A DNA stretch of 44,491 bases from Gloeobacterales cyanobacterium ES-bin-313 (GTDB taxonomy: Bacteria > Cyanobacteriota > Cyanobacteriia > Gloeobacterales > Gloeobacteraceae), in assembly GCA_014379585.1 (NCBI GenBank), contig JACMLN010000043.1:1-44491 (forward strand), given 5' to 3'. Shown piece after piece: positions 1-44,491 of the stretch. The notes beneath the pieces were generated by a model. The model ran no database searches and was not told the DNA's origin. It was given only the letters and a program-made list of their open reading frames with translations. The position numbers and the translations under genes were made by a program. Every line of letters starts with the position of its first letter. Position 1 is the first letter of the stretch.

Positions 1-396
1 AGCACTCAGACAAAAAAAGAAGTCCCCAAAAACATTTTGACCCTCGGCGTGTCTGTGGAGCGCAGCGAACTACATCGGCGGATTGCCGAGCGCGTCCATA
101 AAATGATTCAGGCTGGCTGGGTCGAAGAAGTCCAAGTACTGCGCGAAAAATATGGCTCCGAACTGCCTCTATTGAAAACCCTTGGCTACAGCGAACTGTG
201 TGACTTTTTAGATGGCAAGCTTACCCGCGAAGCAGCGCTTGATCAAACGATTATTCATACCCGTCAATTTGCTAAGCGTCAAATGACATGGTTTAGAGCC
301 GAGCCGGGAATTCAATGGATCGACCCAAGTGAATCACCGATCAAACTTTGGGAAATGATGGATCAATTCCTTGAAAAAGTTTCGGCCAGCAGCTAA
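1..396 (+). CDS. miaA: tRNA dimethylallyltransferase, C-terminal part (5' truncated by window edge)
   Basis: The frame is open from base 1, so the gene begins before the window and only the last 131 codons are seen. MiaA transfers a dimethylallyl group to A37 of tRNAs that read UNN codons. The visible part has the family's C-terminal features: a helix ending RIAERVHKMIQAGWVEEV, then LLKTLGYSEL, and the QFAKRQMTWFR segment near the end that lies close to the tRNA. The stop at 394-396 overlaps the stop of the convergent AIM24-family gene by four bases. Identity rests on recognising these C-terminal motifs; the P-loop is outside the window. Confidence 0.93.
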   Translation, partial: STQTKKEVPKNILTLGVSVERSELHRRIAERVHKMIQAGWVEEVQVLREKYGSELPLLKTLGYSELCDFLDGKLTREAALDQTIIHTRQFAKRQMTWFRAEPGIQWIDPSESPIKLWEMMDQFLEKVSASS

Positions 397-1163
397 GTAC
401 TGCTGCTGGTCAATTCGGCTACGGGAGCATGATAGGTCATCGATTGGAGTCCGAGACGACCGGGACCAGTGAATCGATTGAGGGTGAAAGAAACACCGCC
501 GACAAGGGCACCGATTGCGCCAAAAAGTCCGCCACCGAGTCCGCCCGATTGCAGCGCCGTTACCGTATCCATTTTTACCGAAGAATCTTTCCAGATCCAA
601 GCACCGGGTTCAACGTCGAGCACTTCACCAGGAGCTAGTTTTTTCTCAAAGACATTGCCGTAGCCATGAATGAGCAACAGCCCGCCGTCCCGTGTCCCTT
701 TGAAGCGGTCGATAAATAGTCCACCGCTTTGGCTGAAAAAGATATTAGCTAAACCCTTTTGGAAGAAGAAATCGTACTCGATATTGCTGGTGGCAAGCAA
801 AAATTGGTGTTCCCGAACGTCTACCGATTGTCCTTGTTGAAGTTCGAGGGCAACGATCTGACCAGGGGCTTCTCGTGAGAACGCGACATTGCCAGGGCCA
901 TGGGCTTCGCTGACAAATACTTGTAGTCCAGCGAAGACGCGCTTGGCCGCGCCTTTGAGTCCTTTCATACCCAATCGCACCTCTGGGTGTTTCCAGAGCA
1001 AGATGTGATGCTCGAAGTAGATTGACTGCTTTTCCCCTAAATGAACATCGACGACTGGAACCAGCTCCCCTTCGATGCGCAAAGTCATATCACCAACGCT
1101 ATAGGCACCGTTGGAGCGGTTAGAGGCAAGTATGGGTTCTGAATCGAAGTCCGAGGCAACCAT
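393..1163 (-). CDS. AIM24 family protein
   Basis: A 256-residue protein of the AIM24 (DUF124/TIGR00266) beta-sandwich family, common in bacteria and also in yeast mitochondria; its biochemical role is not established. Family features seen include the segments EAPGQIVALELQQG, LATSNIEYDFFF and GLANIFFSQSGG in the middle, then a glycine-rich run SGGLGGGLFGAIGALVGG near residue 215. There is no signal peptide. A good ribosome site (AGGAGAG) precedes the ATG on the minus strand. It converges on miaA with a four-base overlap and is probably a single-gene unit. Confidence 0.88.
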   Translation of the reverse strand: MVASDFDSEPILASNRSNGAYSVGDMTLRIEGELVPVVDVHLGEKQSIYFEHHILLWKHPEVRLGMKGLKGAAKRVFAGLQVFVSEAHGPGNVAFSREAPGQIVALELQQGQSVDVREHQFLLATSNIEYDFFFQKGLANIFFSQSGGLFIDRFKGTRDGGLLLIHGYGNVFEKKLAPGEVLDVEPGAWIWKDSSVKMDTVTALQSGGLGGGLFGAIGALVGGVSFTLNRFTGPGRLGLQSMTYHAPVAELTSSST

Positions 1164-1311
1164 CGGTCAATCTCTCCTGAGGGGTTCCGACAACAGGATA
1201 CTGGAATCGCTCGGTGAAAAAGGGCTTTCTCATCTGGATAGTTTTAAAAAGCTACAAAAGTATTTATGGTGAATATTTGGACTGCTTCTGGGTCGAGTCG
1301 AACCGGGATCG

Positions 1312-1338
1312 TTTACAAATCGGCATCGCTGATATACT
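1312..1338 (+). promoter_or_regulatory. candidate promoter of psbI
   Basis: TTTACA (1312-1317) and TATACT (1333-1338) are separated by 15 bases. TG at 1330-1331 lies one base before the -10, giving an extended -10 form. It sits about 30 bases upstream of the psbI start. The short spacer makes the -35 uncertain. Confidence 0.45.
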
Positions 1339-1368
1339 AAGGTTTAAGAATTACTTCAGGTTTGTTTC

Positions 1369-1485
1369 ATGGAAATCTTGCGCTGGGTTGTCACAATTGT
1401 TGTTCTTTTCTTCATTGGCGTTTTTGCCTTCGGTTTTCTCTCTGGCGACCCAAGCCGCAATCCTGGCCGTGGTGGTGAAGGCTAA
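1369..1485 (+). CDS. psbI: photosystem II reaction centre protein I (PsbI)
   Basis: A 38-residue single-span thylakoid membrane protein that contributes to assembly and stability of photosystem II near D1 and CP43. The sequence starts [15 protein letters not shown] and ends with the hallmark [12 protein letters not shown] followed by a glycine-rich tail. Typical PsbI starts MxTLK and ends FLSxDPxRNPxR at 35-40 residues, so length, hydrophobic span (about 5-24) and C-terminal motif all agree. CAGG eight bases upstream may be the ribosome site, and a TATACT promoter lies about 30 bases upstream. It is a stand-alone gene. The tail GRGGEG replaces the usual charged KRKDLE-type end. Its shortness makes it easy to miss. 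Confidence 0.9.
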
Positions 1486-1511
1486 GGAAATTGCGTATTG
1501 CATCTGACGGG

Positions 1512-1598
1512 GTGCCTGTGTGTTTTTGGGTAATCTTCAACAGAATCATCCGCGAAATTATTCGCGCCTGGGTTGAGATGATCGTCGGCCCTTCTTAA
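1512..1598 (+). CDS. possible very small protein downstream of psbI
   Basis: A GTG-started frame of 28 residues after psbI contains an amphipathic stretch, RIIREIIRAWVEMI. It ends five bases before the stop of the convergent VOC gene. A 6-bp perfect hairpin (CGCGAA, loop ATTA, TTCGCG; 1551-1566) lies inside it, so the segment could equally be the psbI terminator region. No clear ribosome site is present. I recognise no family. Confidence 0.2.
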   Translation: MPVCFWVIFNRIIREIIRAWVEMIVGPS

Positions 1599-1603
1599 TC
1601 CAC

Positions 1604-1972
1604 CTAATGAGCTGCAACAGCGCCAACAGGAGCGGGTTGCAGGAGGCTGACTAAATGGCCATCAGGAGTTCGCACTGCAGCGACTTTTCCAAAGGCAGGT
1701 TCGCGAATGCGGCCTTCGAGTTTGCCACCTTGGGCTTCGAGGGTCTCAAGGGTCGCCTGAATATCTTCGACGTGAAAACTGAGGATGGGCGAGGAGCCAG
1801 CGCCATTGGTTTCACCAGCAGCATGAAGGGCAATGGTCGTGCCGTCGGCATCGATTTCAGCCCAGCCAGGACTTGCCATTCTGACTTTGAGACCGAGACC
1901 TTCGCTGTAAAATTTCACCGATGCCATTACGTCGGGCACCATCAGCATGATGTGTTTGAATTGCGCGGCCAT
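1604..1972 (-). CDS. VOC superfamily (glyoxalase/dioxygenase-like) protein
   Basis: A 122-residue single-domain protein of the vicinal oxygen chelate fold. It opens FKHIMLMVPDVMASVKFYSE, the usual first beta-alpha unit, followed by GLGLKV, and ends with AAVRTPDGHLVSLLQP, the usual last metal-site strand. Such proteins bind divalent metal and act as glyoxalases, dioxygenases, isomerases or resistance proteins; the substrate cannot be deduced here. I chose the ATG at 1972 because AGAGGA stands just upstream; the longer frame to 2014 adds residues unlike the family. Confidence 0.85.
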   Translation of the reverse strand: MAAQFKHIMLMVPDVMASVKFYSEGLGLKVRMASPGWAEIDADGTTIALHAAGETNGAGSSPILSFHVEDIQATLETLEAQGGKLEGRIREPAFGKVAAVRTPDGHLVSLLQPAPVGAVAAH

Positions 1973-2091
1973 AGATTTCCTCTGGGTTCTGCTCCCAGGA
2001 TAACGGGAAGACATCGGTGTGAGCCAGGGTTGCCATGGAAATCAATTGCATGTAGCATAAGATTACAAAAAACTACATAGTATCGAGTAAG

Positions 2092-2910
2092 ATGAGCGAG
2101 CATCGGCTAGATCGCATTACGATTGAGCGCCCTCGAAGGGGTGGCCACGGAAAACCCAAGCGTCTGCGGCGGCTTGCTCAGGACAATACACGCTTCGTGG
2201 AACCTTTGGACGGAGCAGATCTTGGCGATCTTGAGACCTACGAATTGGATGTTTTGGACAATTTGCCCCGTCAGATCAGTGGGCGCAAAGAAGCCCAACA
2301 CGCTGGCAATCATAAATATCTTACCGACAATCTAAAACCCCTCGAACGTTACTTGCACAAACAGGTAGGCCGTCCTTGGGATAAAGTCTATAGCGAATTG
2401 TGCAAGCGTCTTGATCGCAGTACAGTTTCTGGAATGCACGTCTTTTCCCATATTCATCAATTTGTCAAAGGGTTCATCGAGCCAGGAAAGGATAACTACT
2501 ATTACGATCAAATAATCTTTGAACAGATTGGCAAGCGCATGGTGCCACATTTGTCTGGGGGTGGTTGGCAAAGCAAACGCCCGCTCTACAATGCTCTATT
2601 TATTCATCCTTCGACTGGGATGCTCACTCTTGCCAAACCGAAAGTAGCTGTGAAGCCTCTTATCGAGCAAGTCGTGCTCAATGGCTGTGACTATCGAAAA
2701 ATCGATGGAAATTGGTTCGATGTTTGCTTTCAGAAGCTCCCGGCAGTCTCTGTGGATGGAAGCAAAGTTAGGGTTTTCGATGTCCTTGCTGGTCGTCAAA
2801 TGACCATTGCCGAAGCGCATAACCTCTATGGAAAGCGGGTTTATGCAGAAAGCAAGCGGCAGTGCAACAAGTATGAGATTCGCGCCATTTTGAAGGCTCT
2901 GGCAGTATAA
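2092..2910 (+). CDS. conserved hypothetical protein
   Basis: A 272-residue soluble protein with a very basic N-terminus (RPRRGGHGKPKRLRR, residues 13-27). The middle holds GRPWDKVYSELCKRLDRST, a segment I associate with uncharacterised proteins of scattered occurrence in bacteria. After it come aromatic and histidine-rich stretches (HVFSHIHQFV) and a basic C-terminus. No signal peptide, membrane span or known catalytic motif is seen. The basic ends would suit nucleic acid binding, which is inference only. It stands alone between the VOC gene and the S9 peptidase. Confidence 0.75.
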   Translation: MSEHRLDRITIERPRRGGHGKPKRLRRLAQDNTRFVEPLDGADLGDLETYELDVLDNLPRQISGRKEAQHAGNHKYLTDNLKPLERYLHKQVGRPWDKVYSELCKRLDRSTVSGMHVFSHIHQFVKGFIEPGKDNYYYDQIIFEQIGKRMVPHLSGGGWQSKRPLYNALFIHPSTGMLTLAKPKVAVKPLIEQVVLNGCDYRKIDGNWFDVCFQKLPAVSVDGSKVRVFDVLAGRQMTIAEAHNLYGKRVYAESKRQCNKYEIRAILKALAV

Positions 2911-2964
2911 GCCGAAAACCTGAGCTATGCTACCGAAGAGATTTCGAGAAAGACTTCCACTTTC

Positions 2965-5334
2965 TTGGACTTATTTTCGCTGTGGTCATTGTTTGTGAAT
3001 TCAGAAAACCTTAGCTATCAGATGCCTCCAAAGGCAATTGCGGACTTGATCGATACACCGTCTACACCAACCGTCAGTCTCTCGCCGGATCGAACCTGGA
3101 TACTTCTGTTAGAGCGGCCTAGTCTGCCACCGCTTGCTGAAATTGCCCAGCCAGAATTGCGCCTTGCCGGACTGCGGATCAACCCCCGCACCAATGGTCG
3201 AGCTCGGACAAGCTACTTTACAAAACTCACTCTCCAACACATCGGCGATCTGAGCCAAAGAGAAATTTCAGGGCTACCAACGGATGTGCGGATTAACTAT
3301 GTCAGTTGGTCTCCAGACAGTCAGTACTTGGCCTTCACGACAACTGATGAAACAGGGATCGGTCTTTGGATCGCGCTGATAGCTACAGGTGAAGCCCGCT
3401 GTTTGAACAACGAGATGAAGCTCAATGCCATTCTTGGCAACCCCTGTGAGTGGTTCAGCGATAGTCGCCGCCTTCTCTGTTTGGCGGTTCCAAAAGAGCG
3501 AGGAATGCCACCGACTGCGCCACTTGTGCCCCTTGGTCCCACCATTCTGGAGAATTTGGGGAAAACGACTCCAGCCCGTACTTATCAAGATCTGCTCAAA
3601 AATCCCTACGACGAGAAACTGTTGAGTCATTATCTGATGGCTGAAATTGTCGTTCTTGATCTTGGCGGCAAGCAGACGAATCTGGGCCACGCTGGCATTC
3701 TCTCCCGCGTCGAAGCCTCCCCCAACGGTCAATTTATCTTTGTCGAAACGATTCATCAACCGTTTTCTTATTTGGTTCCCCTAGACCGCTTCCCGCGCAG
3801 AATTGAGATTTTGGATCTCCAGGGCAACGTCGTCCAGCAGATTGCCGATTTGCCTCTAGCCGACTCGATTCCTGTGGCCTTCGATGCTGTCCGCACAGGC
3901 CCAAGAGGTTTCGGCTGGCGTTCAGATACAGACGCAACTTTGGTGTGGGCCGAAGCCCAAGATGGTGGCGATCCTAGAGTCGAAGCGCAAATCCGCGATG
4001 TTCTTTATACCCTTGCGGCTCCCTTCGACGGGGAGCCGCAAAAATTGGTTGCTCTCGCTTTGCGTTCGCGGGGGATTCTCTGGGGCAACGATACTCTCGC
4101 TTTGGTGACAGAAGCGCGTTGGAAAGATCGCTTAGAAAGGCTCTGGTCGATCGATCCGAGTGCGCCAGAAAAACCACCTTTCTTATTATTTGAAGGTTCC
4201 TCCGAGGACCGCTACAACGACCCTGGTTCGCCGCTGATGCACATCACTCCAAGCGGAACCTACGTCCTCTTCACCACAGAGCAAGGGCGCAAACTCTATC
4301 TGCGGGGCGAAGGTGCTTCTCCCGAAGGAGATCGGCCTTTTCTCGACGAACTTGACCTGACAACCGGAAAAACCAACCGACTTTGGCGTTCAGAAGCCCC
4401 CTACTACGAAATCCCCATCGACGTTCTTCGCTCTGGTCTGCTGCTCACGCGTCGGGAAACCCAGACTGAGCCACCTAACTACGTGCTGCGCGACCTCGAA
4501 AAGCACACAGTTGCGCCATTAACTGCTTTTACCAACCCTTACATCGCTTTAGTTGGCGTACAAAAAGAACAAATTCGCTACATGCGGAGTGATGGTATCG
4601 AGTTGACTGCTACACTCTATTTGCCTGCCGATTACAACCTTGAACAGGGGTCATTGCCGCTATTGATGTGGGCTTACCCGACTGAATTTACACAGGCGGA
4701 TGCTGCTGCCCAAGTCAGCGATTCTCCTTTCCGATTTGTGCGGGTCAGTTGGGGATCACCGTTGTTGATGCTCGCCCACGGTTATGCAGTGCTCGATAAT
4801 CCAACCATGCCTATCGTCGGAGAAGAACCCAACGATAGCTACATTGAACAACTAGTTGCTAGTGCCCAAGCTGCTGTTGAAGAAGTCGTCAGACGTGGTG
4901 TGGCGGATGCTGATCGTATCGGTATCGGCGGGCATTCCTATGGCGCATTCATGACTGCAAACTTACTCGCCCACTCCCATCTGTTTCGAGCTGGCATTGC
5001 CCGCAGTGGTGCCTACAACCGCACACTCACCCCCTTCGGTTTTCAAGCGGAAGAACGGACGCTTTGGGAAGCACCGCAGACCTACATGGACATGTCTCCA
5101 TTTATGTTTGCCCATCGAATCAAACAACCTTTATTGCTTATTCATGGTGAAGCAGACAATAACTCCGGCACATTTCCGATGCAGAGCGAACGTTTTTATA
5201 GTTCCCTCAAAGGAAACGGAGGGACAGTACGCCTTGTCCTACTGCCTCATGAATCCCATGGTTATCAGGCGCGAGAATCAGTGATGCATATGCTTTGGGA
5301 GATGGCGACCTGGCTCGATACCTACCTGCGATAG
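2965..5334 (+). CDS. S9-family serine peptidase (prolyl oligopeptidase / glutamyl endopeptidase type)
   Basis: A 789-residue protein with an N-terminal beta-propeller-like region (about 50-540) and a C-terminal alpha/beta-hydrolase peptidase domain. The nucleophile elbow GGHSYGAFM places the catalytic serine at residue 658. The acid is Asp731 in HGEADNN and the base is His765 in HESHGY. The opening PELRLAGLRINP segment is as in the S9C-like glutamyl endopeptidases of cyanobacteria and chloroplasts, which clip peptides after glutamate; this specificity is inferred. There is no signal peptide, so a cytoplasmic location is likely. The start is uncertain: TTG at 2965, GTG at 2995 and ATG at 3022 are all in frame with no strong ribosome site. 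GTG 2995 gives a leader most like relatives. Confidence 0.88.
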   Translation: MDLFSLWSLFVNSENLSYQMPPKAIADLIDTPSTPTVSLSPDRTWILLLERPSLPPLAEIAQPELRLAGLRINPRTNGRARTSYFTKLTLQHIGDLSQREISGLPTDVRINYVSWSPDSQYLAFTTTDETGIGLWIALIATGEARCLNNEMKLNAILGNPCEWFSDSRRLLCLAVPKERGMPPTAPLVPLGPTILENLGKTTPARTYQDLLKNPYDEKLLSHYLMAEIVVLDLGGKQTNLGHAGILSRVEASPNGQFIFVETIHQPFSYLVPLDRFPRRIEILDLQGNVVQQIADLPLADSIPVAFDAVRTGPRGFGWRSDTDATLVWAEAQDGGDPRVEAQIRDVLYTLAAPFDGEPQKLVALALRSRGILWGNDTLALVTEARWKDRLERLWSIDPSAPEKPPFLLFEGSSEDRYNDPGSPLMHITPSGTYVLFTTEQGRKLYLRGEGASPEGDRPFLDELDLTTGKTNRLWRSEAPYYEIPIDVLRSGLLLTRRETQTEPPNYVLRDLEKHTVAPLTAFTNPYIALVGVQKEQIRYMRSDGIELTATLYLPADYNLEQGSLPLLMWAYPTEFTQADAAAQVSDSPFRFVRVSWGSPLLMLAHGYAVLDNPTMPIVGEEPNDSYIEQLVASAQAAVEEVVRRGVADADRIGIGGHSYGAFMTANLLAHSHLFRAGIARSGAYNRTLTPFGFQAEERTLWEAPQTYMDMSPFMFAHRIKQPLLLIHGEADNNSGTFPMQSERFYSSLKGNGGTVRLVLLPHESHGYQARESVMHMLWEMATWLDTYLR

Positions 5335-5420
5335 CTGATGGAAATTGCGCATCGCCAGTTACCTCAATAAGCAAGCTGTTGTACTTTGAAATTGTACCTA
5401 TTGCGCCCTGAAAGAACAGT

Positions 5421-5954
5421 ATGTATCGCTGCGAGTATTGCCTCCAAGATTTTTTGATCAAGCTCGATCCTTGTCCGGGCTGTATTGATCGTTCTACCGA
5501 GAAAAAACGTGCCAAACGCGCCAAAGATCGCCGACTTAGTTATGACCCTGTGGGGCAAGTCGAAGATTGGGAATTTTGGAATGTACTGAAGCTCTATGGG
5601 TGCTGTCCTTGCTGTGGAAAAGCTTGGGCTTCGACGGCGATGGTGGCACGGGATCATATCGTTCCGCTTAGTCGTGGTGGCCCCAACGAAATGCGCAATA
5701 TCCAACCACTCTGTCAACCCTGTAATCTTTGGAAAAGTGACCATATTATTCACTTTGACCGCTACTTTCCGGGGCGTTGTGCTCCGCTGCCCGAAGATTT
5801 GGTGGTTCATTTGCCAGAAGTACTTCAGAGTCAAGACGTACAACTCTCTTTAATGCCTGTTGAACCTGTAGATCCAAGTCTGCGTTTTCCGGGGGCGAGT
5901 CCGAGGCAACTCGAAGCAATTACTTTGGATCTGACCCGCGAAGCAGCGCAATGA
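5421..5954 (+). CDS. HNH endonuclease
   Basis: A 177-residue protein with two zinc-type cysteine pairs near the N-terminus (Cys4/Cys7 and Cys18/Cys21). An HNH domain follows: Cys62-x2-Cys65, the catalytic-site segment ARDHIVPLSRGGPNEMRNIQ (His79, Asn93), then Cys98-x2-Cys101 and His108. HNH proteins cut DNA or RNA with one metal ion. Stand-alone forms of this size are common in cyanobacteria and mostly uncharacterised; roles range from phage defence to repair. The C-terminal 60 residues look disordered. It lies between the peptidase and ycf39 with no partner methylase, so a restriction role is not supported. Confidence 0.85.
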   Translation: MYRCEYCLQDFLIKLDPCPGCIDRSTEKKRAKRAKDRRLSYDPVGQVEDWEFWNVLKLYGCCPCCGKAWASTAMVARDHIVPLSRGGPNEMRNIQPLCQPCNLWKSDHIIHFDRYFPGRCAPLPEDLVVHLPEVLQSQDVQLSLMPVEPVDPSLRFPGASPRQLEAITLDLTREAAQ

Positions 5955-6012
5955 TCTCCGAAACCTTAAGAGCCTGTAAAATTTTGTTAATAGGCGCAGA
6001 TGTAGGAAGGTC

Positions 6013-6981
6013 ATGAAAATTTTGGTGGTAGGCGCGACGGGCAACTTGGGTCGTCAGATCGTGCGTAAGGCGCTCGACGAAGGGCATACGGTACGCTGCA
6101 TGGTGCGCAACCGTGAAAAAGCGCAGTACCTCGAACAGTGGGGAGCGCAGTTGTTCGCTGGAGATCTGCGCGAAGTGGATAGTTTTCCGCCGATGTTGAA
6201 TGACATCGAAGTGGTTGTTTTGGCTGCTAGTGCCCTCGCCAACCGGAATACGAAGGACAAAACAAATAGTATTGCCAACGTGGACGATGCGGGAACCCGG
6301 CTGTTTATCGATGCGATCAAAGCAGCGGGCAATCTGCATGTGATTTACGCCAGTATGCTGAACAGCGACCAGTTTCCCAAGGACAAGATGATGGGGATCA
6401 AGTGCGGCATCGAAAACTACCTCAAAGCTTCGGGTCTGCCCTACACGATCCTGCGTCTGGCTGGATTCTTGCAGGGGGTCATTTCTGAATTTGCCCTGCC
6501 CATTCTTGAAAAAAAGCCGATCCGTGTCGCTCGCACCCCTTCGCCGATTGCCTATATTAGTACCCTCGATGCCGCCCGCTACTTTGTCGCCGCCGCGACG
6601 AGGCCGCAAGCGCTTAATCGCACCATTGGCATCAGTGGCCCAGCTGCATGGTCGCCCCAAGAAGTGATTTCGCTCTGCGATGAATTGGCCAAGGTCAATC
6701 AGGTGCCGAAAGTGAGCATCCTCACGGAAGGACAGAAAAAGTTCAACGAGCTATTAGCTAAGATGCTCGATCCAAACTTGATCGATTTACTGCGATTCAG
6801 CGAAGTCTTTGCCACGGGGATTCCCTACGAAGCGAACATGGAAGAAGCAGAGGCACTTCTGGGCATTCCCACAGACAGCCTCGAAGGGCTTGATCCGTTT
6901 ATGCGTGAGTACTTTGTAGTCATGAAACGTAGTCTGCGCAAGAAGAATTACCAAGAACCCAAGGTTCGTTCCTCCTTCTAG
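6013..6981 (+). CDS. ycf39: Ycf39-like NAD(P)-binding protein, photosystem II assembly factor
   Basis: A 322-residue atypical short-chain dehydrogenase of the NmrA-like group. The N-terminal Rossmann motif GATGNLGRQIVRKALDEGH is followed by VRCMVRN. Length and layout match cyanobacterial Ycf39 (HCF244 in plants), which works with chlorophyll synthase and HliD in delivering chlorophyll to newly made D1. The catalytic tyrosine-lysine pair of classical dehydrogenases is not evident, as in the family. AGGAAGG directly precedes the ATG. A paralogous NmrA protein is the main alternative. It is followed by panC-cmk after 37 bases and may share a transcript. Confidence 0.85.
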   Translation: MKILVVGATGNLGRQIVRKALDEGHTVRCMVRNREKAQYLEQWGAQLFAGDLREVDSFPPMLNDIEVVVLAASALANRNTKDKTNSIANVDDAGTRLFIDAIKAAGNLHVIYASMLNSDQFPKDKMMGIKCGIENYLKASGLPYTILRLAGFLQGVISEFALPILEKKPIRVARTPSPIAYISTLDAARYFVAAATRPQALNRTIGISGPAAWSPQEVISLCDELAKVNQVPKVSILTEGQKKFNELLAKMLDPNLIDLLRFSEVFATGIPYEANMEEAEALLGIPTDSLEGLDPFMREYFVVMKRSLRKKNYQEPKVRSSF

Positions 6982-7018
6982 CCTCCTAAGATGGTTTCGG
7001 ACATCAAGGAGAAATCGG

Positions 7019-8536
7019 GTGCAGATTGCCCAAACAATCGCTGAACTGCAGACATTTCAGGCGAACAGTGAAATCGGTCTTGTGATGACCATGGGGGCAC
7101 TTCATGCTGGGCACCGCAGCCTGATCGCCCGTGCTCGCCGAAGCCATCCTTTTGTGGTCGTCAGTATTTTTGTCAATCCCAAACAGTTCGCTCCTCACGA
7201 GGATTTGAGCCGCTACCCGCGTCCTCTAGAACGAGACTTAGCCCTGTGTGAACAAGAAGGGGTGGACTTAGTCTTTGTGCCAACAGTTGCCGAACTGTAT
7301 CCTCCCGACTTTGGCACTGTTGTGGTTCCGCCACCCGCTCTCACGGAAACTCTCTGTGGTCTCTCGCGGCCAGGACACTTCACTGGAGTAGCAACTGTTG
7401 TTACCAAAGTGATCGGTCTGGTGCGTCCCGAACGGGCTTACTTCGGCCAAAAAGATGCCCAGCAAGTCGCTGTGCTTCGGCGCGTTATCACAGATCTTTC
7501 GCTTCGTTGTCAACTGGTTATTTGCCCAATCGTTCGTGACCAGGATGGGCTTGCCCTTAGTTCTCGCAATGTTTATCTTTCTGAGCAAGAGCGCAAAAAT
7601 GCTCTTCAGCTTCCTTGTGCACTTGAAGAAGCCCAAACGCTTTTTCGCAAAGGGATTACAGACGCAGGAACACTTTTAAGCGCGGCAAGCAGTTGTTTAT
7701 CGGATGTCGAGCCTGAATATCTTGCCCTGGTAGATCCCGACACGCTCCAACCCCTGAAAAAAATTACCCAGGCAGGATTACTCGCTGTGGTTGCCCGTGT
7801 GGGGACGACCCGCTTAATCGATAATCTAGTTCTCGGTCAAACCCAGACGCATCCCCCAGTGATCGCCATCGATGGCCCTGCTGGAGCCGGAAAATCCACG
7901 GTTGCCCGCAAACTGGCGCGGCATCTTAGTTTCCTCTACCTCGACACAGGAGCGATGTACCGAGCAGTGACCTGGAAAGCCCTGCAACTTGGTATCGATC
8001 TCACAGATGGTGAAGCCTTGAGTGCTTTGACCCGCAACTTGCAGATTAGGCTGGCTCCTGGCTATCAAAAAGCGTTTGCAACCCGTGTCTGGGTTGATGG
8101 CGAGGAGATCACCCGTGCAGTGCGAGAGCGCTCCGTCTCAGCAAGTGTCAGCGCTGTTTCTGCCCACTTGGGGGTGCGCACAGAGCTGGTTTCTCAGCAA
8201 CGCGCGCTCGGTTGCGAGGGTGGAGTGATTATGGATGGGCGCGATATTGGCACCCATGTTTTTCCCGATGCCGCCTTGAAAATCTATTTGACGGCCTCTG
8301 TGCAGATTCGGGCCGAGCGCAGACTAGAGGATCTCAAAGCTCAGAATTTGCCATTGCCTGAGATGGCTGAACTGGAAGCGGACATTCAAGAGCGAGATTG
8401 GAAAGATTCCACCCGCGAACATGCACCCCTACGCAAGGCCAGCGATGCCATCGAAGTGATTACAGATGGCCGGAGTATCGAAGAAACCCTTAAAGTGCTG
8501 ATCGATCTCTACCACGAAAAAGTCCGTAACGCCTAA
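7019..8536 (+). CDS. panC/cmk: bifunctional pantothenate synthetase / cytidylate kinase
   Basis: A 505-residue fusion found characteristically in cyanobacteria. Residues 1-275 are PanC, which joins pantoate and beta-alanine with ATP: MTMGALHAGHRSLI carries the HxGH-type signature, and SIFVNPKQF and ALSSRNVYL are conserved substrate-site segments. From about residue 280 comes cytidylate kinase, which phosphorylates CMP and dCMP: the P-loop is IDGPAGAGKST, then YLDTGAMYRA and MDGRDIGTHVFP. It starts at GTG with AAGGAG seven bases upstream. The two activities are not in one pathway; fusion is thought to reflect co-expression. Confidence 0.96.
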   Translation: MQIAQTIAELQTFQANSEIGLVMTMGALHAGHRSLIARARRSHPFVVVSIFVNPKQFAPHEDLSRYPRPLERDLALCEQEGVDLVFVPTVAELYPPDFGTVVVPPPALTETLCGLSRPGHFTGVATVVTKVIGLVRPERAYFGQKDAQQVAVLRRVITDLSLRCQLVICPIVRDQDGLALSSRNVYLSEQERKNALQLPCALEEAQTLFRKGITDAGTLLSAASSCLSDVEPEYLALVDPDTLQPLKKITQAGLLAVVARVGTTRLIDNLVLGQTQTHPPVIAIDGPAGAGKSTVARKLARHLSFLYLDTGAMYRAVTWKALQLGIDLTDGEALSALTRNLQIRLAPGYQKAFATRVWVDGEEITRAVRERSVSASVSAVSAHLGVRTELVSQQRALGCEGGVIMDGRDIGTHVFPDAALKIYLTASVQIRAERRLEDLKAQNLPLPEMAELEADIQERDWKDSTREHAPLRKASDAIEVITDGRSIEETLKVLIDLYHEKVRNA

Positions 8537-8567
8537 GCTAGTTGGTACCGTTTCACCGATCCCGCCT

Positions 8568-9098
8568 ATGCGCCGCGAACCCGTCACGATTTTGAACGAT
8601 GTCGAACTGCGGCGAACTCTCCAACGCCTCGCCACCCAGATCGTTGAGCTGAATCAGGGGACTGAGAATCTGATCTTGGTGGGAATCCTAACGCGGGGCG
8701 TACCCTTGGCCCATCGGCTTGCCCAGGTCATTGAGAGTCTTGAAGGCCAGTCTGTTCCAGTTGGAACCCTCGACATCACCCTTTATCGAGACGATCTACG
8801 GGATATCGGGATTCGGGCTGTGGGGCGCAGCGATTTTCCTGTGGACATCACCGACAAAGCTGTATTTTTGATCGACGATGTGATCTATCGCGGGCGCACG
8901 GTGCGGGCAGCCTTCGAAGCCCTCAATGACTTTGGTAGACCGAGTGTGATTCGCCTCGTCACCCTTGTGGATCGGGGGCATCGGGAGTTGCCGATTCATC
9001 CAGATCTGACCGGGCGGCACCTCCCGACTTCCCGCCACGAGCAGGTAAAAGTCCATCTTGAAGAGACCGACGGTCAAGACATGGTCATTCTCTTTTGA
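8568..9098 (+). CDS. pyrR: PyrR, pyrimidine regulatory protein / uracil phosphoribosyltransferase
   Basis: A 176-residue type I phosphoribosyltransferase. The PRPP-binding signature VFLIDDVIYRGRT lies at residues 99-111, preceded by LVGILTRGVPLA and by TLDITLYRDDL, both typical of PyrR. In Gram-positive bacteria PyrR binds pyr mRNA to attenuate transcription; in cyanobacteria its regulatory RNA target is not well defined and it may act chiefly in uracil salvage. It follows panC-cmk by 31 bases. The rplS promoter begins inside its stop codon. A pyrF gene lies 25 kb away in the same window; no attenuator was seen there. Confidence 0.93.
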   Translation: MRREPVTILNDVELRRTLQRLATQIVELNQGTENLILVGILTRGVPLAHRLAQVIESLEGQSVPVGTLDITLYRDDLRDIGIRAVGRSDFPVDITDKAVFLIDDVIYRGRTVRAAFEALNDFGRPSVIRLVTLVDRGHRELPIHPDLTGRHLPTSRHEQVKVHLEETDGQDMVILF

Positions 9099-9124
9099 CA
9101 TCCATAAGCATCACACGGTAGAAT
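9095..9124 (+). promoter_or_regulatory. promoter of rplS
   Basis: TTGACA (9095-9100) and TAGAAT (9119-9124) are spaced by 18 bases, close to the vegetative sigma consensus. The -35 overlaps the TGA stop of pyrR (9096-9098). The -10 lies 26 bases before the L19 start codon. Confidence 0.65.
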
Positions 9125-9150
9125 AGGCGCTTGTGGCAGATTGAGAAAGT

Positions 9151-9525
9151 ATGTCGTCTATGAACGCCCAGGAAATCATCCGCTCCCTCGAAGCGGAACA
9201 GATGAAACCGGTACTGCCTGTGTTGCATATCGGCGATACGGTCAAAGTGAACGTGCGCATCCGCGAGGGCGGTAAAGAACGCACCCAGTCTTACGAAGGC
9301 ACGATCATTTCGATGCAGCGCTCCGGGATCAACCGCACCGTGACAGTCCGCCGCGTCTTTCAAGGTATCGGTGTTGAGCGGGTCTTTTTAGTCCATTCGC
9401 CCCGCGTCGAGAGCATGACCGTCACCCGCCTCGGCAGAGTGCGCCGCGCCAAGCTCTACTACCTGCGCGACCGGATCGGCAAAGCGACCCGCGTCAAACA
9501 AAAGATCGTTCGCAAGAGCACCTAA
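9151..9525 (+). CDS. rplS: 50S ribosomal protein L19
   Basis: A 124-residue protein with the standard L19 sequence: [18 protein letters not shown] at the start of the core, then [34 protein letters not shown] and [19 protein letters not shown] at the C-terminus. L19 sits at the interface of the 30S and 50S subunits. Starts at 9151 and 9160 are both possible, differing by three residues. It has its own TTGACA/TAGAAT promoter and is not in a trmD operon here. Confidence 0.97.
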
Positions 9526-9549
9526 CTTCCGCGCTGCAACCTGGAGCGT

Positions 9550-10146
9550 ATGGAAAGTGCTCTTCGATTGGTCTTCGATGACCTCTTTAGTTTCAAACCC
9601 AACCGCCATACCCTCGGTGGAACGGCCTACTTTTTAGTGTGCGGATCTCAAAACTGGCTGGTAGATTGTCCTCAGTGGACATCTGAACATTGCCAGTGGA
9701 TCGAAGCGCACGGTGGTCTTCATGCCATCTTCCTGACCCATCGCGGCGCTATTGGTGAAGTTGCCGATTTTGCCAAGCATTTTGATTGCCCTGTTTGGAT
9801 TCAAGAGCAAGAAGCGTATCTCGTGCATGACCGCAGTGTGCGCGTCGAAACGTTTGGGCAGGACAAAGAAATCGCTCCAGACTTACAGGCGATCTGGACA
9901 CCAGGCCATTCCCCAGGCTCAAGCTGCTTACTTTGGGAAGCCCACGGGGGCGTACTCTTTAGTGGTCGCCATCTCTTGCCCAACAGCCAGAGGCAACCTG
10001 CTCCGCTTCGTATTTCCAAAACATTTCATTGGCCCCGTCAACTCGCCAGTGTCGAGAAACTTAAATCTTTCACTTTTGCGGCGATCTGTCCGGGGGCTGC
10101 GACAGGCATGTTGCGTGGACAGCGCTATTTAGAGGTTGCCGGATGA
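9550..10146 (+). CDS. metallo-beta-lactamase-fold protein with degenerate metal site
   Basis: A 198-residue protein with the MBL-fold layout: TAYFLVCGSQNWLVDCP (beta hairpin with Asp), AIFLTHRGAIGEVADF where active enzymes have THxHxDH, WTPGHSPGSSCLLW (third metal histidine region) and GVLFSGRHLL where enzymes have GDxL. The second and third histidines and the aspartate of the first motif are replaced, so at most part of the metal site remains. Similar THRGxIG forms occur in cyanobacteria as I recall. A binding or structural role seems likelier than hydrolysis. Its stop overlaps the sfsA start by four bases (ATGA), so the pair is translationally coupled. Confidence 0.8.
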   Translation: MESALRLVFDDLFSFKPNRHTLGGTAYFLVCGSQNWLVDCPQWTSEHCQWIEAHGGLHAIFLTHRGAIGEVADFAKHFDCPVWIQEQEAYLVHDRSVRVETFGQDKEIAPDLQAIWTPGHSPGSSCLLWEAHGGVLFSGRHLLPNSQRQPAPLRISKTFHWPRQLASVEKLKSFTFAAICPGAATGMLRGQRYLEVAG

Positions 10147-10862
10147 CGGTTCTGCACCGCTATCCCCCCTTGATCCAAGGCACCCTCGTAAAACGCTACA
10201 AGCGCTTCTTTGCCGATGTTGCCCTCGAAGATGGCTCTGTGGTCACGGCGCACTGTCCGAATACGGGGCCAATGACAGGTGTTTCCACCCCTGGTAGCCT
10301 CGTTGCCCTTTCACGATCCACCAATCCCGCCCGCAAACTGGCTTTCACCTGGGAGATGATCCAAGCTGAAGAGGTCTGGATCGGGATCAATACCTCCTTG
10401 CCCAATCGCATTGTTCAACAAGGGCTGCTCCAACACGCCTTTCCAGAGCTTGAAACCTATACTGCTGTCCAACCGGAAGTAAACTACGGAACCGAAAAGA
10501 GCCGCATCGATTTTTTGTTGACAGGGGGCGAAAAATCAACCTATGTCGAAGTGAAAAACACGACTTGGACGTGCCTTTTGAGCGAGGGCAGACAAGCCCT
10601 GTTCCCAGACTGTGTGACGACCCGTGGGCAGAAACATCTGCGCGAACTCACCCGCATCGCTGAGTCGGGAGATCGTGCAGCCGTGATCTTTTTTGTAAAC
10701 CGCTCGGATTGTCGGAGCTTTTCTCCAGGGGATGAAGCCGATCCGCTCTATGGCCAACTCCTGCGTCATGCGGTCAGTCAAGGGATGATCGCTCTTCCTT
10801 ATCGCTTTGAAACGACCCTCGAAACTGTGCGTCTGATCGGCATTGCCAGTCTCGCTCTTTAA
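10143..10862 (+). CDS. sfsA: SfsA family protein (sugar fermentation stimulation protein homologue)
   Basis: A 239-residue protein matching SfsA throughout: LIQGTLVKRYKRFFADV at the N-terminal OB-like part, HCPNTGPMTG near residue 37, then YVEVKNTTW and FPDCVTTRGQKHL, whose acidic and basic residues resemble a PD-(D/E)XK nuclease core. E. coli SfsA was named for effects on maltose use and is reported to bind DNA; nuclease activity is a proposal from fold. It overlaps the MBL-fold gene by four bases. Confidence 0.93.
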   Translation: MTVLHRYPPLIQGTLVKRYKRFFADVALEDGSVVTAHCPNTGPMTGVSTPGSLVALSRSTNPARKLAFTWEMIQAEEVWIGINTSLPNRIVQQGLLQHAFPELETYTAVQPEVNYGTEKSRIDFLLTGGEKSTYVEVKNTTWTCLLSEGRQALFPDCVTTRGQKHLRELTRIAESGDRAAVIFFVNRSDCRSFSPGDEADPLYGQLLRHAVSQGMIALPYRFETTLETVRLIGIASLAL

Positions 10863-10953
10863 AAACAATCGCACGTCATAAACATATGGAAAATTTCTGT
10901 AAAAACTACAACTTTTTCGTTACAATAACGCAGCAAGCACTGCCTCCCATTGT

Positions 10954-12267
10954 ATGAATGCACCATCTGTTCTTGAAGTAAATACTGCTGTTTGGCTCGA
11001 TGGCCTTGGATTACGCCTCGACACCCTTAAAGAGCGAGAGTTAGAAGTTTTTGCGGGCCGGGACTACGTTTGGATGATGGGTGTTTGGGAACGCTCCGAG
11101 GCTGGTCAACAGATTGCCCGCACCCACAGTGGCCTTCAACAAGAATTCCATGCCGCCTTGAACGATTATACGGTTGATGATGTGATCGGTTCTGCCTACG
11201 CGGTTCGTGCTTATCGCGTTGATCGGCGGATTGGCTCCCAGGCGGGCTTGGCAAATGTACGGAAGATTTTGCATGAACGTTTCGGAGTCAAGCTCATTCT
11301 TGACTTTATCCCCAATCACTGCGCAGTTGACGGAGATTGGCCGCATCGCCATCCTGAGTGGTTTATTTCTGGCCACGGACGAGGAGAATCAGAATCGTTC
11401 CAGGTCGGATCTCACCGCTTGGCCTATGGACGGGATCCTTTCTTTGCTCCTTGGACAGATACAGCCCAATACGACTATTCCAATCCTGAATTTCGCAAAG
11501 CGATGATCGACGAGTTGCTCTTGATCGCCGAACATTGCGATGGTGTGCGCTGCGATATGGCGATGTTAATGCTTCAAGATGTCTTTACTCAAACTTGGAG
11601 CCGCGATCCCCAAACGGAGTTCTGGGCAGAAGCAATTAAGACGGTCAAAGCCCGTTTCCCCAATTTTCTGTTTGTTGCCGAAGCGTACTGGAACCGGGAA
11701 TGGCAACTGCTCCAACTGGGCTTCGATTTTTGCTACGACAAGACCCTCTACGACCGTTTGCGGGGTCGCGATGCCCACTCCATCGCGGCACATTTGCAAG
11801 CAGACGTGCAATTTGCCAGCCGGGTGATCCGCTTCTCCGAAAATCACGATGAACCTCCAGCGCTACACGCTTTTGGGCCTGCTTGGTGGGCGGCAACATT
11901 GATCTGTGCCACCGTCCCCGGTGGATTCCTCGAATATCTCGGACAAGGTGAGCGTACGGTTCGGATGCCTGTCCAACTTGGCCGCGCTCCAGAACATGAT
12001 GCCAACTTCGAATGTCGTCAATTTCTCCAGCAACTCGCAGCTTTTCGTCGCGAGTTGCCTGAATCTTTCGAAGTGATGCCCTGTCCCCATCCCCATGTCG
12101 TTGCCTATCGACGCGGTGAGTACGATTTTTTCGTCAATCTCTCTGGCCAAGGTGTGCACTTGAGTACGGATTCTGGTTCGTGGCGATTGCCAGCCTACGG
12201 CGCGACTGTGCTTCAACCTCTGCCTGTACCGTTGGATTGGCTCCACCAGCTCGCTGTTGCCGCTTAG
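10954..12267 (+). CDS. GH13-family (alpha-amylase-like) glycoside hydrolase
   Basis: A 437-residue enzyme of glycoside hydrolase family 13. The four conserved regions are seen: DFIPNH (117-122), GVRCDMAML with nucleophile Asp201, FVAEAYW with acid/base Glu243, and SENHDE with NHD at 297-299. It lacks a signal peptide, so it likely acts on cytoplasmic alpha-glucans or alpha-glucosides; the exact substrate is not readable. The protein is shorter than classical amylases and has a short C-terminal beta domain. A TACAAT at 10921-10926 could be its -10, with no good -35. modB starts two bases after its stop, implying one transcript with the molybdate-type transporter. Confidence 0.88.
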   Translation: MNAPSVLEVNTAVWLDGLGLRLDTLKERELEVFAGRDYVWMMGVWERSEAGQQIARTHSGLQQEFHAALNDYTVDDVIGSAYAVRAYRVDRRIGSQAGLANVRKILHERFGVKLILDFIPNHCAVDGDWPHRHPEWFISGHGRGESESFQVGSHRLAYGRDPFFAPWTDTAQYDYSNPEFRKAMIDELLLIAEHCDGVRCDMAMLMLQDVFTQTWSRDPQTEFWAEAIKTVKARFPNFLFVAEAYWNREWQLLQLGFDFCYDKTLYDRLRGRDAHSIAAHLQADVQFASRVIRFSENHDEPPALHAFGPAWWAATLICATVPGGFLEYLGQGERTVRMPVQLGRAPEHDANFECRQFLQQLAAFRRELPESFEVMPCPHPHVVAYRRGEYDFFVNLSGQGVHLSTDSGSWRLPAYGATVLQPLPVPLDWLHQLAVAA

Positions 12268-12269
12268 TC

Positions 12270-12905
12270 GTGTCCGGGGATCTCTGGTTTTCCCTCCGAC
12301 TGTCCTTGATCGTCGCTAGTTCTGCCACACTGATCGTCGCTTTTGTCGGGACTGCCTTTGGCTATTTGCTCGCCCGTTATCGGTTCTGGGGCAAAGATAT
12401 TTTGGATACTCTGCTTGCCTTGCCCCTCGTGCTTCCGCCAACGGTCGTCGGTTACTATCTCTTGGGCTTGTTGGGAAAGCAGGGTTTACATCTTCTGTTT
12501 ACTCCCCAAGCAGCGATTGTTGCGGCGAGCATCATGGCATTGCCTTTAATGGTGCGTACCTCCCGCGCGGCCATCGAAAGTGTCGATCCAAGCTACGAGC
12601 AAGCCGCCTATACCCTCGGCAAAAGTCGCTTTCGGACTTTTTTGCAAGTTACGTTGCCCTTAGCCTGGAAAGGGTTAATGGCTGGGGTTGTGCTCAGTTT
12701 TGCCCGTGCCCTCGGTGAATTTGGCGCTACGCTCATGGTAGCTGGCAACATTCCTGGCAAGACCCAAACCATGCCCTTAGCGATCTACGAAGCAACTCAG
12801 AGCGGTGAAGAGATGCTGGCATTCCTTCTCGTTGCCGTTCTCACCACAACGGCCTTCGGGTTTCTACTCATCACCAATCGTCTTACCCAGAGCCGCCCAT
12901 GGTAG
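12270..12905 (+). CDS. modB: molybdate-type ABC transporter permease
   Basis: A 211-residue inner-membrane permease with about five hydrophobic spans. The EAA loop region YEQAAYTLGKSRFRTFLQV is followed by PLAWKGLMAG and FARALGEFGATLMVAGNIPG, the latter strongly typical of ModB. The GTG at 12270, two bases after the preceding stop, fits the family length; the frame is open further upstream, but that part overlaps the GH13 gene and is unlike ModB. No ribosome site is evident, so coupling to GH13 translation is likely. It overlaps modC by seven bases. No periplasmic ModA is nearby. Confidence 0.87.
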   Translation: MSGDLWFSLRLSLIVASSATLIVAFVGTAFGYLLARYRFWGKDILDTLLALPLVLPPTVVGYYLLGLLGKQGLHLLFTPQAAIVAASIMALPLMVRTSRAAIESVDPSYEQAAYTLGKSRFRTFLQVTLPLAWKGLMAGVVLSFARALGEFGATLMVAGNIPGKTQTMPLAIYEATQSGEEMLAFLLVAVLTTTAFGFLLITNRLTQSRPW

Positions 12906-13609
12906 GGCTGCGGGTCGCCATTCAGAAAAAATTAGGCAACTTCTCGTTGTCTGTAGATTTTGCTGTCGAGGCCAGTTTTGTCGTACTCTTCGGGGCAAGT
13001 GGCTGCGGGAAAAGCAGCACTTTGGCAGCTCTTGCTGGTTTACTCCAACCTGAAAAAGGTTGTATCCAACTTGGAAGCCAGCTCCTTTTCGATGGTGCGC
13101 GAAAAATAAATCTTTCTCCCCAGCAGCGACGGATCGGTTACGTTTTTCAAAATTACGCTCTGTTTCCCCATCTGCGCGTCCGCGAAAATATCTGTTTTGG
13201 CATCGATCAACTTTCAAAAACGGCCCAACAAGAGTGCCTTGATCGCTTAATTTCGATCTTCCGACTCGATAGGCTGACCGAGCGTTACCCCGGCGAATTG
13301 TCCGGTGGCCAACAGCAACGCGTCGCCCTCGCCCGCGCCCTTGCCCCTAACCCCCAACTTCTGCTGCTCGACGAACCTTTCAGTGCTTTAGACGAGGAAT
13401 TGCGCGACGAATTGCGCGACGAACTCAAAGATCTCCATCAGCGACTTAACTTGCCGATCTTGATGGTTACGCATAGTCGCGCTGAAGCCTTACAACTGGC
13501 TGAAACCGTCATCTTGATGAAATCGGGTTCTGTAAGCGCCATCGGTTTGCCCGCCGAAGTGCTTTCAACTTCGCGCAGTATGGGTCAGACCCCAAGGTTT
13601 AGTTGGTAA
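12899..13609 (+). CDS. modC: molybdate-type ABC transporter ATP-binding protein
   Basis: A 236-residue ATPase. Walker A is GASGCGKSS (about 33-41), the Q-loop is GYVFQNYALFPHL, the ABC signature LSGGQQQRVALARAL, Walker B LLLLDEPFSALD and the switch histidine is in MVTHSRAEA. The phrase DGARKINLSPQQRRIGYVFQ is ModC-like. It is about 110 residues shorter than E. coli ModC and lacks the C-terminal TOBE domain that senses molybdate. It would pair with the adjacent modB; tungstate or sulfate-type substrates cannot be excluded. Confidence 0.86.
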   Translation: MVGLRVAIQKKLGNFSLSVDFAVEASFVVLFGASGCGKSSTLAALAGLLQPEKGCIQLGSQLLFDGARKINLSPQQRRIGYVFQNYALFPHLRVRENICFGIDQLSKTAQQECLDRLISIFRLDRLTERYPGELSGGQQQRVALARALAPNPQLLLLDEPFSALDEELRDELRDELKDLHQRLNLPILMVTHSRAEALQLAETVILMKSGSVSAIGLPAEVLSTSRSMGQTPRFSW

Positions 13610-13688
13610 TACCGTTTCGTCTTTAAATGGAGCGATTTAATCATTGTGTAGGGGCAAACCATGCTGCGCCCACCATCAGGTAATGGGA
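13610..13688. other. intergenic sequence with short inverted repeat before repeat copy A
   Basis: The stretch after modC holds GGGGC and GCGCCC arms (around 13650-13670) that can pair across about ten bases. A similar motif is common between genes in cyanobacteria. No gene is supported. Confidence 0.4.
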
Positions 13689-13991
13689 ATACCGATCAAA
13701 GCATCCATTGATTTCAATTTTGGTGAGTTGCGGTAAATATGGCGAACTGCATCAGGGGTCAGGGGCGAGCCCCTACCCCTGAAACCTCTACCCCATGGGG
13801 GACGGACGCGCCCGTCCCCCGCACCCCTGCACCCCTCGGCGAACTTTTACGGCTTGATACTTGGAATTGCATCGGGTGCTACGCGTGGTGGTGCGGAATT
13901 GGAGGCGGATCGGGAGAGGTTTGAGTTAGCGATGGGAGGCGCATTGGGTTTGGATGTCCTAGGCACTCATTCCAATGACGAATCGTTATCA
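13689..13991. repeat. hairpin-rich dispersed repeat, copy A
   Basis: About 303 bases that align along nearly their whole length with 18737-19120 in the same orientation. Two GC-rich hairpins stand near the left side: 13753-13781 (outer arm CAGGGG, inner arm AGGGGC, one bulged base) and 13797-13820 (GGGGGACGG paired with CCGTCCCCC). The right third (about 13876-13990) is the most conserved between copies and keeps an open reading frame. The ends form an imperfect inverted pair, ATACCGAT against ATAACGAT, as a MITE would. Short open frames across it are not credible genes. Confidence 0.75.
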
Positions 13992-14137
13992 GGGCACAAA
14001 AGTGAGGATTTTCTTGGAGGTCTTCAGATTTCTATACTATAGTGAGAGGCTAAGTGTAGATCAGTGACACTATAATCACCAAGTTCGCAAACTCCACAAC
14101 GTTTGTTGTTCCACACTCAAAAAGCATTTTTATCAAG
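13992..14137. other. leader region of bestrophin-like gene
   Basis: An AT-richer stretch between repeat copy A and the channel gene. It contains TATACTATAG near 14032-14042, which could be a -10 element. No gene is supported. Confidence 0.3.
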
Positions 14138-15082
14138 ATGAAGAAAATTAAGATAAAAAGAAGGTCGTGGTTTCGATCGACCTTTCAGCTCCGTGGTTCG
14201 GTCATTCCAGCCATCATCGAGCGATCCATTGTTTGTGCAGGATTCGGACTGTTCGTTTCGATCCTTTACTACTACAAACTACCTGTTTCAATACCTGTAT
14301 TAGGCAACGCTATTCCCAGTGTTGTACTTGGTTTAGTACTGGTTTTTCGCACCAACACTGCCTACGATCGCTTTTGGGAAGGAAGACGCTTGTGGGGTTC
14401 TTTAGTCAACACACTGCGCAATTTAGCATGGCAGATTTGGGTGAACGTTGATGAAACAACTCCTGCAAATGACAATATTTCAGTCCGTGACCGTAAAATT
14501 GTTGCCTTGCGATTGTTGATTGCCTTTGCACTTGCAAAAAAGAAACATCTCAGATCAGAACCCCCTGATTCGAAACTCGCTTCCTTCCTATCTGTGGCCC
14601 AATATTCTCTACTCCAGAAAACTCGGCATATGCCCTTAGAAATTGCGCGGTGGCTTGGAGAGCACCTGAAGCAAGAGTGGCAACAACAACGGCTGCCACT
14701 CTATCAGCTTACAGCGATGCAAACCTTAATTAACACTTTGATGGAATGCGTCGGTGGTTGTGAACGTATTCTTAAAACGCCGCTGCCGCTCGCCTATTCA
14801 ATTCACATCAAGCAGTTAGTCCTTCTTTACTGTTTGGTGCTGCCATTTCAGTTTGTTCGAGACCTGAACTGGTGGACAGCGCCATTTACTGCACTGGTCA
14901 GCTTGACCCTATTTGGAATTGAAGAAATTGGGATCGAGATTGAGAACCCATTTGGCACTGATGCCAACGATCTGCAACTAGAGGCAATTTGCAACACAAT
15001 TGAGCAAAACATTGAAGAATTTATCGCAACTGAAGAAGTGGGCTTGATCGCCTTTTCGGAAGATGCAAAAACATTGAACTGA
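14138..15082 (+). CDS. bestrophin-family ion channel
   Basis: A 314-residue membrane protein of the bestrophin (UPF0187/RFP-TM) family, pentameric anion channels; some thylakoid members move chloride or bicarbonate. Family markers are the opening RSTFQLRGSVIP, LVLVFRTNTAYDRFWEGR (residues about 68-85), LNWWTAPFTALVSLTLFGIEEIG and IENPFGTDANDLQLE near the C-terminus. About four hydrophobic spans are visible. It is the first gene inside the segment flanked by the two repeat copies. Base composition is more AT-rich than its upstream neighbours, consistent with, but not proof of, transfer. Confidence 0.88.
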   Translation: MKKIKIKRRSWFRSTFQLRGSVIPAIIERSIVCAGFGLFVSILYYYKLPVSIPVLGNAIPSVVLGLVLVFRTNTAYDRFWEGRRLWGSLVNTLRNLAWQIWVNVDETTPANDNISVRDRKIVALRLLIAFALAKKKHLRSEPPDSKLASFLSVAQYSLLQKTRHMPLEIARWLGEHLKQEWQQQRLPLYQLTAMQTLINTLMECVGGCERILKTPLPLAYSIHIKQLVLLYCLVLPFQFVRDLNWWTAPFTALVSLTLFGIEEIGIEIENPFGTDANDLQLEAICNTIEQNIEEFIATEEVGLIAFSEDAKTLN

Positions 15083-15123
15083 AGCAAAGGGGCTTGGCCA
15101 GTCAGTATTTACTTATGTTGATG

Positions 15124-15151
15124 CTTTACTTTTTGCTCAAGTGTGTATTAT
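15124..15151 (+). promoter_or_regulatory. candidate promoter of NIL-Crp pair
   Basis: CTTTAC (15124-15129) and TATTAT (15146-15151) are 16 bases apart. The -10 falls inside the 31-base inverted repeat at 15135-15165, so a protein bound there could repress it. Confidence 0.4.
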
Positions 15152-15165
15152 GATTTGACTTGAGC
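15135..15165. promoter_or_regulatory. operator-like inverted repeat upstream of NIL-Crp genes
   Basis: Perfect 8-base arms GCTCAAGT (15135-15142) and ACTTGAGC (15158-15165) flank 15 bases. It lies 71 bases before the NIL-domain gene, whose partner is a Crp/Fnr regulator, making it a natural candidate autoregulatory site. The arms do not match the NtcA (GTA-N8-TAC) or CRP (TGTGA-N6-TCACA) consensus. Confidence 0.5.
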
Positions 15166-15236
15166 TATCTACGATAAATACGGTGAAATACTGGGGTTTG
15201 TTCGAGATGCTTGCGCCCACTCGCTTCTGGAGATAA

Positions 15237-15821
15237 ATGACCATGACCTTATCGAAAGACCGGACTAGCCCTCTGTCGATCCACCTGCGGATTCCTCAGC
15301 AAATTGGTAGTGGAAGCACGAGTCATTGGCACATTGATTTTTCAGGAGTTACTTTTGATGGTCCTCAGCAAGATGGTATGTGGGACATTCAATTACAGGG
15401 CGCACTTCGCTCTGGGGTAGCTGGTGAGTTGCCTCCCCACGGAGTCGAATTCATCGTGAACCAATTTACCTGTGATGGCGTGCTCACCGACTATCGACAA
15501 CTCAGCCAGCCCGTGGTCTTTGCTGTGGGCGATAAAGCTTCTTTGCTCCCTGTCAAAAAGCCTGCCCCTCCCACCAGGAAACGAATTCGTGTCTGCATTG
15601 ATCAGCACTTTAAGCACGAACCGATTCTCTCTAACTTGATCACCCATCACGGTTTGAGTGTGAATATTCTCGCTGCGCTCCTTGGTTCCGATAGTCAACA
15701 CGATGGTTGGTTTGATCTCGAATTGCGCGGGACTGCACAACAAGTCGAAACAGGACTGAACTATCTGCGCGATTTGAATCTGCAGCTGTGGTTGGAGTCC
15801 TCGGCATCAAGGGAGTGGTGA
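15237..15821 (+). CDS. NIL-domain protein
   Basis: A 194-residue soluble protein. Residues about 116-188 form a NIL domain: EPILSNLITHHGLSVNILAA, DGWFDLELRGTAQQVE and a final DLNLQLWLE. NIL domains are best known at the C-terminus of the methionine ABC ATPase MetN, where they bind methionine. The first 100 residues (for example SHWHIDFSGVTFDG and GMWDIQLQGAL) may be a second, diverged sensory-like module. The Crp/Fnr regulator starts one base after its stop, so the two are very likely co-translated. A ligand-sensing role linked to sulfur is inferred from the NIL family, not shown. Confidence 0.8.
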   Translation: MTMTLSKDRTSPLSIHLRIPQQIGSGSTSHWHIDFSGVTFDGPQQDGMWDIQLQGALRSGVAGELPPHGVEFIVNQFTCDGVLTDYRQLSQPVVFAVGDKASLLPVKKPAPPTRKRIRVCIDQHFKHEPILSNLITHHGLSVNILAALLGSDSQHDGWFDLELRGTAQQVETGLNYLRDLNLQLWLESSASREW

Positions 15822-15822
15822 C

Positions 15823-16380
15823 ATGGTCGGCTTAAAAGTACTTAACTCTCCAGCACGTTATTATGACTTCGAGCGACGCAGCCATTTACCCTTAGAAACC
15901 TACAGTCTTTGGCAAGTGATTCAAGGAATTGTCCGCGCTGTTACTTGGCGAGAAGATGGCAGTTTGATTGTGCTTGGCATTTTTGGCCCAGGGGATCTCG
16001 TCGGCAGACCCCTATGTGGTGCAGATCCCTATCAATTGGAGTGCTTAACAGCAGTTTCTGCACTGCAGTGCCCAACGGATCAATGGCCAGACTTAATTAA
16101 AGGTTTGATTGCCCATGCCCGCCAAAGTAACCAATTGCTTGAAATTGTGCAATGTCGCCGCACGAATGTCGCCCTTGAGCAAATGTTGCATTGGCTATCG
16201 AAACGTTTTGGCCAAGAGACAGAAGGTGGAACATTGATCGATATTCAGTTGACCCATCAAGATCTAGCTGAATTGATTGGAGCCACTCGTGTCACCGTCA
16301 CAAAACTGCTCAACGACTTCGAGAAACAGGGTATCATCACTCGAAATGCAGCACGCCGTCGAATTTTGATCAGGAAGTAG
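15823..16380 (+). CDS. Crp/Fnr-family transcriptional regulator
   Basis: A 185-residue regulator, shorter than the usual 200-230. Residues 20-85 resemble the cyclic-nucleotide-type barrel (LWQVIQGIVRAVTW, IFGPGDLVGRPL), with no cAMP-binding arginine motif visible. Residues 144-175 are the winged helix: LTHQDLAELIGATRVTVTKL then NDFEKQGII. Cyanobacterial relatives include NtcA (nitrogen) and CysR (sulfur). The NIL-domain partner would suit a CysR-like role, which is inference. It converges with the FAD/NAD(P) gene, the two stops being 14 bases apart. Confidence 0.88.
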   Translation: MVGLKVLNSPARYYDFERRSHLPLETYSLWQVIQGIVRAVTWREDGSLIVLGIFGPGDLVGRPLCGADPYQLECLTAVSALQCPTDQWPDLIKGLIAHARQSNQLLEIVQCRRTNVALEQMLHWLSKRFGQETEGGTLIDIQLTHQDLAELIGATRVTVTKLLNDFEKQGIITRNAARRRILIRK

Positions 16381-16394
16381 AGAACGATGACTCA

Positions 16395-17783
16395 CTATTT
16401 CTGGGCATGTAGCTGGCAAAGCAACGTCGCTAGCTTTTCAGCCTGCACCCTTAGCTCTGGAACAGCCGTAGATTCCCAAAATTGACCGCGCAACAAGCAC
16501 CCTAAAGCAAATAGCTGATCGCTGGGCTGACTCTGAAGGTCAATAAGTCCACCGTTGGTATCCGCATCGACTCCCAAGTACAGGGGATCAGGCCGCAAAA
16601 GTCCCTGGTCATGTAGGTTGGTGAGCAATGGGTTGTCGATTTTTTCTAGACGGCACTGTGGCCCTGTGCAGTTGATCACGCGCTGAACAGTTTCTATCTC
16701 GATGTTCTGGCTACCTCGTTTCAACCAGTGAACGGCAATGGTTGAGGACCGTTCTCTAAACCCCAAAAGTCTGCCAGCTTGGACGCTGAGGCTCTTGTTG
16801 GCTAACTCACACTCCATTACGGCATGGATCGATGGTGCCAGTCGATGGCGCATGACTTCCCAATAAGGACGCACATGGCGAAGGAATCGGCGGCGTTCGT
16901 CTAGAGGCAATGACTGCCAAAGTTTGACTGTATGTGGGCGAAGGGCATCGATAACCGACTGCCAATTTGTGTGTTGGGCGGCTGATCGACGCAGCAATTG
17001 ACACAGGGATCGCACATTGCTGGGGAGTTGATCCGCCGAAAAAGTAAAGGGTGCGGATTGAAGTGGATGACTCGCCGGCAGTAATCCCCGACGCGACAGG
17101 GCGAGAATCGATCCAGTAAACCCGGTTGAGCGCAGTTCAATCACCTTATCTACCATCGTCAGCCCGCTACCAATGAGCAGCACTGGCTCAGTCGCATCAA
17201 GGTCTGCGAGGGCTGAAGCGCACCAAGGATTGCGAATATATCGAGGATCATCGTAGAAAGAAGCACCGAATTGCACAGATGGATTGGCAGGGAGCGCATT
17301 GCCGATCGCGAGTACCAGACGATCACAACTTTGCTGGCCACCATCAGCCATTTGCAGATCGAATCCACCGCCACTGCGTGGCATGGCATTGATAGCTTGC
17401 CCTTGTACATACTCTAAGCGCTCATTTTTCGCTTCAGCGAGCAAGTACTCCAAGTAAGCACCGTATTGCTTGCGAGGAACAAAGCTATGGGCTTCGACGG
17501 AGTTTTCTTGATTTTGAGAGCGGCACCAGTCCAGAAAATCTAAAGGTGTATCAACAAAAGCACTCATTTTTGCCGCAGGAACATTCAATAAGTGCTCGTT
17601 ACAAGTCGTGGAGTAGGCGACTCCCCGTCCAAGTCGTTCGCCAATGAGCACTACCCGCACACCACCGCGCCGCAGAAGGTGAATCGCCAAGAGCGTACCG
17701 CTAAAGCCAGCACCAACGATCGCGACTGTTGGTATGCTTTGTGCGGGCATTGCACCAGTTTTTCTTTTCGAAGCAACAACCAT
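16395..17783 (-). CDS. FAD/NAD(P)-binding oxidoreductase-like protein
   Basis: A 462-residue protein with an N-terminal FAD Rossmann motif, VAIVGAGFSGTLLAIHLLRR (residues 20-39), and a second dinucleotide motif LLIGSGLTMVDKVIE near the middle. Segments GRGVAYST and HLLNVPAAKMSAF are typical of the NAD_binding_9 (PF13454) group of flavoproteins, whose substrates are mostly unknown. No membrane span is seen. ATG 17783 or 17750 could start it; neither is decided by a ribosome site. It converges on the Crp gene, and its upstream region has a nested palindrome (17822-17848). Confidence 0.85.
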   Translation of the reverse strand: MVVASKRKTGAMPAQSIPTVAIVGAGFSGTLLAIHLLRRGGVRVVLIGERLGRGVAYSTTCNEHLLNVPAAKMSAFVDTPLDFLDWCRSQNQENSVEAHSFVPRKQYGAYLEYLLAEAKNERLEYVQGQAINAMPRSGGGFDLQMADGGQQSCDRLVLAIGNALPANPSVQFGASFYDDPRYIRNPWCASALADLDATEPVLLIGSGLTMVDKVIELRSTGFTGSILALSRRGLLPASHPLQSAPFTFSADQLPSNVRSLCQLLRRSAAQHTNWQSVIDALRPHTVKLWQSLPLDERRRFLRHVRPYWEVMRHRLAPSIHAVMECELANKSLSVQAGRLLGFRERSSTIAVHWLKRGSQNIEIETVQRVINCTGPQCRLEKIDNPLLTNLHDQGLLRPDPLYLGVDADTNGGLIDLQSQPSDQLFALGCLLRGQFWESTAVPELRVQAEKLATLLCQLHAQK

Positions 17784-17821
17784 GCAAGATCACTAGATAA
17801 GTGCTTCTAGCATGGGCTTCG

Positions 17822-17848
17822 TAGTACGTCCAAATTGGTGATGTACTA
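17822..17848. promoter_or_regulatory. nested palindrome upstream of FAD/NAD(P) gene
   Basis: Outer arms TAGTAC (17822-17827) and GTACTA (17843-17848) enclose an inner palindrome CCAAATTGG (17830-17838). It lies 39 bases before the minus-strand ATG. On the minus strand TTGGAC overlaps it and is followed 18 bases later by TAGAAG, a possible promoter. It could be an operator covering the -35. Confidence 0.45.
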
Positions 17849-18229
17849 TACAAATCCAAGGAGATCACAATCGTTGCCAACTTGCCGGTTCGGGTACAAA
17901 CAGCCAGCAAATGTGATCCAGATAACAGCTGTCGAGTATTTGCGATCTAGTTTCCGGATTCTTTGTGACTTTTATCGACCTCTAAACCGGGATCGGCATG
18001 TTTTTTAAGAAATGTTGCAATTTTTGAATGCAAGTGTTAGGGTCTGAGCATGTAGGGAGAAAGCTTACTGATTTAAAGCAGAGGTCATGCATATGCGGAC
18101 TCCGCGCCACACTTCCTCGGTCGCCTTTGAAGCTTCAGTTCAGCCGATTTTTAAGGATTGCCAAGTTAGCTGCACGCAATCTTAGTGCCTAGCTCGTCCA
18201 TAACTTTCTGAAGTTTCTGCATTTATTAT
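17849..18229. other. intergenic stretch between divergent FAD gene and small unknown gene
   Basis: About 380 bases without a convincing gene. It holds an inverted repeat TTGCA / TGCAA with a 9-base spacer (18015-18033) and a possible 32-codon frame at 18087-18185. A TGTGA-N6-TAACA half-match to a CRP site is near 17913-17928 but is too weak to call. Confidence 0.4.
18087..18185 (+). CDS. possible 30-32 residue peptide
   Basis: An ATG frame beginning MHMRTPRHTSSVAFEAS and ending in TQS. AGAGG at 18080-18084 is well placed for the second ATG at 18093. It follows the TTGCA/TGCAA inverted repeat by about 55 bases and lies upstream of the 18308 gene, so a leader peptide is conceivable. No family is recognised; chance is a real alternative. 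Confidence 0.2.
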   Translation: MHMRTPRHTSSVAFEASVQPIFKDCQVSCTQS

Positions 18230-18307
18230 TTGTTCGAGGTTTTACTACAAACCGGGGACGTTTCACTGCTATTCCTTCGGGATTATTCAAGTTTGGAGCT
18301 TTTGCTG

Positions 18308-18646
18308 ATGGCTAAGCCTAACTCATACCTCATTCAAGCCCTGAGATTGATGTCTCAAGAAAATGCTGAATTTCTCCGTCCTTTCCTTGCTCAGGCTATC
18401 CCGCCGCATGAGCTGGAGACCTGCACGGCTGAAAAGCTTGATGAATACATACTGCACGTCAGAATATGGGCGCTTCGAGAGCCAGAAGCGTTTGATCGGG
18501 GAGTGACCAAGACAATCGAGTGTTTCCTATTTCCAGAGTCAGAGCAAATTGCGACAAACTTAATGGAAGAGTATTCGCTATTGCAAATCGCCTGGATCAC
18601 TCAAGAGGCAGCACGTCACTTGGAGTGCTGCGGCCTATTTCGATAA
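18308..18646 (+). CDS. hypothetical protein
   Basis: A 112-residue acidic, mostly helical protein from the ATG at 18308; GGAG about ten bases upstream supports this start. A TTG at 18230 would add 26 residues but lacks a ribosome site. It reads MAKPNSYLIQALRLMSQENA at the start and carries several cysteines late (ECF, HLECCG). I recognise no family, signal peptide or membrane span. It is the last gene before repeat copy B. Confidence 0.55.
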   Translation: MAKPNSYLIQALRLMSQENAEFLRPFLAQAIPPHELETCTAEKLDEYILHVRIWALREPEAFDRGVTKTIECFLFPESEQIATNLMEEYSLLQIAWITQEAARHLECCGLFR

Positions 18647-18736
18647 AATTGTATTTTTGGTATCAATGCGGCGGGACGGATGTCAGAGGTGAGGCTTTTT
18701 ATTCTCCCAAAATGCTCTGAATGCCCGATCTACCTG
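18647..18736. other. short intergenic sequence before repeat copy B
   Basis: No gene, hairpin or promoter stands out between the small unknown gene and the start of repeat copy B. Confidence 0.3.
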
Positions 18737-19120
18737 ATACCGACCAACTGCGCATTTTTCTATTTTGGTAAGTGAGATAAATATAGCGAACGGCATTAGG
18801 GGGCAGGGGCAAGCCCCGCCCCCTAAAACCCCCGCCCCGTGGGGGACAGAAGCCTGTCCCCCACACCCCCTTGGCAACTTTAGTGGCTTGGTACTTGGTG
18901 TTGTTGGGTTGCGCAGATTTCGTCTCACGTTGCGGGCGGGTGCGCAACCACCCAAATCTGTGGACTGGTGGCACGGTAGGTATGACGCTGCGCGTCCCAG
19001 GCTCATGGCGCTACGCGTGGTGGTGCGGAATTGGAGGGGGATCGGGAGAGGTTTGGGCTTCCGATGGGAGGTACATTGGGTTTTGCCTTAGCTACTCATT
19101 TCGATGACGAATCGCTATCA
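18737..19120. repeat. hairpin-rich dispersed repeat, copy B
   Basis: The second copy, about 384 bases, same orientation as 13689-13991. Hairpin 1 is 18796-18826 (outer arm TTAGGGGGC, one bulged A, loop AA). Hairpin 2 is 18839-18864, a perfect 11-bp stem GTGGGGGACAG / CTGTCCCCCAC with loop AAGC. It has about 100 extra bases (roughly 18902-19004) with their own inverted pairs (GGTTGCGC / GCGCAACC; GACGC TGC GCGTC). The ends show an imperfect inverted match TGATACCGA / TGATAGCGA, starting at 18735. Long open frames here are by-products of GC-rich repeats. Confidence 0.75.
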
Positions 19121-19206
19121 ATTGACAACCAAACCACAAATCCGAAAGAACATGTTTGAAAGTTTGACTTGGTACCATGGGCTAAAGCTAAGTTTCTAGG
19201 AATTCG

Positions 19207-20076
19207 ATGCTGTCCATTGCCAAGTTTGCGCAAAATCCTGTTAGCAGGCTGCTTCTTTTCATCTTTGGGCTTCTATTGCTCTGGGTGCCAACGACCCTTG
19301 CTTGGTTTTTGGGAACGGGTTGGCGACCAGGGATCGCTTTCGATAAACTCGCCAGTTATCAACTGCTTGGCGCTTCGATTTTTCTCTACATCGCTATTGT
19401 GAGTGTTCTCTGGTGGATTGCCCATCGCCTTGATGGGGGCACCCTTGCTCAGTTCGGCTTGGTGTGGGATTGGAAAAATCTTGGTTTGTTGCTCGTCGGT
19501 CTTGGCTTTGGTTGGGTTAGCCTTGCATTACTTTTTTCAGCAGAACTCGTGTTCGGCTGGCTCAGTTGGAAACCGGAAGGACTTGCCCATTTCGGTCAGT
19601 TCTTCTTTGAAGGCTTGCTCGTTGGTCTTGCCGTTGCTGTTGTCGAAGAGTTGCTTTTTCGGGGTTTTATTGTTCACAGCATCGAGCGGCAATACGGTGT
19701 CACGGTTGCCTGGATTGGCAGTGCGCTCTTTTTCGGTGTAACCCACTTTATCAAAGCGCCCGAAGTGATTGTCGCTACATGGCCCCAGTTTCCTGGATTG
19801 GTGGTGATGGGTTTGGTTCTGGCCTTCGCCCGCGCTAAAGGCGGTGGCCGCCTAGGAATGTGTGTTGGCTTACACGGTGGCTGGGTCTGGTCTTACTACG
19901 TCATCAATACCTTGAATCTCGTCGCCTACAACCGTCCTGGCATTCCCCAATGGCTGACAGGTATCAATGGCAATCCCTTAGCAGGCTTGGCTGGTGTTGT
20001 GTTCTTGTTGGTAACAGCGATGGCTATTGCTCAAATTCCAGTCTCTAAAGCATCAACTTTGGAGACGAACCTTTAG
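19207..20076 (+). CDS. CPBP-family intramembrane glutamic protease
   Basis: A 289-residue membrane protein with about seven hydrophobic spans. The catalytic motif EELLFRGF is at residues 147-154, and the second motif ending FFGVTH is at about 175-180, as in the CPBP (Rce1/Abi) family. Members cleave CAAX proteins, process bacteriocins or have unknown substrates. AGGA stands about seven bases before the ATG. Its last 24 bases overlap the convergent antitoxin-like gene. Confidence 0.9.
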   Translation: MLSIAKFAQNPVSRLLLFIFGLLLLWVPTTLAWFLGTGWRPGIAFDKLASYQLLGASIFLYIAIVSVLWWIAHRLDGGTLAQFGLVWDWKNLGLLLVGLGFGWVSLALLFSAELVFGWLSWKPEGLAHFGQFFFEGLLVGLAVAVVEELLFRGFIVHSIERQYGVTVAWIGSALFFGVTHFIKAPEVIVATWPQFPGLVVMGLVLAFARAKGGGRLGMCVGLHGGWVWSYYVINTLNLVAYNRPGIPQWLTGINGNPLAGLAGVVFLLVTAMAIAQIPVSKASTLETNL

Positions 20077-20253
20077 CCTCTGATCTGCTTCAACCTGAGC
20101 GTGCTCTGGAAACTGCTCGCTCTTGAGTCCTTCCCTAAATCGCCCAGCGTACTTGCCGCGCACTCCTTTGCTGAAATCATAGCGGGGGCGTAGCTCAAAT
20201 TCATTGAACTCACTCAAATTGTCCGATTCCTTCTTCGTAGTCTCGTCGTTCAT
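20053..20253 (-). CDS. antitoxin-like protein (orphan)
   Basis: A 66-residue hydrophilic protein from the ATG at 20253. The core RPRYDFSKGVRGKYAGRF resembles small cyanobacterial proteins that follow toxin genes of the BrnT or RelE type. The overlapping frame upstream encodes the tail of a BrnT-like toxin, but that toxin is truncated, so this looks like an antitoxin left without its partner. The C-terminus (FPEHAQVEADQRLKVRL) lacks the clear VFPDSxxVNxALR-type ending of related antitoxins. Its stop lies inside the end of the CPBP gene. Confidence 0.6.
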   Translation of the reverse strand: MNDETTKKESDNLSEFNEFELRPRYDFSKGVRGKYAGRFREGLKSEQFPEHAQVEADQRLKVRLQS

Positions 20254-20299
20254 CGTTTTCCGCTTCACGGGCGCTGATGATACGAATACTATCGCCCCG
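20210..20299 (-). pseudogene. remnant of BrnT-family toxin, C-terminal tail only
   Basis: On the minus strand the frame ending at 20210 encodes RGDSIRIISAREAENDERR followed by DYEEG. This is the conserved C-terminal part of BrnT ribonuclease toxins (RIISAR, then ERxxYE). Before it the frame shows no BrnT similarity, contains no start codon, and meets TAA at 20354-20356. Only about 29 of the usual 90 residues remain. The tail overlaps the start of the antitoxin-like gene, the normal toxin-antitoxin order. Confidence 0.7.
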
Positions 20300-20395
20300 T
20301 TGGCTTGTTCGTTCGATCCTTGTATGTATCCCGCTTAAATCTAGGAGTGGCCATTAAATTGCGGGTGAGTATGAATACTTACGTTTACCAAGATC

Positions 20396-20424
20396 TTGAC
20401 TTTTCCGAGGATGGGATGAAGAAT
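20396..20424 (+). promoter_or_regulatory. candidate promoter of secreted propeller-like gene
   Basis: TTGACT (20396-20401) and AAGAAT (20419-20424) with a 17-base spacer, 29 bases before the start codon. Confidence 0.45.
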
Positions 20425-20452
20425 GCTTGTACCTAACTCCTAAAATAGATCT

Positions 20453-21886
20453 ATGCTCGAAAATCGACTTTTTTCTTGTGTATCGGTAGTCGCATTTTTA
20501 TTGTTTGGCTTGAGTCACCAGCCTGCAGATGCGCAGAGTTGCTCAACTTCAGATGCACTCATAACCGGTACCAACAGTGGTGCTTGGTACACTACTCTTT
20601 CGCCTTCAGAGCACTTTGATTCTGGACGCTCGCAGGTATTCAAAAATGCTTGTACACTCAACCAGATCACTAATTCTGATGGCCCCTATTCGATCAACAC
20701 CCGTGTTGCACCTGGGATTTATCCGGCGCTCTACAATATTGCGACCCGCAATCAGAATGAGTTGTTTATCTATGGCGGATTTGCTGGACAAGGAGGAACC
20801 TATGTAGCCCGGCTCGATCCAGATACCTTGAATGAACTGTGGCGCTCAAGTGTCACAATCCCTTCAAGCCAGTGGAGTTTTATTGGGGCGATGGGTGTTC
20901 ACGGCAACGGATATGTTTACAGTACCCAGAGCAATATTCTGGCTAAAATCGACCCAATAACTGGTAGAAAACGACAGCTTAGTTTGCCGCAACTGGCTGC
21001 ACCGACAGGTACTGGCGCGGCCTACAACGGCTTCGTCACTACTCCAGATGGGCTGATTGTTGCTAAGTCTATGGAGCGTGGTCCCTGTACTAGCGATACA
21101 ACCAGTGCTTTGAGTTGCGTTTTGAGTAACAATCTCCCATCGACCATCGTTGTCGTCAATCCCGATACTTTAACGGTGATTGCCCAGATCAATACATCGG
21201 AACCTGCCCTGGGAAGAATCATGACCGAACGGCATGATGGTATTGACTATATCTACGTGCCCGGAATTAGTCGTCTTATTCGCTATCGCTTTAGCAATGG
21301 CACTTTGAGCCTCGATACGAGTTGGGGGCCGGTCGGTTATGGGCAAGGCGCCAACGCTAGTGGTGTTGGGATTCTTGGCAATTTTGCTGTTACCCAAACC
21401 AACTATGTCCCGTCCAGCACCCCGTCTTATGTTGTGGCCGCAAACATCTATGACAGCACTCAGCAATACCAAATCCAACCTTTTCCACCGTTAAGCCGCA
21501 GCAGCCTAAGTTGGGTTCCTGATAAAGCAGTGCTCGATAGCGAAAATAACCTTATCTACGCAGAAGATACCTATGCTGCACAGATTGCTGCCCTCACCAT
21601 TAACAGCAGCGGACTGAGCGTAGTCTGGAAGCTGAATAGTGTAGCTACTGGTTTTCCTGCTCTGCTGGGAACGACTTCTGCGCGACAACTGGTGATTGCT
21701 AGTCTGATCAGCACCGGGGATACTTTAACCTGGCGGAACCCAGCCACAGGTGCTGTGCTTGCACAAAGTAGCGGCCTTGCCTCAAAAGCTACCATCGGAG
21801 CCATTGCCCCTGGCTTCAAAGGGCGCTTCTACTACCCATCTTTTTACTCTGGCCAACTCATTGAACTGACCCCGCAATCGCCATGA
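20453..21886 (+). CDS. secreted protein with beta-propeller-like repeats
   Basis: A 477-residue protein with a signal peptide (hydrophobic residues 9-20, likely cleavage after ADA at about 27). The mature part is rich in Ser, Thr, Gly and Asn with repeated blade-like strands: GGTYVARLDPDTLNELWRSS, NILAKIDPITGRKRQL and STIVVVNPDTLTVIAQI each pair a value with a D-P-x-T turn as in PQQ-type or WD-like propellers. No catalytic motif is seen. Four cysteines (for example in SCSTSD and GPCTSD) could form disulfides in the periplasm or outside. Function unknown; a scaffold or binding role is inferred. Confidence 0.7.
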   Translation: MLENRLFSCVSVVAFLLFGLSHQPADAQSCSTSDALITGTNSGAWYTTLSPSEHFDSGRSQVFKNACTLNQITNSDGPYSINTRVAPGIYPALYNIATRNQNELFIYGGFAGQGGTYVARLDPDTLNELWRSSVTIPSSQWSFIGAMGVHGNGYVYSTQSNILAKIDPITGRKRQLSLPQLAAPTGTGAAYNGFVTTPDGLIVAKSMERGPCTSDTTSALSCVLSNNLPSTIVVVNPDTLTVIAQINTSEPALGRIMTERHDGIDYIYVPGISRLIRYRFSNGTLSLDTSWGPVGYGQGANASGVGILGNFAVTQTNYVPSSTPSYVVAANIYDSTQQYQIQPFPPLSRSSLSWVPDKAVLDSENNLIYAEDTYAAQIAALTINSSGLSVVWKLNSVATGFPALLGTTSARQLVIASLISTGDTLTWRNPATGAVLAQSSGLASKATIGAIAPGFKGRFYYPSFYSGQLIELTPQSP

Positions 21887-21893
21887 GCAGGAG

Positions 21894-24797
21894 TCATTCC
21901 TCAGAAACGTAGGCTTCCATCGGTAGACAGGAACAGACCAAATTGCGGTCGCCGTAGACGTTGTCAATACGACTCACAGCAGGCCAGAACTTGTGCTCCC
22001 GCGTCCAAGGAGTTGGGAAAGCCGCTTGTTCTCGGCTGTAGGGACGGTTCCAACTATCGCTTAAGAGAATAGAAGCGGTGTGGGGCGCATGTTTAAGGGC
22101 ATTGTTGTCCCGATCCACTTGACCCAGTTCGATGGCTTCAATCTCCTGACGAATGGCGATCATTGCATCGCAGAAGCGATCAAGTTCTGCTTTTGATTCA
22201 CTCTCGGTGGGTTCGATCATGACTGTGCCACCCACAGGCCAGGAAACTGTCGGTGCGTGAAAGCCATAGTCCATCAGGCGCTTTGCCACATCATCAACTT
22301 CGATGCCAGCGACGACTTTGAGTTTGCGCAGGTCGAGAATGCATTCGTGGGCGACGAGGCCAGATTCACCTTTATAGAGAATTGGGTAGTAGGGTTCGAG
22401 GCGGCGAGCCATATAGTTGGCATTCAGAATCGCTACTTTGGTTGCTTCGGTCAGACCAGGGCCACCCATGGTTGCGATGTAGACCCAGGAAATGGTCAGG
22501 ATACTCGCCGAACTCCAGGGTGCTGCAGAGACAGGACCAATGGCTTCTGAGCCACCCATGGGAACAACGGGGTGAGAGGGCAAGAAAGGTACCAAGTGCT
22601 CTGCGACTCCAATCGGCCCCATACCAGGGCCACCACCACCGTGGGGAATGCAGAAGGTCTTGTGTAAGTTCAAGTGGCAAACATCAGCGCCAAAGTCACC
22701 GGGACGGCAAAGGCCAACCTGGGCATTTAGGTTAGCGCCATCCATGTAGACTTGGCCACCGTGGGTATGAATCACAGCACAAATTTCGGTGATCCCTGAC
22801 TCGAAGACGCCGTGGGTCGAAGGGTAAGTGACCATCAACGCTGCTAGATTGGCGCTGTGGGTCTGGGCTTTGGCTTTAAGGTCGGCGATGTCGATATTGC
22901 CTTGGTCGTCACAGGCCACAGGAACGACTTTCATGCCAGCCATGACTGCGGAAGCTGGATTGGTACCGTGGGCAGATTGCGGAATCAAACAGATATTGCG
23001 GTGGCTTTCGCTGCGACTTTCATGGTAGCGACCAATGACCAGCAAGCCTGTGTACTCTCCTTGGGAACCGGCGTTGGGCTGAAGTGAAATTCCAGCAAAC
23101 CCAGTGATTTCACAGAGCCAGCTTTCGAGTTGTTCAAAGAGAATCTGATAGCCCTTCGTCTGAGCAGCGGGTGCGAAAGGATGCATCTTTCCGAATTGAG
23201 GCCAAGTCACCGGGATCATTTCGGTGGTGGCATTGAGCTTCATGGTGCAAGAACCCAGGGGGATCATCGAAGTATTCAAGGACAGATCCCGCGATTCGAG
23301 GCGATGCATGTAGCGCAGCAACTCGGTCTCAGAGTGGTACTGATTGAAGACAGGATGGGTCAAGTAAGGACTGGTGCGCACTGCTCCAAGGGCATTCTCA
23401 GCACTTGCTTGCGGAAGAGCCGTGGGTTTGCCAAGGGCAAAAACCGTGAGCAAATCTTGAAGATCTGCCTGAGAAGTTGTTTCATCGAGACTGATGCCAA
23501 TGGTTTGGGCATCGAAGATCCGAAGGTTAATCCGCTGGGCCTCAGCTTGGGTCTGAATCGTTTCTAGCGCGACTTCGCCAAGTTCAATACGCAGGGTGTC
23601 GAAGTAGCGAAGGTGAGCCACCGTATAGCCAAGATGTTCAAGTCCCGTGGCCAAAGTGACGGTCGATCTATGTACCCGTTCAGCAATCCGACGAATCCCC
23701 TGCGGGCCGTGATAGACCGCGTACATCCCCGCGATTACAGCCAGTAAAACTTGAGCGGTACAAATATTGCTCGTCGCTTTGTCCCGACGAATATGTTGCT
23801 CGCGGGTCTGGAGGGCAAGGCGCAGTGCGGGTTGACCGTTGACATCGGTGGAGACCCCGACGATTCGCCCCGGAATCTGGCGCTTGTAAGCATCGCGGGT
23901 TGCAAAGTAGGCGGCATGGGGGCCACCGAAACCGAGGGGAACACCGAAGCGCTGGGTGGTGCCAACAGCAATATCTGCCCCGAATTCGCCCGGTGGTTTC
24001 AACAGTGCAAGACTGAGTAGGTCGGAGGCAACCGTGACTAAGGCACCGTTTGCGTGGGCTTCGGCGACAAAATCGCTGTAGTCATAGATCGCTCCATCAC
24101 TGGCTGGGTATTGCAGCAAAACACCGAAAACTTTTTGGGTGGCGAAGTCGAAGTTTCTGTGATCCCCAACGATCACCTCGATGCCCAAAGGCAGGGCACG
24201 GGTCTGAACCACCGCAATCGTCTGGGGATGACACTCTGCTGAAACAAAGAATGCCTTTGCTCCACTCTTCGCCTTGATCCCGTAGCTCATCGTCATTGCT
24301 TCGGCTGCGGCTGTTGCTTCGTCGAGCAAAGAAGCATTGGCAATTTCAAGACCCGTCAGATCGACGATCATCGTCTGGAAATTCAGCAACGCTTCAAGCC
24401 TTCCCTGAGCAATTTCGGCTTGATAGGGGGTGTACTGGGTGTACCAGCCGGGATTTTCTAGAATATTGCGCAGAATAACGGTTGGTGTAATGCAGTCGGA
24501 GTAGCCCATGCCGATATAGGAACGGTAAATCTGATTGTGATCGGCAATCACTTTTAGGTCAGCGAGAATTTCGTATTCACTACGAGCTGTAGGAAGTTGT
24601 AGAGGCCGATCCATGCGAATGTGCGCTGGTACGGCTTGATCGATCAAGTTATCGAGATCTTCATACCCAAGTGCTGCGAGCATCTTGTCGATCTCTGCGT
24701 CTCCAGGCCCAATGTGACGACGGGCAAAGGTATCCGTTTCTAGAACAGTTGGCTTAGAGGTTTTGAGAACCGGGAGGTCGGCAAGCGGCTGTGTCAT
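21894..24797 (-). CDS. gcvP: glycine dehydrogenase (aminomethyl-transferring), P protein
   Basis: A 967-residue pyridoxal phosphate enzyme that decarboxylates glycine and loads the aminomethyl group onto the H protein; in cyanobacteria it is central to the photorespiratory 2-phosphoglycolate route. It begins with [10 protein letters not shown]; the PLP lysine is Lys713 in [20 protein letters not shown]. Other family markers are GSCTMKLNA and [19 protein letters not shown]. Length is normal for the homodimeric, single-chain type. gcvT and gcvH are not in the window. No glycine riboswitch fits in the 109 bases to the divergent cupin gene. Confidence 0.97.
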
Positions 24798-24906
24798 AGG
24801 TGAAGTTTCTTAAAGATTGGTCACTACCCCATTGAAACATACACCCTCACTTCGCTAGCTATAGCGATTACGATAGTTCTGAAAGTCTTTTGGGAGAAGG
24901 ATCCTA

Positions 24907-25251
24907 ATGAAAGTGCAATTGGCAGAAACTTTGCCCGTGCCCGTCACCCACGACCCACAACTCCTCAAGCGGGTTCTGCTTAAAGATGCGGATACACGCT
25001 CCAACTTGAAAATGCTGAACCATACCGCTATGGAGCCTGGTCAGTCTTTCCGCTTGCACAGCCACCCCACCATGGAGGAAGTTTTTTACTTTCTCTCCGG
25101 AGAAGGTGTATTTACCCTGGGAGAGGAAGCGACGACAGTTTCGGCGGGAGATTGTCTTTATATCCCAGCATCTACAGTTCATGCCTGTACAAATATAGGC
25201 TCAGAACCCCTCGTCTTTCTTGCCTTTGGGATTGCCCTCGAACCTGAGTGA
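24907..25251 (+). CDS. cupin-domain protein
   Basis: A 114-residue single-cupin protein. Motif 1 is FRLHSHPTMEEVFYFLSGEG (metal-type His and Glu) and motif 2 ends YIPASTVHACTNIG. Small cupins bind metal and act as isomerases, dioxygenases or sensors; the ligand is unknown. AGAAGGA eight bases upstream supports the ATG. grpB-like gene starts three bases after its stop, so they form a pair divergent from gcvP. Confidence 0.87.
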   Translation: MKVQLAETLPVPVTHDPQLLKRVLLKDADTRSNLKMLNHTAMEPGQSFRLHSHPTMEEVFYFLSGEGVFTLGEEATTVSAGDCLYIPASTVHACTNIGSEPLVFLAFGIALEPE

Positions 25252-25254
25252 GCC

Positions 25255-25776
25255 ATGACTAGAAGAGTTGAAGTTGTTCCGCATAATCCAAATTGGCGCA
25301 GTGCCTTCGAGAATGAATCGAAACAAGTGGCGGTGGCACTGGCTGACAATGTAGTGGCTGTTCATCATATTGGCAGCACATCAATTCCAACGATCTATGC
25401 AAAACCCATCATCGATATGTTGGTTAAGGTGAGAGAGATTGCAAAAGTTGACGAGCAAAATCTGGCCATGCAAGCATTAGGATACGAGGCCAAGGGTGAG
25501 TATGGAATTTCGGGTCGTCGGTATTTCCGCAAAGAGAATGAAGCTGGAATGAGAACACACCATATTCATGTATTCGAAGTTCATTCCGCCCAGGTAGAGC
25601 GTCATTTGGCATTTCGCGACTACATGAGGGTTCATCCTGAAGATGCACAAAAATACAGTCAACTGAAGCAGAAACTCGCGAAGCAGTATCCGAATGATGT
25701 TGATGGATACGTGAATGGCAAAGATGAATTTATCAAAGACATAGATAAAAAGGCAGCAGAGTGGCGAAATTCATAG
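25255..25776 (+). CDS. GrpB/UPF0157 family protein
   Basis: A 173-residue protein of the GrpB family, distant members of the nucleotidyltransferase fold. Signature segments are EVVPHNPNWRSAFENE, VHHIGSTSIPTIYAKPIIDM (with the conserved HxGSTS and P-x-x-D) and a later HIHVFEVHS. Some relatives are fused to CoaE; activity of stand-alone members is unknown. It sits three bases after the cupin gene. Confidence 0.88.
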   Translation: MTRRVEVVPHNPNWRSAFENESKQVAVALADNVVAVHHIGSTSIPTIYAKPIIDMLVKVREIAKVDEQNLAMQALGYEAKGEYGISGRRYFRKENEAGMRTHHIHVFEVHSAQVERHLAFRDYMRVHPEDAQKYSQLKQKLAKQYPNDVDGYVNGKDEFIKDIDKKAAEWRNS

Positions 25777-25861
25777 ACAGCTATGTGACAGAAGCACCTA
25801 AAATGCGTCTGTATGAGCCATTACCAATATCTTGAAATCCTTACCCCGAATGCATACCCGT

Positions 25862-26995
25862 TTACTCAGCCTCGAACAAGCGCAGGTAAGCATCGTAGCG
25901 GAATCGTCGATTCCGTTGTGCCCCATTATTTTTTTGCAGTAGACCTACTTCTTCAAATTGCTTGATGATTTTGTTGGCTGTGACATAAGAGCATTGAATC
26001 GCTTTTTCTACGAGTCGTACTGTCACAATCGGCTGTGTGAAGAGAACTTCCAAAAGTTGTAATGCCCGCGATGCTTGATGATCAAGATGCGTGATCAGAA
26101 TTTGTCGATGAGACTCGCGCAACTCTAAGATCGCTTTTGCTCTGTCCAAAGCCTCATGGCTCACTTCCAAAACTCCGCGCAGGAAAAATTTGAGCCAACC
26201 TTCCCAATCTCCTTGGGTGCGCACAGCACTTAGGCGGTCATAGTATTCCATCCTATGCAACTTGAAATAGTAGCTCAAATACAGCAGTGGGCGCATCAAG
26301 ACCTGGCGTTCACAGAGCATAAAAGTAATCAATAAGCGACCTACACGTCCATTTCGATCCAAAAAAGGATGGATCGTTTCAAACTGTGCATGGGCAAGAC
26401 CACATTGGATGAGCACGGGATAGGTACTTTGATGTAGGAAGGATTCTAGGTTGCCCAACGCTTCATACATCTCTGGCACAGGTGGGGGAATGAAAGTAGC
26501 GTTTGTGAGCGTACTTCCTGCTGGGCCAATCCAGTTTTGGGAACGACGAAATTCTCCAGGTGTCAAATGCCCTCCACGTCCACCCATGAGCAATTCACTG
26601 TGTATCTCACGGATCAGCCTCAAGCTCATGGGCAACTGTTCAAGGCGTTCTAACCCGAAATTAATCGCTCGCACGTAGTTCACGACTTCTTCTATGTCTT
26701 TCGGTTGGTCTTCGCCCGCCTCATCGATTTCAAAAACAAGAACATCCTCAAGGGTGCTCTGTGTTCCTTCGATTTGGGAACTGAGTACCGCTTCTTGGCG
26801 CACGAACATGGCGACAAAAAGATTTGGGTTCGGCAAAATCAGCGTGGCACCATCCAGTCGCCCAAGGGCAAGGTCTGCGTGTGAAAGTAACGCAACCATT
26901 TCACTATCCATCTGTATCGGCGGATCTGGAGGCAGTGGGGCAGGAATAAAAGCACGATAGCCCGAAGCTTGTTTTACAAAATGGCCAGATCGCAT
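25862..26995 (-). CDS. Fic-family protein with C-terminal winged helix
   Basis: A 377-residue class II-type Fic protein. An inhibitory-helix motif SSQIEG lies at residues 72-77 and the Fic motif HPFLDRNGRVGR at 209-220; HPFxxGNGR is usual, and here Arg replaces the Gly after Asp. Fic enzymes transfer AMP from ATP to proteins, and the N-terminal helix holds the enzyme off. The C-terminal 80 residues (TVRLVEKAIQCSYVTANKII) look like a winged helix, suggesting DNA binding. I chose the ATG at 26995 because AGGAG stands seven bases upstream. Its promoter region has two strong palindromes. No toxin-antitoxin partner is visible. Confidence 0.9.
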   Translation of the reverse strand: MRSGHFVKQASGYRAFIPAPLPPDPPIQMDSEMVALLSHADLALGRLDGATLILPNPNLFVAMFVRQEAVLSSQIEGTQSTLEDVLVFEIDEAGEDQPKDIEEVVNYVRAINFGLERLEQLPMSLRLIREIHSELLMGGRGGHLTPGEFRRSQNWIGPAGSTLTNATFIPPPVPEMYEALGNLESFLHQSTYPVLIQCGLAHAQFETIHPFLDRNGRVGRLLITFMLCERQVLMRPLLYLSYYFKLHRMEYYDRLSAVRTQGDWEGWLKFFLRGVLEVSHEALDRAKAILELRESHRQILITHLDHQASRALQLLEVLFTQPIVTVRLVEKAIQCSYVTANKIIKQFEEVGLLQKNNGAQRNRRFRYDAYLRLFEAE

Positions 26996-27018
26996 AATAA
27001 GGCTCCTCAAAAACCGCG

Positions 27019-27042
27019 CTTATTAAAGTTTGCTTTAATAAG
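27019..27042. promoter_or_regulatory. operator-like palindrome 1 upstream of Fic gene
   Basis: Perfect 10-base arms CTTATTAAAG and CTTTAATAAG around a 4-base spacer, 24 bases before the Fic ATG. It lies between the start codon and palindrome 2. Confidence 0.6.
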
Positions 27043-27059
27043 GACACCCATTTCACTCC

Positions 27060-27093
27060 CTTATTATAGTTTTTGGCCAAAATCTATAATAAG
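27060..27093. promoter_or_regulatory. operator-like palindrome 2 upstream of Fic gene
   Basis: A 34-base dyad: outer arms CTTATTATAG (27060-27069) and CTATAATAAG (27084-27093), inner perfect palindrome TTTTGGCCAAAA (27071-27082), one mismatched pair in total. TATAAT occurs in it on both strands. The arms differ from those of palindrome 1 by one base. Confidence 0.6.
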
Positions 27094-27237
27094 CCTGCTT
27101 CTGCCGTTGTCAGCATGTCTACTTAAAACCGGGGAAAAGCACAACGCAATGTAGGGGACCGTTAAACTGTTTGCATGACTCGGATTTGTTTCGCCCTGGA
27201 AAGTGCCTAGTTCCTGCAGACCCCACGAGCCAAAGCG
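27094..27237. other. intergenic sequence upstream of ABC transporter
   Basis: No gene is supported. The leader contains no clear paired promoter elements for the downstream ATPase gene. Confidence 0.3.
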
Positions 27238-28179
27238 ATGTTGTCCATTCGTACCATCGACTTAACCAAACAGTTTGATGCCCACACCGCTGTTCATAAC
27301 GTCGATCTGCAAGTTGCTTCTGGAGAAGTGTACGGTCTGATTGGCCCAAACGGTGCTGGAAAGACCACCCTGATTCGCATGTTGGCTGCAGCTGAGGAGC
27401 CAACTTTCGGCGAAATCTATATCGAAGGCACCAAACTGCAATTTGACCGCAGCAACCAAGAATTGAAGACCCATTTGGGTTACTTGCCCGACGACTACCC
27501 GCTCTACGACGATCTGAGCGTTTGGGACTATTTGGATTATTTCGCCCGCCTCTACGGTTTGCACGAACCCCAGCGCACCCGTCGCTTGCAAGAAGTACTC
27601 GAACTGGTGAGCTTGATCCCGAAGCGCCAAAGCCAGATCAAGACCCTTTCGCGGGGGATGAAACAGCGCCTCAGCCTTGCCCGGACGGTGATTCACGAAC
27701 CGAAGCTTCTGCTGCTCGATGAACCTGTTTCGGGCCTTGATCCGATTGCCCGCCTCGAATTTCGCCAGATTATTAAGGCACTGCGGGCAAATGGGATGAC
27801 TGTATTGATTTCCTCCCACGTCTTGAGCGATCTGGCCGAACTCTGCACCTCGGTCGGCATCATGGAACTGGGCTACTTGGTGGAGAGCACTTCGCTTGAG
27901 GATCTCTACGCACGTCTTAGTCGTCAGCAGATTATTCTGGCCAGTTTGGGAGCAGTAGAAGACCTCAAAGCTGCACTGCGCGACTGCTCAGAGGTGGACG
28001 ATATCGAAGTTTTGCCAGGGACGAGCCAAGTGCGCGTTCAGTTCAACGGCACCCCCGAACAGAGTGCAGCGCTGCTGCGTTCGCTTGTCGAAGCAGGGAT
28101 TCCTCTCAAAGAGTTTCACTGCACCCGCGAAGATCTCGAGACGATCTTCCTCAAACTCGATCACAAACAAGCTTCCTAG
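27238..28179 (+). CDS. ABC transporter ATP-binding protein (exporter type)
   Basis: A 313-residue ATPase. Walker A is GPNGAGKTT (about 38-46), the signature is TLSRGMKQRLSLARTV, Walker B LLLLDEPVSGLD, and the switch is in LISSHVLSDLAELC. The layout and C-terminal 100-residue domain (ending TREDLETIFLKL) are those of the CcmA/NatA-like export group, often linked to permeases without periplasmic binding proteins. The permease gene starts ten bases after its stop, so the two form one transporter. The cargo is not evident. Confidence 0.9.
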   Translation: MLSIRTIDLTKQFDAHTAVHNVDLQVASGEVYGLIGPNGAGKTTLIRMLAAAEEPTFGEIYIEGTKLQFDRSNQELKTHLGYLPDDYPLYDDLSVWDYLDYFARLYGLHEPQRTRRLQEVLELVSLIPKRQSQIKTLSRGMKQRLSLARTVIHEPKLLLLDEPVSGLDPIARLEFRQIIKALRANGMTVLISSHVLSDLAELCTSVGIMELGYLVESTSLEDLYARLSRQQIILASLGAVEDLKAALRDCSEVDDIEVLPGTSQVRVQFNGTPEQSAALLRSLVEAGIPLKEFHCTREDLETIFLKLDHKQAS

Positions 28180-28189
28180 GAGATCACGT

Positions 28190-29854
28190 ATGTTCAGCAA
28201 TTGGCGCGAAGCAATGGGCGACTGGAACCCCCAACTATTTCGAGAGTTAAAAAGTGCCCTCAAACCCCTGCCGATCACCCTCGCTGTCGGACTTTCTGGC
28301 GTTGGCCAAGGGCTGTTGCTCCTTGGGTTTAACAGTACGCTCCCCGACGAAAGCTTGAAAAGCACTTACAACAACTATTGCATGACAGGCAAAGAATATA
28401 GCGCCTGTGTTCGAGATGCCAGCGGTCACTACATCGTCAACATGCCCCTGTGGTGGAGCCATATGTACGCGTTCTTAGCGATTGCTACTGTTCTCGGGCT
28501 ACTCGTATTTGGCAGCCATCTCTTAATCCAGGACATGGCTCGCGAAGAACGCCGAGGAACCTTCAACTTTATTCGTCTTAGCCCTCAATCCGCCCAGCAA
28601 TTTTGGGCTGGGAAACTACTGGGCGTTCCTGCACCGCTTTACTTCGCTTTCGCCTTAACGCTCCCCCTGCAACTCTTGGCCGGACTCTCAGCGGGCTTTT
28701 CCCTTGTTCATCTGCTCTGCTTCAACCTTGTCACGATGGCCTGCTGTGTTTTTTACTTCAGTACGGCCTTGTTCTTTAGTTTGGCAGGTCAGAATTTTGG
28801 TGTCCTGCGCCCTTGGCTAGGCAGCGGTGCTTTAGCAAGTTTCTTGGTTTCCTCCATCCCACTCGCAAGCGTCGGCGAAATTAATTTCAACTTTTTTGAA
28901 CTCTTTGTGCCCTGGGGTCTGCTTCCCCGAATGGCAGAACATTCGGATCGTGATTGGCAGTGGTACTTTTTGCCCATTGGCCACCATGTAATACTTGAAT
29001 CACTCTTCTTGATCGCGAATATGATTTTTTGGACGACGTGGCTCTGGAAGGCGATGGATCGCCGCTACTACAGTCCTAGCTCCACCCTGTTAGGCAAGGT
29101 GCAAAGCTACTGGATCGTTGCCTCTATGGAACTGATCGCTATCGGCCTCTTCTTTACAGATTCTGCAAAGTACGACTACAAGTCCTCCATTCCGGGTGTC
29201 TTCTTTGCCCTTTACAATGCAGTCTTCTTCTTGTTCTTGATTGCAGCCCTCACCCCTCAACGTCAAACTTTGCTCGATTGGGTACAAGAGCGTCGAAAGC
29301 AGGCCACCAGTAGCGATTTCAAAAAGCAACACTGGATCGAACTCCTCGTCGGTGAAAAAAGTCCGGCCCTTTTGGCCTTCTTGGTCAATCTTGTAATTGC
29401 AGGAATGATCGTGACGATTGGAACGAGTATCCGCCTCGGCTTTGAACAGAACTTAAACATCGACCGCATTGGCCTTTTGAGCGGCTTGCTCTTGAGCATT
29501 GGCATCTTCATGGTCTACGCAGCAACAGCGCAATCCCTCTTGCTCCTGCGCACCAACAAGCGCCTCGTTTGGGCTTTAGCTGGGGTTTCCACACTGTTTG
29601 TACTACCGATTGCCCTTTCGATTGTTCTCAATATTGGAATGGGTGGTGGTAGCACTCCGATTATTCTGCTCTTCTCCGGCCTGCCCTGGATCGCCGTATT
29701 TAATCATCCAGGATTCTTTGTGATTGGCACCTTGTTTGCCCAAGCAGCGGTCTTTGCGGGTGTGAACGCGAATTTTCAGAAGCGCCTTGAAAAAGCAAGT
29801 GAGTCCCAACTGAAGCAACTGCTTCGAGACGAACCCCTGCGTTTGCCCGTCTAA
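28190..29854 (+). CDS. ABC transporter permease (exporter type)
   Basis: A 554-residue membrane protein with about a dozen hydrophobic spans. An N-terminal segment NPQLFRELKSALKP precedes the first span, and EERRGTFNFIRLSPQSAQQF is the coupling-type region seen in ABC-2 permeases (usually MxxERRxGTxxLL). The ATG at 28190 follows AGGAG and gives a sensible start; the frame is open further upstream within the ATPase gene, but that part is not membrane-like. A 10-bp hairpin terminator follows 43 bases after the stop. Function: partner of the ATPase; substrate unknown. Confidence 0.85.
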   Translation: MFSNWREAMGDWNPQLFRELKSALKPLPITLAVGLSGVGQGLLLLGFNSTLPDESLKSTYNNYCMTGKEYSACVRDASGHYIVNMPLWWSHMYAFLAIATVLGLLVFGSHLLIQDMAREERRGTFNFIRLSPQSAQQFWAGKLLGVPAPLYFAFALTLPLQLLAGLSAGFSLVHLLCFNLVTMACCVFYFSTALFFSLAGQNFGVLRPWLGSGALASFLVSSIPLASVGEINFNFFELFVPWGLLPRMAEHSDRDWQWYFLPIGHHVILESLFLIANMIFWTTWLWKAMDRRYYSPSSTLLGKVQSYWIVASMELIAIGLFFTDSAKYDYKSSIPGVFFALYNAVFFLFLIAALTPQRQTLLDWVQERRKQATSSDFKKQHWIELLVGEKSPALLAFLVNLVIAGMIVTIGTSIRLGFEQNLNIDRIGLLSGLLLSIGIFMVYAATAQSLLLLRTNKRLVWALAGVSTLFVLPIALSIVLNIGMGGGSTPIILLFSGLPWIAVFNHPGFFVIGTLFAQAAVFAGVNANFQKRLEKASESQLKQLLRDEPLRLPV

Positions 29855-29897
29855 GACAAGACTGTCTTACTTGAAATCCATCCAAACTTAGATTTCT

Positions 29898-29931
29898 AAA
29901 GCCCCGAAAGCAGCGCGTGCCTCGGGGCTTT
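29898..29931 (+). terminator. rho-independent-type terminator after ABC transporter genes
   Basis: Perfect 10-bp stem AAAGCCCCGA / TCGGGGCTTT with a 14-base loop. There is no long T run after it, but the A and T flanks are part of the stem. Confidence 0.65.
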
Positions 29932-29965
29932 GCCTATGATGGAAGGGAGCCCTTAGGATGCCTGA

Positions 29966-31231
29966 ATGGAGATGCGCGAACGTGTACTTAAGGCTGTCGA
30001 GTCCCTGAATTACCGGGTGACAGTCGGCGATGTCAGTGCGCAGAGTGGTTTACAACTCGCTCTCGTCCAGCAAGAATTGAACAGTCTGGCCGCAGCGGCG
30101 GAAGGAAGCTTACAAGTCTCCAGTTCGGGCGAAATTGTCTATGCCTTTGATCGAGATACGAAAGGGATCCTCGAACGCAAAGACCGCAATGCCCAACTTA
30201 AAGCGCTGCTCAAAAAAATTGGCGAAACCCTCTTCTATTTGGTGCGAATTTCCTTCGGGATTTTGCTCGTACTTTCGTTGCTGATCATTGTCGTGGCGAT
30301 TTTCATTTTGATGACTGCCAATAGCCGCGACGACGACAATGGCCGCAGTAGCAGTCGTGATGGGGGAGGATTTTTTCCTAGCTTTTTGATCTATGACCTT
30401 CAGTATCTTTTTTGGCCGGATCCCTACGCTCAGAGAACCCAACGCCGTGGACGCAATCAAGATGAACTGGGCTTTTTAGAAAGTATCTTTTCGTTTTTGT
30501 TTGGAGATGGCGATCCGAACCGAAATCTCGATGAGCGGCGCTGGCAAGCGATTGGGAATATCATTCGATCCAATCAAGGGGTTGTGATTGCAGAACAATT
30601 GGCTCCCTACTTCGATAATCCCAGAGTGGATAGTGAAGATTTTGTCCTGCCTGCTCTGGTGAAGTTCGACGGTCTTCCAGAAGTCAGCGAAGCAGGCGAA
30701 ATTATCTATCGCTTTCCACAGTTGCAGACCCAGGCCCAAGAGCGCACTTCCAGCCTGAACAGAACCACCGAGTTCCTTCAAGAACAACTCTGGAAATTTA
30801 GTAAGGCGAGCGGCGGGCAACTGGCGATTGCGGGTGGATTAGGCACTTTGAACTTTGTCGGTGCTTGGTATCTGTTCTTCGCTCTTTCCGATGCGAGCAT
30901 CCCCAGCGAACTGTTCTGGATATTGCCTTTGATTGGGGTTCTCGTCACCTATGGCACCTTATTTTTGGCCATTCCGGCAGTGCGCTATTTCGTGCTTCAG
31001 TACTTGAACCGTGGCATTGTCGATCGCAATAGCTATCGTTCCAGCTTTGCCCGTCAATTGCGCGAAGCCAATGCAACCCTCAAGCAAAAACTTGCATTTG
31101 CGCGCCAGTTTGCGACCAAGAAAGTGATCGCCAGCGACGATGTGATCTACTCCAGCGATAAATCGATGCTCGAACAGCGTGATACGGATCTCGATGCCAA
31201 ACGCTTTAAGGACCTAGAAGATCAACCATAA
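29966..31231 (+). CDS. conserved membrane protein with two winged-helix-like segments
   Basis: A 421-residue protein. Residues 1-62 and about 192-251 are diverged copies of one segment: both end alike, VSSSGEIVYAF and VSEAGEIIYRF. Such segments resemble small winged-helix modules. A strong membrane span lies at about 93-117; two further spans lie at about 289-330. A Gly/Arg/Asp-rich linker follows the first span. The C-terminal 90 residues are charged and helical. I recall homologous layouts in cyanobacteria and chloroplasts, without known function. It is flanked by terminators at 29898-29931 and 31237-31261 and so forms its own unit. Confidence 0.72.
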   Translation: MEMRERVLKAVESLNYRVTVGDVSAQSGLQLALVQQELNSLAAAAEGSLQVSSSGEIVYAFDRDTKGILERKDRNAQLKALLKKIGETLFYLVRISFGILLVLSLLIIVVAIFILMTANSRDDDNGRSSSRDGGGFFPSFLIYDLQYLFWPDPYAQRTQRRGRNQDELGFLESIFSFLFGDGDPNRNLDERRWQAIGNIIRSNQGVVIAEQLAPYFDNPRVDSEDFVLPALVKFDGLPEVSEAGEIIYRFPQLQTQAQERTSSLNRTTEFLQEQLWKFSKASGGQLAIAGGLGTLNFVGAWYLFFALSDASIPSELFWILPLIGVLVTYGTLFLAIPAVRYFVLQYLNRGIVDRNSYRSSFARQLREANATLKQKLAFARQFATKKVIASDDVIYSSDKSMLEQRDTDLDAKRFKDLEDQP

Positions 31232-31236
31232 AAAAA

Positions 31237-31261
31237 CTGCGGGGTCAGGAAGATCCCGCAG
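31237..31261 (+). terminator. terminator-like hairpin
   Basis: A 10-bp stem CTGCGGGGTC / GATCCCGCAG with one G-T pair and a 5-base loop, five bases after the stop codon and preceded by a run of A. No T run follows on the plus strand. Confidence 0.55.
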
Positions 31262-31391
31262 CACTCTCCACATAATTCCTTTACGTAAGTTTACCTTAAT
31301 TCGTACATTTTGTAGTGAAGATAACGAAAACTTTATGGATAAGCATTGATCCCAGACTGGTACATTAAGAAAGTTATTTTGAATAGTTGCT

Positions 31392-31925
31392 GTGATCAAG
31401 GTTTTGCTTTCTGAAGAAGCGATTGCCCAACAAGTCCGCGTGCTTGCCCGTGAAGTTTCGGCTTCTTACAGTGCTCTGGTTTCGATTGCGCGGCCTTTGG
31501 TCGTCATGCCTGTGCTCAAAGGCTCGCTTTTTTTTGGTGCAGATCTTTTGAGACAGTTAACAATTCCGTTGCGCCTTGAATTTTTGCGGGCAAGTAGCTA
31601 CGGGTTGGGTACGGTCAGTGGCGCATTGACAAGTGAGATTCCTGATGCTGCTCTCCTCCAGGATCATCACTTACTCGTCGTCGAAGACATTGTCGATACC
31701 GGACAGACGATCTTCAAAATGGTGGCTGCCCTAGAAGCCTGCCATCCCCTGTCTGTGAAAGTTTGTGCGCTGCTCGATAAGCCAGCGCGGCGTAGTGTGC
31801 CAATTGAGGCTGATTTTCGTGGCTTTACGATTGCAGATCAGTTCGTTGTCGGCTACGGCATGGATCTAGCCGAGCGCTACCGGGAACTTCCCTATATTGG
31901 CGAATTAGAAGAATGCAACTTTTAA
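31392..31925 (+). CDS. hpt: hypoxanthine phosphoribosyltransferase
   Basis: A 177-residue salvage enzyme converting hypoxanthine or guanine to IMP or GMP with PRPP. The PRPP motif LLVVEDIVDTGQTI is at about residues 95-108, preceded by PVLKGSLFFGADLLRQL; the C-terminal DLAERYRELPYIGEL matches the family. It starts at GTG with no clear ribosome site. It overlaps ispD by 13 bases, indicating coupled translation. Confidence 0.93.
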   Translation: MIKVLLSEEAIAQQVRVLAREVSASYSALVSIARPLVVMPVLKGSLFFGADLLRQLTIPLRLEFLRASSYGLGTVSGALTSEIPDAALLQDHHLLVVEDIVDTGQTIFKMVAALEACHPLSVKVCALLDKPARRSVPIEADFRGFTIADQFVVGYGMDLAERYRELPYIGELEECNF

Positions 31926-32608
31926 TTCCGGCTGCGGGCAGAGGCAGTCGCATGGGAGCCCCCGTGAATAAATTGCTCCTTCCAGTTTTAGATCGGCCTG
32001 TACTTGCCTGGACTCTTGCGGCTGCGGATCAGGCCAAGTCGATTTCACGGATCGGGATTATCGGCCAGCCTGCGGAGCAAGAAGAAATTGCGGCACTACT
32101 AGAAAAGTTTCCCATTGCCACCCCAGTTCAGTGGATCGAAGGAGGGGAAACCCGTCAAGAATCGGTCTATCGGGGACTTTTGGCTGTTGTGGACCATGCA
32201 GAACGCGTACTCATTCACGATGGCGCGCGGTGCCTTGCCACGCCTGAACTCTTCAATCGCTGTGCAGAGGCACTCCAGAACTTTCCCGCCTTGATCGCTG
32301 CTGTCCAGGTGCGCGACACGATCAAGCAAGTGGCACAGGATGGCCGGATCGAAAAGACCATTCCCCGTGAATCGCTTTGGGCAGCGCAGACTCCCCAGGG
32401 ATTTGTCGTGAAACCCCTTTTGGCCTATCACCGTCTTGCCCGTGAACAGAACTTAGCAGTCACCGACGATGCCGCCCTTTGGGAATGGCAAGGACAATCC
32501 GTCGTCGTTGTTCCTGGGGAAGAGACGAATATCAAAGTGACAACCCCCGCAGATCTTGCCCTTGCCGCTGCGATTCTAGGAACGAGGCTTTCTAAAACTC
32601 AACCGTAA
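31913..32608 (+). CDS. ispD: 2-C-methyl-D-erythritol 4-phosphate cytidylyltransferase
   Basis: A 231-residue enzyme of the MEP isoprenoid pathway, which supplies carotenoids and the phytyl tail of chlorophyll. The nucleotide-binding N-terminus is PAAGRGSRMGAPVNKLLLPV; further markers are VLIHDGARCLATPELF, the RESLWAAQTPQGF segment and VTDDAALWEWQGQSV, and ETNIKVTTPADLALA at the end. It begins inside hpt. Its stop overlaps a minus-strand gene remnant. Confidence 0.96.
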   Translation: MQLLIPAAGRGSRMGAPVNKLLLPVLDRPVLAWTLAAADQAKSISRIGIIGQPAEQEEIAALLEKFPIATPVQWIEGGETRQESVYRGLLAVVDHAERVLIHDGARCLATPELFNRCAEALQNFPALIAAVQVRDTIKQVAQDGRIEKTIPRESLWAAQTPQGFVVKPLLAYHRLAREQNLAVTDDAALWEWQGQSVVVVPGEETNIKVTTPADLALAAAILGTRLSKTQP

Positions 32609-32813
32609 TCCCCACGCCACCTGCGACACCATCGGAGCCTGGATGCGCTTCAAGGTCGGGGAGCGCAAAAGGATCGTTTTCGGGACTCGGCTCTGTGCCA
32701 CCGTTCCACCATGGGGTTAAGGTGACACCGTCGGCAATGTGCAGGTCGATGTGGGCGTTGTGCTCGTCTTAGGTTGGCAAGGGAACATTGCCAGGATCGT
32801 CATCGGGTTCCAT
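32592..32813 (-). pseudogene. small broken coding remnant with in-frame stop
   Basis: On the minus strand an ATG at 32813 starts MEPDDDPGNVPLPT, then TAA at 32769-32771 interrupts, and the same frame continues DEHNAHIDLHIADGVTLTPW and on to GVGITVEF at a stop (32592-32594). Composition and the final aromatic residue look protein-like, perhaps the last strands of a beta-barrel or secreted protein, but I recognise no family. The upstream part of the gene is absent. Confidence 0.4.
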
Positions 32814-32925
32814 GATGCACCATGTATAGCTGCTTTCACGACGCTAGCATTTCCACCTTTTTGCACGTCAGATTGTTAGAAAGATTTGCAGTGCGGTAGG
32901 CTAGAGACAAGTTTTCATCCAGGCC

Positions 32926-33699
32926 ATGTCTGCTTTTCACGCTCGGCTGCTGCAAGTCTTCCGCGAGCGGCACCCTTCCGGTACGGTTGCCACGGAATTG
33001 CTGCGCACAGATGCAGGCATGTACGTGATCCGAGCGGAAGTGCGGGTGGATCGCAAGTGGATCTTAGCCAGTGGCCTTGCCACGGATACAGATCTGGAAA
33101 AAGCGGAGGAACGTGCCATCGAGCGTGCTCTGACTTTCGCTGGTTTCGCTGAGGCCAACGTGGAAACTCCCTTCGACCTCGCTGCGCCCTACACACCGAT
33201 GATTCTCGAAGAACCTCCCCCACCCCCCCAGGCTCGCCGCAACTTGCCCGAGATTTCTCGTAATGGCAGCGCCTACCCCCAATCCCCAGAAATTGCTCGC
33301 AATGGCAACGGCTCCAGTTCCCCTGAAATTTCCCGAAGTAGCTACAGTGCCCCCGCAGAGTCTTCCCGCAATGGCAACGGCTACGTGGCTCCTTCTGAAA
33401 TTTCACGAAACGGCAACGGTCAATTGGATCTGACCCGCAACAGCACCCCCGAAAAGCGTCAAGAGCCAGAACTCGATCTCGAACCCCTCATCGATGTGGC
33501 GGACTTGATCGCCCAAACCGATGTCCATCTCAAGCGGATCGGTTGGGGTGCGAAAGAAGGCAAAGACTACCTGCAACGCACCTTTGGCAAGAGTTCTCGC
33601 CATCATCTTGACGGCATCGAACTCCAGGAGTTCTTGACCTACCTCAAAGCGCAACCAAATCATTTGGTTCGTCAGCCGACAACCCAGGCACCTTTTTGA
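32926..33699 (+). CDS. cyanobacterial conserved protein with two domains and repeat linker
   Basis: A 257-residue soluble protein. Residues 1-80 form an alpha/beta domain (GTVATELLRTDAGMYVIRAE, then an A-E-E-R-A helix) with a layout reminiscent of single-strand annealing proteins of the Rad52 type, a weak resemblance only. Residues 97-172 are a Pro/Ser/Asn/Gly linker with repeats of PEISRNGNG. Residues about 187-247 are a compact C-terminal domain (DVADLIAQTDVHLKRIGW, YLQRTFGKSSRHHL) I associate with cyanobacterial proteins. The stop shares a base with the pyrF start, so it is co-transcribed with pyrF. Confidence 0.72.
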   Translation: MSAFHARLLQVFRERHPSGTVATELLRTDAGMYVIRAEVRVDRKWILASGLATDTDLEKAEERAIERALTFAGFAEANVETPFDLAAPYTPMILEEPPPPPQARRNLPEISRNGSAYPQSPEIARNGNGSSSPEISRSSYSAPAESSRNGNGYVAPSEISRNGNGQLDLTRNSTPEKRQEPELDLEPLIDVADLIAQTDVHLKRIGWGAKEGKDYLQRTFGKSSRHHLDGIELQEFLTYLKAQPNHLVRQPTTQAPF

Positions 33700-34382
33700 T
33701 GAGTAAACGTGTGATTGTGGCTCTCGATGTGGCCGACCAAGCAGCAGCAGATCACCTCACTGCCCAACTTCCCGATGTCACATTTTGGAAAATTGGCCTC
33801 GAACTTTTCGTGGCAACAGGTTCAACTTTCGTCCAGAAGCTCAAAGCCCAAGACAAGCGCATTTTCCTCGACCTCAAATTGCACGATATTCCGAATACAG
33901 TCGCTGGAGCCTGCCGCAACGTATCCGGTTTAGGCGTGGATTTTCTGACGGTTCATGCAGTCGGTGGTGCCGCGATGATCCGTGCCGCTGTCGAGTCTGT
34001 TCAAGGCGACACCAAGATCTTAGCGGTTACTTTGCTGACCAGCCTTTCCCAGGCCGCGCTCAATACAGAACTCCAAGTTCCCCTCAGCGTTCAGGACTAC
34101 GTGTGCAAACTAGCGGAAGTGGCTCTTAAAAGTGGTGCAGGCGGTCTTGTCTGTTCCCCATTAGAAATTGCCCTTTTGCGCGAAACCTTCGGCCCAGAGA
34201 TCCTGCTTGTCACGCCAGGTATTCGTCCAAGCCAAGGCCAACACCAAGATCAACAGCGCACGCTCACGCCTTCCCAAGCCATCCAAGCGGGAGCCAGTTA
34301 CTTGGTCGTGGGTCGCCCGATCACCCAAGCGCCGGATCCGGCACTTGCCTTTTCAGACATTGTTCAGGAGATCAGCCAGTGA
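33699..34382 (+). CDS. pyrF: orotidine 5'-phosphate decarboxylase
   Basis: A 227-residue TIM-barrel enzyme for the last step of UMP synthesis. It opens KRVIVALDVAD, the active-site lysine-aspartate segment is IFLDLKLHDIPNTV, and the phosphate-binding part is LVTPGIRPSQGQHQDQQRTL and VGRPITQA. The ATG at 33699 overlaps the preceding stop by one base; a TTG one codon earlier is possible. The next gene's GTG start overlaps its stop by four bases. Confidence 0.96.
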   Translation: MSKRVIVALDVADQAAADHLTAQLPDVTFWKIGLELFVATGSTFVQKLKAQDKRIFLDLKLHDIPNTVAGACRNVSGLGVDFLTVHAVGGAAMIRAAVESVQGDTKILAVTLLTSLSQAALNTELQVPLSVQDYVCKLAEVALKSGAGGLVCSPLEIALLRETFGPEILLVTPGIRPSQGQHQDQQRTLTPSQAIQAGASYLVVGRPITQAPDPALAFSDIVQEISQ

Positions 34383-34897
34383 AACTTCCAGTTCTTGTCT
34401 TTGCGTGCTGGTTGACTGCGACCCTGAGCAGTATCGCGGCTCCACTGCCCCTCGACAAACTCACCCAAACGCTTCCTGAGTATGCCAACCGCGAATATGC
34501 CCGCCAAAAACTCAAAGTGCATCTCGTGCTTTCCGGCAATATTCGGGTGGCTGAACAGACCGCAAACAGTCAAGTTCTCGATGTCTTGACCCTCGAACGC
34601 TTTCGCGATCTCCACGGTGATACTGTTCCTGTCCTCGTTCAGCGTCGAATCAGTCTCGGTCTCGCCTCAGATCAGCGCTGGTGGCTCAGTGATGTCCAAA
34701 GTACTGTTCAGCCAATTCCTGAATCGTTAGATGCCAAATTTGGCCCCTACCTCGAAGACATTCCAACGCCTCGAACAGCACCACCCTCGACAACAGGAAT
34801 GCCACCAGCGACGCATCTACAAAGTGCTTTTGCCCAGGCAATTTCTCGCTGGCTACGGGATGTTCAGTATGGTGAGAAAATTACGACAGATCCTTGA
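34379..34897 (+). CDS. secreted or lipid-free periplasmic protein of unknown function
   Basis: A 172-residue protein starting at GTG, with a signal peptide (hydrophobic residues 4-19, likely cleavage after SIAA). The mature part is a small alpha/beta domain (YARQKLKVHLVLSGNIRVAE) ending in a proline-rich stretch and a short helix. It lacks a lipobox cysteine. The GTGA overlap with pyrF shows translational coupling, although the functions do not obviously connect. No family recognised. Confidence 0.7.
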   Translation: MKLPVLVFACWLTATLSSIAAPLPLDKLTQTLPEYANREYARQKLKVHLVLSGNIRVAEQTANSQVLDVLTLERFRDLHGDTVPVLVQRRISLGLASDQRWWLSDVQSTVQPIPESLDAKFGPYLEDIPTPRTAPPSTTGMPPATHLQSAFAQAISRWLRDVQYGEKITTDP

Positions 34898-34951
34898 AAA
34901 TTTAAGCCTGATAAATTTGTATATTTTTTCTGGGAGTAAGATGATCTTCGT

Positions 34952-36727
34952 ATGCCAATAGCTACCCTACGAAAGCTGTTCATTGTTCTGCTCAGTTTCG
35001 GTCTGGTTTGGGGCTATGGAAATCAGGTATTCGCCACAGAAACGTGCCCATCCTTATCAGGTACGCTCTTAAGCTCGGATTTTGAAACCGACCCCACAAC
35101 TCTAGGTTGGAACGCCTCCGGAACGGGAGCCACTTGGGAAAGTAGTGAGTATCAATCGGGTACACACGGACTTTCCGTGCAAACCGATACTTGGGCAAGT
35201 CCCCTGATTTCTACGACAGCGTTGCAATGGTATCGCCTTACCTTTTCGACGAAAGCACCTGGTACTTCAAACAATCCCGGCAGTATCGGTTTTGGCTACT
35301 GGTCGATTCGATTTTATGACCAAGCTGGTAATCTGCTGACTGGGGATGTGTACTCCAGTGTGTTTCCTTCCGGGGATTGGGTCAAAAATGATGTGCGCTT
35401 TCGTGCTCAAAGTACAGCGATTAGCGGCGGAGCACTCCAACCCGTGAAAGCTCAGATTGTCTTTACTCCCATCGGTGGTCAGACTTACTATATCGACGAT
35501 GCGGTCTTGCAGCCGACGAACAATTGCGAAGTGCTCAATTGGTTTGCGTCCCTCTCTCAAATTGTTCCTGCCAAACTCGCTTATCAACCGAAACTGAATC
35601 GCTGGGAGCGGATTCCTGCAACGATGAGTCGTCTACGTAACGCCCAGACCCTTCGTATTGTCATGCTCGGCGATAGTGTTCAGCAAGATACGGCCAATAT
35701 GCCCATTGACCTTGCTTTGCAAAATCTCTATCCCGGCAGCCATGTGGAGTTAATCGCCTCGATCAAAGGGGGAACTGGGGTTTCCTACTATCAAGATCAT
35801 GTCGCTGAATACATTACCAACTATCAGCCGGATTTGGTGATTGTAGGCGGCATTAGCAACAGTGACGATATTCCAGCCTATCAACAAGTCGTTGATCAAG
35901 TACGCGCGAGCGATCAGGCAACTGGCCACACAACAGAATTTTTACTCCTCACTCGACAGTGGAGTCCAAATAGCTATCCTGTCAGCCAATACTATTTCTT
36001 GAGTCCAACGCTTCAAGAACTTGATCAAAGCCCAAGCAACAATGCCACTATTCCTGATAATGATCGAGGACATCTACTTTCTTTCGCGGCAACGAATGGT
36101 GTTGCTTATCTCGATACCACTGGCATCACTAGCCAGTTTATTTATGGTGCTGCTACTGCTGCTGGTGTCGGATCACCCGATGCTTCTGGCAATCCCTACA
36201 GTTATTGGATGCGGGACTTTATTCACAGCAACGATAATGGGAAACTGATTCAAAGTCAGGTCTTGATCCGATTTTTTACTCCAGAACCCGCCACAAACTC
36301 TGGTTTAAGCTACTACCCCCTATCACCCTGTCGCATTGTTGATACCCGAAATACAGCCACTCCCAATCTACCTGTTGGAAACCCAACTGCCTTTCTTGTC
36401 AACTCTGGGGATACGGCTTTTAATTACAGTGCCCAAGGGGGAAATGCATCAGGCTGTGGCATTCCCAAGGATGCGAAGGCTGTCTTCTTCAACTTTGTGG
36501 CTGTCGGACCAACGAGTCCTGGAGATTTGCAAGCATGGCCTTTTGGAACTGCGATTCCTACAGCAAGCGTCCTTAACTATGCCACTGCTTCAGGTCTAAA
36601 TATTGCCAACGGAATTATCTTGCCTGTCTGCGATCTATCGGCAGTAATCTGTAGCAAAGATTTGAACGTGCAGGCCAATCAATCAAGCGCCCAGTTAGTG
36701 CTCGATGTAGTTGGCTACTTTAAGTGA
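34952..36727 (+). CDS. secreted SGNH/GDSL-like hydrolase with N- and C-terminal accessory domains
   Basis: A 591-residue exported protein: signal peptide 1-28 (ending VFA), a carbohydrate-binding-like jelly-roll domain about 32-190, an SGNH-like hydrolase 230-440, and a C-terminal beta domain 455-591. The hydrolase has GDS at 240-242 (nucleophile Ser242), a GGISNSDD segment (Asn303) and Asp422/His425 in RDFIHSND. The C-terminal domain starts YYPLSPCRIVDTRNT and ends LVLDVVGYF, a module seen at the ends of many bacterial surface proteins. A carbohydrate esterase acting on extracellular polysaccharide is a reasonable guess. Confidence 0.78.
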   Translation: MPIATLRKLFIVLLSFGLVWGYGNQVFATETCPSLSGTLLSSDFETDPTTLGWNASGTGATWESSEYQSGTHGLSVQTDTWASPLISTTALQWYRLTFSTKAPGTSNNPGSIGFGYWSIRFYDQAGNLLTGDVYSSVFPSGDWVKNDVRFRAQSTAISGGALQPVKAQIVFTPIGGQTYYIDDAVLQPTNNCEVLNWFASLSQIVPAKLAYQPKLNRWERIPATMSRLRNAQTLRIVMLGDSVQQDTANMPIDLALQNLYPGSHVELIASIKGGTGVSYYQDHVAEYITNYQPDLVIVGGISNSDDIPAYQQVVDQVRASDQATGHTTEFLLLTRQWSPNSYPVSQYYFLSPTLQELDQSPSNNATIPDNDRGHLLSFAATNGVAYLDTTGITSQFIYGAATAAGVGSPDASGNPYSYWMRDFIHSNDNGKLIQSQVLIRFFTPEPATNSGLSYYPLSPCRIVDTRNTATPNLPVGNPTAFLVNSGDTAFNYSAQGGNASGCGIPKDAKAVFFNFVAVGPTSPGDLQAWPFGTAIPTASVLNYATASGLNIANGIILPVCDLSAVICSKDLNVQANQSSAQLVLDVVGYFK

Positions 36728-36875
36728 TCGCTAGAACTGAAATCGAACTGGATCTGCAAATTTATCAACAGAAAGTTTTATATCGGACGACGTACTAACA
36801 AAATGGCGAGATCGATACCCTAAGAAACCCTCACGATTTTCAAAAATGTAAGGAGTTATCTCCAAAGTATGCCAG

Positions 36876-37505
36876 TTAGTTGTGTGATGCTGCAAGTTCG
36901 GCATCTTTTTCTCTTGCCCAGATGACCGAAGGGCGGGCATTGATCCGGTCAATGTAGGTCTGAATGACAGGCAATGGTGGGATGAGCTTGAACATGGTGA
37001 TCCAAGACAGCGCAGTGCCCCACAGTAAGTCTAGAGAGGTGAATGTATCGCCAAGAAAGTATTCTCCCCGAGAAAGTTGATCAATCAACGTTTTGAACGT
37101 GGTGTCGTAGTCGCCATACGGAGACATGCCTTGCGCACCGGGTTCACGCTTCAACGCTCGATCAACGATGGCTGGCTCAAAACAAGAACCGTAAAAAACC
37201 ATCCATCGCAAATAGGAGCCACGCAACGGATCCCCGATCTCAGGTGCGAGTTTGGCTTCAGAGTAAAGATCGCTGAGGTATAGGAAGATGGCTACTTGTT
37301 CAGTGATCAATACATCGCTATGCATGAGAGCAGGCACCTTACCCATTGGGTTGATGGCAAGATACTCAGTATTGCGGTGTTCACCCACCTTGAAGTTGAG
37401 AACCTGCAAGTGATAGTCCGCATTGAGTTCTTTGAGGAGGATAAGTGCTCCTGTAGATCGCGTATGTGGCGCATGGAATAGTGTGACGTGGCGATTAGCG
37501 TTCAT
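36876..37505 (-). CDS. glutathione S-transferase family protein
   Basis: A 209-residue GST. The thioredoxin-like N-terminal domain has VTLFHAPHTRSTGALILLKE, the cis-proline in NPMGKVPALM and the glutathione gamma-glutamyl site TEQVAIFLYL. The helical C-terminal domain includes FLGDTFTSLDLLWGTAL with the N-capping Thr/Ser-x-x-Asp. Such enzymes detoxify electrophiles; the substrate is unknown. AGGA lies nine bases before the ATG. Upstream, ATGGAC-GAAT-GTCCAT (about 37601-37616) forms an inverted repeat that may be a regulatory site. Confidence 0.9.
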   Translation of the reverse strand: MNANRHVTLFHAPHTRSTGALILLKELNADYHLQVLNFKVGEHRNTEYLAINPMGKVPALMHSDVLITEQVAIFLYLSDLYSEAKLAPEIGDPLRGSYLRWMVFYGSCFEPAIVDRALKREPGAQGMSPYGDYDTTFKTLIDQLSRGEYFLGDTFTSLDLLWGTALSWITMFKLIPPLPVIQTYIDRINARPSVIWAREKDAELAASHN

Positions 37506-37734
37506 GGGATGATTTCCTGAGCAGAGATACTTGAGAGAAACATTTGCAACACCAGTCTTGAATAGGCTGGCTGTTCAAAGACAAGTTCCGCTGAGTGTAC
37601 CATGGACGAATGTCCATTTGCTGAAGTGCATAGCCATTTACATGTCAGGCTTTGATTATGTATGGAGATGAGGAAGATTTCGGTAAGGGTAGGCTCACAG
37701 GGTATGATTTCCGGTGGTAAGCGAATTAGTCGAT

Positions 37735-38529
37735 ATGAGCAGTCAAGACGAGTCATTAGAACAGCTAATCCGAGAGATCGGCAGCAAGCCGGAAGATCTC
37801 ATTCTTTTACGCAACACAGAACGTGGGGATGTGTTTTCTTTCCCAGTAGAGACAGAACGTGCTCTGGAAGTTTGGACGGCTCTGCGCAAACGGGTAGAAG
37901 AAACTGGCTATTGGCCCGTCATCGTGGACAGCGGATTTCGGGAAGAACTTACGGAAGTGCAAGAACAGGCACAACTGAGCGAAGATTTCGCCGTTGCAGA
38001 GCATTTTGACGCAGCTTCGTGGTTGGCAGAAGCGAAGGATGATCTCGGGGCTGCGGGGATGGAAGAGGAAGCGTGGGGCGAGGATGAGGACGAAGAGGAA
38101 GAATCCCTGGATCTTGAGACTGGTTGCCCGCTCGGTGAATGGCCTGAACAGCCACAGCCCATCAACGACTTTGTGATCTTCAATCAGCAACCAGTCAATC
38201 TTTCTTTGGTGCTTGTTCCAACCAAACAGAGTTGGGAGGTGCCGATTTATCTGAGCTTCGGTGGCTGGAATGCCTGTCCTGACCCTGGTGTGATTGCTGG
38301 CCTACTTCGGTACTGGCTTGGCACTTCGGACGCGGAACTCGTGGTCATCACCTTCGACACCCTCGAACTGCGGGTTGGGAAACCCCCTGAGGATCGCGAA
38401 GCCGCTATCAAATTAGCCCAAGAGCAATACCTCGTCTGCCAGGACATCGTCGATCAAGGTGTGGAGAGCCTCAACGCTTTAGCCGCAGGACTTCTAGGTG
38501 GCAGTGTCTGGTATTTTTGGTGGGATTGA
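37735..38529 (+). CDS. DUF4253-domain protein
   Basis: A 264-residue soluble protein with a C-terminal DUF4253 domain: VPTKQSWEVPIYLSFGGWN, then an ELVVITFDTLELRVGKPP strand pair and the closing QDIVDQGVESLNALAAGLLG with VWYFWWD. The family is widespread and uncharacterised, sometimes near immunity-like proteins. A glutamate/aspartate-rich stretch (about residues 107-130) separates the N-terminal part. ATG 37735 matches the family better than the in-frame GTG at 37714. No partner gene is evident. Confidence 0.82.
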   Translation: MSSQDESLEQLIREIGSKPEDLILLRNTERGDVFSFPVETERALEVWTALRKRVEETGYWPVIVDSGFREELTEVQEQAQLSEDFAVAEHFDAASWLAEAKDDLGAAGMEEEAWGEDEDEEEESLDLETGCPLGEWPEQPQPINDFVIFNQQPVNLSLVLVPTKQSWEVPIYLSFGGWNACPDPGVIAGLLRYWLGTSDAELVVITFDTLELRVGKPPEDREAAIKLAQEQYLVCQDIVDQGVESLNALAAGLLGGSVWYFWWD

Positions 38530-38557
38530 CTATATTTCTGATTTTTACAAGCAAGCT

Positions 38558-39241
38558 CTAAGGTCTTGAGTAGCTTAGAACATAGTCAGGTGCAGTAAGT
38601 CCACTATCTAGCAACGGATCATCGATGGGAGGTGCCGCTACGGTCTGTAGGGGAATCACTCCAGCCCAAACAGGGAGTTGTTGATCCGCCTCGTCGTCAA
38701 TGGGTGGGCCAGTACGTACTTTTGCACTGACTTCCACCAGTGGTAATGCCAGTACCAGGGTGCCTGCTAACTCTGTACGGCTAGGTGGACGAACATCGAC
38801 CCATCGACCCGGCACCACATGTTCAGTGAAAGCGCGCAGTGCTTCGTTTTTCTCGGCTGTATCGCTGACAAGCTTGGCCTGACCGTAGATCACCACCGAA
38901 CGGTAATTCAAAGAATGGTGAAAGGCAGAGCGAGCTAACACCAATCCGTCGATCAATGTGACTGTGATGCAGACATCCACGCCTCCTTGTACAGCACGCA
39001 ACATCCGGCTAGCTGGTGAACCGTGAATGTAAAGCACATCGTCGATCCGACCGTAAGCGGTTGGGATTACCGAGGGTAAGCCTTCGATCACGAAACCAAT
39101 GTGACAAACTAAACCCTCATCCAGGATGGAATAGACCATTTCTCGGTCATAGTTCGCCCGCTGTGGCACCCGTTTTACCGTTGTGCGGGCTGTTGGCACA
39201 AACGCTGTTTCGCTCTGTCGTTGAACATCAAGTTGACTCAT
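38558..39241 (-). CDS. pyridoxamine 5'-phosphate oxidase-fold flavoprotein
   Basis: A 227-residue FMN-binding split-barrel protein. It reads VYSILDEGLVCHIGFVIEG, PSVIPTAYGRIDDVLYIHG and SAFHHSLNYRSVVIYGQAKL, as in the NimA/PNPOx-like family, which includes nitroreductases and proteins of unknown substrate. It lacks the full set of PdxH residues, so it need not be the vitamin B6 enzyme. It is divergent from a MocR/PdxR-type regulator with 92 bases between, the usual sign of a regulator and its target. Confidence 0.85.
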   Translation of the reverse strand: MSQLDVQRQSETAFVPTARTTVKRVPQRANYDREMVYSILDEGLVCHIGFVIEGLPSVIPTAYGRIDDVLYIHGSPASRMLRAVQGGVDVCITVTLIDGLVLARSAFHHSLNYRSVVIYGQAKLVSDTAEKNEALRAFTEHVVPGRWVDVRPPSRTELAGTLVLALPLVEVSAKVRTGPPIDDEADQQLPVWAGVIPLQTVAAPPIDDPLLDSGLTAPDYVLSYSRP

Positions 39242-39252
39242 GGTTGTGCTCC

Positions 39253-39272
39253 CTAGACTGCATCGCTAGACT
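39253..39272. repeat. CTAGACT direct repeat in the divergent regulatory region
   Basis: CTAGACT at 39253-39259 and 39266-39272, 13 bases apart, next to the start of the flavoprotein gene. It may be part of the MocR-type binding array or of the minus-strand leader. Confidence 0.4.
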
Positions 39273-39280
39273 ACAAAGGG

Positions 39281-39331
39281 AAAGTGGAAGGACACAAGTG
39301 CCACTTTTTCTTCAAACTACCAGTCCACTTT
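39281..39331. promoter_or_regulatory. three AAAGTGG sites, likely PdxR-type operators
   Basis: AAAGTGG at 39281-39287, and its complement CCACTTT at 39301-39307 and 39325-39331. The last reads AAAGTGGACT on the minus strand. AAAGTGG-like sites (AAAGTGGWCTA) are, as I recall, reported for PdxR regulators. The third site ends two bases before the regulator's ATG, so autoregulation is likely. Confidence 0.65.
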
Positions 39332-39333
39332 CT

Positions 39334-40797
39334 ATGCAGCTCGTTCTTCCGCTTGAAAACGACAGCCCTGTGCCCCTGCACCGCCAGATCTACGAGCAAC
39401 TGCGTCAACGCATTCTGCATGGGCAACTCCCACCAGGGCAAAGGCTTCCTTCGACCCGCGTTCTCGCCCATACCCTCAGCATCTCCCGCACAACGGCCAG
39501 CCTCGGCTACGAACAACTTTTGAGTGAAGGGTATTTACAGACGCGATCAGGATCGGGTACCTACGTCTGTGACCAGATTCCCGAACAGCTGCTACAGGTG
39601 GATCCGTTGAAAGTACCTGTTCCATCGACTGCGCTTGTGCCCCGGCTATCCCGCTACGGCAAGAGTCTGAGCGAGAACTGGATACCCCGCGATGAGGCCA
39701 GACCGCAGGCGATCAATTTCCGCTATGGTTCACCGGCTTTTGACGCCTTACCTCTGGAACAGTGGCGGCGGCTGCTCGTCCGCCATTGCCGCTGTAGTCC
39801 CGGTGTCCTCGACTATTCGCGGGATCCGCTTGGCTACCAACCTCTGCGCGAATCCATTGCTCGCTACTTGAACCGTTCACGAGCCGTGCGTTGTCAGGCG
39901 GATCAGGTATTGATCATCGGTGGATCTTTGCAAGCCCTCGACCTGACCACCCGCATTTTGATCGATCCTGGCGACGTGGTTGCTGTCGAAGACCCTGGCT
40001 ATTTGGGGGCACGAAACACTTTTCTTTCACAAGGTGCTGATCTGTTGGGGTTGCCCGTAGACAAAGAAGGCGTAATGATGGAGAAGCTGACGGGGCAACT
40101 GCCACGAGCGATCAACCTCGTCTACGTCACTCCTTCCCACCAGTTTCCGAGTGGTGCCGTGCTTTCTTTGCCGCGCCGACTGGCATTGCTGGCTTGGGCG
40201 AAGGCAAACAATGCGCTGATCATTGAGGACGATTACGACAGCGAGTACCGCTACAGTGGTCGGCCTATTCCGTCTCTCCAAGGACTCGATCAGGGAAACT
40301 CAGTGATTTACATTGGTACTTTTTCAAAAGTGCTGTTTCCCTCTCTGCGCATTGGCTACTTGGTTCTTCCACCGGATTTGCTCCCTGTTTTTGCCCAGGC
40401 ACGGTGGGTAGTGGATCGCCATTCGCCGATGCTGGAGCAGTACGTGCTTCGGGATTTTATCGAAGAAGGCCACCTCGAACGCCACATTCGCCGTATGCGA
40501 AGCCTTTATGCAGAACGGCGACACGTTTTGGTAGAAGCATTGCACACGCATCTAGGCAATCGGGCGATCATCTTGGGTGAGGAGGCTGGGATGCATGTCT
40601 TGGTTCGCTTTCAGACCCAAATAAGCGATGAAGTCCTGATCGAGCAAGCCGCAGCGGTAGGTGTCGGCCTCTCTTCGGCTGCCATCAACTATCTGTGTAC
40701 AGGTGTCACTGGAGAATTCATTTTTGGCTACGCCGACCTTACCCCTGAACAGATCGTCGAGGGCGTAATCAGGATTGCCCATATTCTTCATCGGTAA
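39334..40797 (+). CDS. MocR/PdxR-family PLP-dependent transcriptional regulator
   Basis: A 487-residue regulator. Residues 10-80 are a GntR-type winged helix (PLHRQIYEQLRQRILHGQLP, then PSTRVLAHTLSISRTTASLG). The rest is an aminotransferase fold: IIEDDYDSEYR holds the PLP-ring aspartate and tyrosine, and YIGTFSKVLFPSLRIGYL the PLP lysine, Lys332. MocR proteins sense PLP or amino compounds; PdxR members control vitamin B6 genes. The ATG at 39334 starts at the GntR domain; the frame runs further upstream, but that part covers the divergent gene and is not protein-like. The substrate sensed is unproven. Confidence 0.93.
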   Translation: MQLVLPLENDSPVPLHRQIYEQLRQRILHGQLPPGQRLPSTRVLAHTLSISRTTASLGYEQLLSEGYLQTRSGSGTYVCDQIPEQLLQVDPLKVPVPSTALVPRLSRYGKSLSENWIPRDEARPQAINFRYGSPAFDALPLEQWRRLLVRHCRCSPGVLDYSRDPLGYQPLRESIARYLNRSRAVRCQADQVLIIGGSLQALDLTTRILIDPGDVVAVEDPGYLGARNTFLSQGADLLGLPVDKEGVMMEKLTGQLPRAINLVYVTPSHQFPSGAVLSLPRRLALLAWAKANNALIIEDDYDSEYRYSGRPIPSLQGLDQGNSVIYIGTFSKVLFPSLRIGYLVLPPDLLPVFAQARWVVDRHSPMLEQYVLRDFIEEGHLERHIRRMRSLYAERRHVLVEALHTHLGNRAIILGEEAGMHVLVRFQTQISDEVLIEQAAAVGVGLSSAAINYLCTGVTGEFIFGYADLTPEQIVEGVIRIAHILHR

Positions 40798-40828
40798 ACA
40801 AACGGGCTGCACCTGCGCAGCATGCTTT

Positions 40829-41551
40829 TTAAATAGCCGTACTGCTAAGGACATGATCGAGCACCACCTGACATAGTTTTCCGATCTCTGTACTTCCTCG
40901 AAGACGGGGGCGGGGAACATTGACGCCAATCTCAAGGGATATCTGTCCTCTGTCGATCACAACGACGCGATCACAGAGCATTACGGCTTCTTCAACATCG
41001 TGGGTTACAAGCAGACCTGTGAAACTACGCTCCTGCCAAAGTTTGACGATTAGATGCTGCATTTCAATGCGGGTGAGGGCATCGAGGGCACCGAGGGGTT
41101 CGTCGAGTAAGAGCAATTTTGGGTTGCTTACGAGGGCACGGGCGAGGGCAACGCGCTGCTTTTGACCACCTGAAAGAATGTGAGGCCAGTCTTTTTTGCG
41201 CGCCAAAAGTCCGACCGATTCGAGAATTTGGTTTACATCTTCTCCTGTGTTGAATTGCCCTGGATCCACATTTTCTTCAACCCGCTTCCAAGGCAACAAG
41301 CGTGCATCTTGAAACATGATGCGTGCGGCAGTATTGATTCCAGTCAGTTGTTGATGATCGATCAAGAGTCGCCCTGCACTTGGCGTTTCTAACCCGGCAA
41401 CGAGGCGGAGCAACGTGCTCTTTCCACAGCCACTACGCCCAACGATGCCTAGAAATTCGCCGTCCTTCACTTGCATATTGATCTGGCGAAGTACAACCAA
41501 GTCGCCGAAGCGCTTATCGATACCCTGGATGTCAAGGAAAACACCGCTCAT
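40829..41551 (-). CDS. ssuB: aliphatic sulfonate/nitrate/taurine-type ABC transporter ATP-binding protein
   Basis: A 240-residue ATPase of the SsuB/TauB/NrtD group. Walker A is GRSGCGKST, the Q-loop region RIMFQDARLLPWKRV, the signature LSGGQKQRVALARAL, Walker B LLLLDEPLGALDALTR and the switch histidine LVTHDVEEAV. The tail VPRPRLRGSTEIGKL is frequent in SsuB. It overlaps the permease gene by four bases. The substrate-binding subunit is absent from the window, so the sulfonate assignment rests on sequence style and the neighbouring arylsulfatase. Confidence 0.85.
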   Translation of the reverse strand: MSGVFLDIQGIDKRFGDLVVLRQINMQVKDGEFLGIVGRSGCGKSTLLRLVAGLETPSAGRLLIDHQQLTGINTAARIMFQDARLLPWKRVEENVDPGQFNTGEDVNQILESVGLLARKKDWPHILSGGQKQRVALARALVSNPKLLLLDEPLGALDALTRIEMQHLIVKLWQERSFTGLLVTHDVEEAVMLCDRVVVIDRGQISLEIGVNVPRPRLRGSTEIGKLCQVVLDHVLSSTAI

Positions 41552-42369
41552 GTGCTACGGCCTTTCCACTGGTTTGGGTGCCAGGGAAGCAAGAACCATT
41601 CCAACCATTTGGTGATCAGATCCGCAAGTTTGCCGAACAGAGCGTAGAGCAACACGCTGAGCATCACCACATCTGTGCGCATAAATTCGCGGGCGTTCGT
41701 GGCCATAAACCCAATGCCTGAATCGGCAGCAATCGTTTCCGCAACGATCAAAGTGAGCCACATAATGCCAAGCGCAAAGCGCACACCCACCAAGATCGAG
41801 GGCAATGCACCGGGGAGCAGGATATGTCGAAAGATCTGCCAGGGTTTCAGGCCGTAGACCCTACCCATCTCCACCAATCCAGGATCCACAGAGCGAATGC
41901 CATAGAAAGTGTTGATGTACATCGGAAAGAAAACGCCTAGTGACATCAGCACGAGCTTTGCTTCATCTCCAATCCCAAACCAAAGAATCACCAGTGGAAT
42001 CAGAGCCAAATTCGGAATATTGCGCAGCATCTGCAAAGAAGAATCCAAAAGCCATTCGCCCATGCGCAAACTGCCATTCAACAACCCAAGTGCAAAACCG
42101 ATCCCACCACCGACAGCGAAAGCCTTCAAAGCCCGCCCCAAACTCACCCAAACGTTCTGGGGTAGCTCGCCACTGAGCGTCAGTTTCCAACTCGCTTGAA
42201 CAACATCTAGAGGACTGGGCAAAAATCGTGCACTCACCAAACCCCATTGCACAGAAAACTGCCAGATCAAAAGCAGCAAAGTCGGTACTAGCCAGGGGAG
42301 CCAGTTCTCAATCTTGAAAGACACCTGTTGCTTTTTAGGAAAGCGAATCGGGATAGAAGGGCTAGTCAT
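41548..42369 (-). CDS. ssuC: aliphatic sulfonate/nitrate/taurine-type ABC transporter permease
   Basis: A 273-residue permease with about six hydrophobic spans. SsuC-like segments are RFLPSPLDVVQASWKL at the N-terminal side, YGLKPWQIFRHILLPGALPS (the EAA coupling loop) and LIVAETIAADSGIGFMATNA. It precedes ssuB in the operon. A good promoter (42400-42428) lies just upstream. It diverges from an arylsulfatase gene. Confidence 0.88.
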   Translation of the reverse strand: MTSPSIPIRFPKKQQVSFKIENWLPWLVPTLLLLIWQFSVQWGLVSARFLPSPLDVVQASWKLTLSGELPQNVWVSLGRALKAFAVGGGIGFALGLLNGSLRMGEWLLDSSLQMLRNIPNLALIPLVILWFGIGDEAKLVLMSLGVFFPMYINTFYGIRSVDPGLVEMGRVYGLKPWQIFRHILLPGALPSILVGVRFALGIMWLTLIVAETIAADSGIGFMATNAREFMRTDVVMLSVLLYALFGKLADLITKWLEWFLLPWHPNQWKGRST

Positions 42370-42392
42370 GTTTATACGGCAACTTGGTCGAG

Positions 42393-42464
42393 ATACCGTA
42401 TTATACCGAGTAAGCCGAAGCAGGTAAAGTGTCCGAGCTTACAAGAAATTTTTAACTACGGTAT
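42393..42464. promoter_or_regulatory. ATACCG repeats in the ssuC-arylsulfatase divergent region
   Basis: ATACCG occurs at 42393-42398 and 42403-42408, ten bases apart (one helical turn), and inverted as CGGTAT at 42459-42464. The first two straddle the ssuC -10. This spacing suggests a regulator binding one DNA face. Confidence 0.4.
42400..42428 (-). promoter_or_regulatory. promoter of ssuC-ssuB
   Basis: On the minus strand TTTACC (42428-42423) and TATAAT (42405-42400) are separated by 17 bases. The -10 is overlapped by an ATACCG repeat that may be an operator. Confidence 0.65.
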
Positions 42465-42483
42465 TTTGATCGACAAAGTGTAC

Positions 42484-42489
42484 TATAAT
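42484..42489 (+). promoter_or_regulatory. possible -10 of arylsulfatase gene
   Basis: A perfect TATAAT, 116 bases before the start codon. No -35 stands at the right distance (GTATTT at 17), so an activator may be needed. Confidence 0.4.
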
Positions 42490-42543
42490 ACCTCCAAGCC
42501 ATTCGCGAGGCTTTTATTGCACTAAATAGCATACAAATTGCTG

Positions 42544-42562
42544 GTATTTTTATCAAAAATAC
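42544..42562. promoter_or_regulatory. perfect dyad in arylsulfatase leader
   Basis: GTATTTTT and AAAAATAC with a 3-base spacer, 42 bases before the start codon. It may be an operator or an RNA hairpin in the leader. Confidence 0.4.
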
Positions 42563-42604
42563 TGACAGCTTTTGCTGCAAAAAGTAGTGAGGAGGAACTA
42601 AGTC

Positions 42605-44491
42605 ATGGGAACTTCAAAAATGCTTCGTCGCTTGACACATTGGTTGACTATTTTGCTGTGTGCCCTCGGTGTTTTGCCCGCATCTGCTCAGACTGAGGGA
42701 GAGTTTAAAGGGGTGATCGGGCCAACGGACAAAGAGTCCAAGCCCTACTATCCAGAACCGACTCGCCCGAAAGCGGGTAGCCCCAATGTTGTCTACATCG
42801 TCCTCGACGATGTCGGCTTTGCGGATCTTGGCTGCTACGGTTCAGAAATTGCCACGCCTAACCTCGATCAGCTCGCTGCAGGTGGATTGCGCTACAACAA
42901 CTTCCATACCCGCGCCATTTGCTCGCCAACCCGCGCTGCTTTGCTGACAGGACGCAATTCCCACTCCGTCGGTCTGCGCACAGTCGCCAATGTCGTCAAT
43001 GGTTTCCCCAACGGTCGGGGTTACATAACCCCTGCCGCTACAACCCTCGCCGAAATCCTCCATCCAGTTGGCTACAGCACCTTTGCTTTGGGCAAGTGGC
43101 ATCTTGTGCCCTTGAATCAAACCTCCCCTTCCGGTCCTTTCGATCAATGGCCTGTCCAACGCGGCTTTGAACACTTTTATGGTTTTTTGGATGGTCTAGC
43201 CGACCAGTACCGTCCTGAACTTGTCCTGGACAACACCTTCGTCGAACCCCCTAAGCAACCGGGTTATCATCTTTCTGCAGATTTGGTAGATAAATCTATC
43301 CAATACCTGCGCCAACAAAAAGCATCAACTCCAGAAAAACCCTTCTTTTTATATCTTGCTTTTGGAGCTGCACATGCCCCACACCAGGCCCCGAAAGCCT
43401 ATGTTGACAAGTATGTGCCAATCTTCGAGAAAGGGTGGGACAAAACCCGTGAAGACCGACTGGCAAAACAAAAACAACTGGGGATTACACCTGCCAATGC
43501 GGCACTCAATGCTCCCAATCCCGGTATTAAAGCTTGGAGTAGTTTGAGTACCGACGAAAAAAGGCTCTATGCGCGCTTTCAGGCTGCCTTTGCTGGTTTC
43601 TTGGATCATACCGATGTGCAAATTGGCCGCCTGATTCAACACCTCAAGGACTCAGGCCAACTCGACAACACGATCGTCGTCGTCATTTCTGACAATGGAG
43701 CCAGCCAAGAAGGAGATTTTGAAGGTTTTACCAATATCGTGGCTGGCTATAACCGGATTAGCGTCCCCCTGGCAAACAAGCTGAAAGTGATCGACGACAT
43801 CGGTACAGAACGCTCCGAAAGCAATTATCCCCTCGGCTGGGCGCAAGCAGGTAATACGCCTTTTCAGTACTACAAACAGACCGTTCACGGTGGTGGAACC
43901 AACGATCCGTTGATCGTCTCTTGGCCAAAGGGCATTTCGGATAAAGGAGGGATTCGCAGTCAGTTTGTCGATGTGATCGACATTACCCCGACCATTCTCG
44001 ACTTGACGGGCATCGAAGCACCGAAAATCTACCACGATGTTCCCCAAAAGCCCTTAGAAGGAGCCAGTATCGCAGCAACGTTCAAAGATCCAAATGCGCC
44101 AAACCCGCGCAGTGTGCAATACTTCGAGCAAGGTGGCAATCGAGCAATTTGGAACGATGGCTGGAAAGCGGTCACGCTCCATAAGGCTGGAACGGACTTC
44201 GACAAAGATATCTGGGAACTCTACGACCTCAAGAGCGATTTTTCTGAATCGAAAAATCTCGCAGCCCAAAATCCCGACAAACTCAAGCAATTAGAGGTTC
44301 TGTGGTGGTCGGAGGCTCGCAAGTACGGCGTACTCCCGCTCGATGGACGTAACGCCCTGCAAGTTGCCCTCGAAAACCAGAAGCGCACAGATCTGCTCTC
44401 GAATCGCAGTACTTACGTCTACTACCCTGGCCAGGGACACCTACCACGCGATGTCACTCCCAATACGGCCAATCGCTCCTACGCAATCTCG
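42605..44491 (+). CDS. arylsulfatase (3' end cut by window edge)
   Basis: At least 629 residues, open to the last base. A signal peptide (hydrophobic 13-27, ending ASA) sends it to the periplasm or outside. The type I sulfatase signature CSPTRAALLTGR has Cys106 for conversion to formylglycine; the metal site includes Asp68 and Asp69 in IVLDDVGFADLG, LGKWHL holds the catalytic Lys/His and VVVISDNGA the later metal ligands. It would release sulfate from sulfate esters. GGAGGA lies before the ATG. The formylglycine-generating enzyme is not in the window. It is divergent from ssuBC, consistent with co-regulation under sulfur limitation. Confidence 0.92.
   Translation, partial: MGTSKMLRRLTHWLTILLCALGVLPASAQTEGEFKGVIGPTDKESKPYYPEPTRPKAGSPNVVYIVLDDVGFADLGCYGSEIATPNLDQLAAGGLRYNNFHTRAICSPTRAALLTGRNSHSVGLRTVANVVNGFPNGRGYITPAATTLAEILHPVGYSTFALGKWHLVPLNQTSPSGPFDQWPVQRGFEHFYGFLDGLADQYRPELVLDNTFVEPPKQPGYHLSADLVDKSIQYLRQQKASTPEKPFFLYLAFGAAHAPHQAPKAYVDKYVPIFEKGWDKTREDRLAKQKQLGITPANAALNAPNPGIKAWSSLSTDEKRLYARFQAAFAGFLDHTDVQIGRLIQHLKDSGQLDNTIVVVISDNGASQEGDFEGFTNIVAGYNRISVPLANKLKVIDDIGTERSESNYPLGWAQAGNTPFQYYKQTVHGGGTNDPLIVSWPKGISDKGGIRSQFVDVIDITPTILDLTGIEAPKIYHDVPQKPLEGASIAATFKDPNAPNPRSVQYFEQGGNRAIWNDGWKAVTLHKAGTDFDKDIWELYDLKSDFSESKNLAAQNPDKLKQLEVLWWSEARKYGVLPLDGRNALQVALENQKRTDLLSNRSTYVYYPGQGHLPRDVTPNTANRSYAIS

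Follow-up and report, generated by a model that had tools for sequence, protein, structure and literature searches.

Two copies of a repeat, A and B, lie in a window of 44,491 nt (the whole stretch of DNA that was analysed) from a cyanobacterial genome, and their hairpins differ by changes that leave the stems paired. This raises the question of whether a fold is maintained at this locus, whether that fold is RNA or DNA, and what kind of element carries it. The sequence-only reading had proposed a folded RNA or cruciform within a non-autonomous element. Both copies and the quoted changes were present when the sequence was read over 13401-19200: GGGGGACGG/CCGTCCCCC in hairpin 2 of copy A is replaced by GGGGGACAG/CTGTCCCCC in copy B, and in stem 1 the outer C-G became T-A and an inner T-A became G-C.

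The interval given for the repeat at that time (13753-18864) does hold repeat sequence, and it also covers ~5 kb of ordinary genes between the two copies, encoding a bestrophin, a NIL-domain protein, a Crp-like regulator and an FAD/NAD-binding protein. The termini named then, TGATACCGA and TGATAGCGA, belong to copy B (18735 and 19120) and not to copy A, and the left one corresponds to a boundary inside the long form rather than to a terminus of the full element. Copy A starts with TAATACCGTTTCGTC at 13607, outside the interval, and finishes with TGATAACGA at 13991 (Table 1). Its left inverted end overlaps the TAA stop codon of an ABC-transporter gene (12899-13609).

Table 1. Parts of repeat copies A and B in the window.
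Feature	Position	Strand	Basis
Copy A, full-length, both inverted ends, long form without extra module	13607..13991	+	Family match; end motifs at 13607 (+) and 13991 (-)
Copy A, left inverted end, TAATACCGTTTCGTC...	13607..13632	+	End motif, sequence
Copy A, hairpin 1, TCAGGGGTCAGGGGC GA GCCCCTACCCCTGA, one bulge	13752..13782	+	Alignment, covariation, folding
Copy A, putative third strand 1, CCTCTACCCC, mirror-like partner of hairpin 1 3′ arm	13785..13794	+	Sequence; tract covariation in 65 copies
Copy A, hairpin 2, GGGGGACGG-ACGCGC-CCGTCCCCC	13797..13820	+	Covariation, folding
Copy A, right inverted end, minus strand reads TGATAACGATTCGTCATTGGAATGAG	13966..13991	-	End motif
Copy B, internal boundary TGATACCGA to end TCGCTATCA, extra ~104-nt module	18735..19120	+	BLAST, comparison of copies
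Copy B, hairpin 1, TTAGGGGGCAGGGGC AA GCCCCGCCCCCTAA, bulged A	18796..18826	+	Alignment, covariation, folding
Copy B, putative third strand 1, CCCCCGCCCC, exact mirror of 3′ arm CCCCGCCCCC	18829..18838	+	Sequence; tract covariation
Copy B, hairpin 2, GTGGGGGACAG-AAGC-CTGTCCCCCAC	18839..18864	+	Covariation, folding
Copy B, putative third strand 2, CCCCCT, mirrors TCCCCC arm of hairpin 2	18866..18871	+	Sequence
B-type module, palindromes GTTGCGCA/TGCGCAAC and GACGCTGCGCGTC	18903..19006	+	Present in B-type, absent from A-type copies
Copy B, right inverted end, TGATAGCGATTCGTCATCGAAATGAG on minus strand	19095..19120	-	End motif

Copies, ends and modules in the host genome

The host genome (G000; 4.26 Mb in 198 contigs) was the sole member of its genus among the genomes searched. 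BLAST with the two copies returned 46 and 41 matches in this genome, mostly at different places, and 103 matches, for which the E-values are rough, were obtained with a covariance model trained on 66 cores. Long copies possess imperfect inverted ends of ~26 bp (TAATACCG...CGGTATTA); they start with TAATACCGTTTCGTC and finish with GACGAATCGGTATTA. A search of the host genome with the end motifs yielded 43 matches vs. 5 with a reversed control, and these ends bear out the earlier suspicion that the copies look like a non-autonomous element whose inverted termini are imperfect. In many copies the start is an internal boundary instead (GGATACCGATC or TTTTGGTG), many are truncated, and the right arm of some differs from the usual one. 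The B-type copies carry an additional module of ~104 nt, and the element's most conserved stretch lies within this module, part of which has a diversity of 0.03-0.11. The variants of hairpin 1 and of hairpin 2 are discrete and assort independently between copies, and therefore the copies have undergone recombination or conversion with one another.

The distance between paired end motifs was only about 360-470 bp. In this search, which went by end motif rather than by single DDE families and used an assembly that breaks at repeats, no pair of ends was found around more than ~470 bp. Target-site duplications and a matching transposase had been suggested as checks on the element. Reading the flanks of the full-length copies revealed no consistent target duplication, and no transposase was located between such ends or recurred beside the copies. 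Thus, it is the copy number and scatter of the repeat that suggest its mobility. Open frames run through the element and were treated as chance, because the frame differs between variants (by a 1-nt difference among the hairpin 1 variants and by a change of frame with the B module); a protein-coding element was rejected.

Covariation of the hairpins and a mirror-image tract

Pairing was analyzed in 66 aligned host cores (two hairpins, 24 pairs) against shuffles and slid partners. The stem cells were paired in 95.9% vs. 88.3% in shuffles, two-sided changes accounted for 154 cells vs. 54 and affected 8 of the 24 pairs, and the covariation score was 0.245 vs. 0.107 (0 of 500 shuffles), although the copies share ancestry and recombine and such permutation tests therefore overstate independence. 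When the partners were slid, the score dropped to 0.005-0.101. The outer pair of hairpin 2 was found in all four Watson-Crick forms (G-C, T-A, C-G, and A-T). In hairpin 1, the pair at columns 23-37, which adjoins the conserved bulge, occurred as C-G, A-T, and T-A. The inner pair switched between A-T and G-C on several backgrounds. On the plus strand, the cores of copies A and B folded better than 200 of 200 shuffles (z -3.3 and -4.8). Outside the host genome, hairpin 2 was 93.4% paired among 35 sequences from across the class, with a score of 0.140 vs. 0.079 shuffled (0 of 500). The covariation is thus no accident of two copies, and the proposal that compensation keeps the fold gained support from the whole family, in the host genome and in other Cyanobacteriia.

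The diversity per site was 0.155 in stems and 0.143 in loops, so that the stems were no more conserved than the loops. Therefore, the bases are not frozen, and the pairing is. It appears that the fold is preserved and not the sequence itself. Unpaired stem mutations at neutral rates in other copies had been named as the observation that would speak against this, and here the outcome was mixed. Along a minimum spanning tree of the host copies, steps that break or repair a pair were indeed common (34), and these were mostly terminal (23 vs. 11 internal), whereas the compensated double changes were mostly internal (13 vs. 9 terminal). Given the recombination among the sequences and the crudeness of this tree, the branch pattern is read only as consistent with source elements under selection for structure, whose individual copies decay.

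After hairpin 1 comes a C/T tract that is a mirror image of the hairpin's 3′ arm, as in the arm-linker-tract combinations CCCCGCCCCC-TAAAA-CCCCCGCCCC, CCCCGCCCTC-TGGA-CTCCCGCCCC, and CCCCTCCCTC-TGGA-CTCCCTCCCC. Scored by a scheme of our own and not by the ITxF program, 61 of 65 host copies had no more than one mismatch among the nine triads of hairpin 1, with linkers of 4-6 nt. The compatible purine-motif triads at hairpin 1 numbered 533 of 584 in the 65 host copies vs. 480 ± 5 permuted (0 of 5000), and 125 of 143 vs. 112 ± 3 permuted (0 of 5000) in the 16 distinct hairpin 1 variants; the relatedness of the copies inflates these tests. A correspondence between tract and purine arm was likewise seen in 39 elements from other genomes (221 of 273 vs. 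204.5 ± 3.9; 0 of 5000), where the two match in both length and content (GGAGG/CCTCC, GGGGA/CCCCT, G6/C6). Few positions outside the host genome are informative about the parallel orientation, with A followed by T in 5 of 8. A shorter mirror tract comes after hairpin 2 (CCCCCT in copy B), and the covariation figures cover the hairpin-1 tract only.

Read on the G-rich minus strand, this layout is that of a purine-motif intrastrand triplex with G.G-C and A.A-T or T.A-T triads. Mirror images are a requirement of triplexes, and neither inverted copying nor duplication yields them. Of the original "folded RNA or cruciform," the maintained folded form held up, and hairpins alone cannot separate RNA from DNA. 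Because the mirror-image third strand covaries with hairpin 1, a structure at the DNA level is favored over one at the RNA level; such a strand would fit a DNA triplex better than an RNA.

Distribution among Cyanobacteriia and genomic context

In 58 relatives (5 of the same family), no BLAST match was detected except one 52-base hairpin match in G031, and an initial exact-pattern scan of named genomes gave no matches. The first covariance model matched 17 of 291 genomes of the class, mainly from one family. A related exact pattern was observed in Oculatella sp. LEGE 06141, Cyanobacteria bacterium FACHB-471, and Leptolyngbyaceae MAGs, and a second model was built from the copies in such other genomes. 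It identified the double-hairpin core in 106 of 390 Cyanobacteriia genomes, belonging to 60 of the 160 genera sampled, and many of these genomes matched at the per-genome scoring limit. The cores share the plan CTTGGGGG..CCCCCAA-ACCCCC-TGGGGGACG..CGTCCCCCA-ACCCCCTCC. Inverted pairs were found at loci L188, L193, L197, L204, L206, and L219, and one genome had four direct copies 365 bp apart. No gene family recurred beside the copies in these genomes, save at shared insertion sites or as ordinary genes. At one site shared by a Leptolyngbyaceae MAG and FACHB-471 (L148 and L149), the core is near-identical while the spacer and flanks have diverged; homogenisation between copies could be an alternative cause of this.

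With genes called as simple ORFs, the neighbours of the host copies were resolved for 47 of 70, comprising 26 convergent, 18 co-directional, and 3 divergent arrangements. Avoidance of promoters is enough to explain the bias towards convergent sites. A role as intrinsic terminator was rejected, with neither hairpin called terminator-like and no T-run after the hairpins.

Nature of the element

The BoxC/PIT/TM repeats comprise three G/C-rich blocks with stems of 6-15 nt and short loops in many intergenic copies, and their rule allows at most one mismatch (7 or longer) and loops of 1-6 nt (PMC4666352). Their triplex forms in vitro, no stable triplex was detected by in vivo footprinting, and in E. 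coli they acted neither as promoters nor as terminators; G/C-rich triplex motifs were reported to be abundant in several cyanobacteria (PMC4666352). The cyanobacterial repeat likewise has three G/C-rich blocks, short loops, stems of 6 to 10 nt, at most one mismatched triad and many intergenic copies, at times as inverted pairs, and its hairpin 1 follows the block rule. However, it departs from the TMECO consensus CCCTCNCCC-N3-6-GGGNGAGGG-N3-GGGNGAGGG (PMC4666352) in sequence and block order, and its third block lies on the other side of the hairpin. Its motifs are also in tandem, sit inside a longer element with inverted ends, and show covariation of three strands; a text search of the main text of PMC4666352 found no mention of covariation or compensation.

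The repeat resembles REP, BIME, and REPIN sequences of the GTAG and CGTC super-families (PMC3733652) in being palindromic, high-copy, intergenic, mosaic, and sometimes arranged in inverted pairs. A REP/REPIN is a palindrome of 20-40 bp with a GTAG or CGTC tag at its foot and an associated RAYT (Y1) transposase, whereas here the core is ~125 nt, the element ~300-470 bp, the hairpins are untagged, and no RAYT was found. Some copies do contain a palindrome preceded by GTAG (GTAGGGGC...GCGCCC), though solely in their outer arm. Cyanobacterial MITEs such as Nezha are short and non-autonomous, with inverted ends and many copies, and the present element is like them in all of this. Unlike them, it has a conserved double hairpin with third strands, and neither a target duplication nor, in this assembly that breaks at repeats, an autonomous partner was found; terminal inverted repeats are present as in a MITE, and no consistent target-site duplication flanks the full-length copies. 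Since hairpin 1 follows the block rule, and the REP tag, the RAYT, and the MITE duplication were not found, we filed the repeat with the triplex repeats, as a variant whose carrier is a MITE/REP-like element. Elhai et al. may already describe it; their work on small cyanobacterial repeats fell outside the scope of our literature search, in which GTCCCCCA with cyanobacteria and Leptolyngbya repeats returned nothing relevant.

A high-copy non-autonomous MITE/REP-like repeat of cyanobacteria, the maintained part of which is the tandem triplex-capable hairpins, has in our judgment about an even chance of being the right description. Counted against it are the transposase and consistent target duplication that were looked for and not found, the frequency of pair-breaking changes in single copies, the stems that vary as much as the loops, and the in vivo footprinting result for the E. 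coli analogue. It is unlikely that the repeat instead acts as a structured RNA, i.e., as a transcribed element (3′ UTR or small RNA) whose fold serves, for example, RNA stability or 3′-end formation. Strong hairpin covariation with a conserved bulge, the location of most copies downstream of genes, and the low folding energies agree with such an RNA, but no Rfam match was obtained in the window or the copies, even at a relaxed threshold, and the missing T-run and terminator-like form also count against it. The outer closing stem around both hairpins, seen by eye in several copies, was rejected by permutation (-8.65 vs. -8.55 kcal/mol permuted) and gives an RNA fold no signal. Moreover, a double hairpin needs no mirror third strand, and an RNA version of that strand needs protonated C.

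Pairing might also be restored without selection, by quasi-palindrome template switching and gene conversion. Stems that vary as fast per site as loops would agree with a purely mutational origin, as would the shuffling of hairpin variants between copies, which indicates that conversion or recombination occurs. Such an origin is nevertheless distinctly unlikely: palindrome correction should erase both the bulge of hairpin 1, found in nearly all copies, and the mismatch seen in 29, and the third tract is a mirror, whereas template switching gives inverted and duplication direct copies. A REP/REPIN of the classical type, moved by a Y1 transposase (RAYT/TnpA) that acts on hairpins in single-stranded form, would account for the hairpin units, for the inverted pairs seen at some loci, and for a 3′-end bias, and the host genome does contain two Y1 genes. 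We consider it very unlikely, as these genes belong to IS605-type elements with end sequences unlike the repeat, no GTAG or CGTC tag is found at the hairpin foot, and no neighbouring Y1 gene is recurrent in other genomes. The two are the only Y1 genes of the genome; one locus (C179) has TnpA and a TnpB-like frame, and C108 carries similar sequence. An origin from these resident IS200/IS605 elements (PATE) was rejected, the IS605-type ends at C179 and C108 being dissimilar to the repeat.

For the MITE/REP-like element with triplex-capable hairpins, we propose that one strand turns single during lagging-strand replication or supercoiling and would then fold. The fold may be recognised by a copying or recombination activity acting in trans, and because of this recognition the source copies would keep it via compensating changes while individual inserts decay. 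Inserts would persist mainly at the 3′ ends of genes, the site of least harm. That the repeat is a class-wide mobile one, with a tandem intrastrand DNA triplex as its selected unit and the substrate of the copying activity, is a possibility that we hold tentatively and, on balance, rather doubt.

The repeat is unnamed; it fragments assemblies and invites spurious gene calls. If the triplex proposal is true, the covariation of the three strands would give comparative evidence for a triplex geometry, beyond the hairpin, being maintained in living genomes, and whether intrastrand triplexes in bacterial genomes carry any meaning has been a standing question since BoxC/PIT. Counting ~100 copies in a single genome and relatives across 60 of the 160 sampled genera, the family would offer a natural data set on triplex conservation.

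Palindromes and B-type module of the element

The left arm of copy A retains the remnant of a palindrome preceded by GTAG, GTAGGGGCAAACCATGCTGCGCCC, and other copies carry GTAGGGGCGCAGCATGCTGCGCCC. A similar palindrome closes an alternative right arm that occurs in short copies. The highest conservation in the whole element was found in GCACGGTAGGTATGACGCTG, which lies inside the additional module of the B-type copies, showed a diversity of 0.03 and was more conserved than the hairpins. In some B-type copies (loci L038, L039, and L045), GCTACGCG was replaced by an AT-rich tract, GAAAACCATTGAATTCAAAATT..., which is apparently a second repeat inserted into the element.

Coordinates of the features (window, unless a contig is named)
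Feature	Position	Locus
ABC-transporter gene	12899-13609	
First three bases of copy A	13607-13609	
Palindrome remnant	13651-13675	
B-type module, copy B	18903-19006	
Open frames crossing copy B	18765-19091; 18683-19006	
Open frame, 138 aa	18230-18646	
Open frame, 477 aa	20453-21886	
End motif, host genome	C144:5492	L108
Direct core copies, genome G265	C1:3872416-3873598	L194 / L211

Adjoining genes, direct copies and IS605-type loci

Copy A overlaps the ABC-transporter gene by three nucleotides, the TAA stop codon, with which the repeat begins. A long open frame on host contig C144 stops at 5491, and the end motif with which copy A starts follows from the next base. Four double-hairpin cores were arranged in direct orientation in another genome (G265), with a spacing of exactly 365 bp. 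On contig C179 of the host genome (L118), a TnpA and a TnpB-like open frame are divergently oriented in an IS605-type element, and a closely similar locus was present on contig C108 (L122).

Open frames in the window

The 138-aa and 477-aa open frames had no match in Pfam. Copy B was crossed on both strands by open frames of about 91–108 aa, which are likely spurious and which gene callers may annotate.
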